Under the pieces are notes generated by a model, which worked only from the letters and a program-made list of their open reading frames with translations, had not been told where the DNA came from and did not search any database. From NCBI RefSeq assembly GCF_007860125.1, contig NZ_SJPW01000006.1, positions 305,844 through 369,843 on the forward strand: a DNA stretch of 64,000 nucleotides, read 5' to 3'. The DNA is from Rubripirellula tenax. GTDB lineage: Bacteria; Planctomycetota; Planctomycetia; Pirellulales; Pirellulaceae. How positions within the stretch are numbered: position 1 is the first letter of the stretch; each line of letters starts with the position of its first letter. This document shows, piece by piece, positions 1 through 64,000 of the stretch. The translations under genes were made by a program, and so were the position numbers.

Positions 1-433
1 CTGGCTGAAGATCAACGTTTACGATCGGCATATTGAAGAATTCAATATTCGGACAGTGGCGGTCAGAGGCGACGTTCTTCAGCTGAAGCGAGTCACCCAC
101 GCGGGCGAGAAGGATATGTGGTTCGAATCGCACGTTCGATATCACCAGACATCGCTGTTGACTCTTGTGCGGAGCCAGATCGAGTTTTGAGCCGCCCCGT
201 CCCGTGTCGACGCAGACAACGACGTTCCGAATCCCTTTTGATTCTCGATCAGCCAGTAGCGCCTCATCCAGGGTCGAGTCTTCCGCAAGGTTAAATTCAG
301 AAGGCGTGTCGATTGTCTCTCGAGCGGGTAGAGCACCATCGAAGACGAATCGCATCTTGAGTGAAGCGGTCTGTGCGTTGATGGAAGTGGCGAGTAGAAG
401 TGAGCCCACAACTGAAATCGCTGTTAAATTCAT
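1..433 (-). CDS. Cupredoxin-like secreted protein (methylamine-utilisation-type), 3' part outside window
   Basis: The frame opens at the ATG at 433 on the minus strand and stays open to position 1, so the C-terminus lies outside the window. It begins with a signal peptide (MNLTAISVVGSLLLATSINA). The next part reads like the planctomycete 'methylamine utilization' or plastocyanin-like secreted family: LKMRFVFDGALP, then GIRNVVVCVDTGRGG, then RFEPHILLARVGDSLQLKNV and a HCPN segment, which would carry a type-1 copper-type histidine. Family membership is recalled from recurring planctomycete proteins of the same pattern. The expected second half (CNIHPWM-type copper ligands) cannot be seen. No partner genes are visible on its downstream side. 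Confidence 0.75.
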   Translation of the reverse strand, partial: MNLTAISVVGSLLLATSINAQTASLKMRFVFDGALPARETIDTPSEFNLAEDSTLDEALLADRESKGIRNVVVCVDTGRGGSKLDLAPHKSQQRCLVISNVRFEPHILLARVGDSLQLKNVASDRHCPNIEFFNMPIVNVDLQP

Positions 434-720
434 CTTGAGCCCATGTTTAAGTCGTGTGGCTTGCCACCGCAAAGCGATCGTAAAACCTGCTCACGTGTAC
501 GCCGAGGCTATTCGACGCGTTTTGACAGGGAGTCCTGGCGTTCCGAGACCGCCGTCCAGTCAACGGCCGGTCACAGGTACGGCCAGTAGAGCCTTTGTGC
601 ACGAAATGACTTTCAGGTTGACGCGAAAACGGTGGCGGTTTCCGCCGCTGCTGACACGTTGGTAGTAAACCCGATTTTCTGGAACTCGACTCTCCGGTGC
701 ACCCGATGGTTTGCCGATCG

Positions 721-1428
721 CTACTCGGGTGCATCGTAGGCTAGCCGATTTGGTTCAATTTCATCGTCAACAACAGGATCGTAGATTGTCGTCTCGGATG
801 TTGTAAAATCGTCGAAGACGGACGTGGTATCGATGCGGCGAATCAAGTGACTCTGCTCGTCGATCCAAATGGTTATCGGGTCGCCTCCATACGATGCTTT
901 GATAGTCAGGCAAGCGTGTTCGCCCAATGACTCGCTTGCGCCAAGTTGTGCCGATTTGAGAGCCGTTATCAGACGACCGCCGATCTCCGCCGGCATTAGC
1001 ATCGCTGGGACAGTATGTGCCGATCCGCTGGAAACACCCGTCGCCCCGGCTATCGCCATCCCAAGAGAATCCTCGCGTTCGGATCGCTTCTTTAAGTCCC
1101 ACCAAGTGAGAACATCGCCGCCATCCTGCCAGATGATATACCTTGAATCTGGGTCGTCTTGTTCATTGAACTCGAACCGAAACTTGCTTGGCCGAATCAT
1201 CGCTGTTGAAAAGTGTTTGACGACGGTCCTGTCTTCCTTGTCAGAATGAAAGACTGTCGTGACGGTGCCGGAGTCGCTGTAGGACTGACAATCGGAGTAG
1301 GCCTTCGCCATTTGTTCGATGGCCTGTGTCGCCTTGGGGTCGCTTGCAACCCTGGGAAGATCGCACCCAATCGAGAAAATAGTCGAAGAAACGACGACGA
1401 AGATGGAACGATTCGACACGGCGTTCAT
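721..1428 (-). CDS. Secreted/lipoprotein of DUF2092 or LolA-like type
   Basis: This is a 235-residue protein. A hydrophobic N-terminal segment ends in SIGC (Cys 22), a weak lipobox, so it is probably a lipoprotein or exported. The mature part has alternating beta-strand character (TVTTVFHSDKEDRTVVKHFSTAMIRPS, then FRFEFNEQ, then ITIWIDEQSHLIRRID). This resembles planctomycete proteins related to the LolA/LppX superfamily (DUF2092 type), which bind lipids or act as chaperones. The motif IWIDEQSHLIRRID is the usual 'WIDxxTxLxxR' strand of that fold. The assignment to family is by pattern only. It sits alone, about 290 bp from the upstream cupredoxin-like gene on the same strand. Confidence 0.7.
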   Translation of the reverse strand: MNAVSNRSIFVVVSSTIFSIGCDLPRVASDPKATQAIEQMAKAYSDCQSYSDSGTVTTVFHSDKEDRTVVKHFSTAMIRPSKFRFEFNEQDDPDSRYIIWQDGGDVLTWWDLKKRSEREDSLGMAIAGATGVSSGSAHTVPAMLMPAEIGGRLITALKSAQLGASESLGEHACLTIKASYGGDPITIWIDEQSHLIRRIDTTSVFDDFTTSETTIYDPVVDDEIEPNRLAYDAPE

Positions 1429-1567
1429 CGGGAAACCTCATTCGTCGTTTGTCGTTTGACCGTTCGTGGCGGCAAATGGCAACCATCGACAATCACCCAA
1501 AGTTTGTTCGCTCAACGACCGGCACAAACCGTCCCATGAACTCTCGTAGAAGATGCGACGAACCCCA

Positions 1568-3811
1568 TTAAGGATTCGGTTCGACCGTCACGTTCTCGAT
1601 TGCGATTTCCGCATTGGTCGAGTTGCCGAACAATCCGGGGCTGCCATTGCGATTGGGTGCGTCATCGGTGGCCGTCAACATCCATTCCTTCGGTTCCGCA
1701 TCGTCGCGCGGCCAAGCCTTGGCACGCAGCACGGCTTGGTCGCCTTCGACCGCGGCGGTGAACTTCAATCGATACCATGTTCCCGCGTTCCATTGAAACG
1801 GAACGCTCTTGGCCATCCGCAACTGGGCCGTCCACGTTCGGATTTGCAACTGCTGGGATTCGCCCATCATGTCCAACGTGTACCGCTGGGCGATCAAACC
1901 GATGTCGGGCATCTTCGCCGCTCCTGCGGCGGCTTGCACGTCGGCCGTGACCGTATAGCCGGCCAAGTCGGTCGGACCAAACCAGGTCTGGCTTCGTGTC
2001 CCCTTGGGGATCGTGGTGATTTTCACGATCGCCGGCTTGCCATCGACATCGCGAGCTTCGTGGCGATAACGAGCACCGATCCAAGTCACGGGAACTTCGT
2101 GGTCGCTGAAGTCGAACGACCAAGGCAACGACGGGATGATGCGGTATCGAGCCACTGCGGTTCGATCGCCCGACGTGACGGTAACCACGGCGGCAATGTG
2201 TTTTTCCGAAGCCTGAGTGACCAAGTTTCCGCCGGCGTCGACGGATGCATTTCCGGTCACGGTGAACTGCAAGTCATTCGGTCGGTTTTCCAAAGGCTGG
2301 CCGGCGGCGTTGTACGCCCACACTTTCAGTGGCAACATCTTGCCAGCCTCGACGATGGCTTCCGAAGGAACGATCTGCAATCGAGCGACGGTGGTATCCG
2401 TCAGGGGCGCATCGGGTTGACGCGCGATCGACAAAGTCGCCGGAGCCGCCTCAACGCCTTCATTGGCCAAACAGAACAAGCCGCCGGTGGTCGGCAAATA
2501 GATTCGGTTGCCGACGACGATCGGCGAACCGCCCACATCGTGACCCTTGGGCAAGCGCACTTTGGAAACCACTTCAACGCCATCATCGGCGGGCTTCAAG
2601 ACGTAGAAAATGCCAGTGCCGGTGCAGGCATAAATTTTGCCGTCGGCGTGAATCAAGCTGCCCCGCATCGACGTTCCCAGCTTCAATCCATCGCCAATCT
2701 CTTCGCCCGTTTCAGCATCTAGGACGTGTAGCTTCGACGAGTCTTCGACCACGTAAACGCGACCGTCGATCAAAAGCGGCGAACTCTTGCCGACGATCAG
2801 CTCCTCCGTCCGCCAAGTCTCAACCGCATTCGAACCCGCCATGGCGGCGGGAACATCCACGCGAACGACCGCGCCCATCAACGTGCCGACAGGGTTTTCT
2901 TCGCCTTGTCCGATGTACGCGTTGCCCTTTCCGTCGACGACGGCCGACGTGTTCAAGCCGCGACGCGAAATTGGCACCGACCAAAGCAGGGCACCAGTCC
3001 GCGGCTCAAAACCGTGCAACCCGCCGTCACCCGATCCGGCGATCATGACGTCTTTGCCGTCGACGTTTGCGAACACGGGCGTGCTGTACGTCGTGTCTTC
3101 GGGCAACGGACGGGTGCTGGTCAACCAAACCAGTTCGCCGGTGAATTTGTCGAACGCCAAAAACCGGTGCGCCGGGCGAGCGGTTTCGTCCCAACCGGTT
3201 GTCACGCCGCTGATGATGATCAAGTTTTCGAACACCGCGGGCGTGTTGGTTCGCCCGCCGTAGGTGCTAAGCATTCCGTATTCTTCGCTAAGCGAATGTG
3301 ACCAAACGGTTTCGCCGGTCTTCGCATCGATACGCTGCAAAAGACAGCACGCACTGAGTGCAAAAACCGAATCGGTTTCAACATCCGCCGTCACGTTGGA
3401 CCAACCGACGCGTTCCGCCGGCACGTCCGACAGAAACACGTTGGTGATGTTTTGCCACAGAAAATCGCCGGACGACGCGTCCAGGCAAATGACTTTTTCA
3501 GCGTCGATCGGCGTGTCGACCATGTGGCGAACGATGGTGAACAAGCGACCGTTCATCACCACCGGCGTTGAAATGCCGGCCGCATCTTCGCTTTTCCAAA
3601 CCACGTTGCTGCCGGCGCCGCCGCGGGGATTGAATTTGTCGATCAATCCCGAGGCTTCGATCGTGCCGTTTTGGTTCGGCCCCCGCCATGCGGTCCAGTC
3701 GCCAGCCGTCGCCACGGCGCTTGTGACCATCGCGATCGCAATCGCCGGAATTGATATCGCCGTTGTCAACCGAGCGAAAGAAAAGACAACGCAGCGTGGC
3801 GTTAGTTTCAT
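1568..3811 (-). CDS. Secreted PQQ-like beta-propeller repeat protein
   Basis: Starting at the ATG at 3811, the protein is 747 residues. This start is preferred over the longer frame from 3892 because it places a signal peptide (MKLTPRCVVF...AIAIAMVTSAVATA) at the very N-terminus. The mature part starts GDWTAWRGPNQNG, the standard opening of planctomycete PQQ_2 propeller proteins. It continues with repeated blades such as KVICLDASSGDFLW, QRIDAKTGETVW, LAFDKFTGELVW, HGFEPRTGALLW and HVLDAETGEEIG. The C-terminal part (about residues 480-747) is a beta-rich extension without blades. It is probably a periplasmic or surface outer-membrane-type scaffold rather than a true quinoprotein dehydrogenase, because no catalytic signature is obvious. 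The gene lies 113 bp downstream of the DUF1552 gene on the same strand. Confidence 0.88.
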   Translation of the reverse strand: MKLTPRCVVFSFARLTTAISIPAIAIAMVTSAVATAGDWTAWRGPNQNGTIEASGLIDKFNPRGGAGSNVVWKSEDAAGISTPVVMNGRLFTIVRHMVDTPIDAEKVICLDASSGDFLWQNITNVFLSDVPAERVGWSNVTADVETDSVFALSACCLLQRIDAKTGETVWSHSLSEEYGMLSTYGGRTNTPAVFENLIIISGVTTGWDETARPAHRFLAFDKFTGELVWLTSTRPLPEDTTYSTPVFANVDGKDVMIAGSGDGGLHGFEPRTGALLWSVPISRRGLNTSAVVDGKGNAYIGQGEENPVGTLMGAVVRVDVPAAMAGSNAVETWRTEELIVGKSSPLLIDGRVYVVEDSSKLHVLDAETGEEIGDGLKLGTSMRGSLIHADGKIYACTGTGIFYVLKPADDGVEVVSKVRLPKGHDVGGSPIVVGNRIYLPTTGGLFCLANEGVEAAPATLSIARQPDAPLTDTTVARLQIVPSEAIVEAGKMLPLKVWAYNAAGQPLENRPNDLQFTVTGNASVDAGGNLVTQASEKHIAAVVTVTSGDRTAVARYRIIPSLPWSFDFSDHEVPVTWIGARYRHEARDVDGKPAIVKITTIPKGTRSQTWFGPTDLAGYTVTADVQAAAGAAKMPDIGLIAQRYTLDMMGESQQLQIRTWTAQLRMAKSVPFQWNAGTWYRLKFTAAVEGDQAVLRAKAWPRDDAEPKEWMLTATDDAPNRNGSPGLFGNSTNAEIAIENVTVEPNP

Positions 3812-3924
3812 AGAGTCACGAAGTACGGCGGGAAGGAACTGAACAGCAGAAGCGTCAACTGCGAAATGTAGTATCCCGCCGCCGGAAAACAATCGTGAAA
3901 GTGCAAGTTTTCAACGATCCAGCA

Positions 3925-5280
3925 TTACGCCAAGCGCAGCCGGTCGGTGCTGTCACCAAACGAACCCTGCTGGACACCCATCCGCTCGATCAGTTCGAGG
4001 TGCAAGTTGGCCATCGGAGTCGCCTCGGAAAGTTTTTGGTGAATGCCACCGCGAATGCCCTGGGCGACACCGCCGGCAAAGATGATCGGAAGATCATCGT
4101 GGTTGTGTCGATCCCCGTCGCTCAAACCGCTTCCGTAAACCAGCAGCGTGTTGTCCAACAACGTCGAACCCGAATCCAGCTTGTGCGACCGCATCACTTC
4201 CAAAAGGTAGGCGAACTGTTCGCTGTAGAACGTGTCGATCTTAGCGATCTTTTCCAGCCGTTCGGCATCTTTTTTGTGGTGCGAAAGGTCGTGGTGACCG
4301 TCGCCGATGTTGATGTCCTTGAACGTTCGGTTGCTGCCGTCGTGAGCCAGCATCAACGTCGATACTCGCGTCGTATCCGTCGCGAGCGCCAACGACATCA
4401 CATCCATCATCAAACGCATGTGATCGCGATAGCTGTCGGGGACTCCCGCCGGCGTGGGATAGTCGGGATCGACGGGCATTCCGAAGCGTTCCGCTTTTTC
4501 GATTCGCGTTTCGATTTCGCGAACACCGGTCACGTATTCGTCCAATTTGCGTCGGTCATCGATGCCCATTTGACGTGTCAAAAATTCCGCCTCTTCCCGC
4601 AAAAAGTCGATCACCGATTCTTGCCGTGCCTGCCGCCGGGCATAGTTTCCCGTTCGCTCGCCATGCGATCCGTCGCCGAACAAACGTTCGAACACCAAAC
4701 GCGGATTGGATTCTGGCGACACCGGCGTCCGTTCATCGGACCACGCCAAGTTGAACTGGTACGCACACGAGTATCCCGAGTCGCATTCGCCACTGCTGCG
4801 AACTCCGTCGCAAGACAATTCCAGCGACGGCAATCGCGTGTCGACACCGATCTTCTTCGCCACGACTTGGTCGGCCGAGACGCCGACGTGGATGTCGGCG
4901 CCCGATGTCTTGTGCGGACGCGCGGCGGTCAAGAACGAAGCACCCGCCCGTGCGTGGTCACCCGCGCCATCACGGTGAATGTAGGCCTCGCGATGTTCCA
5001 AACCCGTGATGAATCGCAACGAATCCCGGAACGGTTCGAGTGCTTTCGTCGATCGGTTGAACTGAAAATCGCTGCCTTCGCCCTGCGGTCGCCAGTGTTC
5101 CATGTTGACGCCGTTGGGGACGTAGACGTAACACAGTCGCATCGATTCACCGCTGGTCGCCGCGGCGTTGGCGGCACCGTTTAGGCTTGGCAAAAACGGC
5201 AACGCCATCGAGAGTCCCGATGCTTTCAAGAATCGTCGGCGGCTGTGGGAAACGGTGGATGCCACGGTGCGTGATTTCAT
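3925..5280 (-). CDS. DUF1552 family protein with Tat signal
   Basis: This 451-residue protein starts with a twin-arginine signal (SRRRFLKA, residues 13-20). It carries the DUF1552 pattern: LCYVYVPNGVNMEHWRP, SLRFITGLEH, then HARAGASFLTAARPHKTSGADIHVGVS, SLELSCDG, and near the end DNTLLVYGSGLSDGDRHNHDDLPIIFAGG, a phosphatase/sulfatase-superfamily-like stretch (compare DUF1501). In planctomycetes these genes almost always lie next to a DUF1587/1592/1588/1585 cytochrome-like gene, and one lies 70 bp upstream here. The pair presumably acts together in the periplasm. The substrate is unknown. Confidence 0.93.
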   Translation of the reverse strand: MKSRTVASTVSHSRRRFLKASGLSMALPFLPSLNGAANAAATSGESMRLCYVYVPNGVNMEHWRPQGEGSDFQFNRSTKALEPFRDSLRFITGLEHREAYIHRDGAGDHARAGASFLTAARPHKTSGADIHVGVSADQVVAKKIGVDTRLPSLELSCDGVRSSGECDSGYSCAYQFNLAWSDERTPVSPESNPRLVFERLFGDGSHGERTGNYARRQARQESVIDFLREEAEFLTRQMGIDDRRKLDEYVTGVREIETRIEKAERFGMPVDPDYPTPAGVPDSYRDHMRLMMDVMSLALATDTTRVSTLMLAHDGSNRTFKDINIGDGHHDLSHHKKDAERLEKIAKIDTFYSEQFAYLLEVMRSHKLDSGSTLLDNTLLVYGSGLSDGDRHNHDDLPIIFAGGVAQGIRGGIHQKLSEATPMANLHLELIERMGVQQGSFGDSTDRLRLA

Positions 5281-5350
5281 GTTCGATTTGCAAATGGGTT
5301 TTGAGGTGGGACCGGATGGCGTTTCGTTTCGCGAACGCCAAAACGTGAAC

Positions 5351-7870
5351 TCAAGGATAAGCGGCGACGGAATCGGACTTGGGAACGTGAGTGAACGGAA
5401 CGCTGCGAATGATCGAACCGATCAAGGATTGCATGCGTCCCTCATCGGTTTTCAACTGGGACACGATTTGGTCGACCGTGGTCGCATCGGTCGACGTCAA
5501 TCCGCGTCCCAAAGCAAACACCAACATCTTTTCGGTCAAGCATCGATAGAAGTCGTCACGGCGTTCATTCGCCAGCACGTCGGCCAACTGGATAACCGAT
5601 TCGAACTTCTCGCCCGTCATCAGAACGCCCGTCGGATCGATCGCTTTGTCCGGTTCGGCTTCACGGCCGCGATGTTCGGGCATTCCCCATTCCATCTCGC
5701 GGAATTGACCGATCGCGTTGTAGTTTTCCAGTGCCAAACCCAGCGGATCCATCCGACTGTGACACGAAGCACACATGGGCTCGCGGCGATGAAATTCAAG
5801 AATCTCGCGCAGCGATGCGTTCTTCATATCGCCGCTCTTGGATTCTTCCAACGCCGGCACGTTCGGTGGCGCCGGCGGTGCCGGTGTGCCCAATAGATTT
5901 TCCAAGATAAACAAGCCGCGTTTCACCGGGCTGGTGCGCGTCGGGTTGCTGGTCACCAGCAAGACCGAGCCGTGGGTCAGAATGCCTTTTCGGTGGCTGT
6001 CTTCAGGTAACGTGACCTTTTGCATGTCGCCGCCATGAACGCCCTCAATTCCGTAAAACTTTGCCAGTGACTCGTTCATGAACGTGTAGTTAGCGTTCAA
6101 CAATTCTTCGGCCGGACGATCCTTTTCGATCAGATACCGAAACATCATTTCGGTTTCGCGCTTCATTCCATCGCGAACGGCCCACGAGAACACGTCCCTG
6201 TCGCCGCGATAGGCCAACACGCGCCGAACGTCGATGGGCTTGTCCATCACGTCGCGCGTCTTCAACCACTGGCCCACGAAATTGGCAACGCCCGTTCGCA
6301 TCCGCCACTCGTCGCCAATCATGCGTTTGATTTGCGCGTCGAGTTCTTGCCGCAACGTGCCCGCCGTCGCCGCCCGAATCAATTCGTCGTCGGGCGGACC
6401 GCCCCACAGGAAATAGCTCATCCGCGACGCGAGTGCGAAGTCGTCGATCGGGTCACCCAGTGGCGACATCGGCATGTCGGGCGGCAACGAAGCCAAACGA
6501 TCGGCGACCAACGGTTGTTCGATCCGAAACAGGAAACGAGGCGACGCCAGGACCAACTTCAACGACGCGGCGATTCCCCGTTCGTAATTGCCGCCGGGCT
6601 GATTTCGAGCCTGGTTCGAAATGGTGACCAATCGGTCGAGTGTCCGATCATCGATGGGCCGACGAAACGCGCGGCCCGCAAAATTCTTAATCACGCCACG
6701 CGTCATCTGATCCAAAGTCGCGTCGTCGGCGTCCTTGGGCGGTGGACCGCCGACCAAAATGTCGCCGCCCCTTCGATACTCTTGGACGTCGCCGTCCGTC
6801 GGCCCGATCATGTCGGCATAGGAAATTCGAAACGTGTACGGGGCCGGCGATGGGTTGTCGGCCTGTTTCGATTTTGTGTCCGTGGACGTCGGTTCAAACA
6901 CCACGCTCAGGTGCACCGGTTCGTCAATCGCCGCAAACGACCCTCGCAATTCGCCGTTGGTTTCGAAAAGGAAACCGGCCTGGGCATGGTCGAGGTCAAC
7001 AATGGTCGCTTCGCCACCGTCTTTGGCTTCGATGTGACGGCGTAATTTCAAATTGGCGGTTTGATCGGTGTTGGTCCAGGCACCGTCCAGTTCCCACCGA
7101 ACCACGATGTCGAAGGTCCCCGCTTTTCCCGTCCACTTCACCAAATGAAACTCGCGGATGTCGATGAACTTGACACCTTCGGCCTTGGGCCCCTCGGGGG
7201 ACTCGAGCCGAAAATGGTCGCTCCAGTGCCGCTGTTCGGGCGGCGTCGGGCCGTCCAACGGGATCGCTTTCGAAACAATCGTTTCCGCCGCGGCCAGGTA
7301 CTTTTCTAACAGCACCGGCGAGATGTGCAGCACCTCGCCAATCGTGTCGAATCCGTACCCCGTGTCGTCCGCCGGGAACGCTTCGGTCGTATCGAATTCG
7401 ACGTCCGTCAGCTGCCGAATCGTTTCGCGATACTCCGACCGGTTCAACCGACGCAGCACGACTTTGCCGGGATCGATTTGGCGCGGGTCGAGTTGGAAGA
7501 CCTCTTTTTGAATCCAGTTGACCCAACCGAGCCGTTCGCTCGGATCGGGCTGCATCTCGTCGGCCGGAGGCATCGTTTCGGCGCGGATGTTTTTCCAAAC
7601 CGCCTCCCAGCGATCGAGCGTCTGTTCGCCGTAACCGCCCTCGGCCAGCTTATCAAAACTGAATCCGCCCTCTTCGCCACCATCGCCGTGGCATCCAAAA
7701 CAACTGTCTTCGAACCGACCGCGAAGTTCTTCTAGATCGACCAGGTACCGATGGTGGCCTTCGGTCGAGGGCGTGTCGTCGTTCGCGGATGATACCGAAG
7801 GCACCAAACACGCGACTGCCACCAACAAACGAAGGATTTGAATACGAATCGGGCGAGGATTGGGCGTCAT
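5351..7870 (-). CDS. DUF1592 domain-containing secreted cytochrome-like protein (DUF1587/1595/1592/1588/1585)
   Basis: The ATG at 7870 gives 839 residues with a signal peptide (residues 1-29). The in-frame extension to 8095 is basic, not signal-like, and was rejected. A c-type heme site CFGCH is at residues 57-61. DUF1587 follows (VVLRRLNRSEYRETIRQLTD), then a carbohydrate-binding-like central region, then DUF1595/DUF1592 (FAGRAFRRPID; MSYFLWGGPPDDEL) and DUF1588 (HGSVLLVTSNPTRTSPVKRG...LGTPAPPAPPNVP). A second CASCH motif lies in RREPMCASCHSRMDPLGLALENYN, just before C-terminal DUF1585. This is the full usual domain order. It is the upstream partner of the DUF1552 gene (70 bp gap), so the two are likely co-transcribed. 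Proposed roles in polymer degradation or electron transfer are unproven. Confidence 0.93.
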   Translation of the reverse strand: MTPNPRPIRIQILRLLVAVACLVPSVSSANDDTPSTEGHHRYLVDLEELRGRFEDSCFGCHGDGGEEGGFSFDKLAEGGYGEQTLDRWEAVWKNIRAETMPPADEMQPDPSERLGWVNWIQKEVFQLDPRQIDPGKVVLRRLNRSEYRETIRQLTDVEFDTTEAFPADDTGYGFDTIGEVLHISPVLLEKYLAAAETIVSKAIPLDGPTPPEQRHWSDHFRLESPEGPKAEGVKFIDIREFHLVKWTGKAGTFDIVVRWELDGAWTNTDQTANLKLRRHIEAKDGGEATIVDLDHAQAGFLFETNGELRGSFAAIDEPVHLSVVFEPTSTDTKSKQADNPSPAPYTFRISYADMIGPTDGDVQEYRRGGDILVGGPPPKDADDATLDQMTRGVIKNFAGRAFRRPIDDRTLDRLVTISNQARNQPGGNYERGIAASLKLVLASPRFLFRIEQPLVADRLASLPPDMPMSPLGDPIDDFALASRMSYFLWGGPPDDELIRAATAGTLRQELDAQIKRMIGDEWRMRTGVANFVGQWLKTRDVMDKPIDVRRVLAYRGDRDVFSWAVRDGMKRETEMMFRYLIEKDRPAEELLNANYTFMNESLAKFYGIEGVHGGDMQKVTLPEDSHRKGILTHGSVLLVTSNPTRTSPVKRGLFILENLLGTPAPPAPPNVPALEESKSGDMKNASLREILEFHRREPMCASCHSRMDPLGLALENYNAIGQFREMEWGMPEHRGREAEPDKAIDPTGVLMTGEKFESVIQLADVLANERRDDFYRCLTEKMLVFALGRGLTSTDATTVDQIVSQLKTDEGRMQSLIGSIIRSVPFTHVPKSDSVAAYP

Positions 7871-8226
7871 GCGTCGAAACAGAAGTGTTTTAGGCGGGGA
7901 ACGTCGTGACGAAGTCTCGCTCGACGATTGTGACAATGTACGCTGCCGGCGAGATTCCAGTACTGGTTTTCCATGCCGGTTCCGTTTGCGGTGAAGCCAC
8001 CGAATGCCGTCGGTTTGACCACACTCAATCGGGACCAGATCACTTTGACGACACTTGCCCATGGTCGGGCTGATTACCGCAGGGACGTGAAACAATCGTG
8101 ATTTACGGCCTTTTGCGATGCTTTGGGGCGGGTGAAACCGATTGGCACGGGCGATGCAAAGTTAGAAGAGCGTCCGACGTCGCGGCGACGCTCGACAAAT
8201 CCCCCCACGAGTTCAGGAAAATTACG
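7871..8226. other. Divergent intergenic region (356 bp)
   Basis: This region lies between the start of the DUF1592 gene (minus) and the start of a small secreted protein gene (plus), so it must hold both promoters. The frame of the DUF1592 gene stays open through most of it (to 8095), but the predicted peptide is rich in Arg and Ser and does not resemble a protein. No convincing repeat, hairpin or operator was seen. Confidence 0.5.
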
Positions 8227-8871
8227 ATGGCAACCTTCTACCAAGCAATCGCCTCCGTCGCTTTGACCATGTGCGTTTTCGCCGGTTCGGCCTTTGCCGA
8301 TACTTACCGCCACATCGATCTGTTGGCGCTGCAGATTGCTCGCGAAACGAAACTGTTGGTTCTGGAAAGCAGCCACTACCGTCACACACCCCAGTACCGG
8401 CATTTGCTCGATGACACTCGCGACATGGCGCGTCTGGCCGACCACATTCATGACTTGGCGCACCACCATGGCGAATTGGTGCACATGGAATCGGACGTCG
8501 CCCAGTTGGACGCAAAGTTCCACCACCTCGAAGGATTGTTTCATGCGATTGAACGCGAAGCTCGATTCGGCAACGGTCGGATTTATGGCAACACCGCTCA
8601 CGTCGGCCGGTTGCTGCACTCGATCGAAGACGCGATCCATCACCTGCAGGACGATCTTCGCGACTTGCGTCGATTCGCTTGCGACAACCGAAACGTGATC
8701 ACCAGTCGCCGAGTGGCCGTGCCGGACCCGATCCGATACGCCCCACGAACCCAATCGCTTTATTGGAATGGACCGCCAGTTCGCAACACACGCGATGACA
8801 TCCGTCGCGGCAGCGGATTCGGAATCTCGTTCGGCGGCGGACGACGCTCGGGATTCTCGTTTCAGTTCTAG
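8227..8871 (+). CDS. Small secreted histidine-rich helical protein, function unknown
   Basis: The ATG at 8227 gives 214 residues with a clear signal peptide (FYQAIASVALTMCVFAGSAFA). The longer frame from 8098 lacks one. Residues about 25-150 are predicted helical, with many histidines and heptad-like spacing (HIHDLAHHHGELVHMESDVAQL, HHLEGLFHAIEREA, LHSIEDAIHHLQDDLRDL). The C-terminus is a Gly/Arg/Phe-rich tail (GFGISFGGGRRSGFSFQF). Similar secreted helical proteins of unknown function occur in planctomycetes. The histidine content suggests metal binding, which is only an inference. It is a single gene with the KptA gene 105 bp downstream. Confidence 0.8.
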   Translation: MATFYQAIASVALTMCVFAGSAFADTYRHIDLLALQIARETKLLVLESSHYRHTPQYRHLLDDTRDMARLADHIHDLAHHHGELVHMESDVAQLDAKFHHLEGLFHAIEREARFGNGRIYGNTAHVGRLLHSIEDAIHHLQDDLRDLRRFACDNRNVITSRRVAVPDPIRYAPRTQSLYWNGPPVRNTRDDIRRGSGFGISFGGGRRSGFSFQF

Positions 8872-8976
8872 TGAACACGAGATGGGGCGGCACGAGTGCC
8901 GATGACACAAACACGCCATCGCGGCCATCGCTGTTGAACGAATAGTGGTCCCTGCCGCTTTGATAGAATCCGGGTT

Positions 8977-9531
8977 ATGAGTGCAGAAAAAAACCGCGTA
9001 TCGACAAGCAAATTCCTTAGCTTGGTTCTTCGTCACAAACCCGAAGTCGTCGGTATGACGCTGGACGAAGAAGGATGGTTGAGCATCAGAGATCTTATTG
9101 CAAGCGCGAATGAACGAGGGAAGCACCTTACCCTGGAACTGCTGCATGAGGTCGTCGCGACGAGTGACAAGCAACGGTTTGCCTTGAGCGATGACGGGCT
9201 TCGGATTCGAGCCAGCCAAGGTCACTCCATCTCAGGCGTTGATTTAAAACTTGATGAGCAAACGCCGCCCGACATCCTCTATCACGGAACCGTCGCGCCG
9301 TTCATCGAGAGCATTCGCATCCGTGGTTTGCAAAGACGTTCGCGGAATCATGTGCATCTATCAGCCGACGAAGCGACCGCGATCAAGGTGGGTTTAAGGC
9401 GAGGCACGCCCATCATCCTTCGCATCGTCGCGGGTCAGATGCAACGAGACGGGCATCAGTTTTACCTGTCGGCAAACGGTGTTTGGCTGACCGATGCAGT
9501 ACCGACGCAGTATCTGCGATTCCCATCATGA
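8977..9531 (+). CDS. kptA: RNA 2'-phosphotransferase, Tpt1/KptA family
   Basis: This 184-residue protein has the usual KptA length. The N-terminal winged-helix-like domain has SKFLSLVLRHKPE (the LRHxP motif, His 20) and DEEGWLSIRDLI. The C-terminal ADP-ribosyltransferase-like domain has ILYHGT at about 99-104, a VHLS motif, and RRGTPIILRI. The family transfers an internal RNA 2'-phosphate to NAD+, giving ADP-ribose 1'',2''-cyclic phosphate and nicotinamide. In eukaryotes this finishes tRNA splicing, while the bacterial role is unclear. It stands alone here, with no RNA ligase nearby. Confidence 0.93.
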   Translation: MSAEKNRVSTSKFLSLVLRHKPEVVGMTLDEEGWLSIRDLIASANERGKHLTLELLHEVVATSDKQRFALSDDGLRIRASQGHSISGVDLKLDEQTPPDILYHGTVAPFIESIRIRGLQRRSRNHVHLSADEATAIKVGLRRGTPIILRIVAGQMQRDGHQFYLSANGVWLTDAVPTQYLRFPS

Positions 9532-9721
9532 CGGACCCCGCAGCGTGTCGGCGATGGATGAGGACTCACGCGAGCCTTCGAAAGTAATTTGAGATAGCCG
9601 ATTCCATACTTGCGTAGCCCGAGCTCTGGTCCTACAGTGGCTTAGCCACGCGTTCATCAGGCCCGATCGCGAGTCTTAGCCGATCGATCATTTCCCAAGC
9701 CGATATTTTGGGCGCAAGCTC

Positions 9722-10492
9722 TTGGATACCCGTCTTCAACGCCATCCTGTTTACCAGCAACTCAACGACCGCCTGCGCGAGTCGTTGGGAGGCGAGTATC
9801 GGCGCGGTTCCAAGTTTCTGACCGAACGAGAGATCAGCGAGCGGTTCGACGTCAGTCGCGCAACGGCGAACAAGGCGCTCGCGAGCTTGGTTTCCGAAGG
9901 CTTGCTCGAATTCCGTCGCGGCGTCGGGACGTTCGTCAGGCGTGATCTGATCAACTATGACGTTCGCTCGCTGGTCAGCTTCACCGAAAAGGCAAACGCC
10001 GCTGGAAAGAAGCCGACGACCAAAGTACTTTCTTTCGCCAAGTGCTTAGCAGTTTCCGTCGACGCGAAGGTCGTTGAAGCCCTCGATCTTGCGCAAGCAG
10101 CGACGCTGTGGCAGTTACAGCGTCTACGTTCGGCGGACAAAGTGCCCGTCATTCTGGAGCATCGATACATCGTGGCCGATCTTTGTCCGAAACTGACCAA
10201 GGCACAGGTGGCGGGTTCGTTGTACGAAGCTTTCTCCGATACGAATTCGTTGGCGATTGCTGGTGCGGACGAAATCATTCGCGCGGTTTCACTCAAGCCT
10301 TCGGAAGCGAAACTGCTGGCCGTTCCTTCCAAATCGCCTGCCATCGAAGTCACGGCGGTCGGGTTCCTAGACAACAACGAACGCACTCCACTGTGGTGGG
10401 AGAGGACACTTTATCGAGGTGACCAGTACGAATTTCATAGCCGTCTTGGCCCGATTCAAACCGCCACGCCGGCGCGAGGAAAATTGCGATGA
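9722..10492 (+). CDS. GntR-family (HutC/UTRA) transcriptional regulator
   Basis: This 256-residue protein starts at TTG 9722. Residues 1-75 form a GntR winged helix (FLTEREISERFDVSRATANKALASLVSEGLLEFRRGVGTFV). Residues about 80-245 form a UTRA ligand-binding domain with ILEHRYIVADLCP and PLWWERTLYRGDQYEF, as in HutC-type regulators that sense small carbohydrate or amino-acid metabolites. Its stop overlaps the start of the next gene by 4 bp (ATGA), so it is translationally coupled to the oxidoreductase and probably regulates its own operon in response to that pathway's substrate. Confidence 0.92.
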   Translation: MDTRLQRHPVYQQLNDRLRESLGGEYRRGSKFLTEREISERFDVSRATANKALASLVSEGLLEFRRGVGTFVRRDLINYDVRSLVSFTEKANAAGKKPTTKVLSFAKCLAVSVDAKVVEALDLAQAATLWQLQRLRSADKVPVILEHRYIVADLCPKLTKAQVAGSLYEAFSDTNSLAIAGADEIIRAVSLKPSEAKLLAVPSKSPAIEVTAVGFLDNNERTPLWWERTLYRGDQYEFHSRLGPIQTATPARGKLR

Positions 10493-11664
10493 CCGATACC
10501 GCGAACGATTTATCGACGAAACGCAAACCCACCGCCGTCGTCGTCGGCACGGGCTTCATTGGGCCCGTGCATGTTGAAGCCCTCGGCCGGACGGGTGTCG
10601 ATGTCATCGGGATCTTAGGTTCGACGCCACAGAAATCGATCGCGGCGGCCAAGTCGTTGGGACTTGCGCGCGGCTACGCTTCGCTCGACGAAGTCTTAGC
10701 CGATGATTCCGTCGACTCAGTACACCTAACAACACCGAATCGCTTTCACTTCGAACAAGCGACGGCGGTCATTAAGGCTGGCAAGCATGTGATGTGCGAG
10801 AAACCGCTTGCGATGAATTCGGAGCAATCGCAACAGTTGGTTGAGCTCGCCGAGCGCTCCGGAGTCGTTGCAGGCGTCGCCTACAACATCCGCTTTTATC
10901 CGCTTTGCCATGAGGCTGCGGCGCGGGTGTCCGCCCCGGATTTTGGCGATGTATTGCACATCACCGGATCCTATGTTCAGGATTGGTTGTTGAAGGAAAC
11001 CGATTTCAACTGGCGTGTGATGGCTGACGTTGGCGGTGCGTTACGCGCGGTCGCGGACATCGGCACACACTGGCTCGACTTGGTTCAGTTCATCAGCGGC
11101 AACAAGATCGTGGCCGTGTGTGCTGATCTGCAAACGGTTCATGCAACGCGACAGCGACAAGTCGGTGGTTCGTTGACGTTTTCCGACGATGCAAGCGGTG
11201 AGACCGAACCGGTTTCCATCGATACCGAAGACGCCGGTTCGATCTTGTTGCGTTTTGCGGACGGCAGTCGTGGCTGTTTGCATGTCTCGCAAGTCACCGC
11301 GGGTCGCAAAAACTGTCTGCGGTATGAAATCGCTGGCAGCAAGCAAGCTTTGTCGTGGAACAGCGAGCAACCGAACAGTCTCTGGATTGGCCACCGCGAC
11401 AGACCAGGCGAGCAATTGGTTCGCGATCCCGCCATGATGCACCCGTCGGCTGGCGGCATTGCGAATTATCCCGGCGGCCACTGCGAAGGCTTCCCTGATA
11501 CGTTCAAACAGTTGTTCAAATCGTTTTATGGCTACATCGACGCGGGTGACCTTTCGGCTCCGCGACCGTTTCCGACATTTGCCGACGGCCATCGCGAAGT
11601 TCTGTTGTGCGAAGCAATCCTTGACAGCCATCGTCAACAAACATGGGTTTCGTGCGGCTGCTAA
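10489..11664 (+). CDS. Gfo/Idh/MocA family NAD(P)-dependent oxidoreductase
   Basis: This 391-residue protein has an N-terminal Rossmann fold: AVVVGTGFIGPVHVEAL (GxGxxG variant), and the conserved HVMCEKPLAM (EKP) nucleotide and catalytic motif. The C-terminal alpha/beta substrate domain contains RVMADVGGALRAVADIGTHWLDL with the family's GTHW motif. Such enzymes oxidise or reduce cyclic sugars and inositols. Its position between the GntR regulator (4 bp overlap) and deoC (about 66 bp gap) suggests one step in a sugar or nucleoside-sugar catabolic pathway whose product feeds an aldolase. The exact substrate cannot be read from the sequence. Confidence 0.93.
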   Translation: MTDTANDLSTKRKPTAVVVGTGFIGPVHVEALGRTGVDVIGILGSTPQKSIAAAKSLGLARGYASLDEVLADDSVDSVHLTTPNRFHFEQATAVIKAGKHVMCEKPLAMNSEQSQQLVELAERSGVVAGVAYNIRFYPLCHEAAARVSAPDFGDVLHITGSYVQDWLLKETDFNWRVMADVGGALRAVADIGTHWLDLVQFISGNKIVAVCADLQTVHATRQRQVGGSLTFSDDASGETEPVSIDTEDAGSILLRFADGSRGCLHVSQVTAGRKNCLRYEIAGSKQALSWNSEQPNSLWIGHRDRPGEQLVRDPAMMHPSAGGIANYPGGHCEGFPDTFKQLFKSFYGYIDAGDLSAPRPFPTFADGHREVLLCEAILDSHRQQTWVSCGC

Positions 11665-11730
11665 ACGTCTGGTTTACCCAGTTTCGGTCGACTCGAATTC
11701 GGCCTTCACTTTCTCTAAAGAGACTTCACG

Positions 11731-12456
11731 ATGTCGGACTACACCTATCACGACGTTTCGAAAATGATCGACCATTCGCTGCTCAATCCAACGCTGGCGG
11801 TGAAGGATCTGGAACAAGGTATTCAGTTGGCGATCGCATACGACGTCGCCAGCGTTTGCATCATGCCGTACCACTTGAAACGCTGTGCCGAGGTGTTGAA
11901 GGGGACGGACGTGAAGGCGTCCACGACGATCGGGTTCCCCCACGGCGGCCATACGACGGAAATCAAGCGAGCCGAGGCGGTCCGGGCGATCGCGGACGGC
12001 TGCCAAGAACTGGACATGGTTGTCAACGTTTCAAAGGTCCTCTCTGGCGATTGGGACTACGTCCGCAACGACATCGCAGCGGTGATCGAAGTCGCACATG
12101 CCGCCGGCCAGAAGGTAAAGGTCATCTTTGAAAATGCGTATCTGAACGACGACCAGAAAATCTCGCTCTGCAAAATCTGCACTGAACTAAACGCCGACTG
12201 GGTGAAGACATCGACAGGATACGCGCCCGGCGGAGCGACGCACGAAGACTTGAAACTGATGCGTGAGCACGCCGGTGATCATGTTCAGGTCAAAGCAGCC
12301 GGCGGAGTGCGTGATCTGGATGCGTTGCTCGCCGTCCGAGCGTTGGGCGTGACACGGTGCGGCGCCAGTCGTACGGCCGAGATGCTTGGCGAGGCGCGAA
12401 AGCGTTTGGGTCTGTCCGCGATCGAAGCGACGGCCAATGACGCATCCGGATACTGA
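11731..12456 (+). CDS. deoC: Deoxyribose-phosphate aldolase
   Basis: This 241-residue protein has class I aldolase DeoC motifs: MIDHSLLNPTL, IGFPHGG, ELDMVVNV (catalytic Asp about 95), WVKTSTGY (Schiff-base Lys 159) and VKAAGGVRD (Lys 188). It reversibly cleaves 2-deoxyribose 5-phosphate to acetaldehyde and glyceraldehyde 3-phosphate in the cytoplasm. It lies third in the GntR, oxidoreductase, deoC transcription unit, so here it may serve the same pathway as the oxidoreductase, or a DeoC-like aldol cleavage of a related sugar phosphate, rather than general nucleoside salvage. No other deo genes are close. Confidence 0.94.
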   Translation: MSDYTYHDVSKMIDHSLLNPTLAVKDLEQGIQLAIAYDVASVCIMPYHLKRCAEVLKGTDVKASTTIGFPHGGHTTEIKRAEAVRAIADGCQELDMVVNVSKVLSGDWDYVRNDIAAVIEVAHAAGQKVKVIFENAYLNDDQKISLCKICTELNADWVKTSTGYAPGGATHEDLKLMREHAGDHVQVKAAGGVRDLDALLAVRALGVTRCGASRTAEMLGEARKRLGLSAIEATANDASGY

Positions 12457-12524
12457 CTCAACGCCACGCCTACGAACGCGACCGCCGATATTCGGCTTAC
12501 CGAAACGCTAACGCTGTTGGGCGA

Positions 12525-13742
12525 TCAACGCGGTTGACGCGTGAATTCGTCGCGGATTTTGCCGCCTTCCAGAACGCATTTTCCGTGCATCGCGTCTTTC
12601 CCGAATGTCAAAACGAACACGTGGTGTCCCTGGTCCGCCATGCCAGGTGATTGAATGAACCAGCGATCCGTCTTCGGAGTCCGCTGGGGAACTCCCAGGC
12701 CGCCCTCGCCGATGTAAACGACTCCGGTCTGGTCCAACTGTCCGTCGCGAATCGGAACGGTGCGTTTGATGTTGTGTCCGTCGGCTTCGCAAACCAAATC
12801 AACGTCAAATTTTTCAAACAGGGGCACCCACGTCTTCAGCCCCGCGCCGGCTTCTTTGACAGCCGGATAGACCGGACGATGGTACTGTGCCAAAAGCCAA
12901 CGGTGGTTTGCCCGAGATCGCGAGAGTTCTTCATTCAGCCAAGTGGCTTGGTCCCCCGCGGTACTGATTTCTGAATTCAGCGTGACCATTCGAACTTTGG
13001 GTCCGATACTGATGCCGTAATAGTTCAAGTCGCCATCGGGGAATCCGAAGACTTTATTGAAGGGCTTACCCTTGTCATGATTTCCACGCGCGGGAATGAT
13101 CGGCAGCAGTCGTCCATCGGTCATTGTGGTCAATTCATGATCAGACATCCACACCGACCAGAGCTCCATCTTCGTCCCCGATACGACGTAGTCGCCCCCG
13201 TGTGCAAAAGCAATGATGTCGTCGGCAGGATCGTCGTTGTCGAAGGAGGCTTCAGCCATCTCGGAGATCATCGTGTTGACTCGGCGACGGGCATCTCGAT
13301 CTGAACGCGAATCGCCACCATGCAAAATACTGAACTCGCGATCGGTGTCGGACGCTGTGACGAAATAAAAAACCGGTGACGACTCGGTATCGCTGATCAT
13401 TTGAATCTCGTACGCAGTGCCTGGGCGCAGATCGGTTAGCTTTGAATGGTGATAGTAAAGCTCAAACGAACCGCCCGTGTAACGCCCCGACTCGGCAAGC
13501 GTGGTCGCGTCCCCGTCGTCGCTGTCTTTGGCCTTAAAGCGAACCGAATGATCGCGACCAGCCGACTTTGTGCTCCAGGCAATTGTGGCCGTCGTGGTAG
13601 GGTCGTCGGACCATACAACTCGCCACTGGGCCGGTGCCGTGCCGGCCAGCGGTGCGTCGGCGAAAGCACTTGGTTGTGATGTCAGGAGAGCGCCAGCAAA
13701 CAAGAGGGTCAGGAAATAGTGAAACGGTATGGTCATAGTCAT
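12525..13742 (-). CDS. Secreted metallophosphoesterase, purple acid phosphatase-like
   Basis: This 405-residue protein has a signal peptide (residues about 1-29). An N-terminal fibronectin-like domain follows (WRVVWSDDPTTTATIAW, LTDLRPGTAYEIQM), then a calcineurin-like metallophosphoesterase domain with HGGDSRSD, HGGDYV, ARGNHDKGKPF, QYHRPVYP and ADGHNIKRTVP as metal-binding blocks. Purple acid phosphatase-like proteins hydrolyse phosphate esters at the cell surface or periplasm. Its start overlaps the stop of the upstream membrane protein gene by 4 bp (ATGA), so the two are coupled. The C-terminus is short and lacks obvious anchors. Confidence 0.9.
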   Translation of the reverse strand: MTMTIPFHYFLTLLFAGALLTSQPSAFADAPLAGTAPAQWRVVWSDDPTTTATIAWSTKSAGRDHSVRFKAKDSDDGDATTLAESGRYTGGSFELYYHHSKLTDLRPGTAYEIQMISDTESSPVFYFVTASDTDREFSILHGGDSRSDRDARRRVNTMISEMAEASFDNDDPADDIIAFAHGGDYVVSGTKMELWSVWMSDHELTTMTDGRLLPIIPARGNHDKGKPFNKVFGFPDGDLNYYGISIGPKVRMVTLNSEISTAGDQATWLNEELSRSRANHRWLLAQYHRPVYPAVKEAGAGLKTWVPLFEKFDVDLVCEADGHNIKRTVPIRDGQLDQTGVVYIGEGGLGVPQRTPKTDRWFIQSPGMADQGHHVFVLTFGKDAMHGKCVLEGGKIRDEFTRQPR

Positions 13743-14803
13743 TCGGATTCAAATTGAGCGGAATTCTGTTGAGCGGAATGTTGCTGCGCAGCAAGTTGAG
13801 CAACAAGGAGCAGCAAGATCACAAACGGAACGCCACCATTCGCCGCGCGAAGCACTGTTTCGGGCCATGCATCCAATCCCAACGCGGACATTCTACTTGC
13901 TGCGGTGACCCATCCCCAAATCGCCATGTAGGCTGCTGCGATTCGAAATCGAAACACAACCAGGGCAATGGCAACGATAGCGTCAAGAACGCCGATGGCG
14001 ACGAGTGCCCGTTCGGCGGTGGACTGGCTGAACCCGAAACCGGTCCATTGAAGGTCCGACAGCAGGATCAAGTCCGTAAAGGGGGCGTAACATTCCATCG
14101 CCTTGTAGCCATGAGCAAGAAACGTGGCCGCCGCGGCCAGCACAAGCACCGACAAAGCCATCTTGCCACGACCGCGACTAGCAGCCTGTTGAAAAAGGGG
14201 TCTGACCCTTTGGAGACGTTGCTGCAACATTGTGAATTCGAAACGTCGGAGAGGGTCAGACCCCTTTTTCAACAGGCTGCTGGGTTCGCCGACCGGATGA
14301 CCCATCGACACAGGCCGCCAAGACAACATTAGCAAAGCGATCGGCGCCGCATAGCGAACCGCGTGCTCGGCCAGTGCCAGTTCGCCGTAGACAGACGCTC
14401 GGATCATGTGTGCAAGAGACAACGCCAACATCCAAACGGCCACCCACACCAACGCGACCTGGTCGGACCAATGAGCGATCGACGCAACGATCGAAACTGG
14501 ATCGCATTTCGAACGACACCATCCGGCGACACCAATCACGACTGCCGCAACAAGAGTCAGTACCATGCCAAAGTCGTCAATGCCTTGGCACAAAGACTCC
14601 GGCCAGTGAAGGTCGAAGTAGAGCCAGCCATAGATGTCGCTTTCGGTTTCTACCGACGAAAGCAAATAGCGTCCGACGACTCCGATGCACTGGATCAGCA
14701 CAACCCAACGCAACCACCACATCGCTGTGGTGGTTGTTGGGGTGAGAAATCGTTGGCGGGCTTGGTCTCGCGAGGATTCGCGATGCGATGGAGGGGAATT
14801 CAT
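13739..14803 (-). CDS. Multi-pass membrane protein carrying an in-frame palindromic repeat insert
   Basis: This 354-residue protein has about seven hydrophobic segments, for example WWLRWVVLIQCIGVVGRYLL, VALVWVAVWMLALSLAHMI, MALSVLVLAAAATFLAHGY and ALVAIGVLDAIVAIALVVF. No family was recognised; it resembles DoxX-like or 'hypothetical membrane' proteins only in hydrophobicity. Between two membrane segments sits a charged stretch (SLLKKGSDPLRR...RVRPLFQQAA) encoded entirely by a 102-bp palindromic element that keeps the frame open. The C-terminus has a short AQQHSAQQNSAQ repeat. It is translationally coupled to the downstream phosphoesterase gene (4 bp overlap). Confidence 0.8.
   Translation of the reverse strand: MNSPPSHRESSRDQARQRFLTPTTTTAMWWLRWVVLIQCIGVVGRYLLSSVETESDIYGWLYFDLHWPESLCQGIDDFGMVLTLVAAVVIGVAGWCRSKCDPVSIVASIAHWSDQVALVWVAVWMLALSLAHMIRASVYGELALAEHAVRYAAPIALLMLSWRPVSMGHPVGEPSSLLKKGSDPLRRFEFTMLQQRLQRVRPLFQQAASRGRGKMALSVLVLAAAATFLAHGYKAMECYAPFTDLILLSDLQWTGFGFSQSTAERALVAIGVLDAIVAIALVVFRFRIAAAYMAIWGWVTAASRMSALGLDAWPETVLRAANGGVPFVILLLLVAQLAAQQHSAQQNSAQFESE
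14180..14281. repeat. 102-bp palindromic repeat element (30-bp inverted arms) inside a coding frame
   Basis: The arms 14181-14209 and 14252-14280 are perfect inverted complements of 29 nt, or 30 nt counting 14180 and 14281. Each arm carries the core CCTGTTGAAAAAGGGG. The interior of about 42 nt has weaker self-complementarity. The element length of 102 bp is 34 codons, so the host gene remains in frame. A half copy of the arm end (TTCAACAGGCTGCT) recurs at 18604-18617, next to a truncated gene. This fits a MITE- or REP-like family dispersed in the genome. No target-site duplication was clear. Confidence 0.85.
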
Positions 14804-14929
14804 GTTCCCGACACTCTAATCGCTGGGGAATCGCAAGGCGATGTGCTCGATGCGATTCCATTCGACAACGTGCCAGCAAAATCGATCCGGCCACGACGTT
14901 GGGCCAGAAAGCAGGCCGGAAACCTACCA

Positions 14930-14966
14930 ACCGTTTGCTTCGTGCAGTTTTCACGAAGCAAACGGT
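14930..14966. terminator. Perfect 15-bp stem hairpin, likely terminator
   Basis: The arms 14930-14944 and 14952-14966 pair perfectly over 15 bp with a 7-nt loop. The hairpin lies 14 nt past the stop of the CBM9-like gene on the minus strand and is followed there by a modestly T-rich stretch, so it likely ends that transcript. Confidence 0.7.
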
Positions 14967-14979
14967 AATCAGCGCGAGT

Positions 14980-15693
14980 CTACTTCAGCGTCAGGGTGCC
15001 GAAATTCTCGGTGCTTTCAAAAGAATCGTTTTCCGCGTGACTCCATTTCGCTACCGAGACGCGTTCACCGCTGCCGTCGTCATTGTTGACTTGAAGCTCA
15101 AGTCCAAGATGATCGCCAGCGTGAAGTGGCGAATCGGTCATGTTGATCGACATCTCAACCAGATACCCGGTATCCGTCTTTTTGCTGACTGCCTTGACAT
15201 CCGATTCCACGAATCCGAGACCACGTCCGCTGACCTGGCCCTTGAAGTTGACCCTGTACTGAGCATCATCGTCTTGGTAGGACGCCGTCGCTTCATGGTT
15301 TCGATCCACGAAAAGTTCAATGGAGTCTTGCGCCCAATCTTCACTGGAAATCGCCGACAGCTCCTTATCGGAAACTTGCCACAATACCGATAGCTTATCG
15401 CTGCTCCAGAGAACGCGCACTTCGCCGGTTGACATTTCTTCTTTCGAAACCTGAGTCAGATCGGTGATCGGCTTATCCACTTTGATTGCCGTTGCCGTAC
15501 TCCACACTTCGTCGATCTCACCGTCAATGACTGGCGATCCCGCCGCCGCGATTGCCACGACGCCCTTCACCGCACTGCTGTCCGATTCGGTCGCCGTTTT
15601 GGCTTCGGTATCTGCCTCGTCACCGGCGCGAGCAATACATGGACTAAAGCAAATGGAGATGGAAGCAACGGCAAAACTGATAGCTCGCAACAT
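14980..15693 (-). CDS. Secreted CBM9-like domain protein
   Basis: This 237-residue protein has a signal peptide (residues 1-23, ending ARA). An acidic linker follows, then one domain with the CBM9-type pattern: SPVIDGEIDEVWSTATAI, VRVLWSSDKLSVLWQVSD, DSIELFVDRN, QYRVNF, YLVEMSINM, LGLELQVNNDD. The family 9 carbohydrate-binding fold was first known from xylanases. In planctomycetes it often occurs alone in secreted proteins. There is no catalytic domain. It is a single gene with a hairpin terminator just downstream. Its upstream region (15694-15959) must hold divergent promoters with the next gene. Confidence 0.85.
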   Translation of the reverse strand: MLRAISFAVASISICFSPCIARAGDEADTEAKTATESDSSAVKGVVAIAAAGSPVIDGEIDEVWSTATAIKVDKPITDLTQVSKEEMSTGEVRVLWSSDKLSVLWQVSDKELSAISSEDWAQDSIELFVDRNHEATASYQDDDAQYRVNFKGQVSGRGLGFVESDVKAVSKKTDTGYLVEMSINMTDSPLHAGDHLGLELQVNNDDGSGERVSVAKWSHAENDSFESTENFGTLTLK

Positions 15694-15959
15694 TTCGGTT
15701 ACCTTGGATCGAAGACTCTGGACTTGAAAATTTCAACGACACGCATTCTACGCTACCGACTGCAGGGAGTGGTCCTCGGGCCTCTAGCGGTAAACTGCGG
15801 CATCGTTTGAAAGTTGCAGCATCCGCGGATTCCCGATTTGCACGTCCATTCGACCCGTTACGCACGCGATTTGACTTGCTTGCTGCGTGCAAGGGCGTGA
15901 CAATGAGTGATAGACGTACGGGTTCGTACGTCCTTTCAGATCAACCCTTGAGGTGTGCG

Positions 15960-16670
15960 ATGTATTGGATTCGACTTGTCGCGATGTTTTGTCTCTCCAG
16001 TCTCGCGTTGCCGCTGGTTGCCAGCGCAGACCGCTTACAGCTTTCCAACGGCGACGAGATCGAGGGTGACGTTATTGAAATGACACGTGAGCACGTGAAG
16101 TTTCGGCACAAAGTGATCGGAGAAATTACGGTGCCCCGACATCAAGTACACGCCATCGAGTTGGGTGAAAAACGAGGTGGCAAACGCATCATGGCCGACG
16201 GCACCGAAGCGGCCCCCGAGTCGCCCGAAGAAGTGATCGATCGGCTGGTGAATCCGGAACTGAACAAGAAGAAAATTCGCGAGCTCGAAAAAGGTGCAAA
16301 GCGTCACGCGACGGCCGAAGATGCCGTCGAAGAACTTCGCCGAGTCGGCGTCGACTCGAAAATGATGAACCAGTTGCATGGAATGCTTCCGGGGTTCGGT
16401 AGTCCCGCCGTGCAAAACCACTTTCAAGATCGTGTGTCAGGATTGATGAACGGTTCGCTGTCCATCAACGATATTCGCAACGAAGCGATCGACGCGAGAG
16501 ATCAATTGAAGGAGTTGATGGATGATCTGGGGCCCAGCGGAGCAGCCTTGCAGGGCTATTTCGGAATCCTAGACGGCTTCATTGAAAAGACGGATCCCGA
16601 CAAACCAAAGACGTTGGATATCATTCCGCCACTCGAGCTGACACCGCGTGCGATCCCGCCCCAGCTCTAA
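15960..16670 (+). CDS. Small secreted protein, unknown function
   Basis: The ATG at 15960 gives 236 residues with a signal peptide (MYWIRLVAMFCLSSLALPLVASA). The longer frame from 15807 does not. The first 60 mature residues are beta-rich and repeat the pattern of SpoVM/BON-free 'SH3-like' strands (RLQLSNGDEIEGDVIEM, EHVKFRHKVIGEITVPRHQVHAI), which is typical of planctomycete proteins with an Lsm/SH3-like 'LxxGdxlxGxv' start. The rest is helical and charged (NKKKIRELEKGAKRHATAEDA). No enzymatic motif was found. The convergent sulfatase gene follows 75 bp downstream. Confidence 0.8.
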   Translation: MYWIRLVAMFCLSSLALPLVASADRLQLSNGDEIEGDVIEMTREHVKFRHKVIGEITVPRHQVHAIELGEKRGGKRIMADGTEAAPESPEEVIDRLVNPELNKKKIRELEKGAKRHATAEDAVEELRRVGVDSKMMNQLHGMLPGFGSPAVQNHFQDRVSGLMNGSLSINDIRNEAIDARDQLKELMDDLGPSGAALQGYFGILDGFIEKTDPDKPKTLDIIPPLELTPRAIPPQL

Positions 16671-16744
16671 CGACGAAACTTGAGCGAAGACCTGACCGCT
16701 AGTCGCAGCGTTAATGCACAGCCCGGCGGTGTTCCCGCGATTCC

Positions 16745-18172
16745 CTAGTCGTTTGGGTTGTGGATGTTTTTCCAATCCGGATACGTCGGCCGGTCGACTG
16801 CGTCCGGGCCGCCTTTCTTGAGCGGTGCCGCCGGCGCTCGCTCTAGCACGAGGCCGAGTTTGCGCCGTGCGACATCAGCAGGCGACGTGCCGGAACCCTG
16901 CGTTTCAAGGCTATGTGTTTCCGTCAGATCATTGGGGACGTCGAAAAATCGACCGTCACGGTACAGTTTGAAACGCTGGTCGCGCACGTACTGTCCGCCA
17001 ACGGCCTTGCCCCAATATGGTTGGTAGTGCAGGAGAGTCCAATCGCGCGGGTTGCCCCATTCCCCTCTTAACCGCGGAATGAAACTTCGCCCATCGAACG
17101 GGTCGTCGTCGGCAAGTGGAATGCCGGCGGCATCCGCTAGCGATGCATAAAAATCGGTGAAATCGACCAAGTCGTCGAACACCGCGCCGTTGGGCGTATG
17201 GCCTTTCCAATAAGCGACAAACGGGACATGCGTTCCCATGTCCGTTGTCGTTCCCTTGCCACCGGAAACGGTTTGGCCATTCCAACTCGATCGAATCTGA
17301 CGATTGGTCCCGTTGTCGGCCGTGAACAGGATGATCGTGTTTTCGATCGCACCGACCGTTTCGAGCTTGGCAACAATTTTGCCAATGACTTTGTCGAGAT
17401 AGCTGACCATCGCAACGAAGTTCTCTTTTTTCTCGCCAGGGTTCTTGGGCCCCTTGTTTGCGGCTTGCGTTCGCGGCGCATCACCAATCGAATCGGGAGT
17501 GGGCACAAACGGGTCGTGAACCAAGACCGTCGGGTAATAGACAAAGAATGGCTCGGTGCGGTAACGGTCGATAAAGTCGCAGACAAAATCGGACATGATA
17601 TCCGGTCCATATTTTCCAGCGTTCTCGTCGGCCGTCAGCAACTTTCCGTTTTGCTCCAGCGGAGGACTCCAGAAACGCTCGCCGCCGCCGTCTTTGGCGT
17701 TCTTGCCTTTCGTCACTTGCCAGAGACAGTACTCGTCAAACCCCGACTTCTGCGGTCGCGTGTTGTCGTTGAACCCTTCGGCTTTGTGGTACAGCCCGTT
17801 GAGCTGCCACTTTCCCGCAATCGCGGTTTTGTATCCGGCCGACTGCAGCAACTGACCAAATGTCTTCTCGCTAGGGTTGAGGTAGCCAAAGTGCGTGTAA
17901 TTACGAAAGCTATACTCTCCCGTCATGATCTCGACTCGCGACGGAGTACAGATCGGCGTCGAGTAGCAGTGGCTGAATCGAACACCTTCGGCTGCTAGAC
18001 GGTCGATGTTCGGCGTCTGATAGTCCTGGGCTCCGTAGCAACCAAAGCACTCCCAGCTGACATCATCGGCCATGATCAAGACGACATTGGGCCTTGTGGA
18101 CTCCGCGTGAAGCGTTTGGCAAACCAGCACCGATAGGACGGCGGCAGTGATCGCTATCAATGGATGTCTCAT
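16745..18172 (-). CDS. Secreted type I sulfatase
   Basis: This 475-residue protein has a signal peptide (residues 1-23) and the sulfatase pattern. The N-terminal metal motif is RPNVVLIMADDVSWECFGCYG. The active-site CTPSR is at residues 75-79; its Cys would be matured to formylglycine by an anaerobic or FGE-type enzyme. GKWQLNG, then TADNGTN and the C-terminal HYQPYWG complete the fold. Such enzymes remove sulfate from algal or animal polysaccharides and are abundant in marine planctomycetes. The catalytic residues all appear present. The gene is convergent with the small secreted protein gene. Confidence 0.95.
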   Translation of the reverse strand: MRHPLIAITAAVLSVLVCQTLHAESTRPNVVLIMADDVSWECFGCYGAQDYQTPNIDRLAAEGVRFSHCYSTPICTPSRVEIMTGEYSFRNYTHFGYLNPSEKTFGQLLQSAGYKTAIAGKWQLNGLYHKAEGFNDNTRPQKSGFDEYCLWQVTKGKNAKDGGGERFWSPPLEQNGKLLTADENAGKYGPDIMSDFVCDFIDRYRTEPFFVYYPTVLVHDPFVPTPDSIGDAPRTQAANKGPKNPGEKKENFVAMVSYLDKVIGKIVAKLETVGAIENTIILFTADNGTNRQIRSSWNGQTVSGGKGTTTDMGTHVPFVAYWKGHTPNGAVFDDLVDFTDFYASLADAAGIPLADDDPFDGRSFIPRLRGEWGNPRDWTLLHYQPYWGKAVGGQYVRDQRFKLYRDGRFFDVPNDLTETHSLETQGSGTSPADVARRKLGLVLERAPAAPLKKGGPDAVDRPTYPDWKNIHNPND

Positions 18173-18470
18173 TTTTTCTCCGTGAGAGTCTTATCCGCCG
18201 CCCGCCAACCTTCTTTGGAATCGAAGTTCCCCACGAACATGCGATTACCAGACGAAAGCGGCAGCGTTAGAAGAAGTGCGTCGATCGAAATTGCAGTGGA
18301 AGTCGGTCGGAGGATGGCAACATCGCAAGAACATGTCGCCGGCGTTGCACATCGTCGTCCTCAATTAGAACGTATCCGCAGGTTCGCAATCATCCGGTTG
18401 TCGCCGAAGTCCCACAGAACGAAAATCTAGGCGGAAACCACACGTCCATCACCTTGGGAGAGTAGGTCTC
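18173..18470. other. Intergenic region upstream of a pseudogene (298 bp)
   Basis: The region lies between the start of the sulfatase gene (minus) and the GTG of the ADP-ribosylglycohydrolase remnant (plus). Short open frames exist here but none has recognisable composition. It may hold both promoters. No strong motif was seen. Confidence 0.5.
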
Positions 18471-18603
18471 GTGAACCGCGAAGCGATCATCGGATGCATT
18501 CTTGGAACAGCCGTCGGTGATGCACTCGGCTTGCCCTAAGAAGGCGTTTCGCCGCTGAGGGCGTCCCGATTGCTGGGACCACCGGATCGCTATCGATTCC
18601 TTG
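18471..18603 (+). pseudogene. ADP-ribosylglycohydrolase N-terminal remnant with stop codon
   Basis: From GTG 18471 the reading is VNREAIIGCILGTAVGDALG, then LP, stop (TAA at 18537-18539), then EGVSPLRASRLLGPPDRYRFL. This is the start of an ADP-ribosylglycohydrolase (typical GTAVGDALGLPYEG). The stop replaces the conserved Tyr codon by one base (TAC to TAA). Homology ends abruptly at 18603, exactly where a sequence matching the arm end of the palindromic repeat (TTCAACAGGCTGCT, 18604-18617) begins. The rest of the gene is missing from the window, so it is a dead fragment. The upstream GGGAGAG (18457-18463) looks like the original ribosome site. Confidence 0.85.
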
Positions 18604-18817
18604 TTCAACAGGCTGCTAACCGGGCATTCGTTCGCTGGCGTTCTCGGAACGCTCCGTCAGTTTGAAAGCAAGGAATCCGTTCGGCTATGCCAATACACCT
18701 CACCCGAGACAATTGATCCAAAAACATTGCCCTTTCTGTTCCGATCCGCTAGCCTTGAAGTCCACGATGCGACATCTTTGACCCGCCCTTTTGGTAGGGT
18801 GTGTCGCATAAAGTCAT

Positions 18818-18824
18818 GTTAGCG
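18818..18824 (+). other. Left boundary core site GTTAGCG of first cassette
   Basis: The sequence GTTAGCG is preceded by AGGGTGTGTCGCATAAAGTCAT, which resembles the right end of the attC sites (AGGGCGGTGTCGTAAAAACC...). It may be a decayed attC end or an attI-like site. No R'' partner could be found upstream. Confidence 0.5.
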
Positions 18825-18861
18825 GACGCTAGTTTTTCGTTGCGCGGGCGGGGCGCACGGA

Positions 18862-19148
18862 TTGGAGACTGCCCTCGGAGCATTGACGTTGTTCGTTTCG
18901 GCGGCGCTTTGGTCGTTCGGCGATCCGACGTCCTCTCAGGTTGGTTGCCGGATCCCGCGCGGTCGGTGCGCTGATTGTCACCGCGAAGCGGCGCGCGTTA
19001 CATTCGCGATGATTCGCGCCATTAGCGGGCAATCGGTCACGATGGTCTGCCCGCGAATTGCGCCAATGGCCGCGAATGTGGTGACTCGATTGCGCAGTCC
19101 GCTTGCAAGTCTCATGAAATGGAGGCTGTTTTGGCGATTCAACGCGTC
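18862..19148 (+). other. Content of cassette A, no convincing gene
   Basis: One frame is open from a TTG at 18862 through the cassette and on into the attC site (METALGALTLFVSAALWSFG... near its start), ending at 19335. Reading into the attC argues against a real gene, and no family was recognised. A short minus frame 18829-19032 is equally weak. The cassette may be empty, decayed or regulatory. Confidence 0.35.
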
Positions 19149-19356
19149 CGCTAACATGGTTTTTACGCTAGTCGCGGCTGTCGTCGTTGGAGAGTCTTTC
19201 GGTGCGCAACGTCAATCGCTTCGGTCACGTTCCCACTGGTGCAAACCCGCGATCACCTTGGCTCTTTGGCAACGGGCCCTCGCATTGGTACAATCTTTCG
19301 TAACTCAGAGTCACTCGCTTCGTTCAGGGCGGTGACGTAAAAACCTCCCGTTAGTG
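19149..19356 (+). repeat. attC site 1, 208 bp
   Basis: R'' CGCTAAC (19149-19155), L'' GGTTTTTACG (19158-19167), L' CGTAAAAACC (19336-19345) and R' GTTAGTG (19350-19356). It shares CGCTTCGTTCAGGGCGGTG with the other sites but has about 70 extra bases in the middle, including AACGTCAATCGCTTCGGTC (19208-19226), which recurs at 21733-21751. Confidence 0.85.
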
Positions 19357-19373
19357 GTCACTAGTTTTCACCG

Positions 19374-19877
19374 ATGCCGACCCCGCTCGAACATCCATGG
19401 ATCGCCGAATCTGACTTCGAGCCTGAATATCGTGACTCCATCCGCGTCGCTATGAAATCGACGCAGGCAATGCTCGACTCACATACGCCGCCGAACTGGA
19501 TCATCACTCTGGACGAATCCGCAATGTGGTATCGGGCGCGCACTCGAATCGTCGTCGATGGTGACGCAACGATGGACGTGGAGGGTAATCCGGTTGATTC
19601 GCCCGTTTCTACTTTACTAACCGACTCACAGACTGCCTCATTGCTGGCGGCCTTGTCTGACATCACGCCAGCCACCCTCGTTGATGTCGAGCATTTCGTA
19701 CTTGACGGTACATGGTGCGTCGTCACGGTGGCAAATGGAGTCGACGGATGGTGCGCGTTCTCGCAATTCAACTGCGCCGGAATGGATGCTGCCCAACTTG
19801 CATTACCCGGGCCACACATCGCAACGCTCGTACAATCGTTTTACCGCAGCCTCACACCCAAAACTGATGGCCCGTGA
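19374..19877 (+). CDS. Cassette B protein, unknown function
   Basis: This 167-residue protein starts 23 bp after the cassette start (TT at 19351). Its stop lies just before the R'' of the next attC, the tight fit typical of integron cassettes, and no room is left for its own promoter. It has no signal peptide and no membrane segment. The composition is acidic, with WYRARTRIVVDGDATMDVEG, TLVDVEHFVLDGTWCVV and GWCAFSQFNCAGM strands, suggesting a small alpha/beta cytoplasmic protein. No family was recognised. As with other cassette genes, an immunity, stress or modification role is possible but unsupported. Confidence 0.75.
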   Translation: MPTPLEHPWIAESDFEPEYRDSIRVAMKSTQAMLDSHTPPNWIITLDESAMWYRARTRIVVDGDATMDVEGNPVDSPVSTLLTDSQTASLLAALSDITPATLVDVEHFVLDGTWCVVTVANGVDGWCAFSQFNCAGMDAAQLALPGPHIATLVQSFYRSLTPKTDGP

Positions 19878-20015
19878 CCACTAACATGGTTTTTACGCTA
19901 GGCCTGCGGCACACCTTCCAACTTTGGCAACGCGGGCTGGCCTTGGTACAATTTTCGGTAGTTCAGGCATCGTTCGCTTCGTTCAGGGCGGTGTCGTAAA
20001 AACCTTCCGTTAGGC
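19878..20015 (+). repeat. attC site 2, 138 bp
   Basis: R'' CACTAAC (19878-19884), L'' GGTTTTTACG (19887-19896), L' CGTAAAAACC (19995-20004) and R' GTTAGGC (20009-20015), which fits the GTTRRRY consensus exactly. The R'' is the complement of the R' at the start of cassette B. Confidence 0.9.
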
Positions 20016-20036
20016 GACCTAGCCGTAGAGTAGTTC

Positions 20037-20504
20037 GTGACTTCGACGTGGACTGAAACCGACTTCGACTCACTTGGCTGGCACGACATCCATGTCCACG
20101 GATTTCGCATCGTTGAAGGCGAGCACGGCGTCGGCGATCTTTGGCTCGACCTCGACTACATTCTCGAATGGGTGCCCCCTGCCGCCAAGGGTGGTGCATT
20201 CCGTTTTCGCATCGCACCAGCGTCGCTCGTGTTCCGGGACGTAACATCGCTCCGTCTGGCTCTCGACTACGCTACGCCAACCGCGTCAATGGGGCCGTTT
20301 TCACTTGATGGCATTGAGCGCGAACCGATCTCGTTTGACAATGGCTGCAATTCATTCCGCTGGGCAATCAACGTCAACTGGCCTGATGGTGAAATGACAT
20401 TTGAATCACCGGGTTTTACTCAGACGCTCTCCGGCCCGATCATAGAATCCGATGCGCAATATCTAACAGACGCCGAACGAAATGGTGATGCACCGGTCGC
20501 CTAA
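20037..20504 (+). CDS. Cassette C protein, unknown function
   Basis: This 155-residue protein starts at GTG 20037, 27 bp after the cassette start, and its TAA stop is part of the R'' box GCCTAAC. No signal peptide or membrane segment is present. It has alternating strands with several Trp and Asp: GWHDIHVHGFRIVEGEHG, DLWLDLDYILEWV, FRFRIAPASLVFRDV, NGCNSFRWAINVNWPDGEMTFES. The pattern WHDxxVH...LDLDYIL...P resembles a small-protein family I have seen described as hypothetical and found in scattered bacteria, often in accessory regions. No function can be given. Confidence 0.75.
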   Translation: MTSTWTETDFDSLGWHDIHVHGFRIVEGEHGVGDLWLDLDYILEWVPPAAKGGAFRFRIAPASLVFRDVTSLRLALDYATPTASMGPFSLDGIEREPISFDNGCNSFRWAINVNWPDGEMTFESPGFTQTLSGPIIESDAQYLTDAERNGDAPVA

Positions 20505-20635
20505 CATGGTTTTTACGCTAGGCCTTCGGCACACCGCTGTCGTTTGTTCAGGCCTCCATCCGATGGTAGAATCTTTCGTAGTTCAGGCATTGCTCGCTTC
20601 GTTTAGGGCGGTGTCGTAAAAACCTTCCGTTGGGC
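20499..20635 (+). repeat. attC site 3, 137 bp
   Basis: R'' GCCTAAC (20499-20505, fits RYYYAAC), L'' GGTTTTTACG (20508-20517), L' CGTAAAAACC (20615-20624) and R' GTTGGGC (20629-20635). It is about 80% identical by eye to attC site 2 in its right half. Confidence 0.9.
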
Positions 20636-20681
20636 GATTGGCGTCGTCGCTTGGCGAACCGGCGACGGTCACGGACTGGCG

Positions 20682-21368
20682 ATGAACGCCGCCGCCGTTC
20701 GGTCGTTCCTGCGAGGCGAAGTCGCGGAGTTCGATGATGATCTACCCGAGGATGCGATTCCGCTCTGGCAATCGTCAACTCGGCTGATTCTCGTCACTTC
20801 CCAAGGTTGTCAGCCGTGCGAACTTCAAAAGCAATCCATTCCAAACGATGTTCGCTACGAAACAATCGACATCGAGCGGGTGAATGCGAAAGGCTACGAA
20901 GTGCGAACGACACCAACGCTGATGGTGTTCGTGGACGGAAAGCTGCAAGGCACGTCGAGCGGCCTGCTTCGCGGCGACCGCTTGCGTGCGTTTCTCGATC
21001 GCTGGGGATTCGGCGAAAACCAAACTGAACCCGATGAAACGGAGCCAGCAGACGATTTCAATCCCTGGAACAATCCACGTCGCTGGAACCGAGGCCCGAT
21101 CCGAGATCGCATCGACGAAGCGAAGAGCCGTTTCGCATGGTGGTTGCTCGGAAAGTGGCTCGGTTTCGGATCGGGCGGAATCGCGGTGATCTTCCCGTGG
21201 CTGTTCTTTATCTATCGAGCGTTACGCAAGTTGCGTAGCGACGGTGGCGAAGGATGCCCAGCGAATAAACCACGTTCACGGCGACAGCCCACCAAAAGAA
21301 CGAAGAAACGAACCGCACGACGCCGAACAACGAAGAAACGATCGCCATCCACGCGACAGGGCCGGTAG
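20682..21368 (+). CDS. Cassette D protein: thioredoxin-like domain plus membrane segment
   Basis: This 228-residue protein starts 52 bp after the cassette start at 20630. Residues about 30-115 form a thioredoxin-like fold: LILVTSQGCQPCEL with CxxC Cys 43 and 46, then the cis-Pro region RTTPTLMVFVDGKLQGTSSG. An acidic linker follows, then a hydrophobic helix (about 165-182, AVIFPWLFFIYRAL) and a very basic tail rich in Lys, Arg and Thr. It could be a membrane-tethered disulfide oxidoreductase with its catalytic domain on the N-terminal side. No signal peptide is present. No attC was found after it, so its downstream cassette end is lost or decayed. Confidence 0.8.
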   Translation: MNAAAVRSFLRGEVAEFDDDLPEDAIPLWQSSTRLILVTSQGCQPCELQKQSIPNDVRYETIDIERVNAKGYEVRTTPTLMVFVDGKLQGTSSGLLRGDRLRAFLDRWGFGENQTEPDETEPADDFNPWNNPRRWNRGPIRDRIDEAKSRFAWWLLGKWLGFGSGGIAVIFPWLFFIYRALRKLRSDGGEGCPANKPRSRRQPTKRTKKRTARRRTTKKRSPSTRQGR

Positions 21369-22054
21369 GGTCGATCCTGAGTAGTGGTCGCCTGAAAACT
21401 CCTGTCCCTGTCATGCGGCTTGGGAGCCGCATCGCGCAGCCGTTTCACCGTTGGAGCATTCTTCACGACGATGGAGAATCCGGTCGCGACGTACCGCAAA
21501 CGATCGTCGAGCTTTGTTCATTCTTCGAGTGGCAACGACGATCGTTTGCGGAACGTCGCTCCCTCCAAGGCTTCGTTCCTGCTCCGCCGCCGCTGCACGT
21601 GGCCTACGTTCGTCCCTCACTGCGGACACGTCTCGCGTCGGCTCCGCAATCCAGCGTGGTCCACGGCCTATGAGCCGTGGTGCAGCGTAATGCCGGGCGG
21701 CGGTTGCCGACCGCTAACGCAAGCGAGCTTCCAACGTCAATCGCTTCGGTCGGCTGGCGTGTACGCTACAAGCGGCGTCCGACTTTCACGAAGTGACCTA
21801 CGGCATCCTGCCTCCGTCGTTTTTTCTGCGGGCATCCTGCCCTGATGCCCTCGGCGGCGACTCCGTCTGTGTTGGAGACTACATCGGGGCTCAAACTGCA
21901 AACGTTTCGGTTCAGTGGCGATCCGCTGCAAACGTCGCCGTCCCGATCCGGCAACGCTCAGACTTTCGGGGTGCAAACTGCAACCGTGTTGGAGACTTCA
22001 TTCGTCGTGCCAAATTAATCGCTTCGGTCAGTCGCTTCCCTGCCGGATCGAAGT
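21369..22054. other. Repeat-rich non-coding region at right end of the cassette island (686 bp)
   Basis: No gene is supported. The region contains a small GCGGCT/AGCCGC hairpin (21416-21432), a large imperfect inverted repeat (21486-21559), a CCACGGC/GCCGTGG hairpin (21660-21679) and CCGCTAAC followed by AACGTCAATCGCTTCGGTC (21733-21751), the same 19 nt as in attC site 1. GTGTTGGAGACT occurs twice (about 21871 and 21987). It looks like degenerate cassette or repeat debris that ends where sulfatase homology starts near 22040. Confidence 0.6.
21486..21559. repeat. Inverted repeat, 24-bp arms with one mismatch
   Basis: The arms 21486-21509 and 21536-21559 pair over 24 bp with a single mismatch, around a 26-nt loop. 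The size and shape fit a short palindromic dispersed element like those elsewhere in the window, but with a different sequence. Confidence 0.8.
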
Positions 22055-24019
22055 TTGATGCCGCTGCTCGAGTCAAAAGCGTCTGGTCAGATTGATCCGA
22101 CGCGAAGTTTTGCCCTGACCGGGATGGAACGTCATGTCTACTCGTACCCTTCACGTGCGATACGAACGCAAGACTATCTGTACATCCTCAACTTTGATCC
22201 CGACCAATGGCCGACTGGCGAAGTCGATGGTCACAACCCTGAGTACGATTTCGCGACGATGGCATGGCCGAGAGACGAAGGCGCTTTCCCTTTCAACATC
22301 GATCCGTCACCGGCCAAACAGTTTCTGCGCCTCAATCGCGCTCTCGACGATGTCAAGCAGTTTGCTCAACTCTCGTTCGGTAAACATGCGGAAGAGGAAC
22401 TCTACGATCTGAACAAAGATCCGGAGCAATTGAACAATGTGTCAAGCGATCAGGGCTACACCGATGTGAAGCGGTTACTACGCCGACAGCTAGACGCGGC
22501 GTTGATCAGGAGCGACGATCCACGATTGGCCGTCGCGGGGTATCGCACTCGCGTGATCGAGGGCTGGCCGGTTCGCATCAGTGATCGTTTGCTGCAAAAC
22601 CAGCCTGACAAGACGGCACGAGCAATTGAGCTACTGACCCAACAGCTCAAGACGATCAGCGAAGTCGTGCCGTCCAGCGTGCTTCCAAGGATTCGATGCG
22701 TGCCCATCTGGATGTCACCAGAGTACGAAGGAGTGCGACCGACCGCCGAGTATCACCCCAGTGAAGGTTGGCTACGAAAGGTTGGTCGTCCCGCAGAGTT
22801 GGCTGAATGTGTGGAACTGACGAACATCGGCATCTTCGAAAAAGAGAATCTTCGTATGCCAATGATGATCCTGCATGAGCTTGCTCATGCCTTTCATCAT
22901 CAAATGCTTGGCTTTGACCACGCGAAGATCAAGGCTCAATACGAACGTGCCAACGCTAGCGGGAGCTATGAAGCGGTTGAACGGCATGATGGCAAGACCG
23001 AGCGTGCTTACGGAATGAACAATCACAAAGAGTACTTCGCCGAATCATCGGAGGCGTTTTTTGGGAAGAACGATTTCTATCCGTTTGATCGAGCACAACT
23101 CAAGAAGCACGACCCTGGCATGTTTGAGGTTTTAACGGAAGTTTGGGAACTAGGTGACCGACGACCCGTTGCTCGTCAACCGTCGACCGATCAATCTTCA
23201 AAGTACCGTGTCGAAACACCACCGGCATCGCTGGGTGTGAAATCGTTCTATCGTAAGTACGTCGATGCAAATGGCTATCCGATTGTCGCATCGGCGGGCG
23301 TGAATGACTACGCCCTGAAGGAAGCGGCCTATATAATCGACATGATGTTGGCCCACCGGCCAGACATCCGACAGGCAATGGTTGCCAGCGGTTCGAGAAT
23401 GGTTGTCATGGCACACAGTGAATTCACAACGGACATACCCGAGTATGCTCGCATGCGTCCGAAAGACTTCTGGGATGCGCGGGCAAGAGGCCTAGGTGGA
23501 TCGAAGATGGATGCGGTTTGCTCATGTGGCGAAGAAAATTTGCTCGCCTTCCCCGGTGATCCCTACTCACAGGAGAGCATCTTGATTCACGAGTTTGCTC
23601 ACAATATTCACTTGCGAGGCATGGTCCGGTTGGATGCAACTTTTGATGATCGGCTGAAGCAGACCTACGATCACGCCATGGCTCGGGGATTGTGGAGGGG
23701 GAAGTACGCGTCATCCAATCACGCGGAGTATTTCGCTGAAGGGGTGCAGTCTTGGTTCAATAACAACCGGCCCCCGGATCATGACCACAATCATGTCGAC
23801 ACGCGGAAAGACCTGCAGGAATACGATGCCGGCTTAGCATCGATTTGTGAAGAAGTCTTTGGGGCGACAATCCTTGCCTACACCAAGCCCGGAACACGTC
23901 TTACTGGTCATCTTGCGGGCTTCGATCCTTCCCGGTCCCCGCGGTTTAGGTGGCCTGCGAGATTGGAACAAGCACAAAAAAAGATCCGACAAGGCGGGAG
24001 CAAACGCAGTACCAACTGA
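22055..24019 (+). CDS. Truncated sulfatase C-terminus joined to two HExxH metallopeptidase units
   Basis: The frame opens after a stop at 22016-22018; the first likely start is TTG 22055 or ATG 22058. The first 130 or so residues match the C-terminal end of a type I sulfatase (RSLMPLLESK..., then LYDLNKDPEQLNNV). Its N-terminal active-site part (metal motif and CxPSR) is absent. The rest is two similar metallopeptidase-like units, each with HExxH followed by an NHxEYFAE helix: HELAH at 274-278 with NHKEYFAE near 324, and HEFAH at 512-516 with SNHAEYFAE. This resembles gluzincin-type or anthrax-lethal-factor-like peptidases. The front is thus broken, but the peptidase part is intact. No signal peptide remains, so secretion is probably lost. 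Confidence 0.8.
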   Translation: MMPLLESKASGQIDPTRSFALTGMERHVYSYPSRAIRTQDYLYILNFDPDQWPTGEVDGHNPEYDFATMAWPRDEGAFPFNIDPSPAKQFLRLNRALDDVKQFAQLSFGKHAEEELYDLNKDPEQLNNVSSDQGYTDVKRLLRRQLDAALIRSDDPRLAVAGYRTRVIEGWPVRISDRLLQNQPDKTARAIELLTQQLKTISEVVPSSVLPRIRCVPIWMSPEYEGVRPTAEYHPSEGWLRKVGRPAELAECVELTNIGIFEKENLRMPMMILHELAHAFHHQMLGFDHAKIKAQYERANASGSYEAVERHDGKTERAYGMNNHKEYFAESSEAFFGKNDFYPFDRAQLKKHDPGMFEVLTEVWELGDRRPVARQPSTDQSSKYRVETPPASLGVKSFYRKYVDANGYPIVASAGVNDYALKEAAYIIDMMLAHRPDIRQAMVASGSRMVVMAHSEFTTDIPEYARMRPKDFWDARARGLGGSKMDAVCSCGEENLLAFPGDPYSQESILIHEFAHNIHLRGMVRLDATFDDRLKQTYDHAMARGLWRGKYASSNHAEYFAEGVQSWFNNNRPPDHDHNHVDTRKDLQEYDAGLASICEEVFGATILAYTKPGTRLTGHLAGFDPSRSPRFRWPARLEQAQKKIRQGGSKRSTN

Positions 24020-24356
24020 TAAAACAACTGATCAAAAAAGTTTCGGCGATCCAAATACATGCGGCCCGATTTGCTCAAGTCGATCCGCGCGTCTTCACGC
24101 ACCAACCGCCGTCGCAGAACTAGACGAGCAACCGTCGTATCGATCTTCCTCTCTCTTCCTCTCTTTAACCCGCTTTCCCAACAGAGTCGGACCGCCACTC
24201 TCAGTTCTCTTTTCCCAGCAGCCTTATTCCGGACATTTTGCCTAAATTCGCACGCTAACGGTTGCTTTCGCGGACTACGGAGACTATTCCTGGTTAATAG
24301 CTATGAAATTACCACGGTTTCTATTACATCCTTGGTCTGGATCGGGAGACACTTTC
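24020..24356. other. Intergenic region (337 bp) upstream of PEP-CTERM gene
   Basis: No gene is seen. It is pyrimidine-rich around 24140-24180 (repeated CTCTCTTCCTCT). A promoter for the downstream PEP-CTERM gene must lie here, but no convincing -35/-10 pair could be assigned. An in-frame upstream start at 24303 would lengthen the next gene by 18 residues. Confidence 0.5.
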
Positions 24357-25298
24357 ATGATTGTTCAACGTTGCTCTTTTCTGTCTTTGTTCGTAGTTTT
24401 GGCAGCGACTGTGCTTGCTGGTTCTGGCCAGGCAGCCCTTGTTGTTGTCGTTGATGACAGTTTCGCTGACAACGATCGTGCGAAAACCGGCACCGACGAC
24501 ACCAATTGGTACGCCACCAACACGACGTCGGCCTTCGAGAGCCCTTCGCTTACCAACAACCAGTTGCGAATGGCCACCGGAACGTCGGGTCGTGGGATCC
24601 ACACAGTGTTCACGGCTCAGTCGCTTTCCAACATCGGCGACAAGATCACGGCTACGTACACGTTCACGACTCCCTCCACGATCGGCGCGTCCACAGGCAG
24701 CTTCCGTGTCGGCATGTTCAATCCCACGGCGACGCTTGCTGGCGTCAGCCAAGACTTGAGTGTCGGTTCGAGCTCGCCCAACGTCGATCTTAATATGCCC
24801 GGCTACATGGTGGATATGGATGTGTCGCCCTCTTCGGCACCCAATGCAACATCGGACTTCCAGTTCCGCAAACTCGACAGCGCTAGCGCGACGGGCCGAC
24901 TGTTGGGTACAACCAGCGGTTTTGTCCAAGTCGACTCGTCCGGCCCCGACGCGGGTTACTCGTTCGCGCCCAACACTACCTACACAGGCCTACTCTCTTT
25001 TGAACTGGTCGCCACCGGCACCCAGATGACTGCCATTCTGGGCAGCGATACTTACACGGTGATCGATGACGGCACCTACTCAGGCGCACCGGTGACCGAC
25101 TTTGGTTTCTTCGGCGTTCATGTGAATTCGAATGTCTTCGGCAACATCAACGACGCTTCCGTCCCAGACAGCGGCATCGCTTTCAACAACGTCAGGGTAG
25201 AGTTCTCGACGACGGCTGTCCCCGAACCAAGTTCCTTGGCCTTACTCATGTTGGGCTGCCTGGGCGGCGTGGTCCGCTTCGTACGACGTCGCAAATAG
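24357..25298 (+). CDS. PEP-CTERM sorted surface protein
   Basis: The ATG at 24357 is preferred over 24303 because it has GGGAG eight bases upstream and places a signal peptide (IVQRCSFLSLFVVLAATVLAGSGQA) at the start. It gives 313 residues. The middle is a beta-rich jelly-roll-like domain with many Thr, Ser and Asp (RVGMFNPTATLAG, YSFAPNTTYTGLLSFELVA). The C-terminus is a classic PEP-CTERM anchor, VPEPSSLALLMLGCLGGVV then RFVRRRK. Such proteins are sorted by an exosortase (not in this window) and end at the outer surface. A strong hairpin terminator follows at 25327. Function unknown. Confidence 0.88.
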   Translation: MIVQRCSFLSLFVVLAATVLAGSGQAALVVVVDDSFADNDRAKTGTDDTNWYATNTTSAFESPSLTNNQLRMATGTSGRGIHTVFTAQSLSNIGDKITATYTFTTPSTIGASTGSFRVGMFNPTATLAGVSQDLSVGSSSPNVDLNMPGYMVDMDVSPSSAPNATSDFQFRKLDSASATGRLLGTTSGFVQVDSSGPDAGYSFAPNTTYTGLLSFELVATGTQMTAILGSDTYTVIDDGTYSGAPVTDFGFFGVHVNSNVFGNINDASVPDSGIAFNNVRVEFSTTAVPEPSSLALLMLGCLGGVVRFVRRRK

Positions 25299-25326
25299 AT
25301 CGTCATCCACTCTCTTGAATTTGAAA

Positions 25327-25359
25327 TGTCCGGCAATCACAGGATCGCCGGGCATTTTT
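25327..25359 (+). terminator. Rho-independent terminator
   Basis: The stem TGTCCGGC (25327-25334) pairs with GCCGGGCA (25347-25354), with one G-T pair, and is followed by TTTTT. It lies 28 nt past the stop of the PEP-CTERM gene. Confidence 0.85.
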
Positions 25360-25556
25360 CGTAGCCTACGTTCTTCCGTTTCTTGCCGGAACAAGCGATC
25401 AACGGGGAGGCTGCAATCACATCAGTTTCCATCAAATAGCAGCGAAAAACGTTGATCTGAAAAAGCATTTCCCTTTTCGAAAACGTTACCCCACACCCAA
25501 AACAATTCTTTGCATCGTCGATTCAAAGGTGCCGTAAGGCTTTCAAGGACGGATAA

Positions 25557-27647
25557 ATGATGAAACACGTTTCGAGTCACACGTCGGGTATCGTGACTTG
25601 GGTTTTTGGCTTGGCCATGGCGTTTCCAGGTGGGAACACGTTTGCGGCCGATTATTGGGTGTCGTCAGCGGCGGAAATCACCACCGCAATGCAAAACGCT
25701 CAACCCGGCGATGTGCTCGTGATGGCCAACAACGGCAATTGGCACAACCAAGCGATCAACTTCACCGGAAAGAATGGCACCGCGGCAGCAGCAATCACGT
25801 TGCGGGCTGAAACCGCCGGGCAAGTGAAGCTTACCGGCACCTCCAATCTGTCTATCTCTGGAAACTACCTCGTCGTTGATGGATTGAATTTTGAGGGTGG
25901 AACGCCGGCCGACGGTTCGCACGTTATCCGGTTCACCGGTTCCAATGGCGCAGCCAATAACAGCCGTGTGACCAATACTCAGATCAAGAACTATAACGCA
26001 CCATCGGAAACCGACCGAACGTTTTGGGTTTCGCTTTATGGGCAAGGCAATCGTGTCGACCACTCCACGTTTCAAGGTCAAAGTAACTCGGGAGTTACCA
26101 TGGTGGCCTGGCTCACCAGTGGCCAGGCGGCCAACCACCGCATTGACTCTAACTATTTCGCTGATCGCCCAGTCGGCAGCACCAACAACGGATACGAGAC
26201 GATCCGGATCGGCGATAGCGCCACCAGCAATACGAACGCAGGTGTTGTGGTGGAAAACAACCTTTTTCAAAAGGTTGATGGTGAGATCGAGATCATTTCC
26301 AACAAGTCGAACGACAACATCTATCGCTACAACACGATCCGCGAATCGGCAGGAACACTGACACTGCGTCACGGCGACCGAGCGACGGTCGAGGGCAACT
26401 TTATTCTTGGCAACAACAAAGACGGCTCAGGTGGCGTCCGCGTGATCGGTGAAGATCACAAGATTTTTAACAATTACATTTCGAACGTCGACGACCGTGC
26501 CGATGGCGCGATCTCGATCACTGCGGGCGTCCCCAACACACCGCTGAACGGATACAAGCAGGTCAACAACGTCGAAATCAGCAACAACTCGATTGTGAAT
26601 CCGAAAGCTGCGGCGGTCACGTTTGATTGGGGCCTGGGCAGCGGAAGTCAGTCGTTGTTGGCCGAAAACGTTTCGCTCAAAAACAATCTGTTTTATACGA
26701 ATCTGTCATCCCCAACCCCGCTATTCGAAGGTGTTGCGGGTGCAGGCTGGACGTGGCAGAACAACATCGCCTTTGGTGCGTCGCTCGGGTCAAAGCAATC
26801 TGACCAGACCGGCATCATGACCGTCGACCCGCAATTGGTGCAGGGGCCAGACGGTCTGATGCGGCCGACCGCCAGCAGCCCGACGATTGACGCAGGCACG
26901 GCGGTGTCCTTCGCAACCGACATGGATGGCCAGGCCCGCATTGGCGTGGCCGATATTGGCGCCGATGAATACTCCATCGCGCAGATCGTGCGTATGCCGT
27001 TGACCGCTGCCGACGTTGGCACACTTTGGAACACGGTGATCGTCCGACCAACCGGTTCTTACTTTGCGGTTCAGGCCGAAGATTTCAGTGTTGTGACGGA
27101 CCCCAATGGCGACGGTCGCGTTTGGACAACGGTGGCCGACGATTCTGCGCTGGGAGGTTTCGCGATCGAAGCTCCGTCGGGCGGACGCACCGATCTGGCA
27201 ACGAGTCCTCATGACACGCTTGCCGTGTACACCCTTTCGTTTGCCGAAGCCGAGACATACACCGCTTATTACCGAGCGCGCGGATTCAACGGCTCATCCG
27301 ATTCTCTGTTTGCGCCGGATGACTTCAACACCGACCCGACACTTAGTGAGTCCACAACGAACAACGGCCAGTTCCGCTGGGAGATCGGCGGCACCTTTGA
27401 AATCACAGCTTCAAACGTGGGGATGCCACTGGAATTCAGAATGGGTCGGCGCGAAGGCCTAACCCAGCTGGACGCCATCGTGTTCCATGTCGACTCGGCG
27501 CTGACCGGCGCACAACTGGACGCCTTGTTCACAACGGCGGTGCCCGAGCCTAGCGCGTGTGTCGTACTGTTTGCGGGACTGGCTTGGGCCATTCAAACCC
27601 GTCGACGTCGAGCCAATGACTCCGCCGCCCAGCAAAGCCCGCGTTGA
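25557..27647 (+). CDS. PL6-family polysaccharide lyase with PEP-CTERM tail
   Basis: This 696-residue protein has a signal peptide (residues about 1-31) and a parallel beta-helix of family 6 polysaccharide lyases (alginate lyase and chondroitinase B). The key block is NNGYETIRIG (about 210-219), then GEIEIISNKSND with Glu 243, Glu 245 and Lys 250, then LTLRHG with Arg 271. In chondroitinase B, as I recall it, the calcium ligands and catalytic pair carry the same residue types, and several the same numbers. A second module follows (about 480-650, carbohydrate-binding-like, FAVQAEDFSVVTD). A PEP-CTERM ends the protein (VPEPSACVVLFAGL...RRRR). It likely beta-eliminates alginate or a glycosaminoglycan at the cell surface. 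Confidence 0.9.
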   Translation: MMKHVSSHTSGIVTWVFGLAMAFPGGNTFAADYWVSSAAEITTAMQNAQPGDVLVMANNGNWHNQAINFTGKNGTAAAAITLRAETAGQVKLTGTSNLSISGNYLVVDGLNFEGGTPADGSHVIRFTGSNGAANNSRVTNTQIKNYNAPSETDRTFWVSLYGQGNRVDHSTFQGQSNSGVTMVAWLTSGQAANHRIDSNYFADRPVGSTNNGYETIRIGDSATSNTNAGVVVENNLFQKVDGEIEIISNKSNDNIYRYNTIRESAGTLTLRHGDRATVEGNFILGNNKDGSGGVRVIGEDHKIFNNYISNVDDRADGAISITAGVPNTPLNGYKQVNNVEISNNSIVNPKAAAVTFDWGLGSGSQSLLAENVSLKNNLFYTNLSSPTPLFEGVAGAGWTWQNNIAFGASLGSKQSDQTGIMTVDPQLVQGPDGLMRPTASSPTIDAGTAVSFATDMDGQARIGVADIGADEYSIAQIVRMPLTAADVGTLWNTVIVRPTGSYFAVQAEDFSVVTDPNGDGRVWTTVADDSALGGFAIEAPSGGRTDLATSPHDTLAVYTLSFAEAETYTAYYRARGFNGSSDSLFAPDDFNTDPTLSESTTNNGQFRWEIGGTFEITASNVGMPLEFRMGRREGLTQLDAIVFHVDSALTGAQLDALFTTAVPEPSACVVLFAGLAWAIQTRRRRANDSAAQQSPR

Positions 27648-27730
27648 TCATTGAGCGATTCAAGTGACTGCAAACTGAAAACGCAGTCGCAAAACCGCAG
27701 GCCAGTAGAGAAAATCCAAAGGCACGAAAA

Positions 27731-27781
27731 AAGCCGATTGGAAAGATCCCCGTCGATAAAGGAGATCTTTTCAATCGGCTT
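27731..27781. terminator. Bidirectional hairpin terminator
   Basis: An 18-bp stem (27731-27748 with 27764-27781, one G-T wobble) encloses a 15-nt loop. On the minus strand it is followed by a T run (A run at 27727-27732) and lies just past the 3' end of the tRNA-Lys gene, so it ends that transcript. It may also stop reading from the lyase gene on the plus strand. Confidence 0.85.
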
Positions 27782-27800
27782 TGGCTGACTTGCTACTCAG

Positions 27801-27873
27801 TGCCCCCACTAGGACTCGAACCTAGGACCCAGTGATTAAGAGTCACTTGCTCTACCGACTGAGCTATAGGGGC
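27801..27873 (-). tRNA. tRNA-Lys (anticodon CTT)
   Basis: The minus strand folds into a full cloverleaf of 73 nt. The acceptor stem GCCCCTA pairs with TGGGGGC, with one G-T. The D arm has AGCTCAGTCGGTAGAGC. The anticodon stem GTGA/TCAC has loop CTCTTAA, giving anticodon CTT, which reads AAG (Lys). The T arm has GGTTCGAGTCC. The discriminator base is A and no CCA is encoded. A strong terminator lies 20 nt beyond its 3' end. Confidence 0.97.
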
Positions 27874-27950
27874 GGTGGACAGGACTTTTCCTGTCCTGCG
27901 AGTTGGGATTTTAACAACTTCTCTCGACACGGCAACGTGGGTTCACGACT

Positions 27951-29849
27951 TTATTCGGCTGCTTTCAGTGTGAACGATCCGAGGTGCATTCCCGAAGGTT
28001 CGTCGTACGCGAATGTGCCGCTGGGAGCGAAGTATTTCTCGAATTTCTCGAACGGCGGGAGTTCGTTCTTTTGCAACAGGCTGGCCAATTTTGCCGCCAT
28101 CGGGTTCTTCTCGCCCTGCTTCTGCAAAAATCGACGCGTATCGGGTGCCTTGGCCAGTTCGTAAAACTGGCGGATGTATTCGGAACTTCGTAGGAACGAC
28201 ACCATGAACGGGTTTTCGCCGTCCAGCTTGCCGCCCAACTCGCTCGACACAAGTTCATACTCGGGAACGCTGATCAATCGCGGTAACGATCCGAAAGACG
28301 CCATCGAGACTCTTTCCACAAACTCACGTCCGTCGCTGATCAACAGCCAGTTCCCCAGCACGGTGAAGCACGGCTCGGGCTTTCGCAGTCCCTCGGGCAT
28401 GTTTCGACCGCCACCCGACTTGGGAAGGTAGATCACGTTGCCGGCGACCGTGGCAACCTCGATTTTTCCCGGCGATCGTTCTCGCATCTTGGCGATCGTC
28501 GCTTTCGCTTTCGTCGGATCTTTCAGCTCGAAGCCATGCAATTGCACTTGGCTGTTCAGTTTGATCGGCGGTTGGATCCAACGACACGTCACGTAACGAC
28601 CCGTCAACTGGTCAACGACTTCTTCCTGGACATCGATACCCATTCGAGTCTTCGCAGGGTCTTCGATGAAACGCTTCAGCGGTTCCGGGCCCTGGAATTT
28701 CTCCAACACCTTGCCAAAGTTCTCGTACGTTGTTGCAAAGTCCCAGTGGATCGATGTGTAACTGGTCACGTCCGATGGAACGAAATCCGGTGGTGTTGTT
28801 TCGCCGGTCTGTGGTCGCAACACGCCGAAGAAGCCGTCGCGTGGAGGATCGATCAAAATGTGCAAATGGCTGATCTCTTCAAAGTCTTCGCCTCCGCGAA
28901 AAGAGCTTCCGCCGATTCCACGAATTTTTGCGATCCCAAGTTCTTCGACGAGCGGCCAAACCAACGCGGCGGCGCCGCCCCGTTTGACCAAACGTTCGAC
29001 CACGTGATACGGGTCGACAAAGAAGGTGATTTGTGGCCGCGTATCTTCTGCGCCGATCGATCGCGACATGACGGATGTAAAGTCGGCGCGTTCCGCCAAC
29101 GTGGGTTCGTCGCTCTTGTCGATCCATTGATCGAGCGCCTTCGATGCAGTCGCATGACCGATTCCCATCACCAGCGTTTCATCGCGGACGAAGTACTCGA
29201 TCTCGGGTCGCCCCATTCGCGGCGGCAACAAACGGACCAACGTGGTCGAGTCGATCGACGATGTGCGGCGGACGTAGCCTGATTCTGTGATTTTGGATTC
29301 GACACGATCGACGATTTGCATCAGGTCTTCGATGTTCTCGCCCGCTTCGATGACCACTATCCCAGCGAAAGAGTTTTGTTGCCTTCGTTTTTGCGCGATG
29401 CGACGGCGGATCGCGTCGGGCGACTCGTCTCCGGCGTCGGCCTCTGCTTGCTCAAGCTGTTCCTCCGACAGGTTCCCAGGCATTGCCGCGATGGCGACTT
29501 GCCCGGTCGGAATCGCCAAGACTTGGTCGAGCGTCAAGCCGAGCTGGTCGCCGACCATTTGAAACAGTTCGGCAAGTGACTGATAAACGTCGCTAACGAA
29601 CGGGCGAAGCGCCGGATCGTTGAACATCTTTCCCATCGCCGAATTGGCCGCATCAACACGCAGATCGCTGGCGTTGTCCAGCCGGATATAGGCGAGAGTG
29701 TCTTGCGGGAGCAATCGTGGCGCGCCGGGCGTCGTGGAAACGGGCTCTGCTTGCGACCTTGATTCTTGGGCCTGGGCAGCCGGATGCGGCAATGCCAACG
29801 CGGTCCCGATGGCCAGGGCGGTGAAGGCGAGACAGCGGCGAAAGCACAT
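27951..29849 (-). CDS. Secreted DUF3352-like protein
   Basis: The ATG at 29849 gives 632 residues with a signal peptide (CFRRCLAFTALAIGTALA...AQA). The frame extends upstream to 30116, but that part is basic and not signal-like. The protein follows the planctomycete DUF3352-like pattern: LLPQDTLAYIRLDNASDLR, then GLTLDQVLAIPTGQVAIAAM, IVVIEAGENIEDLMQIVDRVE, then long alternating strand-helix units (RPQITFFVDPYHVVERLVKRGGAAALVWPLVEELGI; PCFTVLGNWLLISDGREFVERV). Such proteins have repeats like those seen in secreted proteins of unknown role. The gene is convergent with the tRNA-side terminator region and divergent from the BON-like gene. Confidence 0.8.
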   Translation of the reverse strand: MCFRRCLAFTALAIGTALALPHPAAQAQESRSQAEPVSTTPGAPRLLPQDTLAYIRLDNASDLRVDAANSAMGKMFNDPALRPFVSDVYQSLAELFQMVGDQLGLTLDQVLAIPTGQVAIAAMPGNLSEEQLEQAEADAGDESPDAIRRRIAQKRRQQNSFAGIVVIEAGENIEDLMQIVDRVESKITESGYVRRTSSIDSTTLVRLLPPRMGRPEIEYFVRDETLVMGIGHATASKALDQWIDKSDEPTLAERADFTSVMSRSIGAEDTRPQITFFVDPYHVVERLVKRGGAAALVWPLVEELGIAKIRGIGGSSFRGGEDFEEISHLHILIDPPRDGFFGVLRPQTGETTPPDFVPSDVTSYTSIHWDFATTYENFGKVLEKFQGPEPLKRFIEDPAKTRMGIDVQEEVVDQLTGRYVTCRWIQPPIKLNSQVQLHGFELKDPTKAKATIAKMRERSPGKIEVATVAGNVIYLPKSGGGRNMPEGLRKPEPCFTVLGNWLLISDGREFVERVSMASFGSLPRLISVPEYELVSSELGGKLDGENPFMVSFLRSSEYIRQFYELAKAPDTRRFLQKQGEKNPMAAKLASLLQKNELPPFEKFEKYFAPSGTFAYDEPSGMHLGSFTLKAAE

Positions 29850-30084
29850 GGGGAAATTTCCAAAGTAGCATCGTTGGCGACGGAACCGTATCCCGACATA
29901 GATTAGCCGAAGGCGACGGATCTTTGTGCTATTCGATACAATTGGATCCAGATTGGCATCGAGACAGGAAAAACATTGTCGTTTCCCATCCGATCGCACA
30001 GATCGCCGAAACCGGTTGTGATCGGCGCGGTTAAAGTACACCGTACTGGACCGCTTACAACGCCCGCTCGGAGTTTTCACGCAG

Positions 30085-30714
30085 ATGTCGATCAAAGCAC
30101 CCTTTTCCGCTGTCACTGCCTTGATCGTATTCGCATTTGTTGGGGGCGACGGTGGTCACGTTCACGCCCAGCAGAACACGGGAACCAACACGGGCACCGC
30201 AACGGGAACCAATACTGGCGCAGCGACGCCGGGGGCAATTGGTACGCTTGATGTGGATACCGCGTTCTCAGCCGTCGAGCGAGGTGCCGAAGTCGGGGCG
30301 ACAGGACAGACGGGCGCCGGATTCAGTTCGCTCAGCGTTGCAACACCGGTTGGTGCCGGCGGCGGCGGTGGTGGCTTTGGCGGATTTGGAGGGCTCGGCG
30401 GATTCGGCGGCCTGTTTGGCGGCAACAATAACGCCAACTCTCAATCCACCACGCCGATCATTCGCACTCGATTGCGATCGGCCGTTGAAGTCAATCGGGT
30501 TGCCAGCCAGTCCGTGCAACGGAACGTCAACAACCGATTGCAGGCCGCGCCCAGCCGCGCGGGTGTCCGAGGCGTCGGCGTGACATTCGACGGCGGAACA
30601 GCGATCGTGACGGGCACTGTTCGCAGCGAACGCGATCGACGCATGAGCGAGTTGCTGTTGCGTTTGGAACCAGGCGTTCGACGCGTCGATAACCGCGTTG
30701 TCGTCCAGCCTTAG
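30085..30714 (+). CDS. Secreted BON-like domain protein with Gly-rich linker
   Basis: This 209-residue protein has a signal peptide (MSIKAPFSAVTALIVFAFVGG). It has a Thr/Gly/Asn-rich region with GTNTG repeats, a Gly-rich low-complexity linker (GGGGGGFGGFGGLGGFGGLF, about 93-112) and a C-terminal BON-like domain (about 130-209: INRVASQ, VGVTFDGGTAIVTGTVRSERD, LLRLEPGVRRVDNRVVV). BON domains bind membranes or peptidoglycan-associated structures. The gene lies between a DUF3352-like gene and a polysaccharide export gene and is transcribed towards the latter. Confidence 0.85.
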   Translation: MSIKAPFSAVTALIVFAFVGGDGGHVHAQQNTGTNTGTATGTNTGAATPGAIGTLDVDTAFSAVERGAEVGATGQTGAGFSSLSVATPVGAGGGGGGFGGFGGLGGFGGLFGGNNNANSQSTTPIIRTRLRSAVEVNRVASQSVQRNVNNRLQAAPSRAGVRGVGVTFDGGTAIVTGTVRSERDRRMSELLLRLEPGVRRVDNRVVVQP

Positions 30715-30828
30715 GACCCCAGCACCGATTCCATTGCAGGGAGTTGCCGTCGGCAGATTCCGTCGCGTCCAAGGAACCGAACTGTGGCGAGTCCGGTTAC
30801 GCGTGCAACGCCACCTTCTTGATCTCGT

Positions 30829-32094
30829 CTACAGGTCGGTCAGGCTGGTGTATTGGACGGGGAAGATTCGATAGAGCCCGTCCGTAAATACTTGCTGAAC
30901 GAAGTTGTTGAAACGCGTGATCGGCTTGTCTGGCACGATGATCACGTCTCCGTCACGCAACCAAATTTCGTCAGCTGGCGATGGGCGTTTCCCCAAGACC
31001 GCGCCCTGAAGATCGAGAACCGTCGAAATCAATCGCCAGTCTTCGGCGCGACGGAAAATCACGACCTGGCGTAAGTTTCCACCTGGCTGGTGCCCACCCG
31101 CCGATGCGATAGCGCCAAGGATCGTCGTTGGTGCTTCCAGTTGAACTCGCCCGGGCAAGTTCACTTGTCCTAACACGTGGACGAAGTGCGGCGCTTGCTC
31201 GGTCAGGATCGGCTCGGTATCGATTCCGACAACGATCTCGCCGTATCGCAAGTTGATTTCGCGTTTCAGCTGATTCAACGAAAATCCTTGCACGCATACT
31301 TCGCCGATTCCCGGCAGCCGGATCTTTCCGTCCGGCATTACCTGGACAGTGATGGCTTGTTGATTGAATCCGCTTTGTCCGCCCACCGCGTTGCGGATGT
31401 CTTCGGCAAGTGTGTTGGTCTTCACGGGCGTCACGTCGATAGCCGGTTGTTTGATGAACTTCGAATATTCCTCTTCAAGGATTTCGCGAAGCTGTGATAC
31501 CGTAAGACCTGCCGCGTGGACCTGTCCCAGCATGCGAACGGTGATCGTACCGTCGGGTTGAACCAGCAATCCGTTTTCAAGAGTACCGCGTGTCAGGTCC
31601 TCGTCCGTGCCAGATTCGATCAGCACTTCATCGCCGGGTGTCAGCCGATACTCGCCGACCTTTTGCCGTCTTGTGATCAGATACAGCACCTGGATATTGT
31701 CGCCGGGTCGCAATCGATATTCACCCAGATGGGCGAACCGCGAAGGACCGGCGTAACCACCGGGACCATAGGAATCGAACGGCATCGGACGGATGTCGCG
31801 CCAGCGCGCTTCGGCCCCACAATTTCCCTGGCAATCGACGCCGATCATGCACTTTTGGCATCCGCCAACGCACGGGTATCCGCCCGGTGTGTTCTGGCAT
31901 CCGCAAGACTGTGCGACGGGATCCTGACCCAGTTCCATGATCCGAGCGTCCGCGCGGTCCAACACTGATTCAGCAATCTGCTGTGCACCGACAACATGCG
32001 GAAACGCAAGCGACGTGCTGATGGCGATGACGCAAGCAACAAGAGCAAGTGAATCTCGCATGTACCGTCGTTGTGATTGTTGTGAAACGTTCAT
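30829..32094 (-). CDS. Polysaccharide biosynthesis/export (Wza-like) protein with Cys-rich N-terminus
   Basis: The ATG at 32094 gives 421 residues. A signal peptide follows (MRDSLALVACVIAISTSLAF...GAQQ); a start at 32061 is also possible. A Cys-rich stretch (SCGCQNTPGGYPCVGGCQKC plus two more, seven Cys in about 30 residues) precedes the Poly_export domain (FRLRPGDNIQVLYL; EYRLTPGDEVLIES; DGTITVRMLGQVHAAGLTVSQLREIL). Two SLBB-like repeats follow (GKIRLPGIGEVCVQGFSLNQLKREI; HFVHVLGQVNLPGRVQLEAPTTILGAIASAGG). It would form the outer-membrane part of an exopolysaccharide exporter. No glycosyltransferase or Wzc gene is adjacent. Confidence 0.9.
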   Translation of the reverse strand: MNVSQQSQRRYMRDSLALVACVIAISTSLAFPHVVGAQQIAESVLDRADARIMELGQDPVAQSCGCQNTPGGYPCVGGCQKCMIGVDCQGNCGAEARWRDIRPMPFDSYGPGGYAGPSRFAHLGEYRLRPGDNIQVLYLITRRQKVGEYRLTPGDEVLIESGTDEDLTRGTLENGLLVQPDGTITVRMLGQVHAAGLTVSQLREILEEEYSKFIKQPAIDVTPVKTNTLAEDIRNAVGGQSGFNQQAITVQVMPDGKIRLPGIGEVCVQGFSLNQLKREINLRYGEIVVGIDTEPILTEQAPHFVHVLGQVNLPGRVQLEAPTTILGAIASAGGHQPGGNLRQVVIFRRAEDWRLISTVLDLQGAVLGKRPSPADEIWLRDGDVIIVPDKPITRFNNFVQQVFTDGLYRIFPVQYTSLTDL

Positions 32095-32151
32095 CTGCAA
32101 ATACCGAATCCGAGATTGAGTTTTCGGCCGCAAGGGTGGCCGTCGAACAAG

Positions 32152-32218
32152 CGTGGGATAGGCTTCCAGCCTGTCAATTTGGGCTGTTCTCTATGACAGG
32201 CTGGAAGCCTATCCCACG
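32152..32218. repeat. Perfect inverted repeat, 25-bp arms
   Basis: The arms 32152-32176 and 32194-32218 are perfect complements of 25 nt (core GGATAGGCTTCCAGCCTGTC) with a 17-nt loop. It lies between two convergent or tandem genes and may act as a terminator, but its length suggests a dispersed palindromic repeat family. Confidence 0.85.
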
Positions 32219-32227
32219 TTTTTATGG

Positions 32228-33520
32228 TTACCAAGGATTCTTGAACACGCCCAAGAATCGTCGGATGATGCTGGGTTTCTTTGCGGGATCGATGTCGTTG
32301 GCGTCTACCATCGACGGCTCGGGTGCAAACGGCTGTATCGTGTCGGGCGTTTCGCCCGTACGATTGACTTTCGCGCTGGCCAACTTTCCGGGGACCATGC
32401 GAGTGTTAGCCGGTCGCGGCATGACGGGTTTCGATACGGATGCAAATTCGGTGGGCGACAATTCGACGACTTCGGGAATCTTGATCTGACCAGAGCTAGC
32501 GTCAGCGGCGGAATCAAGTTTTGCGATCCATTGGTTTGCGGCTGCCGCGTCGCCCGTCGATCGCATGACCGCGACCAAGGCTTGTGCCGTTGGCGGGTCA
32601 TACTCGAACGACAAAGAGTGTTCGAGCGCCCAGCGTGCTTCATCGTTCAAGCCGATGTCCGCCAAGTGCATGCCCAGTCGCGAAGCGAGGCTCGGGTTGT
32701 TGGGTTGTCCCTGCAACGCGGCGCGACGCAAACACAAAGCCGTACCGCTGGGGATCGTTTTTGAATCGGCACGCTCTAAGTAGATCGCCGCTAACAGATC
32801 CATTGCCTGGGCGGCATCGGTGCTGGCCTTTGCCACGACCGCCAGGTTGGTCCGAGCGAAATCGAGATACTGGTCTGTCGCTTCGTTTGCTTTGAGTGTC
32901 TGAGTCGAATCAAGACGGATCAATCCGCTGCTGTGGCCGCGGGCGATGCGTCGGATGGCGGCGTCATCCACGGGGCCGTAGGATCCGGCAAAGTCGCGTG
33001 CTTCGATGATGGCTTGTTTCGCCATCGTGAAATGTTTCGCGGCGGTGGGCGTTGACCCCGCTATTGCGTAACCGTGTTCTTGGGTCGATAAGTCGACCGC
33101 TGCGGAGGCGTGGCGGATGGCTTCCCACGCGGACGTTTCGGCGGACATCCAAGCGTGCGAATTGTATTCTGCGGTTGCTTGGGCGATCATCCGACGTGCG
33201 GCTTCGCTGGACGCATTCGATGTCGTCGATCGCAACCAACGTGTCGGAACCGCCATCGCGTCGTCCGCTTGCGACTGCGCCGCGGGCAGGCGTTGGTGAC
33301 GCGCGTCGGTATTGGAGGATGCGTTTCGAACGCCGGTGTTTATTGGCGGCGTAGTCATCGGCGACGCTGATTGCGACGACGCAGATTCCGTTAGTACCGA
33401 GGGCAGTCGCGTCGGTTTGGACAAGTCGCGATCCGCCGCAATGGCCGGCAGTCCGATCCCGGCCAAGAGTACCGAAGTGATCAGGCGGCGATGTGAATGG
33501 TTTCTCTGTTTGGTCTTCAT
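32228..33520 (-). CDS. Secreted tetratricopeptide-like protein
   Basis: The ATG at 33520 gives 430 residues with a signal peptide (residues about 1-27, ending AIAA). A Ser/Thr-rich linker follows, then helical TPR-like repeats (EAARRMIAQATAEYNSHAWMSAETSAWEAIRHA; ALCLRRAALQGQPNNPSLASRLGMHLADIGLNDEARWALEHSLSFE; AQALVAVMRSTGDAAAANQWIAKL). The tail is Pro-rich and basic. It probably mediates protein contact in the periplasm or at the surface. It is transcribed in the same direction as the polysaccharide export gene and sits about 130 bp upstream of it, with the palindrome between. Confidence 0.82.
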   Translation of the reverse strand: MKTKQRNHSHRRLITSVLLAGIGLPAIAADRDLSKPTRLPSVLTESASSQSASPMTTPPINTGVRNASSNTDARHQRLPAAQSQADDAMAVPTRWLRSTTSNASSEAARRMIAQATAEYNSHAWMSAETSAWEAIRHASAAVDLSTQEHGYAIAGSTPTAAKHFTMAKQAIIEARDFAGSYGPVDDAAIRRIARGHSSGLIRLDSTQTLKANEATDQYLDFARTNLAVVAKASTDAAQAMDLLAAIYLERADSKTIPSGTALCLRRAALQGQPNNPSLASRLGMHLADIGLNDEARWALEHSLSFEYDPPTAQALVAVMRSTGDAAAANQWIAKLDSAADASSGQIKIPEVVELSPTEFASVSKPVMPRPANTRMVPGKLASAKVNRTGETPDTIQPFAPEPSMVDANDIDPAKKPSIIRRFLGVFKNPW

Positions 33521-33690
33521 ATTTCCGATCCCAAGTGAAGGGGGCAAGACGCGCCATGCCCACATCCCTTACAGATCGGATCGTCAGATCAAGGATCACT
33601 GCCAAACTTAACCGCGATCATCGTTGCATCCATACCGCGACGAACAATTCCGCAGAATCGTCAAAGTCAACGGTGCTCGGGCGTTCAGTT

Positions 33691-34851
33691 TCACGCCGGT
33701 GAAGGACGGCCGAAGAAATATCCCTGTGCCAATTCGAATCCGACTTCTTTGCAGACTTCGGCTTCTTCCGCCGTTTCAATGCCTTCGGCCAATGCCACGA
33801 TATCGAGTTCGCGGACCATTTTCACCAACGTTTCTAGCATCCGACGTCGTTGCTCGTTCGCTTTGTCGATTTCGCGGATCAGCGAGATGTCGAACTTAAC
33901 AAAATCTGGACGTGCTTCGATCAATTCAGCCAACCGAGCCTGGCCAGAACCGAAGTCGTCGTAGGCCAAACGTATGTTCAAATCCTGCATGGCCGAGTGC
34001 AATGATTTCATCAATGCGGGGTTCGTGACGGACGACTCGTGAATTTCTAGCACCAAATCGGTGCCGCCGGTCATGTCGCGAACTTTGACCAGTGAATCGA
34101 TCAATTCACTGCCATCTTCCATTTCGCGTGGGTGCGTATTGACGAACAATGTCGGTCGCTCGGGCAGATCGCGGCCGACGCGGATTCCTTCCCAACGCAA
34201 CAATTGGCTCAGTTCGACTTCGAGATTCAATTGTTCGGCAGCTTGAAACATTGCGCCGACCGATTCCAATCCGAACACGCTACCGCGGCCCAGAATCTCG
34301 AATCCGATCGCCTTGTCGTTCGACATTTCAACGATCGCTTGGAAGTGCGGTTTGACCAAACGCTCGCTCATCAGTCGATCGAATTGGACCAAGGCCAGTG
34401 CTTGGTCACAAACGTTTTCTGCGTAGGTACCGTTGGACATGCCCGTCGGCGATTGACGACGGACGCGGAAAGGTGCTTCGGCAAAGTGGATCAGGTCTTC
34501 TTCGCTGATCGCGATAGGCGTTTCCGGATCGATTCGGTTTCCGTTGACGTACGTGCCGTTCGTGCTGCCGAGGTCTTTCAGGTGCAAAACGCCCTTTTCG
34601 ACCCACAACGAAGCGTGATTCCCGCTAACGGTACGGAACTGCAACTTCAGGGAGACGCCCGTTTTACGACCAACAATGTACGGATTTCCGTCGACGGGAA
34701 TGTGCAAGACGCCTTCCCCGGGCTGGGTGGGGCCCGATAAGAACCACACGTCTTCCGAGAAAATCGTGCTGCGTCGAAGTCGTTCGAGGGTTGCGAGGTC
34801 GACCGAAGGCATGGAATCGAATCCGAGAAAGCAAATGTGTGAGGATGCCAA
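33691..34851 (-). CDS. FHA-EAL fusion protein (probable c-di-GMP phosphodiesterase)
   Basis: This 386-residue protein has an FHA domain at about 40-130. Its phosphothreonine-binding residues appear intact: GRK (61-63), SGNH (76-79) and STNGT (96-100). An EAL domain lies at about 155-385: FEILGRG (EIL in place of EAL, Glu 185 kept), FVNTHPREM (metal Asn), LVLEIHES (Glu), AYDDFGSG (Asp pair), DFVKFDISLI (Lys), ALAEGIET (Glu) and QGYFFGRP. The set is complete enough for an active c-di-GMP hydrolase. It diverges from the AAA and kinase-tubulin operon, so its FHA may read phosphothreonines made by that kinase. It has no signal peptide and is probably cytoplasmic. Confidence 0.92.
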   Translation of the reverse strand: MASSHICFLGFDSMPSVDLATLERLRRSTIFSEDVWFLSGPTQPGEGVLHIPVDGNPYIVGRKTGVSLKLQFRTVSGNHASLWVEKGVLHLKDLGSTNGTYVNGNRIDPETPIAISEEDLIHFAEAPFRVRRQSPTGMSNGTYAENVCDQALALVQFDRLMSERLVKPHFQAIVEMSNDKAIGFEILGRGSVFGLESVGAMFQAAEQLNLEVELSQLLRWEGIRVGRDLPERPTLFVNTHPREMEDGSELIDSLVKVRDMTGGTDLVLEIHESSVTNPALMKSLHSAMQDLNIRLAYDDFGSGQARLAELIEARPDFVKFDISLIREIDKANEQRRRMLETLVKMVRELDIVALAEGIETAEEAEVCKEVGFELAQGYFFGRPSPA

Positions 34852-35185
34852 ATCCGTCTGAACTTGGGCATCTTAAACCTAGGTCATGCTTAGTCGCGTT
34901 CCTCGGTTGATAGCACATTTACAGGTAATTTTTGGACTTGGCCGACCGACCCGATCGGTAGACCGCTGCGACGCTTGTTTCAACCGTTTAAAAGCACCCG
35001 TTGTGACGGTCGTTCTGTTGTCTTGGTCCGCAATCACGACTCAATCGTAAAAGTCGGCTGGTATCGGCGTGGGTGACACGGTTCGCAAGCTACGTTTCAT
35101 GGAATCGGTCTCTAAGAACTGCTTGCAGGTTGCTGCAGGCAAGCATCGCGGGACCCTTGGAATACCTACACACCGCAATATCGTT
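34852..35185. other. Divergent intergenic region between FHA-EAL and AAA genes (334 bp)
   Basis: The region must hold promoters for both directions. An in-frame upstream extension of the AAA gene begins at 35069 (GTG), but the peptide there is not conserved-looking. No strong hairpin or repeat was noted. The CTAGGTCATGC and TTTACAGG segments around 34880-34925 may be promoter parts for the minus gene, which is a guess. Confidence 0.45.
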
Positions 35186-36511
35186 ATGAACACGTTAACC
35201 TCAGAAACGCAGTCTTTCGAACCGAGCTTGTTGGGCGGTCTCCTTTCGAACGACACGTTCTGGCCCAGCCAACCACAGAACTCAGCCGAAACAGGCCTGA
35301 GCGATTCCTTCATTGAAGCCTTGGTGCTGAAAACCGTTTTGATCGGCGGCACGGTCAGCGGTCGAGTCGTTTCTGATCGAACGGGATTGACGTTTCGCGT
35401 GGTCGAACCGCTGTTGGATGTACTGCGGACGCGTAAGTTGGTTTCCCACGTGCGCCCGGCGGCTTTCAATGACTATTACTATTCGTTGACCGAAGCCGGC
35501 CAGAACCGCGCACAAGGCCACATGAAACAGTGCAGCTATGTGGGCCCCGCACCTGTGCCGTTGAACGATTACGTGCTGAGTGTTGAAGCACAAGCTGCTG
35601 GCCTGGAACCGATTGACCGCGACCAGCTACGTGCGGCACTGGCAACAATCTCCTACGACGACCACCTACTCGACGAACTCGGACCGGCCGTCAACAGCAA
35701 CACGGGGTTGTTCTTGTACGGACCGCCCGGAAACGGAAAGACGACGATCGCTCGATGCTTGACTCAGGTACTGGGCCAAGAAATTTGGATTCCCCATGCG
35801 ATCCTCGATGACGGAAACCTGATCAAGCTGCAAGACGATGCCTTCCACCGACCCGCGCCTGTTCCGCAGGCGACCGGGAACATGCTAAAGACGCAGGAGT
35901 GGGATCGACGTTGGCTGCGTATCGGACGCCCGACCGTCGTCGTCGGCGGCGAATTGGTGATGGAGAACTTGGAGGTTCGTCACGATCCGCGATCCAACAT
36001 CTGCGAAGCCCCCCTGCAAATGAAAAGCAACTGCGGTTGCTTGCTGATCGACGACTTCGGACGCCAACGCATTGCACCGGAAGATCTGCTTAATCGCTGG
36101 ATCGTGCCGCTAGAAAACAGTTGTGATTATCTGACGCTTCCAACGGGCAAGAAAATTCAGATCCCGTTCGAGCAACTGATCATCTTCTCGACCAACATCG
36201 ACCCCGCCTCGTTGGTCGACGAAGCATTCTTGCGCCGCGTGCCCTACAAAATCTTCGTCGATGATCCGACCAAAGAAGAATTCACACAATTGATGTCGGA
36301 TGTCGGCAAAAAGATGGGATTCCCCGATACACCGCAAGCGGCCTCGCATCTGTTGCGATTTTATGCCGAAAGCAACCGCAACATTCGGCGTTGTCATCCG
36401 CGAGACCTGCTCTTGCAAGTTGCCAACTTTTGCAAATACCGAAAGCTTCCATTCGCGATTCGTCCTGAATATTTGGACCAAGCTTGCCGCAGCTACTTCA
36501 GCCAACTGTGA
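35186..36511 (+). CDS. AAA ATPase with N-terminal winged-helix-like domain
   Basis: The ATG at 35186 (MNTLTSETQSFEPSLL) gives 441 residues; an earlier GTG at 35069 is possible. The N-terminal part (about 35-110) has helix-turn-helix character (LKTVLIGGTVSGRVVSDRTGL...FRVVEPLLDVLRTRKLVSH). The AAA core has Walker A GPPGNGKT (about 179-186), Walker B CLLIDDFG, sensor-like IIFSTNID and LRRVPYKIFVD with an arginine finger-like Arg pair. The C-terminal helical lid is RNIRRCHPRDLLLQVANFC. Its TGA stop overlaps the ATG of the kinase-tubulin gene by one base, so the two are translationally coupled and likely work together. Confidence 0.92.
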   Translation: MNTLTSETQSFEPSLLGGLLSNDTFWPSQPQNSAETGLSDSFIEALVLKTVLIGGTVSGRVVSDRTGLTFRVVEPLLDVLRTRKLVSHVRPAAFNDYYYSLTEAGQNRAQGHMKQCSYVGPAPVPLNDYVLSVEAQAAGLEPIDRDQLRAALATISYDDHLLDELGPAVNSNTGLFLYGPPGNGKTTIARCLTQVLGQEIWIPHAILDDGNLIKLQDDAFHRPAPVPQATGNMLKTQEWDRRWLRIGRPTVVVGGELVMENLEVRHDPRSNICEAPLQMKSNCGCLLIDDFGRQRIAPEDLLNRWIVPLENSCDYLTLPTGKKIQIPFEQLIIFSTNIDPASLVDEAFLRRVPYKIFVDDPTKEEFTQLMSDVGKKMGFPDTPQAASHLLRFYAESNRNIRRCHPRDLLLQVANFCKYRKLPFAIRPEYLDQACRSYFSQL

Positions 36512-39500
36512 TGGAAATGCAAACAACAAATTCGACGAAGATCTGCGAAGGCTACGAACCGATCCCCGGTTACGTGCTCGAGGAAGCTATCGGACGAGGC
36601 GGCTTTGGCGAAGTATGGCGTTCCAGCGCGCCCGGTGGGCTAAAAAAGGCGATCAAATTCGTCTTCGGCAGCCAAGATCAATCTCGCGCCTCGCGTGAAT
36701 TGCGTTCCCTTGAGCGTGTCAAATCGGTACACCATCCGTTCTTGCTGACATTGGAACGGTTCGAAATTGTGGATGACCAATTGGTCATCATCACCGAATT
36801 GGCCGATGGATCTCTCGAAGACGTTTACAAAGTACATCGCGACCGTGGATCGTGCGGTATTCCCCGCGATCTGCTGTTGAGCCATCTGCATGATACTGCC
36901 GACGGTTTGGATTATTTGCACCAGTCGTACCAACTGCAGCACCTGGACATCAAACCGGGCAACCTGTTGATGATCGGCGGTCACGTCAAGGTCGCCGACT
37001 TCGGACTGCTGAAAGACTTGCGTGACATCGACTGCAGTGTGGTTGGCGGATTGACGCCGATCTATGCGCCGCCGGAGGTCTTTGATGGGCGTCCGAGTCT
37101 GCACAGCGACCAGTACTCGTTGGCGGTCATGTTTCAAGAATTGTTGACGGGTACGCGTCCATTTAGCGGACGGACCATCGCTCAATTGGCGACACAGCAC
37201 GTTCATAGCGCACCAAACTTGGAAACGCTACCGCCGAGTGATCGACCCGTCGTCGCCCGAGCACTTGAGAAAAATCCGAACCGTCGATTCCCAAGCTGCA
37301 AGGAATTTGTCGACGCGTTGCGTAACCAATCGATGCGGTCGCAGTCGAAGGTTACCACGGTCGCACCCACCGATTCGACACTCGAAGAAGCAAACGGCGA
37401 TGTCGAAGATCTGCCGCAATTGAATGGCGAATCCGCGAAGCCCGCGGGTATCGCTGTCAGCCATGCCATGGTGATCGGTCTGGGCGGCAGCGGCGCGGAA
37501 TGCGTTCGCGAGCTGCGTCGCCGGATTGCCGATCTGCACGTCGCAAGCCCATTGCATCTCAACAGCGTCGTCATCGATACCGACATGGCAACAATCCATG
37601 CGTTGCGTTTGGGCGAAGTTTCCGATCGTGTTCCAAAGTGCCATACCATTCACACGCCGCTGAAGTCGGCACACGAGTACCGAACCAATGGTACCGACCG
37701 CCTTCGATCCATTTCACGACGCTGGATTTACAACGTCCCTCGCAACGGAACGACCGAAGGAATGCGACCGCTTGGACGATTGGCATTGGTCGACCACGGT
37801 GAGACCGTTAAAAAGCGACTGATCGCCGCGATCGAAACGATGATCGAAGAAGCGGACGGTGCGCCTGCACGTGTCTACGTTGTCGGGTCACTTGCCGGCG
37901 GCACCGGCAGCGGTATGTACATCGATGTCGTCCACCTGTTGCGCCATCTTCTGGATCAAGCCGGGCTGGAAGAGACTCGCATTTTGTCGTTGCTGTCGTC
38001 GGTCGGTTTTCAGATCGACCACTGCAATCCGCTGGCATTGCATGACGCACAAGCAGCATTGCACGAGATCGAGTTTTTCATGCAGGTCGGCAACGGCTAT
38101 CCGGGCGACGAAGGCGCAGGCTTTCCAAGCGTGCCCGCTGCAAGAACACCGCTTCGCGATCTCTACGTGATCGCTGGAACGCAAGCCGACCGATGGACCG
38201 TGAATCCGATCGAAACGATAACGGAGTACTTATGGGCAGATTCGACCGGATGCGGCGACTTGCTCTCGGCAGCCCGCAAGTTTGAAAAGACGGATGCAAC
38301 AACAATCCGTCGACCATCCATTCGCTCGGTTGGCGTCGTCCCGCTCGGTGACCGGCACAGGCTGGAAACACGAGTCCTATCGCCGGCCGTCGTTCGCGAA
38401 TTACTTGTACGGTGGTTGGGCATTCCGTCGAAGGCTCGCCGTGAAGCACCCGCACTTGCGGACCGGTTGGAACGACGTTTGTCGGTTTCGATCGAACATG
38501 CCATCGAAGCCGTTCAAGATCACTTGGATATGCGAAGCCTGCCCGAGCCAACGATTGAGGCGATCGAAACTTTCGTACGAGACCACGCCAACGACTTCGA
38601 CTGGCTTTCCGCCGGCTGGCTCAACAACGCCTTCCGCGAAGTCTCTGTTTGCTTGAACGATCGACGAGCCGACGTTTCGACCGTTTACGAAACATTGAAA
38701 ATTTTCTACGAACGTTGCGTTGAGTGGTCTCGCTCGACATTGCAATCGACGCCGCGCCCGGTGGGTTCGTCGTCAGATTTAATCGATCAGGACCTCTTCC
38801 GCGATGCAATCGTCAAGGGCTTGGCGTCCAAGCAGCTCGACCATTTCGCGATCCACTTGAAATTTTTAGAGGAACGGATCGAACGGTTCGCGGCAATATT
38901 GGCCGTCGGCATTGTCGAAACCAAGAACGAAATGGGCGACCTGAATCCTTGGGAATCGATGCCCGAGTTGTTGCGTGCAAAATTCGGCTCTATCGTTAGC
39001 CAACTGCATCGCTCTGCGGTCGGCGAATGTCTGGTTCGCCCCCTAAATGATCTGGGAGCGAATGTCGATTGCCGATCCATCATTGCTCAATTGACCCAGC
39101 AAGCCGTGCCGATCGTGATCGACGCTGTCGAACGACACAGCGACGAAGTCGCGCGGACAAACGCAAAGGGAATCGAAGTTGCCGAAGCGGTTGCCGAGTC
39201 TTCGACGACAAATATATCGCAAACCAACGCCCAAGCTTCGCTAAATCGAACGGCCAATACGCACGAGTTCACGATGGCGCGAGAGGCCAGGAAGTCGGCC
39301 GGGCCGATGTCCGTTGATGACGGTATCGCACTGGTCAAGCCTGCGTTGTTATCCATCGGTGGCCTTCAGCGGCTGATTCTGGTCGTCGGCAGCGAAGGCG
39401 AACGCAGTCAGTTGGAAACCGAAGTGCGAGCGATTCACCCCGGTGCATTGACCGTCGCGGTGGTTCCCAACGCAGAACCGAAGTTGATTCATGAGGCTCA

Positions 39501-39603
39501 AAAGATCGAGCTCAAAAACATCTTGTCACGTTTGACCGTTTTGAACGGAAGCAACGAACAAGTGACGACACGGCTGGCAAGCCGCGTCGATGTCGCGTTC
39601 TAA
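36511..39603 (+). CDS. Ser/Thr protein kinase fused to tubulin/FtsZ-like GTPase domain
   Basis: This 1030-residue protein has no signal peptide. Residues about 15-280 form a Ser/Thr kinase: GRGGFG (28-33), AIKF with Lys 49, HLDIKPGN (144-151, HLD in place of HRD but Asp kept), DFG (163-165) and YAPPE. A linker leads to a tubulin-like GTPase domain (Tubulin_2 type): MVIGLGGSGAECVRELRRRI at about 320, DTDMATIHALRLG, and the tubulin/FtsZ signature LAGGTGSGMY at about 461-470. A long mixed helical region (about 600-900) and a Rossmann-like end complete it. It is coupled to the AAA gene (one-base stop-start overlap). It may be a regulated cytoskeletal or polymer-forming GTPase. It has no direct relation to FtsZ. 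Confidence 0.93.
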   Translation: MEMQTTNSTKICEGYEPIPGYVLEEAIGRGGFGEVWRSSAPGGLKKAIKFVFGSQDQSRASRELRSLERVKSVHHPFLLTLERFEIVDDQLVIITELADGSLEDVYKVHRDRGSCGIPRDLLLSHLHDTADGLDYLHQSYQLQHLDIKPGNLLMIGGHVKVADFGLLKDLRDIDCSVVGGLTPIYAPPEVFDGRPSLHSDQYSLAVMFQELLTGTRPFSGRTIAQLATQHVHSAPNLETLPPSDRPVVARALEKNPNRRFPSCKEFVDALRNQSMRSQSKVTTVAPTDSTLEEANGDVEDLPQLNGESAKPAGIAVSHAMVIGLGGSGAECVRELRRRIADLHVASPLHLNSVVIDTDMATIHALRLGEVSDRVPKCHTIHTPLKSAHEYRTNGTDRLRSISRRWIYNVPRNGTTEGMRPLGRLALVDHGETVKKRLIAAIETMIEEADGAPARVYVVGSLAGGTGSGMYIDVVHLLRHLLDQAGLEETRILSLLSSVGFQIDHCNPLALHDAQAALHEIEFFMQVGNGYPGDEGAGFPSVPAARTPLRDLYVIAGTQADRWTVNPIETITEYLWADSTGCGDLLSAARKFEKTDATTIRRPSIRSVGVVPLGDRHRLETRVLSPAVVRELLVRWLGIPSKARREAPALADRLERRLSVSIEHAIEAVQDHLDMRSLPEPTIEAIETFVRDHANDFDWLSAGWLNNAFREVSVCLNDRRADVSTVYETLKIFYERCVEWSRSTLQSTPRPVGSSSDLIDQDLFRDAIVKGLASKQLDHFAIHLKFLEERIERFAAILAVGIVETKNEMGDLNPWESMPELLRAKFGSIVSQLHRSAVGECLVRPLNDLGANVDCRSIIAQLTQQAVPIVIDAVERHSDEVARTNAKGIEVAEAVAESSTTNISQTNAQASLNRTANTHEFTMAREARKSAGPMSVDDGIALVKPALLSIGGLQRLILVVGSEGERSQLETEVRAIHPGALTVAVVPNAEPKLIHEAQKIELKNILSRLTVLNGSNEQVTTRLASRVDVAF

Positions 39604-39736
39604 ACAAAGTGGGCGACCCCTTCGGCAACATTCAAGGGTTGGCATCTTGCCTGCCAATTCGCAAACGCTGAAGATCACTGTTCCGAAGCCGACGCCACGA
39701 TGAAGGGAACCCGCGATCGAAAATGTGGTTGAAGGC

Positions 39737-41236
39737 CTAACTGAGATCCGAAAGCATTTTTCCTTGGGCAGCGTTTCGCTCGGCCGACTTCAAATCAGCG
39801 AGTGATAGCCACGCCGGGTGATCGCTTGTCGGGCGGAAACGATGAGCCACTTCCAGAATTTCGACGACGGTGATCTTGTCCGATGGGCGCGCCAGGATCA
39901 GCGACTCGGCTTTGCGATCATCCGCCGAAACTCTTCTTAAAAAGCCTGCGTCGACCAATTGCGACGTCATTTCGCCGACGATCCGACTGCTCAGTCCGAT
40001 TCGGTCCGCCAATCCCTGGTTGTCGATCGGTTTTCCTTTCGCGAATGCCAGATTGACTTCGCACATGATCGGCAGCATCCAATCGGGGTCGCCCGATGGC
40101 AATGCATCGCTGTCCCAGACGGACGAACGTGGGCTTCGACCTCGCATCGTCTGCAACGCGTGGGTTAACACCAACCCGAACAAGACGATCAACCAAGTGA
40201 TATAGATCCAAAAGAGGAACAGAGGAATCAAGCCGATCGATCCGTAGATCGCCGAATAGGGAACTGCTTTCGCGACGTAGATCTGAAATCCGAATTTCGC
40301 GAATTCCCACATCAGCGAACTGACCAAGGACCCCAAAATTGCAGCGCGAACGGAAACATGCGTGTTGGGCATCAAAGCGTACAGCAAGAATAACAACACC
40401 CAGCTTGCAACAACCGACAACAGGTGTCCCATCACAATTCGAAAGTCAGAGCCTGCACCGATTTCGCCAAACCACTCGATGACTTGGCCCGACATGTACA
40501 GACTCATCGCCAACAAACCGCTGCCCAGCGTGATGATGGACCAATGAATCGCCAATCGAATGTGAATTGGACGTTTCGACGGAGCGTCGTAGACGCGGTT
40601 GAACAAATGCTCGACGGCGTCCGCGAGTGCAACGGCTGCGTAGATGAACAATAGCAGGCCGAATACTCCAATCGATTTGAAGTCAACCGACGCAACCTTC
40701 GCTGTCACTTCCGACAACGTGCGGCGAATGCTCGCGCGTGCTTGGCGAACAGATTCTTCCCGCACCTGTTCTTTGTTTTTTGCTTCCTGTTCCGCCAGCG
40801 TGATTGCCGCATCGATATCGATCACCGGATCAATCTTGACGCTTAAATTTTCGCCGGTGATCTGAGCGCCAAGCGACGGTTCCAGCGATGATCGTATGTC
40901 GTCTGCTTGTTGTTCGGCCAAGTTCGTTCGGCCGTAGTCCCCCGGAACTTCGGGTACGCCAAAGAAAGAATACAGTTGGTTCTCGACTTGCCCTTGGACC
41001 TCTTCGAGTCCGCCGACAATACGAAACATCACCAAGCCCAACACGACGACGGGAATCAGTGAAAAGATAGTCCGGTAAGTCAGTTCGGCCGCCATGCCCT
41101 CGGCACGATGGCGCTGCAATTGACGCCAGCAATGACACGTCAATTCCCAACATCGCCGCACCGTATGCTGGCGAGGCGTCAATTGATCGTGCGGGCTTCG
41201 AACCGCATCGACGATGTATTCAAGGAATCGAGTCAT
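39737..41236 (-). CDS. YihY/BrkB-family membrane protein with C-terminal winged-helix
   Basis: This 499-residue protein has the YihY pattern. An N-terminal segment RAEGMAAELTYRTIFSLIPVVVLGLVM opens the membrane core. An extra soluble insert lies at about 80-190. The core continues with GVFGLLLFIYAAVALADAVEHLFNRVYDAPSKRP (FNxxYD motif) and GSIGLIPLFLFWIYITWLIVLFGLVL. The C-terminal cytoplasmic domain (about 385-499) is winged-helix-like (NQGLADRIGLSSRIVGEMTSQLVDAGFLRRV). The family was once called ribonuclease BN and is now regarded as a transporter or envelope protein of unknown role. It is longer than simple YihY proteins because of the insert and the winged-helix tail. It is convergent with the kinase-tubulin gene. 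Confidence 0.9.
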   Translation of the reverse strand: MTRFLEYIVDAVRSPHDQLTPRQHTVRRCWELTCHCWRQLQRHRAEGMAAELTYRTIFSLIPVVVLGLVMFRIVGGLEEVQGQVENQLYSFFGVPEVPGDYGRTNLAEQQADDIRSSLEPSLGAQITGENLSVKIDPVIDIDAAITLAEQEAKNKEQVREESVRQARASIRRTLSEVTAKVASVDFKSIGVFGLLLFIYAAVALADAVEHLFNRVYDAPSKRPIHIRLAIHWSIITLGSGLLAMSLYMSGQVIEWFGEIGAGSDFRIVMGHLLSVVASWVLLFLLYALMPNTHVSVRAAILGSLVSSLMWEFAKFGFQIYVAKAVPYSAIYGSIGLIPLFLFWIYITWLIVLFGLVLTHALQTMRGRSPRSSVWDSDALPSGDPDWMLPIMCEVNLAFAKGKPIDNQGLADRIGLSSRIVGEMTSQLVDAGFLRRVSADDRKAESLILARPSDKITVVEILEVAHRFRPTSDHPAWLSLADLKSAERNAAQGKMLSDLS

Positions 41237-41405
41237 CGGTCAAGCGAGCTTCCAACTTCGGTTCAACGCGTCGCAGGGGGCCGAAACCCCGATGTGCTAC
41301 GCGAGCAACGCCAACATCGGCGTGTGTCGAAGCTTACTCAACTTTCGCGGTTGAACGTAAGATGAACGCAAGATCGGGAAACCGGCCCGAGCCACGCGAT
41401 CGACT

Positions 41406-41765
41406 CTAGGCAGCTCGTCGGACGCCGGTGCTGGCTTGCTGTGGACGGGGGATCGCCAGAATCACGGGATCCGCGTCAGCAACTCGGCCGACGAACTCGT
41501 CAATCTCGCCAGATCGCATCACCGTTTGCAGAACATTCTGGTTGTCGAAAATCTTCAGCGTGTCTTCTTCGATGAACCAGACCGCGCGGTGCGTCGCTGC
41601 TCGAAATCTTCGCCCGCAAAAGAACTCATCACGAATCAACACCGACTCTGTTTGGATTTGCGGACCGTCACTGTCGTCGTTGCCACCCGATGTCTGGCCA
41701 ATTTCGGCCGACATCCAACGCAGAAAGCAGTTGCGGACGGTCGCCAATCGCTGAGAGTTCGTCAT
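41406..41765 (-). CDS. Small conserved planctomycete protein, unknown function
   Basis: The ATG at 41765 gives 119 residues. The frame is open further to 41951, but the front part is basic and unlikely. The core, ESVLIRDEFFCGRRFRA then HRAVWFIEEDTLKIFD, has a pattern I have seen repeatedly in Rhodopirellula proteins of about this size (CGRRF, AVWFIEED-LKI). No catalytic site is obvious. It may be a small cytoplasmic regulator. It stands alone between YihY and hpt and is transcribed oppositely to hpt. Confidence 0.65.
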   Translation of the reverse strand: MTNSQRLATVRNCFLRWMSAEIGQTSGGNDDSDGPQIQTESVLIRDEFFCGRRFRAATHRAVWFIEEDTLKIFDNQNVLQTVMRSGEIDEFVGRVADADPVILAIPRPQQASTGVRRAA

Positions 41766-42097
41766 TCGGTAAATTTCAGAATGGATGTCGATTGGGATGC
41801 GATCGAGTCGATCCGCCGAGAGCGGCAAATCGATCCGGACAAAAATTCGGTGATCAAGGTCGACTCGAACCCACGGCCATTTGGCGATAAGTTGGGGGAA
41901 CCATTTCAGACACGACCACCAGGGTTCGTTTTCGGCACTTCGCCGCCCCACTCATCGCCACAACTGCAACACAAGGTACGTTGCCCCTAAACTACGCAGG
42001 TTGACATCGGTCGGGTGCTGATCGATACCTTGGTTGCCGTCGGCGAGTTTCACGTTCCGTTTCTTTAATTCCCCACAAAATTGAAGGCTTGTTGTCG

Positions 42098-42640
42098 ATG
42101 CGAATCCTGTTGGACGAGTCGCAACTCAATGAAGGCGTCGAGCGGTTGGCGGCCGAGATCGATTCACACTACGGCGATCGGCCACTGACCGTTATCGCGA
42201 TCATGACGGGGTCGTTGGTTTTGTTTGCCGACTTGATTCGCCGGTTGTCGATGCCGCAGCGCGTGGGCGTCGTTCGCGCGTCCAGCTACCGTGGCGGCAT
42301 GAAGTCGGGCGAGTTGACGGTCGATGCTCAAATGATGATTGACGTCACCAATCGCGACGTGTTGTTGGTCGACGATATTTTTGACACTGGCAAAACGCTG
42401 GACCGGCTCAGCGGCATGATGCACGAGTTTGGCGCCGCGTCGGTCAAGTCGGCGGTTCTGTTGCACAAACGAACCGATCATGTGGTTGAACTGCGACCCG
42501 ACTTCCGTGCTTTTGAGATCCCCGACGAGTTCGTCGTTGGATACGGTTTGGACTATCTGGATATGTTTCGCAACTTGCCGTACTTGGCGGTACTGGAACC
42601 TGCAGAGATCGAAAAGACAGCGGCGGAAGCCAAATCGTGA
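42098..42640 (+). CDS. hpt: Hypoxanthine phosphoribosyltransferase
   Basis: The ATG at 42098 (MRILLDESQLNEGV) has GAAGG about 10 bases upstream; TTG starts at 42089 or 42092 are possible. The protein is 180 residues, the usual length. The PRPP-binding loop is DVLLVDDIFDTGKTL (VVDD-type acid pair), preceded by IMTGSLVLFADLIRRL. The C-terminal FVVGYGLDYLDMFRNLPYLAVLEP is the usual flexible loop region. It converts hypoxanthine (or guanine) plus PRPP to IMP (or GMP) in the cytoplasm. Its stop overlaps the GTG of the following glycosyltransferase gene, GTGA, so they are coupled. Confidence 0.94.
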   Translation: MRILLDESQLNEGVERLAAEIDSHYGDRPLTVIAIMTGSLVLFADLIRRLSMPQRVGVVRASSYRGGMKSGELTVDAQMMIDVTNRDVLLVDDIFDTGKTLDRLSGMMHEFGAASVKSAVLLHKRTDHVVELRPDFRAFEIPDEFVVGYGLDYLDMFRNLPYLAVLEPAEIEKTAAEAKS

Positions 42641-43914
42641 GCCGGAAAGTGCGAGTCTTGATGGTCGGCCGACACTTTTGGCCGCACGGCTCCGTCGACT
42701 CGGCGGCTTACCTGATTCAGTTGGCGCAAGGTTTGAATCGCCGCGGCGTCCAGATTCAAGTTTGCACGCCTCGCTATGCAGCGTCATGGCCGGAAAAGTT
42801 TTGGCTTCGCGAAATACCCGTGCATCGGCCTGCCGCTGCGCCGCGAAGCGACTGGTCCATCGGCCGCTACACGCGTCACTTGACCCAGTGGTTGCGGACC
42901 AACGCTTCGTCGTTTGACTTGATGTTGGTCGATGGGATTCGCGAAGAGTCGATGGCAGCGATCGAGGCCGCGCGGTCGACGGGCTGCCCGACGCTGCTTC
43001 GGTATGGAAGTCGCGGCAGTCTCAGTGATCAACATTACTGGTCGACATCACGTACGGCTCGTCGATGCGGTACCGTTGGCCGGATGGCGGACGGAGTCAT
43101 CGTCAATAGCGCCACGTGCAGCCGCTCGCTGCTAGCCGAAGGTTACTCACCCGAGCGGATCATTCGGATCGACCCTGGGTTCGCGGCCGGTCCATTGCGA
43201 TCGAGCGTTGCTCAGAAACGGGCACGGCGATCGCTCGCGGCGATCAACACCGACCTGCACGTCGACCCAGACGCGCGTGTGGCCATCTGTATGGCACCGA
43301 TGACACGCGACGGCGGCATCCAGGATTTGGTCCGTGCGGCTTACCGAATCGTGGATCAAGTGCCCAAATTGAAACTTTGGTTCATCGGCGATGGTCCCCA
43401 CCGCGATTGGATCTATGAGCAGCTGCGAGGCGACGGCGTCCGGGCCTCGATTGCGATGCCAGGATCGTTTTGTGACGGGGACGAATTGTTTGCGGCAGCG
43501 GACGTATTCGTTCAGCCTGATGAATCCGGACTCGACTACTTTTTGCCGACAGCCGTGTCGGCCGAATTGCCGATCGTTTCGATCCAGCGGGATGCCGTGC
43601 GATCGGTGTTGGTGGGACCGGCTTCTCGTGAGTCGACGTCGACGTTGATTTCGACGGGGCCGGTGCCGGGCGGTGATCCGGCACAATGGGTGCAATGGAT
43701 CGATCAGCCTACGGCCACGGCGTTTACCGAAAGCATCGCGGCCGTGGCGGCAAACTTGCCGATGTATCAAGACAAAGCATCCATGCTGCGACGACATTGG
43801 ATCCGAAGTCGCCCAATGGTTTCGGTCATCGATGAGTACGTTGAAGCGATCGAGCGTACGATCGCAAAGAAGAATCGCGTACGCGGTGGCGATCCGACCG
43901 AGGTGAAGTCATGA
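42637..43914 (+). CDS. Glycosyltransferase family 4-like protein
   Basis: This 425-residue protein starts at GTG 42637 with a 4-bp overlap with hpt. The GT-B fold has N-terminal MVGRHFWPHGSVDSAAYLIQLAQGL (glycine-rich acceptor side) and C-terminal VAICMAPMTRDGGIQDLVRAA, LWFIGDGPHRDWI and ELFAAADVFVQPDESGLDYFLPTAVSAELPIVS, where a typical E-x7-E donor site is weakly kept. It is probably a cytoplasmic sugar transferase to lipid or polysaccharide. It sits between hpt and another GT4 gene (4-bp overlap), likely as one transcription unit. Confidence 0.87.
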   Translation: MSRKVRVLMVGRHFWPHGSVDSAAYLIQLAQGLNRRGVQIQVCTPRYAASWPEKFWLREIPVHRPAAAPRSDWSIGRYTRHLTQWLRTNASSFDLMLVDGIREESMAAIEAARSTGCPTLLRYGSRGSLSDQHYWSTSRTARRCGTVGRMADGVIVNSATCSRSLLAEGYSPERIIRIDPGFAAGPLRSSVAQKRARRSLAAINTDLHVDPDARVAICMAPMTRDGGIQDLVRAAYRIVDQVPKLKLWFIGDGPHRDWIYEQLRGDGVRASIAMPGSFCDGDELFAAADVFVQPDESGLDYFLPTAVSAELPIVSIQRDAVRSVLVGPASRESTSTLISTGPVPGGDPAQWVQWIDQPTATAFTESIAAVAANLPMYQDKASMLRRHWIRSRPMVSVIDEYVEAIERTIAKKNRVRGGDPTEVKS

Positions 43915-45002
43915 CCATGCGAATCGTGCAAATCATTCCGACGATGGATCGCGGCGGTGCCGAGAAACAACTGTGTTTGCTGGCGACTCAATTGCCTCGC
44001 GATCAATTCGACGTTCACGTCGTACTGTTGACGCGCGACGGTCCGCGATCGAAGGAACTGACCGCGGCTGGAATCCCTGTCACGTTGATCGGAAAACGTT
44101 TCAAAGCCGATCCAACGGCGCTGGTGCGGTTGCGGCGTGAATTGATACGATTGAAACCGGATGCGGTGCATACTTGGCTGTTTGCCGCCAACAGCTTCGG
44201 ACGCGTGGCGGCAAGATTGGCGAAGGTACCAAAGATCTTTGCCAGCGAACGATGTGTCGATCCTTGGAAGACCGCGGCGCATTTTATGATCGACCGCCAA
44301 TTGGCCAGGTTCACAACCGCGATCACTACCAACAGCGAAGGCGTTCGTGACTTCTACGGCGATCACGGTATCGATCCAGCCCTGTTCCGAGTAATTCCGA
44401 ATGGGATTTCGCCTCGGCAACCGACCTCGACGACGCGCGAGAAAGCGTTCGCTAAGTTGAAGGTCGACCCGCGGCGGAAACTGATTTTGGCAGTTGGGCG
44501 ACTTTGGCCGCAAAAGCGGTACCGAGACTTGATCTGGGCTGCTGAGTTGGCGGCAACGGTTTGTGAAGACACAACATTAGTGATCATCGGCGACGGTCCA
44601 CAGTCGGGCGAACTTTTGCGTCATCGCGATGCCGTCACCAGCGCTGACCGTGTCCGGTTTGCGGGCCAACGCGATGACGTCTCTGAATTGCTTCCCCACG
44701 CCGACGTGTTCTGGATCGCCAGCGAGTACGAGGGGCAGAGCAATTCGGTGATTGAAGCGATGCAGGCGGGTGTGCCTGTGGTGGCCAGTGACATCGCCGG
44801 GAACCGAGATCTGGTGATCGACGGTAAAACCGGAATCCTGGTCTCGCTCGGCGACTCGGCCGATTTTGCCAGGAAGACGATCGGGCTATTGGAAGCCCCC
44901 GAACGAGCGAGACGCCTTGCCGAAGCAGCCCGGAATCGGATTGAATCCGATTTTACGGTGGCCAACATGGTTGACCGGCACGCTGAACTCTATCGGGGGT
45001 AA
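43911..45002 (+). CDS. Glycosyltransferase family 4
   Basis: This 363-residue protein's ATG overlaps the previous stop by 4 bp. It has the GT-B pattern: IVQIIPTMDRGGAEKQLCLLATQL at the N-terminus; LILAVGRLWPQKRYRDLIWAAEL, LVIIGDGPQSGEL, and the donor-site motif EYEGQSNSVIEAMQAGVPVVASDIAGNRDLV (E-x7-E) at the C-terminus. It is a well-formed retaining GT4, probably in surface polysaccharide or lipid glycosylation. The next gene starts in the stop codon (TAATG), which suggests continued coupling to a secreted protease. Confidence 0.93.
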   Translation: MTMRIVQIIPTMDRGGAEKQLCLLATQLPRDQFDVHVVLLTRDGPRSKELTAAGIPVTLIGKRFKADPTALVRLRRELIRLKPDAVHTWLFAANSFGRVAARLAKVPKIFASERCVDPWKTAAHFMIDRQLARFTTAITTNSEGVRDFYGDHGIDPALFRVIPNGISPRQPTSTTREKAFAKLKVDPRRKLILAVGRLWPQKRYRDLIWAAELAATVCEDTTLVIIGDGPQSGELLRHRDAVTSADRVRFAGQRDDVSELLPHADVFWIASEYEGQSNSVIEAMQAGVPVVASDIAGNRDLVIDGKTGILVSLGDSADFARKTIGLLEAPERARRLAEAARNRIESDFTVANMVDRHAELYRG

Positions 45003-47248
45003 TGCGTCGGATTCGCCGGCCAATCTGTTGGCATGTCGCGCTGGCCGGTCTGTTCTGGACGGCATTTATCGGCGCGTCTGATGATTCTTTCCCCGCCGAT
45101 CCGATGCACAAAGGTCGAATCAAGTTGAACGCCATCACCTGTTTTGTTTCGTCGCGATTTCGGTCGACCAAGGAGCATTTTCGTGCCACGCTGCTTTGGT
45201 TACTGACGGGGTGGCTGGTTCTCGCTAGCGGAAACTTCGCATCCGCAGTCGTTTGGCGCGACGATTTGACGGACGCGGAAGTCCAAGAACTCGCCCGGCA
45301 AGGACAGTTCGCGGGCGTCGGAACGGTTTCTGGTGGTGGGACAGGGTCGGCGATCGCGCCGGGCTGGGTTTTGACGGCGCGTCACGTGGTCGGCAACGGA
45401 AGCCGCGTCACGTTCCGACTTGATGGCCAGACCTATGCGGGCACCAGCGTCAGCCAAGCGGGCAGCGACGTCGCACTGATTCGTTTGGATGCGAATCAAC
45501 AACTGCCGACTTCAACGCCTTTCATCGTGCCCAACCCGGGACACAACCCGGTCAACCAACTTGTTTGGAAAGTTGGATGGGGGCAATACAGCAGCGTCGC
45601 CAACTCGCAGATCAGCCGCGGTCCATCCGGTGAGAACGCTCGCGCCGGTACCAACGTCATCAACTCGATCCAAAACACATCCGCCGGCTCAAGTCTGGTG
45701 TTCAACAACAGCAACATGGGCGTCAACTCGACGCCATTCGAGGTTTCAACGGCGCCCGGTGACTCGGGCGGACCGATGATGTATCAACATCAAAACCAAT
45801 GGTTCATTGCCGGTGTCACAACCGGCGCCGAATCGGGCGTGGGATTCACCGATGCAAATGTGGCGGGCGTCTACGATTGGATTGTCAGCCAAACCGGAGA
45901 CATCTTCACGCCGCAGGCTGCGCCGACACAGATTTTTTGGGACGGCGACTCTGCGACACCCGGTGTGCAAACCGGCCCGGGAAGCTGGAGCAACCAGCGA
46001 CCAAGTTTCACCGCCGTCGGTGGAGCAATCGACGGTTTTAACTTCACGTGGGAAAACGATGCGACGGCGACGGCTGTATTCGGAACTGCGAACTCGGGCG
46101 CATCGCTGATCACGGTGGACAGCGCGATCCGGTTCGCCGGAATTCGCTTCGCACCCAACACGTCGACGGGACCGTTCCAAATCCTAGCTGGCTCGGGAAC
46201 ATTAGAAGCCGCGGCAGGCGGCGCGACCATCGAGGCACAGAAGTTCGCCCGAGTCGGCGCGGCTCTGGTCGGCAATCAAACCATCACGAAGACGGGAGCA
46301 GCCGACTTGCTCATCAACGGTGACAACTCTGCGTTTGATGGCCAATTTGTGATTCAAGAAGGGACAGCCATTTTCGATAACGCCGCGTCGTTCGGGACCG
46401 GCGGATTTCTTCCGACGACGAAGACAACCGTTGCGGATGGCGCAACGCTGCAATTGCGAGGCACCGGTTTGTCGGCAAGCGAACACCTTCACATCAGCGG
46501 CAGCGGCATCGACAACAAAGGCGCGATTTACGTGAGCGCCGGCAACCACGAATTGACCGAGCGGATCTCGTTGCAAGCGGATGCGACGATCCGAGTGGAC
46601 GCTGGACGTTCGCTGACCATCGGTGGCGATCAAGGGCGCTTTTACAATCCCGGAGGACAATCCAACACGCTGACCCAGATCGGCACCGGCGTGGCGGTCT
46701 ATGACAAGATCAGTAATATCACCGGACTGGCGGTCGTCAACGGTATCGCAGCAGGCTCGGGCGGCATCAACGGATTCGTGACCCTGACAAGCGGTGCCGA
46801 ACTTCGTCCCGGCGACTCAGCAACCAACACCGCGATCGGAACATTCACGACGGACGACTTTACGATCGACAGCACCAGCTTGCTAACGATCGACTTCGAT
46901 CCAATGGCCGGTTTGATCGACTCGCTCAACGTGACGGGCTCGGTCAATTTGGCGGGGCTGCTGAGGTTGAATCTGCTGAGCGCGCCGACGCCCCAAAGCA
47001 GCTTTTTGTTCGTAAACAACGATGGCAGCGACACCGTCATCGGACAGTTTTCGAACCTAAATCGCATAACGGGTTCGTTCGGCGGGCAAAGTTACGACTT
47101 CGCGATTCGCTACAGCGCCGGGACGGGCAACGATATCGCAATTGCGGCGGTCCCCGAGCCGACAACTTGGGTTGCCCTGAGCTTGGCGGGTTTGGCGATC
47201 GGGTATCGTCGTCGCCGGCAATGCATGACCCGACCGATGGTCAGCTAA
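45002..47248 (+). CDS. Secreted trypsin-like protease with autotransporter-type passenger and PEP-CTERM
   Basis: This 748-residue protein begins in the previous stop (TAATG); an internal ATG at 45104 would place the second hydrophobic segment (LLWLLTGWLVLASGNFASA) as signal peptide, so the true start is uncertain. The S1-type protease domain (about 85-300) has the full triad: TARHVV (His 128), SDVALIRL (Asp 156) and APGDSGGPM (Ser 255). A repeat-rich passenger follows with autotransporter-associated beta-strand features (GNQTITKTGAADLLINGDNSAFDG; FVIQEGTAIFDNAASFGTGG). It ends in a PEP-CTERM (VPEPTTWVALSLAGLAIG then YRRRR). It likely cleaves proteins at the outer surface. Confidence 0.88.
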   Translation: MRRIRRPICWHVALAGLFWTAFIGASDDSFPADPMHKGRIKLNAITCFVSSRFRSTKEHFRATLLWLLTGWLVLASGNFASAVVWRDDLTDAEVQELARQGQFAGVGTVSGGGTGSAIAPGWVLTARHVVGNGSRVTFRLDGQTYAGTSVSQAGSDVALIRLDANQQLPTSTPFIVPNPGHNPVNQLVWKVGWGQYSSVANSQISRGPSGENARAGTNVINSIQNTSAGSSLVFNNSNMGVNSTPFEVSTAPGDSGGPMMYQHQNQWFIAGVTTGAESGVGFTDANVAGVYDWIVSQTGDIFTPQAAPTQIFWDGDSATPGVQTGPGSWSNQRPSFTAVGGAIDGFNFTWENDATATAVFGTANSGASLITVDSAIRFAGIRFAPNTSTGPFQILAGSGTLEAAAGGATIEAQKFARVGAALVGNQTITKTGAADLLINGDNSAFDGQFVIQEGTAIFDNAASFGTGGFLPTTKTTVADGATLQLRGTGLSASEHLHISGSGIDNKGAIYVSAGNHELTERISLQADATIRVDAGRSLTIGGDQGRFYNPGGQSNTLTQIGTGVAVYDKISNITGLAVVNGIAAGSGGINGFVTLTSGAELRPGDSATNTAIGTFTTDDFTIDSTSLLTIDFDPMAGLIDSLNVTGSVNLAGLLRLNLLSAPTPQSSFLFVNNDGSDTVIGQFSNLNRITGSFGGQSYDFAIRYSAGTGNDIAIAAVPEPTTWVALSLAGLAIGYRRRRQCMTRPMVS

Positions 47249-47649
47249 ATCAAGTCCTTGGTTGGACGGCCGAAGAGTCGCTTGAATGCGTCAGCGACCG
47301 GGAAAGCATCCGATTCGTTGAATAGCCCTTGACTTGCAACAATCGCGAAAGTTGGGCACGGACTTCGCGTGGTGCGTGGTGGATGGCAACGGCATCACGG
47401 TCGAGCATCTCAAATGCCCAGACCCATTCGTTGACGACGGCATCAGTCATGACGCTTCCGTCACTGCCGATCCGAACGTTCGAGCATGGTCCGTCACGCT
47501 GCCCGAATGGCTCTTAATCCACCGACCGTCTGGTTCAAGGAAGCCTTTCGATAGGTTAAGAATTGACATCTAAAAGTAAATCTCGGCTATGGGGTCGAGC
47601 GACGCCATGAGCCAGAATTATGCTCTTAAACAACACACGAAGGAAGAAG
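47249..47649. other. Intergenic region, possible short minus gene (401 bp)
   Basis: A minus frame 47250-47450 (66 residues, EWVWAFEMLDRDAVAIHHAP, then VRAQLSRLLQVKGYS) has protein-like composition and stops two bases from the end of the protease gene. Plus frames overlap it, and no family was recognised. Treat it as undecided. The end of the region holds the ribosome site (GAAGGAAG) of the next gene. Confidence 0.35.
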
Positions 47650-48903
47650 ATGCTCCCTCTTGAGAAATACACGTTCGGTGTCGGCGATCGATTTGCCCAC
47701 CAAGCGGCTGCCCAATTGCGCGCTTTTATGCAGTTGGCCGATGATGGAGTCGACGTGACGCCGGTTTGGAACAAGTCCAACCGCGAGCACACGTTCGTCG
47801 GATCCCAGCCGCAGAGCGTTTACGACGCGGCCAAGTTAGCTGTTGAAAAATTGGGCTGGGACAAGCCATGGCACGTCGACGCCGATCACATCCAGCTGAA
47901 GACCGTTGATCCGTTTTTGCCTTGCAGCGACTTTTTCACGATCGACGTGGCCGATTCGATTGGCAAGCCGGCACCAACCGCCGATGTGGCGGCATTCGTG
48001 GATCGCCATCCGGAATTGATTGGAACGTTGCGACTAAGCGGTCTTTCGGCACCACTCGAGGTCACGCGAAAAGACGTTCAAGAGGTCGCCCAACAGTATC
48101 TATTGGCTGTGAAAGAGGCCGGCGAGATCTATCGTCATATCGCCGCAAAGAACGGCGTTGATAAAGTCGCGACCGAAGTTTCGATGGACGAAACCGACGC
48201 GCCGCAAACGCCACCCGAACTGTTGATCATTTTGGCAGCGTTGGCCGACGAAAAGATTCCCGTTCAAACGATCGCGCCTAAGTTCACCGGTCGATTCAAC
48301 AAAGGCGTCGACTACGTCGGCGATCTGGCCCAATTCAAACGTGAGTTCAACGACGATGTCGCGGTGATTGCTCACGCCGTCAAAACCTATGGGTTGCCGG
48401 AAACGCTGAAGTTGAGTGTTCACAGCGGCAGCGATAAGTTCAGCCTGTATCCGATCATTCGCGAATGTCTGCAGCGAACCAACGCGGGTCTCCACTTGAA
48501 GACCGCCGGCACGACATGGCTAGAAGAGATCATCGGCTTGGCCGAGGCTGGTGGTGACGGGTTGGCGTTGGCGAAAGAAATCTACGCCTACGCGCTCGGT
48601 CACGTGGAAGAGTTTTGCGCACCCTACGCCAGCGTCATCGACATTGACCAAAGCAAATTGCCGTCCGCCGACGAGGTCAATGGATGGTCGGGCCCAAGAA
48701 TGGCCAGTGCAATCCGACACATCCAAGACAACGAACACTTCAACGCCCACATGCGACAACTGTTGCACGTGTCGTTCAAAGTCGCTGCCAAGCACGGCGC
48801 TCGATACACCGATATGCTGAAGGCGAACGAAGCGATCGTCAGCAACGAAGTCACCAAAAACATCTACGAACGACACCTGCGTCCTCTCTTTGTCGGTTCA
48901 TAG
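47650..48903 (+). CDS. Tagaturonate epimerase-like protein (UxaE family)
   Basis: The ATG at 47650 with GAAGGAAG just upstream gives 417 residues; a start at 47620 is less likely. The start MLPLEKYTFGVGDRF is the family's usual opening. Conserved blocks are HVDADHIQLKTVDPFLPCSDFFTIDVAD, PVQTIAPKFTGRFNKGVDYVGD, LKLSVHSGSDKFSLYPII, AGTTWLEEIIGL and ASVIDIDQSKLP. The family interconverts D-tagaturonate and D-fructuronate in uronate catabolism. Its neighbour genes act on fucose, and the lyase at 25.6 kb could provide uronic acids, so it may belong to general sugar-acid use. Confidence 0.9.
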   Translation: MLPLEKYTFGVGDRFAHQAAAQLRAFMQLADDGVDVTPVWNKSNREHTFVGSQPQSVYDAAKLAVEKLGWDKPWHVDADHIQLKTVDPFLPCSDFFTIDVADSIGKPAPTADVAAFVDRHPELIGTLRLSGLSAPLEVTRKDVQEVAQQYLLAVKEAGEIYRHIAAKNGVDKVATEVSMDETDAPQTPPELLIILAALADEKIPVQTIAPKFTGRFNKGVDYVGDLAQFKREFNDDVAVIAHAVKTYGLPETLKLSVHSGSDKFSLYPIIRECLQRTNAGLHLKTAGTTWLEEIIGLAEAGGDGLALAKEIYAYALGHVEEFCAPYASVIDIDQSKLPSADEVNGWSGPRMASAIRHIQDNEHFNAHMRQLLHVSFKVAAKHGARYTDMLKANEAIVSNEVTKNIYERHLRPLFVGS

Positions 48904-48989
48904 TTTGGCGTGACCGAATTCCGACGTGAATTGAAACGCTTGGTTGCCGCGATTTTACTTACCTTTTTGAACAACCGGATAAACCTTCG

Positions 48990-50576
48990 ATGAAATACCT
49001 AGCCTTGGCGAGTCTTTTGTTGGCTGCCGTTTCGGTGCAAGCCGAATCACCCGAAGTGGCAATGCAGCCACATCCGAATGTTGCGCCCGCGGTGAAAAAC
49101 ATCGACGCGAAAATCGCCGAAGGTCCCTTTCAAGCGAAGTGGGATTCGCTTTCGGGGTACGAAATTCCACAGTGGTACAAGGATGCCAAGTTCGGCATCT
49201 TCATCCATTGGGGTGCCTACAGCGTTCCCGCATTCGGAAGCGAGTGGTACCCGCGGCAGATGTACATCAACTTGGATCGTCGCGGCGACAATTTCTTCCA
49301 ACACCACATCGACACGTACGGGCCTCAGAAAACGTTCGGTTACAAGGACTTCATTCCGTCCTTCAAGGCCGAGAAGTTCAACGCCGACGAATGGGCAAAG
49401 CTGTTCAAAGACACCGGTGCACGCTACGTGATTCCCGTCGCCGAGCATCACGACGGTTTCCCCATGTACGATTGCTCGTTTACGAAATGGGACGCATCCG
49501 AGATGGGGCCGAAACGCGACATCGTCAAAGAATTGTCGGTATCCGTTCGCGAACAAGGCATGAAATTTGGCGTCAGCAGTCACCGTGCGTTCAATTGGAT
49601 GTTCTATGTCCGAAACGAAGCCTACGACAACGCGGACCCACAGTACGCCGACCTGTATGGTCGACCGATGCCGTTCTTGTTCCAAGAAAATGCCTGGGAC
49701 TATCAAAACTTTTTCCCTCCTCAAGACCAACAGTTCAAGGACGATTGGTTGGCGCGATCCTGTGAAATCGTTGACAAGTATCAGCCTGATGTGTTTTGGT
49801 TCGACTTTGGCATCACGCCGGACCGGAAAGAAACCTACGAAACCAACTCGTATGCCGAGCACCTGCAAAAGTTCGCCGCGTATTACTACAACCAATCCAA
49901 GGGTTGGAACGACGGTATCGGCGTCATCAATTACAAGTTCGAAGCATTCCCCGAGGACGCTGCGGTCTTGGATAAAGAACGATCCAAGATGGCGGAAATT
50001 CGCAAGCCATTTTGGCAAACCGATACGGCGGTTAGTGCAAGCTCATGGGGCTATACAGAAAACCAACGCTACAAGACTCCCGATCGCTTAGTCGACGATT
50101 TGGTTGACATCGTCAGCAAGAATGGTTGCCTATTGCTGAACGTCGGTCCGCGCCCCGACGGAACCATTCCCGAAGAAGACCAGGCAATCCTGAAAGCAAT
50201 TGGTGGTTGGTTGAAAATCAACGGCGAAGCCATCTACGACACAACCTACTGGACGACATTCGGCGAAGGACCGACCTCCGTTTCGACAGGGCACGTCTCC
50301 GAGTCGAAGGACAAGCCGTTCACGTCCGAAGACATTCGCTTCACCGCGAAAGGCGACGTCTTGTACGTCACGGGAATGGCTTGGCCGAAAACAAATTCCA
50401 TCACCATCAAAACGCTTGCGAGTGATTCAAAGTATTATGCTGACGATATCGGGTCGATCACTTTGTTGGGATCGGACGAAGAAATCAAATGGAATCGTAA
50501 CGCCGAAGGCTTGACCGTGTCATTGCCGGCGAAACATCCGTCTGAATTTGCCTACGTGCTCAAAGTAACCAAGTAG
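48990..50576 (+). CDS. Alpha-L-fucosidase, GH29
   Basis: This 528-residue protein has a signal peptide (residues 1-18, ending QA). GH29 blocks are PQWYKDAKFGIFIHWGAYSVPAFGSEWYPR, GARYVIPVAEHHDGFPMYD (HHDGF), and YQPDVFWFDFG with the likely nucleophile Asp. They continue with SKNGCLLLNVGPRPDGTIP, followed by a C-terminal beta-sandwich. It releases L-fucose from glycans such as fucoidan fragments, in the periplasm or outside the cell. It is first of a fucose module, followed 12 bp later by an aldo/keto reductase and then FucP. Confidence 0.96.
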   Translation: MKYLALASLLLAAVSVQAESPEVAMQPHPNVAPAVKNIDAKIAEGPFQAKWDSLSGYEIPQWYKDAKFGIFIHWGAYSVPAFGSEWYPRQMYINLDRRGDNFFQHHIDTYGPQKTFGYKDFIPSFKAEKFNADEWAKLFKDTGARYVIPVAEHHDGFPMYDCSFTKWDASEMGPKRDIVKELSVSVREQGMKFGVSSHRAFNWMFYVRNEAYDNADPQYADLYGRPMPFLFQENAWDYQNFFPPQDQQFKDDWLARSCEIVDKYQPDVFWFDFGITPDRKETYETNSYAEHLQKFAAYYYNQSKGWNDGIGVINYKFEAFPEDAAVLDKERSKMAEIRKPFWQTDTAVSASSWGYTENQRYKTPDRLVDDLVDIVSKNGCLLLNVGPRPDGTIPEEDQAILKAIGGWLKINGEAIYDTTYWTTFGEGPTSVSTGHVSESKDKPFTSEDIRFTAKGDVLYVTGMAWPKTNSITIKTLASDSKYYADDIGSITLLGSDEEIKWNRNAEGLTVSLPAKHPSEFAYVLKVTK

Positions 50577-50587
50577 CGGCGACGACC

Positions 50588-51646
50588 ATGGAAACGAAGT
50601 CGGTAGTATCCGCATCCGGTCCGGTTGGAGTCACGCTTCCGCCGATCGTGTTTGGCACCAGCGCGTTGGGGAATTTGTATCAACAGGTTTCTGACGACGT
50701 TAAGCACGAGATCGTTTCCGAATGGTTCAAGCATGTGCCAGGAATCGTAGCGGCTGATTCGGCAGGAAAGTACGGCGCAGGCCTAGCCCTTGAAGCGATG
50801 GGCAAGGCGCTCAGCAGCTTGTGCATCCCGCCGGAACGAATCGTTATTAGCAACAAACTGGGATGGCGACGTGTTGCGTTGACAACGCCCGAGCCCACCT
50901 TTGAACCGGGCGCGTGGGTCGGATTGGCACACGATGCCGTTCAAGACATCAGTTACGAAGGTATCCTCCGCTGCTATGAGCAGGGTTGCGAGCTTTTGTC
51001 GCCCTATCGCCCCCGTATGGTCTCGGTCCACGATCCCGATGAATACCTTGCGTCCGCGGCCGACGACCGTGATCGCGAGTCGCGGTGGGACGATATTTGC
51101 GGCGCCTACCGGGCGCTCGCAGAGCTCCGCGACCGAGGCGACGTCGATTCGATCGGCGTGGGATCCAAGGACTGGGAAATTTCAAAGCGATTGTCGGCGG
51201 AAGTCCGCCTTGATTGGGTGATGCTCGCTACCAGCCTGACCATCTACACGCACCCGACCGAACTGCTTGACTTCGTCGCCACGCTTCACCAACAGGGCGT
51301 TGCCCTGATCAATTCGGCTGTTTTTCATGCGGGTTTCCTGACCGGCGGCGACTATTTTGACTATCGACGCGTCACGGGCGAATGCGAGGGTGACCAGGAG
51401 TTGATTCAATGGCGCCGGCGGTTCCATGACGTGTGCCGACAATTCAATATCACGCCTGCGTCCGCGTGCGTCGCCTTCGGGATGTCACCGCCCGGGGTCA
51501 TCGCGACGGCACTCAATAGCAGTCGTCCCGATCGTATCGCCCAAAATGTGGCACTTTGCACATCGAAACCCGATAGCGCATTTTGGGTCGCGATGAAAGA
51601 AGCTAGTTTAATCGCCGCTGACTATCCCTTCCTGGGCGTGGCGTGA
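50588..51646 (+). CDS. Aldo/keto reductase, probable L-fucose/D-threo-aldose dehydrogenase
   Basis: This 352-residue protein lies 12 bp after the fucosidase gene. It has AKR features: PPIVFGTSALGN at the N-terminus, AADSAGKYGAG with Asp and Tyr of the tetrad, SNKLGW with Lys, and VHDPDEYL with His. IGVGSKDWE and HAGFLTGGDYFDY follow. The family of D-threo-aldose 1-dehydrogenases oxidises L-fucose to the lactone. Its position between an alpha-L-fucosidase and an L-fucose permease supports this. It probably begins an oxidative fucose pathway; the later enzymes are not here. Confidence 0.9.
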   Translation: METKSVVSASGPVGVTLPPIVFGTSALGNLYQQVSDDVKHEIVSEWFKHVPGIVAADSAGKYGAGLALEAMGKALSSLCIPPERIVISNKLGWRRVALTTPEPTFEPGAWVGLAHDAVQDISYEGILRCYEQGCELLSPYRPRMVSVHDPDEYLASAADDRDRESRWDDICGAYRALAELRDRGDVDSIGVGSKDWEISKRLSAEVRLDWVMLATSLTIYTHPTELLDFVATLHQQGVALINSAVFHAGFLTGGDYFDYRRVTGECEGDQELIQWRRRFHDVCRQFNITPASACVAFGMSPPGVIATALNSSRPDRIAQNVALCTSKPDSAFWVAMKEASLIAADYPFLGVA

Positions 51647-51709
51647 TATCGAAGTCGCTATAACGTCACCAATGAAATACATCTCACCGAAACAACTAAG
51701 AGAAAATTG

Positions 51710-53194
51710 ATGGCGGATGAATCCCACGGCGACGGTCACGATCAAGAATTGGGATCCTCCCATCCCAATGCCACCGATCGTCAAGCAGGAATACCGGGCA
51801 AGGTCCCGGTGGTTCCAAAGCAGTACTTGATGGCGTTCATTCTGACGACGTGCTGTTTCGCTCTTTGGGGATTCGCGAACGATATCACCAATCCGTTGGT
51901 GAAGGTGTTCAAAGAAGTATTCCAAATCAGCAACACACAGAGCTCGCTGGTTCAATTCGCGTTCTACGGCGGCTACTTTACGATGGCCCTGCCCGCGGCC
52001 TACTTCATCCGCAAGTTTTCGTACAAGGGTGCGATCATGGTCGGATTTGCTCTCTATGCACTTGGAGCTTTGCTCAGTATCCCGGCCAGCATGAACACCA
52101 ATTTTTGGATCTTCATTGCCGGATTCTACGTATTGACGTTCGGCTTGGCGTTCTTAGAAACGAGCTGCAACCCATACATCTTGGCGATGGGTCCACCCGA
52201 AACTGCGACCCAACGATTGAATTTGGCACAAGCGTTCAATCCGATCGGTTCGCTTACGGGCATGTTCGTCGCCGCGACATTTGTTGCGCCGAACCTGGAC
52301 GTTTCCGAGTTTCGATCCAGCATGGAATCGGGTTCGCCCGCAGCAGTGCAGTATGTCGACGCGGAATATCCAAACGGCCTGCCAAATTTTGCCGAGGAAT
52401 ATGGAACGCTTGATGCTGCGGTCAGTACAGGGTTGTTGAACATGAAGGCCAAGGATGCGCCTGCCTTCACCGCAATGCAGCAACATGACCTTGGCGTTGT
52501 TCGTACACCCTATGTCGTGATCGCGGCTGTCGTGCTCGGTTTCTTGGCGCTATTCGCGCTCACTAAGATGCCGACCTTTGCCGCAGAGGTTCCTGACGCG
52601 CCGATCGGTGAACTCGCTAGCAGATTGCTCGGAAAGGCTCACTATCGCGAAGGGGTGATCGCGCAGGCCTTCTATGTCGGAGCCCAAATCACATGCTGGA
52701 CGTTCATCATTCACTACGGAATGGAACAAGTCGGATTGTCATTGGGCGAGGCCCAATCGTGGAACATTTATGCCATGATCATCTTCTTGGTCAGCCGGTT
52801 CGTGTGCACATTCATGCTGAAATACGTCAGCCCAGGAAAGCTTCTCGCAGCACTGGCCATTGTTGCAATCGCGTTTACATTCGGGGCCATCACGTTGCCA
52901 GGTAAAACTGGCTTGATTTGCCTGATCCTCATTTCCGCGTGTATGTCGTTGATGTTCCCAACAATCTATGGGATCGCATTGAAGGGCTTGCCCGCCGAAG
53001 AAGCCAAGTTGGGGTCGGCCGGATTGATCATGGCGATCGTCGGAGGTGCCCTGCTGCCACTTTTGCAAGGGAAGTTCATCGATGAACTGGGCGTTCGCAA
53101 CTCGTTCTATCTGCCGTTGATCTGCTTCGTTGTGATAGCGATCTTCGGCTTCCGAACGTTCATGCGACACGATCAAGAAGTATCGGCTGCTTGA
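51710..53194 (+). CDS. fucP: L-fucose/proton symporter, FucP-type MFS transporter
   Basis: The ATG at 51710 follows a TTG and gives 494 residues. It has 12 predicted membrane segments. FucP-family blocks are TTCCFALWGFANDITNPLV, SLVQFAFYGGYFTMALPAAYF, GLAFLETSCNPYILAMGPPE and AQAFNPIGSLTGMFVAA, then LMFPTIYGIALKGLPAEEAKLGSAGLIMAIVGGALLPLLQG. It imports L-fucose with a proton through the inner membrane. It completes the fucosidase, dehydrogenase and permease set. A hairpin follows (53230-53258), convergent with CorA. Confidence 0.95.
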   Translation: MADESHGDGHDQELGSSHPNATDRQAGIPGKVPVVPKQYLMAFILTTCCFALWGFANDITNPLVKVFKEVFQISNTQSSLVQFAFYGGYFTMALPAAYFIRKFSYKGAIMVGFALYALGALLSIPASMNTNFWIFIAGFYVLTFGLAFLETSCNPYILAMGPPETATQRLNLAQAFNPIGSLTGMFVAATFVAPNLDVSEFRSSMESGSPAAVQYVDAEYPNGLPNFAEEYGTLDAAVSTGLLNMKAKDAPAFTAMQQHDLGVVRTPYVVIAAVVLGFLALFALTKMPTFAAEVPDAPIGELASRLLGKAHYREGVIAQAFYVGAQITCWTFIIHYGMEQVGLSLGEAQSWNIYAMIIFLVSRFVCTFMLKYVSPGKLLAALAIVAIAFTFGAITLPGKTGLICLILISACMSLMFPTIYGIALKGLPAEEAKLGSAGLIMAIVGGALLPLLQGKFIDELGVRNSFYLPLICFVVIAIFGFRTFMRHDQEVSAA

Positions 53195-53229
53195 TAGCGG
53201 GCATCGCCCGACACGCGAGCCTTGATGCC

Positions 53230-53258
53230 ACGGCGTCGGCAAGTCCTTGCCGCGCCGT
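53230..53258. terminator. Hairpin between convergent fucP and corA
   Basis: The stem ACGGCG-CGGCAAG (53230-53243) pairs with CTTGCCG-CGCCGT (53246-53258) with one bulge and a 2-nt loop. No T run follows on either side, so it may be a factor-assisted terminator. It lies between two genes transcribed towards each other. Confidence 0.55.
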
Positions 53259-53281
53259 CGCTCCCCGCTGGGAACCGTGGG

Positions 53282-54424
53282 TCAGGCCAGCCAACCTTTA
53301 CGGTACAAGAACGCCAACAGCCCGCCGGCCATTGTTGCCATCAATGCGAGCGCGAACGGATACCCGAACGCCCAGTGCAGCTCAGGCATGTTCAGCATCG
53401 ACGCATCGCTGTCAAAGTTCATCCCATAGATCCCGGCAACGAAACTCATGGGGATGAAAATGGTTGCGATGATCGTCAACACCTTCATCACGTCGTTGTT
53501 CTTTTCGCCCAGCATCGCGAAATACAGCTCGCGAAGCTCACCGCATGTTTCTCGATCCGTGTCGGCTGCTTCCATCAGTTGTTGAATGTGGTCTTGGCAG
53601 TCACGAAAATAGAGAGCCGTGTCCGGGCCGACGATTTCTGCCTCGTCACGAAGAATTTCGTTTAAGGCAACTCTGTGTTGATTGACGACCTTTCGTATCA
53701 ACAGCAGGTCGCTTCGGATGTTGTGCAAGTGCAGCGGCAAACTTCGGTCGCCACCATTCTCCAACAGTGTTCCGGCTTCATCCAATTTTTCGCTGTATTG
53801 ATCCAAGAGCGGAAAATAGCCATCGACGATCGCATCAATGATCGCATAGGCAAGGTAGTCAGATCGCCGCCGACGAATCCGACCCAACTTGTTCGCGATC
53901 CGGTAACGCACCGGTTCCAAACAATCGCCAGGCCGTTCTTGGATCGTGATCACGACGCCATCGATCAGAAACAGGCTCACCTGTTCAGTATTGAATCCAT
54001 CTGCACCGCTCGGCATCCGTGCAACGAAGAAAAATGTATCGCCGAAGAATTCCAGCTTGGCGTGCTGGTGGACGTTGACGACATCCTCCATCGCCAACGG
54101 GTGAATTCCGAACAGACGGGAAAGTTCCCCCAGCTTCTCGATGTCACCGACGCCGTCGATGTTGATCCAAGTCACACCCTTACGACGAGGCGCAGCCGTT
54201 TCATCTGTGGTCGTCTCGCTTGCCGCATAGCCCGCCAAATCACCGACGGAATCCACGATTCGATCATCGAGCGTCTTCGAGTCGAAATGGATGACGCGAA
54301 TTTGACCATTCACGCTACCTTCATGATGCACAAGTTGTCCCGGTACCGCGCCGAAGGCTTTCTTGTGGGTCTTGCGTCGTTTGGTGAGTCGAAGGAGTGT
54401 TTTATTCACGGGCACAGAAATCAT
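53282..54424 (-). CDS. corA: CorA-family Mg2+/divalent metal channel
   Basis: This 380-residue protein has a soluble cytoplasmic funnel domain (VTWINIDGVGDIEKLGELSRLFGIHPLAMEDVVNVHQHAKLEFFGD) with long helices. Two C-terminal membrane helices follow, with the selectivity motif YGMNF (IPMSFVAGIYGMNFDSD) and a last helix ending LYRKGWLA. The length is usual for CorA. It mediates Mg2+ (or Co2+/Ni2+) entry through the inner membrane as a pentamer. It is transcribed in the same direction as the large MscS gene just upstream (about 45 bp), which may be co-regulated envelope function. Confidence 0.95.
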   Translation of the reverse strand: MISVPVNKTLLRLTKRRKTHKKAFGAVPGQLVHHEGSVNGQIRVIHFDSKTLDDRIVDSVGDLAGYAASETTTDETAAPRRKGVTWINIDGVGDIEKLGELSRLFGIHPLAMEDVVNVHQHAKLEFFGDTFFFVARMPSGADGFNTEQVSLFLIDGVVITIQERPGDCLEPVRYRIANKLGRIRRRRSDYLAYAIIDAIVDGYFPLLDQYSEKLDEAGTLLENGGDRSLPLHLHNIRSDLLLIRKVVNQHRVALNEILRDEAEIVGPDTALYFRDCQDHIQQLMEAADTDRETCGELRELYFAMLGEKNNDVMKVLTIIATIFIPMSFVAGIYGMNFDSDASMLNMPELHWAFGYPFALALMATMAGGLLAFLYRKGWLA

Positions 54425-54468
54425 TGGAGGTCACGGGATTCGAAACGGTGGCGCCACAAGTCTATCAC

Positions 54469-57400
54469 CTATGCCGCGTCTCGATTCAGATCGCCTGGGA
54501 CATGACGCTCGGAACCTTCCCCAGCAATCTCGCCATTCAACTCCGTCGCTTCGCCAGATAGCCCCAGAACTGCCTGTGTCGTGCGCACATGCAAGTCTCG
54601 CTGAGGGTAGGGAATCTCGATTCCTTCGGCTCGGAACGCCTTGTTTACATCTGTGTGAAGTTCGTGAATCACCTTCAATCGGTCATCCAGTGTCGGCAAA
54701 TAACATCGAAGCACCATGTTCAACGCGCTGTCACCAAACCCCTGTAACGTCGCAACCGCTGGTGGGTCCTTCAAAACCAACGGGTGATCGTTGGCAACAT
54801 TCATCAAGATCTCTCGAGCGCGATCCGTATCCGACCCGTAACCTATCCCGACTTCAACAACAACGCGGTTGACCTTATCGGAAAGCGTCCAATTCAATAG
54901 ACGACCCGTGATGAACTCTTTGTTCGGAACGACGTACTCCTTGCGGTCCCAATTGGTGATCGAAGTGGCTCGGATGCGAATTCGCGAAACAACGCCCGTT
55001 ACATCGTCCACCGTGACGATGTCTCCGACGCGGATCGGTCGCTCCAGCAAGATGATCAATCCCGCCACGAAGTTCGCGAACATCTCTTGCAATCCGAACG
55101 CAAGTCCGAACGTCAGCGCCGTGGCCAACCATTGAATTTGTGACCACTGTAGCCCGATCGTCGAACACGCAACGATCGTGCCCACCAATACGATCGCATA
55201 ACTGACCAGCGTCGTGATTGCGTAGCGCACCGAAGCATCCACGGGTAACTGTTGAAGTAGCGAGATCTCCAAGAGACCAGGCCCGTTTCGCGACAGCACA
55301 AACGTGACAAAGACAACGAGAATCGCAAGCGCCAGATCCGAGAGCGTGACGTATTCAACCGGTTTTTCATCGACGAACATTCGAGCCGCTTCGGAACCGC
55401 CCTCGGCGTCTGCTGAAGCAGCGTCAGCGGGCAGGATCGCAGCCGTTGGTGATACCGCGGCGACCGATGCCGCATTCAATTGCGAACTGCGCGGCCAAAG
55501 TGCGTACTGATCCAACATGCTGAGCGCCGGTAACACCTGGACCCAAATCAACCACAAACCGATCAGCGATCCGGCCAGCAACCCGGTATTGATCAATCTT
55601 TGCGATTGCTGGCTGTGAGCGGAAATGTCAGCCTGGGGATCGTCGGTCACGATTCCTGCGACCGATGGTGTTTTTGTGTCACCGTTGATCACGGAGGCCG
55701 CTGCTCGGTTCCGCGATTGTTCCATGCTCAGATGTCGACGCCTGAGCAGAACCATTCGCATCAGCAATGCGCGAACGCACAACAACGCCACCACAAACAA
55801 GCAAGTGATCATCAACCGCCAACATAGAACTTGTGCGGTGTAGTGGTATCCGAACAAGGTCAAACATGCCAACGACATTGGAATGCTCGCCGCAACAGTA
55901 GCCCACACGAACTTCAATCGCTCTGTCCAACCGCCCACATGGTCGGCAAAATAGTCACGCAGCAAGCCGTGGCCCGCCAACAACCGAAAAACCAAGACCG
56001 CAACCAGGACCAAGCCGACCAAGAACATCAAACGTTCGAGGCTGTCGCGGCCGTTCGGCGAACCGCTAGTCCCCAGCGTTGCGATCACAAAGGTTAGCGG
56101 TAGAGCAATGACCAGGAATCGCTGCAGAGTTTGCCGCAACGTATGAGTTGCATGCGACGACCAACGAAAATGTGCGTTGCCCAGGCCCATGGGGCGACAC
56201 GCTTGGCGAAGAATTTCGGCCGCAAACCACAACGCTCCGACGCAAACCAATCCATAGCCGATCGAGTTGGCGAATGTCGTTTCGGGTGCAGTCCTGAGTC
56301 GCCAACCAATCAACAAGCAAAGCGATGGCCATCCCATTGCTGCCGCAACGGTCAGCAACATGGCCCGCCATGTCGGCGTGATGGAACGGCAATTCGCCTT
56401 CGATGCGACTTCACCGACCTCGGTAAGTTTTTGCCGGATCGATCTGCGTCGCATCAGCAATCCCGTGATCGGAATCATGGCAAGAGCGTACAAAAAGTAG
56501 TTTGAACGCGCGTCATCGACCAAGGTCGCGCCGGCCTCGGACCACTTCACTGGGCTGATCATCCAGCGGTCCGAATCATCGATGCTAAAGTCTTTGGACA
56601 AAGCACGGCCGCTTTGAATCCACAGCACTCGCTGGTCGATGTAGTTTTCGTATTCGTTGACTAATTTCAACACCTGTTGGTCCGTGGTGTCGAGTTCGAT
56701 CAGGGCGTCAAAGAACTGGCTGCTGCTGCGGATCAGCGCATCCAGATACTCTTCCTTGCGTTTGACGAGATCCTGCGCTGCCGCTTCAAGTACATCGCTG
56801 TCGACCTGTGCATCGAGATAGGATTCCGCCAAGATTGTTTTCAAAAACTGATCGGCATCGTCGAGTTCTTGACGCTGGTCTTCGTATTCGAAGATCAAGT
56901 ACTGGGTGTCGTTGATCAGCGTCTGCCTTGATGCAACGTCTTCACGACGCGCACTGACATCGGGCAACATCGAGCGTTGCTTGCGAAGCATCGCGCCGAC
57001 GGAACTGGTCAGCCCGACCGTTTCCACTTTTTTGCGAGCCTTACCGAATTGGCGGGCAAGAGTCTCTTTCAATTCGATTGCCGAACTGACATCGCGTTCG
57101 GCCTTCACCAAGCTCTCGCCGATCTCCTTAGCGTTCTCAGCAAGTTGCTGGTTCAACTCGGCGTACTCTTTCAACGACGGCGCGGCGGCAATCGCTTCCA
57201 TCCTCGCTTTTCGAACCGATTCGAGCGCATGTTTTTCGCGTGTGAGGTTGATTTGGTTTTGCAGCAGAGCCAAACATTTCTCGTTGTACGAAATGGCTGC
57301 CGTCGATAAGTCGATTTTCAATCGAATCAAATCAGCCGCTTCCTCGGCGTCGTACTTCGCCAGTTCGGCCTCCATCGCCGGCACTTCTTTTGCCAACGTC

Positions 57401-58056
57401 ATGTGACGCGACAACAGCTTGGCCGCGAACGAAGCCGTTGAAATCGAGGGGGACGCATTCTTTAGCAATTGAAGTTGCGACTGGGATTCGGCCATCCGTT
57501 CTTGGACGACGGGAATGCGAGCTCGGATTTCTTTTCTGCGCTGCACGCGTGACTGCGCTTCCGATTCGGCCGCCTGTCGTGCTTTTTTGTGTGACGAAAG
57601 ATGCAACTCCCACTGTGGCAACAACTGCTCAAGCTCTGGAAGGCCCAGCGATGTGTCTATCTCTGCCTTTTTGTCTTTCAGTTCCGCGCGCTGTTGCTTC
57701 AGCTGCTCGACACGCGCGGTCACGGTGGCTGTTTCGGCGATGAACGCTTGCTCGCTGGCTTCTTTTTGAGCAGCAGATTGCAGATTGCGTATCGCCGCGC
57801 CGTACGTGTCGATCGCTTGAACCGTTTCAACACTGCCGTCACCGGACTGAGTCAATTCGGCGATCGTTCGTTCTAGTTGTTCAATGGAAAGCGATGGGTC
57901 GTGGAGGCTTTCCGTCGCCTCCACCGGACTCTGCGCAAAGACCGGCTGTTGCATCCCAATCCAAATTGAGACGCTCAGTGCGCCGACGACCCAGGGCATT
58001 GGCGAGCGGCGAAGTGACTGGATTCCTAGCCGAACACGTGTAAACAACGAATTCAA
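54469..58056 (-). CDS. Very large MscS-family mechanosensitive channel (MscK-like)
   Basis: This 1195-residue protein has a signal peptide (residues about 1-42). A long periplasmic coiled-coil domain follows (about 50-480, with heptads such as LSIEQLERTIAELTQ and AELNQQLAENAKEIGESLVKAERD). Many membrane helices then occupy about 555-930, then the MscS core (about 1000-1195: LAFGLQEMFANFVAGLIILLERPIRVGDIVTVDDVTGVVSRIRIRATSI, VVVEVGIGYGSDTDRAREIL). It resembles E. coli MscK in length and layout. It opens on membrane tension during osmotic downshock. It is unusually long for an MscS, because of its periplasmic domain. Confidence 0.94.
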   Translation of the reverse strand: MNSLFTRVRLGIQSLRRSPMPWVVGALSVSIWIGMQQPVFAQSPVEATESLHDPSLSIEQLERTIAELTQSGDGSVETVQAIDTYGAAIRNLQSAAQKEASEQAFIAETATVTARVEQLKQQRAELKDKKAEIDTSLGLPELEQLLPQWELHLSSHKKARQAAESEAQSRVQRRKEIRARIPVVQERMAESQSQLQLLKNASPSISTASFAAKLLSRHMTLAKEVPAMEAELAKYDAEEAADLIRLKIDLSTAAISYNEKCLALLQNQINLTREKHALESVRKARMEAIAAAPSLKEYAELNQQLAENAKEIGESLVKAERDVSSAIELKETLARQFGKARKKVETVGLTSSVGAMLRKQRSMLPDVSARREDVASRQTLINDTQYLIFEYEDQRQELDDADQFLKTILAESYLDAQVDSDVLEAAAQDLVKRKEEYLDALIRSSSQFFDALIELDTTDQQVLKLVNEYENYIDQRVLWIQSGRALSKDFSIDDSDRWMISPVKWSEAGATLVDDARSNYFLYALAMIPITGLLMRRRSIRQKLTEVGEVASKANCRSITPTWRAMLLTVAAAMGWPSLCLLIGWRLRTAPETTFANSIGYGLVCVGALWFAAEILRQACRPMGLGNAHFRWSSHATHTLRQTLQRFLVIALPLTFVIATLGTSGSPNGRDSLERLMFLVGLVLVAVLVFRLLAGHGLLRDYFADHVGGWTERLKFVWATVAASIPMSLACLTLFGYHYTAQVLCWRLMITCLFVVALLCVRALLMRMVLLRRRHLSMEQSRNRAAASVINGDTKTPSVAGIVTDDPQADISAHSQQSQRLINTGLLAGSLIGLWLIWVQVLPALSMLDQYALWPRSSQLNAASVAAVSPTAAILPADAASADAEGGSEAARMFVDEKPVEYVTLSDLALAILVVFVTFVLSRNGPGLLEISLLQQLPVDASVRYAITTLVSYAIVLVGTIVACSTIGLQWSQIQWLATALTFGLAFGLQEMFANFVAGLIILLERPIRVGDIVTVDDVTGVVSRIRIRATSITNWDRKEYVVPNKEFITGRLLNWTLSDKVNRVVVEVGIGYGSDTDRAREILMNVANDHPLVLKDPPAVATLQGFGDSALNMVLRCYLPTLDDRLKVIHELHTDVNKAFRAEGIEIPYPQRDLHVRTTQAVLGLSGEATELNGEIAGEGSERHVPGDLNRDAA

Positions 58057-58191
58057 TTTGACACCGAACAGCGAGAAACGAGATAACGCGGCAGAGCTCG
58101 TCTCTCGGCGAGGCTCCCGGTGCCCGACGGTACGAAAATGCGTCCTTGGGAGTCAACGCCGAACCGTGACACATTCGACGCATTGCTGCGT

Positions 58192-58216
58192 AAAACCCCG
58201 CTAAAAACGGGGGGTC
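58192..58216 (-). terminator. Rho-independent terminator of hydrolase gene
   Basis: The stem CCCCG (58196-58200) pairs with CGGGG (58208-58212). On the minus strand it is followed by TTTTA. It lies about 60 bases past the stop of the serine hydrolase gene. Confidence 0.65.
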
Positions 58217-58276
58217 ACAAAGTTTCACGGCGTCGCGTCCGGTGCCATCCCGCCCGAGATCCCGCTGGAATTTAAT

Positions 58277-59530
58277 TCAGCGGTTGCGAATGGCGGCTTC
58301 CGGCTGATCTTGGTCGTCGAAGATGGGGTCGATGTAGTTTGCCTTCGTTTCCTTGGTCCAACTCGGGTGGTCCTTTGAAAACCGCTTTTCCGATTCCGGA
58401 ATGTCTTCGCCGCGACTGAACGCATGTTGGGTGACCAGGACTCCTATCACTTCCGTCGATCGGTCCAGCCAAGTGTACGTGCCTGAGGAACCGGTGTGCG
58501 CAATCGCGGCGGGCAGTCCATCGCTGTGGTCGTCGGGTGACAGCATGAATCCCAACCCGTACGTTGCACCTTCGCGAGTACGTCGGTACATCGATTCGAT
58601 GTTGGCCGCTGGAATCAACTGCCGATCACCGACACGGCCTCGGTTTTGATGCAGTTGCATGAAGCGATGCAGGTCACCGATGGTGGACACGATCGCACCG
58701 CCAACTGAAACGTAGTCGCCGTAGTCGACGGTTCGTTTCTCAAGCCGCTTGCGCAATCGACCATCGCTCCGCCACTTCCAGTAAAAGTCCGGCATCGCTG
58801 CTTGGGTTTCCGCGTCCGGATAGTATGTTGTGTCGTGCATTCCAATCGGCATTAGCAATTCGTCGCGCAGCACATCGGCGAGCGGTTGTTTTAACGCGGC
58901 CTGGATGACCGCACCGGCGACGTCATAACCGATTCCGCTGTAAGCGAATCGTGTCCCAGGCATACGGACCATTGGGATCTTCGACTCAATTTCAACGACT
59001 TCCGCCAGCGATTTCCCCTTGCCGGTCCATTTCAACCACGGGCGACCATTTTTACCAATGTCCGCAGTGAATCCGGCGGTGTGTTCCAAGCACTGACGCA
59101 GCGTCGGCGCACGCCCGATGGGCCTGGCATCGGCAAATTTGAGTCTCGACATCTCCGGCAGCCAACGGTCGACCGGCGCGTCAAGGTCTAGCTTTCCATC
59201 GGCGTCCAGTTTGACGACAAGTGTGGCGATGATCGGCTTGCTGATCGAAGCAACCCGAAACGGCATCGCGATTTCAAACGGTCGTTCGTCACGCACGTTC
59301 GCGAATCCGAATGCCTCAGAAAGAATCGTTTCGCCACCATGATCCAGAAGAATCGAGCCACCTGGGATATCGCTTTGCTGAACGCTGTGCTGCAAATGCT
59401 TCAACAACGAAACCCTCGCACTCGTATCCAGCCCGTGGCGCGACCATTGCGATGTATGCGAATCATCTGCCAAGGAAGACGAAGCAAGCACAAGCAGTCC
59501 TAGCAAGATTGTGGCGGTGCGAAAAAACAT
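58277..59530 (-). CDS. Beta-lactamase-fold serine hydrolase (class C-like)
   Basis: This 417-residue protein has a signal peptide (residues 1-21, ending LA). The catalytic SxxK is S95-I-S-K98 (FRVASISKPIIATLV). Further blocks are a YSGIGYD motif (Tyr general base), LRQCLEHTAGF, VSVGGAIVSTIGDLHRFM and a C-terminal HTGSSGTYTW (KTG-like box, HTG). The family includes class C beta-lactamases, D-aminopeptidases and esterases. In planctomycetes such secreted proteins are numerous. The substrate is unknown. It ends in a hairpin at 58192. Confidence 0.92.
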   Translation of the reverse strand: MFFRTATILLGLLVLASSSLADDSHTSQWSRHGLDTSARVSLLKHLQHSVQQSDIPGGSILLDHGGETILSEAFGFANVRDERPFEIAMPFRVASISKPIIATLVVKLDADGKLDLDAPVDRWLPEMSRLKFADARPIGRAPTLRQCLEHTAGFTADIGKNGRPWLKWTGKGKSLAEVVEIESKIPMVRMPGTRFAYSGIGYDVAGAVIQAALKQPLADVLRDELLMPIGMHDTTYYPDAETQAAMPDFYWKWRSDGRLRKRLEKRTVDYGDYVSVGGAIVSTIGDLHRFMQLHQNRGRVGDRQLIPAANIESMYRRTREGATYGLGFMLSPDDHSDGLPAAIAHTGSSGTYTWLDRSTEVIGVLVTQHAFSRGEDIPESEKRFSKDHPSWTKETKANYIDPIFDDQDQPEAAIRNR

Positions 59531-59638
59531 GGGTGACGAATGCTTGAATGAAAAGCTGTGATGGGCGACTGTCGAAAAGCCGAGAGCGGGCGAGGCCGGT
59601 TGCGATTGAGTATCTCCATTTTCGACCTTGCCAGTACA

Positions 59639-60667
59639 CTAGTTCGACGGCGATGAAGTTGCGTAACTTGCCGCCATTTTTTCGACAGCTTCAGCGACCG
59701 CGTCGCGAAACAGGGGCGGCGAGAGTACTTCGGCATCCGCACCCAACGACAAGACTTTCGGGAGCACCTCACGAGGATGGGACGCAGGAACCGTCAGCTC
59801 GGCCGAGCCATCCTCATGCACTTCGAGTTTTTGTTCAGGGTGCCACGGATCTTCGCGAACGTAGGCCGCGGCCCGTTGGCCCAACCGAATCTTGACGGTC
59901 GTTGGCGCTTCCCCCGAAAAGATGCCGATGCTCTTTCCAAGGTGTTTTGACAGTTCAATGTTTGGGTCGGGTTTGAAGTACTCGTCCAAAGCGGTGGCGT
60001 GGCGAAACCGATCGAGTTTCCAATTGCGAAGCCGTTCGCTTGGTTCGGCCACTTCCGGCGCGGCGGCGACGACGTAGATACTGCTTTGATAGACCGCCAA
60101 TCCGTAGGGTTCGATCCGACGTGTCGAGACGGGTTTGCCGACTGCTTCGTATTCCACCTCGACGACACGATGTTCGACGATCGCGCGGTTGATCGTCTTC
60201 AGCATTCCTTCGTGGTTCTCGTAAGTTTTGCTGGGGCCGCCAAAGACGTGCAGCGTTTTACGGTAGCGCGAATAGTGGTCGAAGACACCGTCGGGAACCA
60301 CTTCTTGGACCTTGTTCCAAAACGTCTCGATCCCACGCCAGTACTGGGTTCCCGCCAACGGGTAAAGCAAGTCACGGCCAATCGACAAGGCAATCATCTC
60401 TGAGGCCGACAGGCCGATTTCGTGGACCCCCGTATTATTTTGGCCCAACTTGTAAACCTTGCCCCGCTCGACTGTATCCGATTGAATATCGAATCCCGCC
60501 GACTGCAACGCTTCGACATCTCGCCGGACCGTCCGCTCGTGCAAATTGGTCAATCCGAGATCCAGAACCAAGTCGCCCCGCAATTCTTCAAGAGTTCGTC
60601 CAAACCGCGAAAACTCGAGCAATTGCAACAGTTTGTGTTGACGAATGAGCTGTTCGTTACGGGCCAT
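59639..60667 (-). CDS. WYL-domain transcriptional regulator
   Basis: The ATG at 60667 gives 342 residues; an earlier frame from 60721 adds unlikely basic residues. The N-terminal HTH (about 1-70) is LLQLLEFSRFGRTLEELRGDL, ERTVRRDVEALQSAGFDIQSD, with VYKLGQ. A WYL domain follows (about 150-260: VEVEYEAVGKPVSTRRIEPYGLAVYQSSIYVVAAAPE with the HRR/WYL-type region). A WCX-like C-terminal part follows (VKIRLGQRAAAYVREDPWHPEQKLEVHEDGSAELTVPA). Such regulators bind nucleic acids or ligands and control defence or stress genes. It is not near a CRISPR or defence gene. The gene upstream of it (plus) is a PEP-CTERM-like gene. Confidence 0.9.
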   Translation of the reverse strand: MARNEQLIRQHKLLQLLEFSRFGRTLEELRGDLVLDLGLTNLHERTVRRDVEALQSAGFDIQSDTVERGKVYKLGQNNTGVHEIGLSASEMIALSIGRDLLYPLAGTQYWRGIETFWNKVQEVVPDGVFDHYSRYRKTLHVFGGPSKTYENHEGMLKTINRAIVEHRVVEVEYEAVGKPVSTRRIEPYGLAVYQSSIYVVAAAPEVAEPSERLRNWKLDRFRHATALDEYFKPDPNIELSKHLGKSIGIFSGEAPTTVKIRLGQRAAAYVREDPWHPEQKLEVHEDGSAELTVPASHPREVLPKVLSLGADAEVLSPPLFRDAVAEAVEKMAASYATSSPSN

Positions 60668-60938
60668 TAGTCGTTTCCGTCCGTGTTTTAGGGGGTCTCG
60701 CGTCGGCGTATTGTCCCCCACCGAGCACGGCTTGTGAAGAACCGGCGTTCCCAGTGACCGACGCCGCCAATGAAATTAGTCACCAAATCTGCTAAGCTTA
60801 TTCTGGGTCTTCATTCCCAAATGAGGCGTTTCAGCGTTCATGCATGACCAGCACCATGATTTTCCGCTGTGACGACCCACGACGATTTTTAGATTCTGCA
60901 CCATTGATTCGCACCCTCCATTCGTAGACCTACTTCCT

Positions 60939-61619
60939 GTGAAACGTTTGCAAATATCCTCATGGCGCGAACGACCGCTCGCTCTCGCGTTGGTCATTCC
61001 TTTCGCCATGTTCGGCTTGGCGCCGTGCTACGCCGACATTGTCCTGCTGCTCGGCTCCGCCGGTTCGGGGTCGTTTGACACAGGAGTGGCTGGCCCAAAC
61101 AAAACCATTCCGTTTTACATCCGTCAAGACGTTGGTTCATCAGACGCGATCGCTGGGGCGGTCGTCGACTTCGAACTCAGCGGCGGAGTCATTCAATCGG
61201 GAAAAGTGGGTAGCGAGGACTCCGTCTCCAGTCCTCCACTGTTCGGCGAAACCAATTTGAAGCTGTCCCAGTTTGTTGAGAACGCGCAGAGCGTGGAAAA
61301 CCCCAACCCATCGTTTGTTGTAAACCAAGAATTTGACGACCCTCAGTCTGTGCCGACTTCGCCGACGTTGTGGTTCGAGTTAACCATCGACACGACGGGA
61401 TTGGCTGGAGGCGACTACATGATCACGCTCCTCGATCCCGGCAACTCGTTCGTGTCGTCGCTTAACCAACCGGTAACCGCATCGGGGAATTTGACGTTCA
61501 CTGTTACAGCCGTTCCCGAACTCAGCTCATTCGCATTGGTCGGATTCGCATCCGTCAGCGTGATCGCCATCGGCAGGCGGAATTCGCGACGAAGAAAGAC
61601 GAGCATCGCCAAAGCTTAG
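60939..61619 (+). CDS. PEP-CTERM-like secreted protein
   Basis: This 226-residue protein starts at GTG 60939. A signal peptide (residues about 1-32, ending YA) precedes a beta-rich domain (VLLLGSAGSGSFDTGVAG; DAIAGAVVDFELSGGVIQSG; LWFELTIDTTGLAGGDYMITLLD). The C-terminus is a PEP-CTERM-like anchor with VPELSSFALVGFASVSVIAIG and a basic tail RRNSRRRK. The motif is VPEL rather than VPEP, a known variation. It resembles cohesin-like domains in its LELTIDTTGL region, but no partner is seen. Surface role unknown. Confidence 0.82.
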   Translation: MKRLQISSWRERPLALALVIPFAMFGLAPCYADIVLLLGSAGSGSFDTGVAGPNKTIPFYIRQDVGSSDAIAGAVVDFELSGGVIQSGKVGSEDSVSSPPLFGETNLKLSQFVENAQSVENPNPSFVVNQEFDDPQSVPTSPTLWFELTIDTTGLAGGDYMITLLDPGNSFVSSLNQPVTASGNLTFTVTAVPELSSFALVGFASVSVIAIGRRNSRRRKTSIAKA

Positions 61620-61666
61620 CTTCACGGCAGCGGGACACGTCGTTGGTTTCACTGCTTCAGCATTTC

Positions 61667-62506
61667 CTACGCGTTGACGACGTAGGTTTTCGCGTACTTA
61701 TCGTGAAGCGTTTGATGGTCGCCGATGAAAAGGTAGACCACATCGGCGAGCGCAACAAAAATGCCGATCAACGGAAGCCCGGTGAAGATTCCGAACACAA
61801 ATGTTCGTTGCAAAATTCCTTGCGTGAACCCAACCGGCGCGCCCGTTGCTTCATTGACGATGACAGTGCCAACCAGCTTCTTCCCCAATGTCTGGCCGGA
61901 CATCGAGACCAAAACGGCATTGATGATCGGCGGGATGATCGCACCGACCATGAACGCCCAAAAGCCGGGATCGGAAAACTCGCCCGCTTGTTCTTCGTCG
62001 ACACCCGAAACGGCATAGACGGCCAACATCAAACCAAATCCGAGTGCCATTCCGACCATGCTGAAGACGCCGTCAAGCAGCGAGCCGCTGATCCGCTTGC
62101 CTACACTAGCGATCGAAAAGTTTGGATTGGCACCCAATAAAACCGCGGCGGACCGATCGGTTGTCGATCCATACTGGTTCAGCAGCTTGCCGCCCGCTGC
62201 AGACATGCCACCCGTGGGCGCAGAGCGGCCCGGTTGAGGCACCGCGCGGACGGGTTGCAAATCACCGTCCGTCAATTCGTCGAACATGGCAGGATCAAAA
62301 TCGTTGCTCGATGCGGCCGCTCGCGAAGGAGCTGCGGCAGGCCGCGATGGCGCCGCCGTCGGAGCACCGGTTGGTCGAGCTGCACCAGCCGGCTTCGCGG
62401 CGCCAGGTGCACGCAATTGCTTCCCACAACTGCACTTGACGACCTTGCCGGCTGCCGTATCGGGCACGTTCAAAACGGTGGCGCAACTGGGACACTTGAT
62501 TTTCAT
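61667..62506 (-). CDS. RDD-family membrane protein with N-terminal zinc ribbon
   Basis: The ATG at 62506 gives 279 residues. The first 30 have a zinc-ribbon-like set CPSCATVLNVPD...KCSCGKQL (MKIKCPSC with CSCG). An Ala/Pro-rich linker follows. Residues about 140-279 form an RDD-type membrane domain (KRISGSLLDGVFSMVGMALGFGLML; AFMVGAIIPPIINAVLVSMSGQTLGKKLVGTVIVNEATGAPVGFTQGILQRTFVF). The RDD family is a small group of integral membrane proteins of unknown function. It is convergent with the PEP-CTERM-like gene. Confidence 0.9.
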   Translation of the reverse strand: MKIKCPSCATVLNVPDTAAGKVVKCSCGKQLRAPGAAKPAGAARPTGAPTAAPSRPAAAPSRAAASSNDFDPAMFDELTDGDLQPVRAVPQPGRSAPTGGMSAAGGKLLNQYGSTTDRSAAVLLGANPNFSIASVGKRISGSLLDGVFSMVGMALGFGLMLAVYAVSGVDEEQAGEFSDPGFWAFMVGAIIPPIINAVLVSMSGQTLGKKLVGTVIVNEATGAPVGFTQGILQRTFVFGIFTGLPLIGIFVALADVVYLFIGDHQTLHDKYAKTYVVNA

Positions 62507-62796
62507 GAACACAAATCGAATCGAGTACAAAATCGGCCTTCATGGGATGGCTCGCGATCGAGCGCATGATAGTTGATTCTCGACACGAGAGGGTCTGAAG
62601 TCGGCTTTAGGTGCCATTTACCGCCCACATATCGCACAACGGCGCAGACGTGAACGGTTGCTCATAGTATTTTGGATTGATCGGGTCGCTTAAAGATTTC
62701 TCGCAATAGAGACGACATTTGCGTCTCTTGCCGACGAGAGTTTCTCCATTTTATTTAGCCGATCGCTCCCGCCCCACAAGCCGTCTGTTGCCCAAA

Positions 62797-64000
62797 ATGT
62801 CGATCCTCCGATTTTTGTCTCATCGAAGTTCCACTCGCCGAGCGTCGAAGCGGCGCGTCCACCAAACGGGACTGCAGCGCCGCCGATCGATCTTGGAGAC
62901 TCTCGAAGATCGTCGCGTCTTGGCTTCGTTTGCGGTGATCACGTCGGCCGACACGGGCAACGGTTCATTGCGGGAAGCCATCGCGTCGGCAAACGCTTCG
63001 CTGGGGCCCGACGTGATCACGTTCGCGCCTTCGGTAACCGGAACGATCACGTTGGGCGCCATCAATGGTCCGTTGTCGATCACCGATTCCGTTTCGATCG
63101 CTGGGCCGGGATCGGGGGCGCTAACCATTCGTGCAAACACGAACGCGACGAACGAGTTTCGTATCTTTGACGTCCAACCGGGTTCCGGCGATGTCTCGAT
63201 CGCGGGTCTGACGCTATCGGGTGGACGCGTGACAGGACAGGCCGGCGGCGCGATCCGTTATCAAAGCGTCGGTACGCTGACGGTCCAGGACAGTGTCCTG
63301 AGCGGAAACGTTGCAAACAATGGTGGCGCGATCTATGGCGAATACGACGGCACGATCGCCGTCATCAACAGCACTTTCGAAAACAACGAAGCAAAGTACG
63401 GCGGCGGTGGTGCCATTCATGCGATCGAAACGGACATCACCGTCCAAGACAGTACGTTCAACAACAATCGTTCGTACGGAAGTGGCGGGGCGATCTCAAG
63501 CTTCTCGTTGGGGTCCATTTCGATCACCAACAGCCAACTGACCAACAACCAAGTGACCGAAGCGGGCTTCAACGGCGGCGCTATCGATAGCGGTGATGGC
63601 GCCGTTACGATTGCGAACAGTGTGATCAGCGGCAACACAGTCGCAGGTGGCGACGGCGGCGGACTGTACAGCATCAATGGCGCTGTCACGATCACGTCGT
63701 CGACCTTCGATGGGAACATCGCAAACTACAACGGCGGTGCGATCTTGAACGATGTCGGCCCGCTTACGATCACGGACTCGATGATCACCAACAACCGAGC
63801 ACAGTATGGCGACGGCGGCGGCATCTCGAATTTTGTCGGCAACCTGACGCTGACGCGTTCGACCGTCAGTGCCAACAACAGCGTTACCGACGGTGGTGGC
63901 GTCTCCAACGTCAGCGGTATCGTTGTCGTTCGCGACAGCACCATCGACAACAACACATCGGGTGGCGACGGCGGAGGACTGGCAACGATCACCGGTGCGG
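62797..64000 (+). CDS. Secreted beta-helix surface protein with planctomycete LEDR export motif, 3' end outside window
   Basis: The frame opens at the ATG at 62797 (MSILRFLSHRSSTRR) and is open to the window end, so the protein is at least 401 residues. The N-terminus is basic and then carries RRSILETLEDRRVLAS, the planctomycete-specific extracellular signal (LEDR/LEPR motif). VITSADTGNGSLREAIASAN opens the adhesin-like repeat region. A right-handed beta-helix follows with about 25-residue units (GGAI.., S.F.NN..., GGA) built from GG, NN and S-T-F motifs, as in polymorphic outer-membrane proteins. It likely forms a large cell-surface adhesin. The stop lies to the right of the window. Confidence 0.9.
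   Translation, partial: MSILRFLSHRSSTRRASKRRVHQTGLQRRRSILETLEDRRVLASFAVITSADTGNGSLREAIASANASLGPDVITFAPSVTGTITLGAINGPLSITDSVSIAGPGSGALTIRANTNATNEFRIFDVQPGSGDVSIAGLTLSGGRVTGQAGGAIRYQSVGTLTVQDSVLSGNVANNGGAIYGEYDGTIAVINSTFENNEAKYGGGGAIHAIETDITVQDSTFNNNRSYGSGGAISSFSLGSISITNSQLTNNQVTEAGFNGGAIDSGDGAVTIANSVISGNTVAGGDGGGLYSINGAVTITSSTFDGNIANYNGGAILNDVGPLTITDSMITNNRAQYGDGGGISNFVGNLTLTRSTVSANNSVTDGGGVSNVSGIVVVRDSTIDNNTSGGDGGGLATITGA

Follow-up and report, generated by a model that had tools for sequence, protein, structure and literature searches.

The systems closest to the locus studied here are integrons, whose integrases have the I2 helix as their defining feature; in the accessible portion of PMC7790495, this helix is called necessary for cassette capture and is said to occur in no other protein. 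Some integron surveys demand the IntI-specific domain, and at least two attC sites less than 4 kb apart without an integrase nearby are termed a CALIN (both according to the partial text of PMC9668308). For Treponema, the available excerpt of PMC3607928 treats intI as the gene of an ordinary integron integrase, and a promoter of a Vibrio array, called unique in its array, bridges one attC junction, with its -35 box in the attC and its -10 box in the following cassette (PMC2945992, in the sections at hand). The genome of Rubripirellula tenax also contains integrons with a canonical IntI, on contigs C4, C8 and C1. We analyzed a 64,000-nt stretch of this genome (hereafter the window), in which an earlier note had proposed an integron-type cassette array. 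Our data indicate that this array is probably a detached outpost of an integron family of the Pirellulaceae, with its own recombinase lacking I2 and with attC sites that carry hairpins and promoters.

The segment 18818-20628 was confirmed to consist of three integron-type cassettes (Table 1). The ends of cassette 1 (GTTAGCGGACGC at 18818-18829 and GCGTCCGCTAAC at 19144-19155) and of cassette 3 (GTTAGGCGACC at 20009-20019 and GGTCGCCTAAC at 20495-20505) are exactly complementary, as the earlier note had reported. The exact complement that it had seen in cassette 2 (GTTAGTGGTCAC at 19350 and GTGACCACTAAC) is also real, its second half lying at 19874-19885 rather than one base off at 19873-19884, and the sequence boxes said to be common to the three attC are present. 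Gene starts had been placed 23, 27 and 52 bp past the cassette borders; cassettes 2 and 3 indeed have genes, but the one placed 52 bp past a border (20682-21368) is really the 3′ part of a truncated host gene. The product of the cassette 2 gene had zero matches in Pfam, NCBIfam and PADLOC, and that of cassette 3 had zero in Pfam or NCBIfam at the thresholds applied. A second copy of cassette 2 (82.9% identity over 661 bp; L031:2490-3149) occurs in an array on contig C5 of the same genome, where the counterpart of its protein is 87% identical (L031:2622-3125). On the right flank, homology to the host gene begins 8 bp past the last GTT of the array: in a tblastn search with a 471-aa frame from locus L138, residues 234-453 matched 20637-21287, with no second window match at E 0.1, the 5′ part of the gene being absent from the window. 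The array ends at this host gene, which is truncated on its 5′ side at the last crossover. The portion retained gave weak thioredoxin matches, under the curated cut-offs, and we take the missing 5′ part, from its motifs, to be protease-like.

Table 1. Positions of the cassettes, recombination sites and neighbouring features in the window
Feature	Position	Strand	Details
attI-like site	18800..18822	+	TGTGTCGCATAAAGTCAT^GTTAG; crossover at G18818
Cassette 1	18818..19349	+	12-nt terminal complement; long-type attC; no convincing gene (ORF list)
attC1 (long type)	19144..19361	+	194 nt between AAC and GTT; without standard mini-hairpin
attC1 parts		+	R'' 19144-19155; L'' 19158-19167; L' 19336-19345; R' from 19350
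attC1 promoter-like element	19266..19294	+	-35 TTGGCA 19266-19271; -10 TACAAT 19289-19294
Cassette 2	19350..20008	+	12-nt terminal complement
Cassette 2 gene	19374..19877	+	167 aa; ORF list and profile searches
attC2 (short type)	19874..20020	+	L'' 19888-19897; L' 19995-20004; R' from 20009
attC2 inner parts		+	mini-hairpin (extrahelical) 19898-19910; helix 3 19911-19915 with 19990-19994
attC2 promoter-like element	19924..19952	+	TTGGCA 19924-19929; TACAAT 19947-19952
Cassette 3	20009..20628	+	11-nt terminal complement
Cassette 3 gene	20037..20504	+	155 aa, GTG start; ORF list and profile searches
attC3 (short type)	20494..20640	+	L'' 20508-20517; L' 20615-20624; R' from 20629
attC3 inner parts		+	mini-hairpin 20518-20530; helix 3 20531-20535 with 20610-20614
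attC3 promoter-like element	20544..20572	+	TTGTTC 20544-20549; TAGAAT 20567-20572
Chromosomal flank	20637..21368	+	3′ part of longer gene; tblastn

The window was said to lack an integrase, and tblastn with the integrase of the C5 array and one canonical IntI indeed gave a best match of only E 0.17; the same search found no integrase remnant upstream of the array. Rfam at gathering thresholds identified one tRNA in the window and nothing else. With three attC in 19144-20640, less than 4 kb apart and with no integrase match in the window, the array is a CALIN by definition, one of two possibilities previously raised. The other, a distal fragment of a larger array, is ruled out because an attI-like site, always found before the first cassette, is present at 18800-18822. 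This site has three matches genome-wide (at up to three mismatches), on C6 (the window), C5 and C1, all of them directly preceding the first cassette of an array; long common flanks were not found among the three, as only 38-94 bp align. In 14 arrays examined, leaving out four divergent loci, the attI-like site lies 206-334 bp past the integrase gene and has a GTT in 14/14 cases, GTT-bearing candidates being preferred in the selection. An attI adjoining the recombinase gene, as in an integron, was thus seen in these 14 arrays, whereas the window's site has no integrase.

The earlier note had also suggested a genome-wide search for further attC of this family, and such sites were found in a 98-site array on C5. 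A cassette start is expected to match R'', because each cassette carries its own attC. In 108 cassettes of this attC family in the R. tenax genome, the start and the reverse-complemented R'' of the same cassette matched exactly over a mean of 11.3 nt, compared to 4.05 nt within the site and 4.18 ± 0.17 nt for shuffled partners, bearing out the proposed integron-type array. The within-cassette match exceeded the within-site match in 105/108 cases, equalled it in two and was lower in one. The attI and attC sites have the crossover G^TTRRRY in common (the attC search required GTT with few mismatches), and the bases past GTT go with the cassette and not with the site. Among 323 cassette bodies there were 63 related pairs; eight pairs are 100% identical, each inside one genome (five genomes), and one is 99.0% identical between the R. 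tenax genome and G018. Identical cassettes occupy different array positions. A defence role of the cassettes was rejected on the yield of the profile searches: PADLOC recognized one defence family, in one of 88 cassette proteins, and Pfam gave 28 families in total, the 25 listed each occurring in a single member.

The attC set comprised 353 sites, 318 of the short type and 35 of the long type, related by descent and with an effective n of 21-39. The short-type attC is predicted to consist of an R helix, a 10-bp L helix, a mini-hairpin, a third helix and a promoter-bearing inner segment; the roughly 98 nt on its 3′ side, in which the promoter lies, are common to the long and short types. Since the R and L boxes were used as search patterns, pairing there is partly built in, and the finding that at least 9/10 positions of the L helix are paired in 339/353 sites should be read in this light. 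Helix 3, the mini-hairpin and the promoter lie outside these patterns. Folds with single extrahelical bases had been anticipated, but the two or three such bases known from the R''-L'' arm of attC were not found: the L helix of the short-type sites has none at all. Instead, an extrahelical mini-hairpin is present on this arm in 302/318 short-type sites (strict rule; 9.5% of shuffles), including attC2 and attC3, and in 0/35 long-type sites, so that attC1 has neither element. By a loose rule, 322/353 sites have a mini-hairpin, but 36% of shuffles pass too. Covariation across relatives supports the attC fold, with its R and L helices in a folded single strand: 97.8% of 270 cells are paired and 5/18 pairs show two-sided changes (0/500 shuffles). 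Likewise, 30 short-type sites have an unusual helix-3 half, and the matching partner half occurs in 13 of them (vs. 3.7 ± 1.5 shuffled). Bottom-strand folding energy was not decisive as proof of attC, the z-scores of the three window sites being +0.73, +0.84 and -2.43; two of the three fold no better than shuffles.

The earlier note had proposed to look for intI; the recombinase adjoining arrays of the window's attC family is not a canonical IntI. One clade of tyrosine recombinases adjoins the C5 array and accompanies arrays at another 18 loci, spread over seven genus groups. In total, 19 of 23 integrase loci have at least two new-type attC beside the gene; three of the others stop at the edge of their contig or close to it, and one has a single attC 3.2 kb off. 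Gene and array have the same direction at 15 of the 19 loci and are divergent at four, ruling out same-direction order as a defining trait of the family. The I2 insert, the IntI-specific domain of integron integrases, is absent from all 30 array-clade recombinases examined (16 + 14) and present in 10/10 IntI-type comparators. The C5 enzyme scores 180 bits against TIGR02249 (cut-off 265); it has at least 16 additional residues in the I2 region, by eye unlike the IntI insert, and a C-terminal extension of about 150 aa. The catalytic R, K, H, R, H and Y are invariant in 36/36 aligned sequences, and in-frame stops occur in 6/23 integrase hits. In a tree from which two Xer rows (wrong-strand scraps) were left out, the array-linked recombinases form a clade separate from both IntI and Xer; several of its proteins carry the names XerC or XerD in public records. 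Integrase relatives in Spartobacteria possess an I2 insert, and a search of their loci yielded no new-type boxes.

Most attC contain a sigma-70-like promoter motif, with -35 and -10 boxes about 17 bp apart, pointing at the next cassette. The -10 box matches in at least 5/6 positions in 301/353 sites, the remaining 52 scoring lower. These promoters would be expected to fire. The TTG and TAnAAT segments might instead be part of the variable terminal structure, or mere inheritance, as all attC are homologous, long and short types alike, and both boxes belong to the inner hairpin segment and could have a structural role there. The pattern of conservation, however, makes this reading improbable. 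The ten promoter positions have 1.29 bits of information, vs. 0.34 elsewhere (0/20000 random sets), and after weighting, conservation peaks at the promoter positions, while the -10 box varies at its third base and the spacer over most of its length. In 153/166 sites, the spacing between the -10 and the best -35 is 17 bp (ties assigned to this value), the TG of an extended -10 is kept, although it was left out of the register setting, and the motif is confined to one strand, the -10 occurring on the opposite strand in only 8/166 sites. The R. tenax genome's 16 canonical attC gave a promoter score no better than antisense.

Two further alternatives concern the recombination system itself. That the family represents ordinary dispersed repeats with chance complements and no recombination system is scarcely credible: the folding energies at two window sites are unremarkable, as this would predict, but the complement test on 108 cassettes (11.3 vs. 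4.18 nt shuffled) refutes it, and the differing positions of identical cassettes, the existence of attI-like sites and the coincidence of the host-gene truncation with the array end all argue against it. The canonical IntI of the same genomes might, on the other hand, work the arrays in trans, with the I2-less enzyme having some other role or being a degenerate IntI. Action in trans is possible since canonical IntI is found in 19/22 genomes with an I2-less integrase (vs. 103/219 without, p 0.0005); the reported need for I2 in cassette capture (PMC7790495, partial text) would favour it, as would contig C7, where six canonical-type attC are followed by five new-type sites on the same strand. However, three canonical IntI genes of the R. 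tenax genome (L035-L037) are accompanied by 16 canonical-type attC and 0 new-type, 0 canonical-type attC occur in the array loci of C5 and C1 (L029-L033), and the I2-less clade is separate with its catalytic residues kept. Among 37 family genomes, the I2-less integrase occurs in 3/4 with arrays and 0/33 without (p 0.0005), compared to 3/4 and 13/33, respectively, for canonical IntI (p 0.30). On the other side, G034 has arrays, and no I2-less integrase was found in it at E <= 1e-40. In each of three genomes encoding the I2-less enzyme (G183, G186 and G209), no canonical IntI turned up at E <= 1e-70, G183 and G186 being <90% complete and an array beside the gene being seen in G186 and G209 only. 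We thus consider action in trans unlikely.

Our preferred explanation is that the I2-less recombinase acts on the new-type attC and attI, with a single strand as its presumed substrate. The attC of a circular cassette would fold, and the enzyme would join the cassette there to attI at G^TT; excision would be the reverse reaction, between two attC. The mini-hairpin would replace extrahelical bases in selecting strand and direction, and is perhaps read by the C-terminal extension of the recombinase; long-type attC would have to do without it or use some other element. An inserted cassette gene would sit behind the promoter of the upstream attC, so that its expression could be independent of how far it lies from a single Pc, while in the free circle the promoter would point at the cassette's own gene. 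It is a serious, if tentative, possibility that an I2-less clade next to IntI performs folded-attC capture, mostly via the mini-hairpin and maybe in a state that preceded I2, with each attC serving as site and promoter and the whole array being expressed. If true, a natural I2-less integron family would mean that folded-site capture is separable from I2, and would provide a living test of the origin of IntI; promoter-bearing attC would be another answer to the expression of distal cassettes in giant arrays. Surveys demanding the IntI-specific domain (as described in the accessible text of PMC9668308) would be expected to call such arrays CALINs or overlook them.

The new arrays resemble sedentary chromosomal integrons, such as the Vibrio superintegron, in their ~0.5-kb cassettes, an attI beside the recombinase gene, the R''/R' logic, the G^TT crossover and a sense gene in most cassettes. 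They differ in that their recombinase lacks I2 and falls outside the IntI clade. Most of their attC have a complete promoter, and the L helix has no single extrahelical bases; the canonical attC of the R. tenax genome (16 sites) have a shorter interior of 75-78 nt and no such promoter. Like a CALIN, the window array has three attC and no integrase was found, but it has its own attI-like site. In 15/19 new loci, the recombinase gene is oriented towards attI and the cassettes, as in the same-direction integrons of Treponema (PMC3607928, excerpt), whereas the other four have the classical divergent order. The predicted start of transcription inside the array recalls the cassette-borne promoters of Vibrio (PMC2945992 and PMC11014356, as far as their available sections describe them), although the new attC, unlike the site in the former excerpt, mostly hold the full promoter motif inside. 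XerC, XerD and similar recombinases have a similar patch II-III length and likewise no I2, but the new recombinases are array-linked and form a separate clade, with the long C-terminal extension of the C5 enzyme as a further difference.

The array in the window (G000:C6:305844-369843, in a genome of 8.0 Mb and 42 contigs) was confirmed to be an integron-type array. All three pairs of complementary cassette ends described in the earlier note are present in the sequence, with one coordinate corrected by a single base. The note had also proposed integron cassettes without an integrase in the window, or else the distal part of a larger integron; three cassettes lacking a recombinase were indeed found, but the second description missed an attI-like site ahead of them. 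Allowing up to 3 mismatches, three genomic matches to TGTGTCGCATAAAGTCATGTTAG were found, one directly ahead of the first cassette in each of the window, C5 and C1 arrays, and on the basis of this match we read the window array as an attI-like site followed by three cassettes without a recombinase. The C5 attI-like site lies 292 bp past the integrase. In the 14 arrays that follow an integrase, as distinct from the four divergent loci, a GTT showing 9-12 identities with the first R'' over 12 bases was located 206-334 bp past the point where the integrase match or frame stops, in a search that preferred candidates having GTT. A copy of cassette 2 is found in the C5 array (82.9% identity over 661 bp).

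The far end of the window array abuts a host gene: positions 20637-21287 resemble residues 234-453 of a 471-aa frame in the same-genus genome G021, the rest of which had no match in the window at E 0.1. This gene family, seen at window 20637-21368 and at L138-L140, has three matches in G000 (the window's genome), three in G021 and a weak thioredoxin match; a motif suggests that it may be protease-like.

Positions of the features discussed, in the window or in the fetched loci L031 (C5 array) and L034 (G000:C7:1-9000)
Feature	Location	Strand	Remarks
Tyrosine recombinase, 490 aa	L031:17981-19453	minus (cassette strand)	adjoins the C5 array
attI-like site	window 18800-18822
Three cassettes	window 18818-20628		recombinase gene absent
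Degenerate frame containing a stop	window 18472-18700		presumably ADP-ribosylglycohydrolase-like
Host gene copy	window 20637-21368		5' part truncated by the array
Six canonical-type attC	L034 46-2656
124-nt segment	L034 2861-2984		100% identical to window 19227-19350
Orphan R' half and five new-type attC	L034 2983-5979	same as the six canonical-type attC	after those six

The note had proposed a search of the genome for further attC of the window's family. With TAACATGGTTTTTACG at up to 2 mismatches, 115 matches were obtained vs. 1 for the reversed pattern. Under a slightly looser box, C5 has 98 attC in a single array, C1 has 7, C7 has 5 and the window has 3, and an R' half was found as partner for 98/98 of the C5 sites. 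Integron recombination would leave the first bases of a cassette matching its own R'' rather than that of the site it now occupies. In 108 complete cassettes, the exact run between cassette start and own R'' averaged 11.3 nt, vs. 4.05 nt within the site and 4.18 ± 0.17 for shuffled partners; it was longer within the cassette in 105, equal in 2 and shorter in 1. The match extends beyond the 7-bp core, which would fit a role for pairing in the cassette while it is a free, folded circle. The longest ORF was sense in 90 of these cassettes and antisense in 15, with no ORF of at least 60 aa in 3.

A comparison of 323 cassette bodies gave 63 pairs with a relationship covering 70% or more of the length. 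Identity was 100% in eight pairs, each inside one genome (five genomes in all); between genomes, one pair from G000 and the same-genus genome G018 reached 99.0% identity and two pairs from different genera about 93%. The cassette proteins are mostly unknown: among 88 proteins Pfam assigned 28 families, each of the 25 families listed being found in one member.

The short-type attC have a conserved fold. A structure of 18 pairs (3 R, 10 L and 5 in helix 3) was 97.8% paired across 15 dereplicated sites from several genera, with two-sided changes at 5 pairs; none of 500 shuffles reached it, and slid versions were at most 48% paired. The L helix had at least 9/10 pairs in 339/353 distinct sites, a figure partly built in by search patterns that contain both L halves, but these patterns do not account for two-sided changes such as that to GGTTTTGCCG with CGGCAAAACC. 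Helix 3, outside the patterns, had ACACC opposite GGTGT in 282/288 sites, and variant 3' halves met their exact partner in 13/30 (3.7 ± 1.5, maximum 9, in 1000 shuffles). The note had expected two extrahelical bases. Instead, about 13-16 additional bases lie on the R''-L'' arm between the L helix and helix 3, with none at that position on the opposite arm, and form a mini-hairpin with a 3-nt loop in 302/318 short-type sites (9.5% of shuffles), its stem being GCC/GGC in 246, GCCC/GGGC in 38, TCGC/GCGA in 7 and others in a few. Excerpts of PMC2727003 describe two or three single bases on this arm in canonical attC, whose deletion lowered integration by IntI1 about 6-fold and abolished excision when both sites were without them. 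The mini-hairpin was found in 0/35 long-type attC. The long type (35/353; L029-L031, L034, window attC1 and other arrays) differs from the short type in its 5' part and has the promoter-bearing 3' part in common with it.

This 3' part contains, in most attC of the family, a predicted sigma-70-like promoter. A TAnAAT-like -10 lies 61-62 bases ahead of GTT in 156/166 sites, matching TATAAT at 5/6 bases or more in 147/166 (2.4% of shuffles) and in 301/353 of the larger set; the best -35 lies 17 bp from it in 153/166, with ties assigned to 17. Ten promoter positions (-35 TTG, extended -10 TG and TA.AAT) carried 1.29 bits vs. 0.34 elsewhere after sequence weighting, equalled by 0/20000 random ten-position sets. 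The register was chosen from the highest-scoring -10 within 9 bases, a procedure biased towards the -10 but neutral for the -35 and TG. On the opposite strand, such a -10 box occurred anywhere in just 8/166 sites. The best combined score was 8-11 of 12 in 163/166 sites, vs. 6-8 in 164/166 antisense and 157/166 shuffled controls, and 6-8 in 16/16 of the shorter canonical attC. Among the long-type sites listed, spacing was 17 bp in 8/8 and the -10 matched at 5/6 or better in 5/8. Within arrays, the motif points at the gene of the next cassette.

The C5 recombinase scored 180 bits on TIGR02249 (cut-off 265) and aligned with VchIntIA (2A3V) in two stretches, skipping the IntI-specific region (I2) between them. 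Its patch II-III segment is 65 aa in a first alignment, vs. 47-52 in 15 other array integrases and 86 in five canonical IntI; by eye, its additional residues are unlike the IntI insert. A second alignment gave 49-69 aa for 19 array-clade members, including 14 new ones counted regardless of genomic setting, vs. 90 aa for four IntI and three spartobacterial relatives. Over both alignments, I2 was absent from 30/30 array-clade enzymes and present in 10/10 comparators (7 IntI, 3 spartobacterial), and the catalytic R, K, H, R, H and Y were invariant across 36 aligned members. In a tree of 53 rows, one branch split off 30 array-clade rows, a set differing slightly from the 30 scored for I2, and another the IntI and spartobacterial rows (support 99/97 for each). 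Since this tree is unrooted and some long branches meet, both loss of I2 and its primary absence are compatible with it. The 148-aa C-terminal extension of the C5 enzyme had no Pfam match at E 0.1.

The I2-less recombinase was found in 22/241 family genomes (10/68 genera) at E <= 1e-75. A class-wide profile search scoring 4 candidates per genome matched 7/397 sampled genomes, three in another family; two of these three loci were fetched, each with one new-type attC. Of 23 integrase loci studied (those of G000, G018 and G021 plus 20 fetched), 19 have the gene accompanied by at least two new-type attC, which lie downstream with the same orientation in 15 (one starting 3.1 kb away) and are divergent in 4. 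One has a single new-type attC 3.2 kb off, and three, ending at or near a contig edge, have none on either strand. The classical divergent order of integrase and new-type attC is seen in L105, L106, L107 and L109, where the platform would be flipped relative to the array.

Among 37 family genomes of the relatives sample, with a pattern-match excess of at least 25 (next highest 13) counted as array-bearing, the I2-less enzyme was detected in 3/4 with arrays vs. 0/33 without (p 0.0005), and canonical IntI in 3/4 vs. 13/33 (p 0.30). Against an exclusive link with the former, canonical IntI also occurs in 19/22 carriers of the I2-less enzyme vs. 103/219 other genomes (p 0.0005). Two I2-less copies and one canonical IntI lie on a single 7145576-base contig of G201. 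G034, from another genus, has about 22 new-type attC (L061 on C11, L062 on C13) and a truncated IntI-like piece at the edge of contig C26; no I2-less integrase was detected in it at E <= 1e-40.

G000 itself holds a second, ordinary integron system. Three canonical IntI genes (L035-L037, on C4, C8 and the start of C1) have 5, 8 and 3 shorter canonical attC of their own and no new-type attC nearby; a fourth, partial gene has neither type nearby. L034 is a junction of the two integron types.

We consider it probable, from these sequence comparisons, that the window array is an outpost of an integron family run by an I2-less recombinase and having promoter-bearing attC. We propose more tentatively, at somewhat under even chances, that cassettes may be captured without I2, that the mini-hairpin may replace the extrahelical bases in most sites and that attC may double as promoters. 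The long-type attC without the mini-hairpin slightly lower our confidence in both readings. The array is of note for its family, with an I2-less recombinase and, in most attC, a mini-hairpin and a predicted promoter. In the open-access literature, with subscription papers and preprints outside this scope, we found nothing on an integron recombinase without I2 and no report of a promoter in every attC. Excerpts of PMC7790495 describe I2 as a requirement for capture that no other protein has, and in the relevant part of PMC9668308 the IntI-specific domain is defining and the detection described requires it. A transcription start inside the attC of one gene-less cassette is mentioned in a passage of PMC11014356. 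The Vibrio promoter described in part of PMC2945992, unique in its array, bridges an attC junction, whereas here the promoter motif lies inside most attC.
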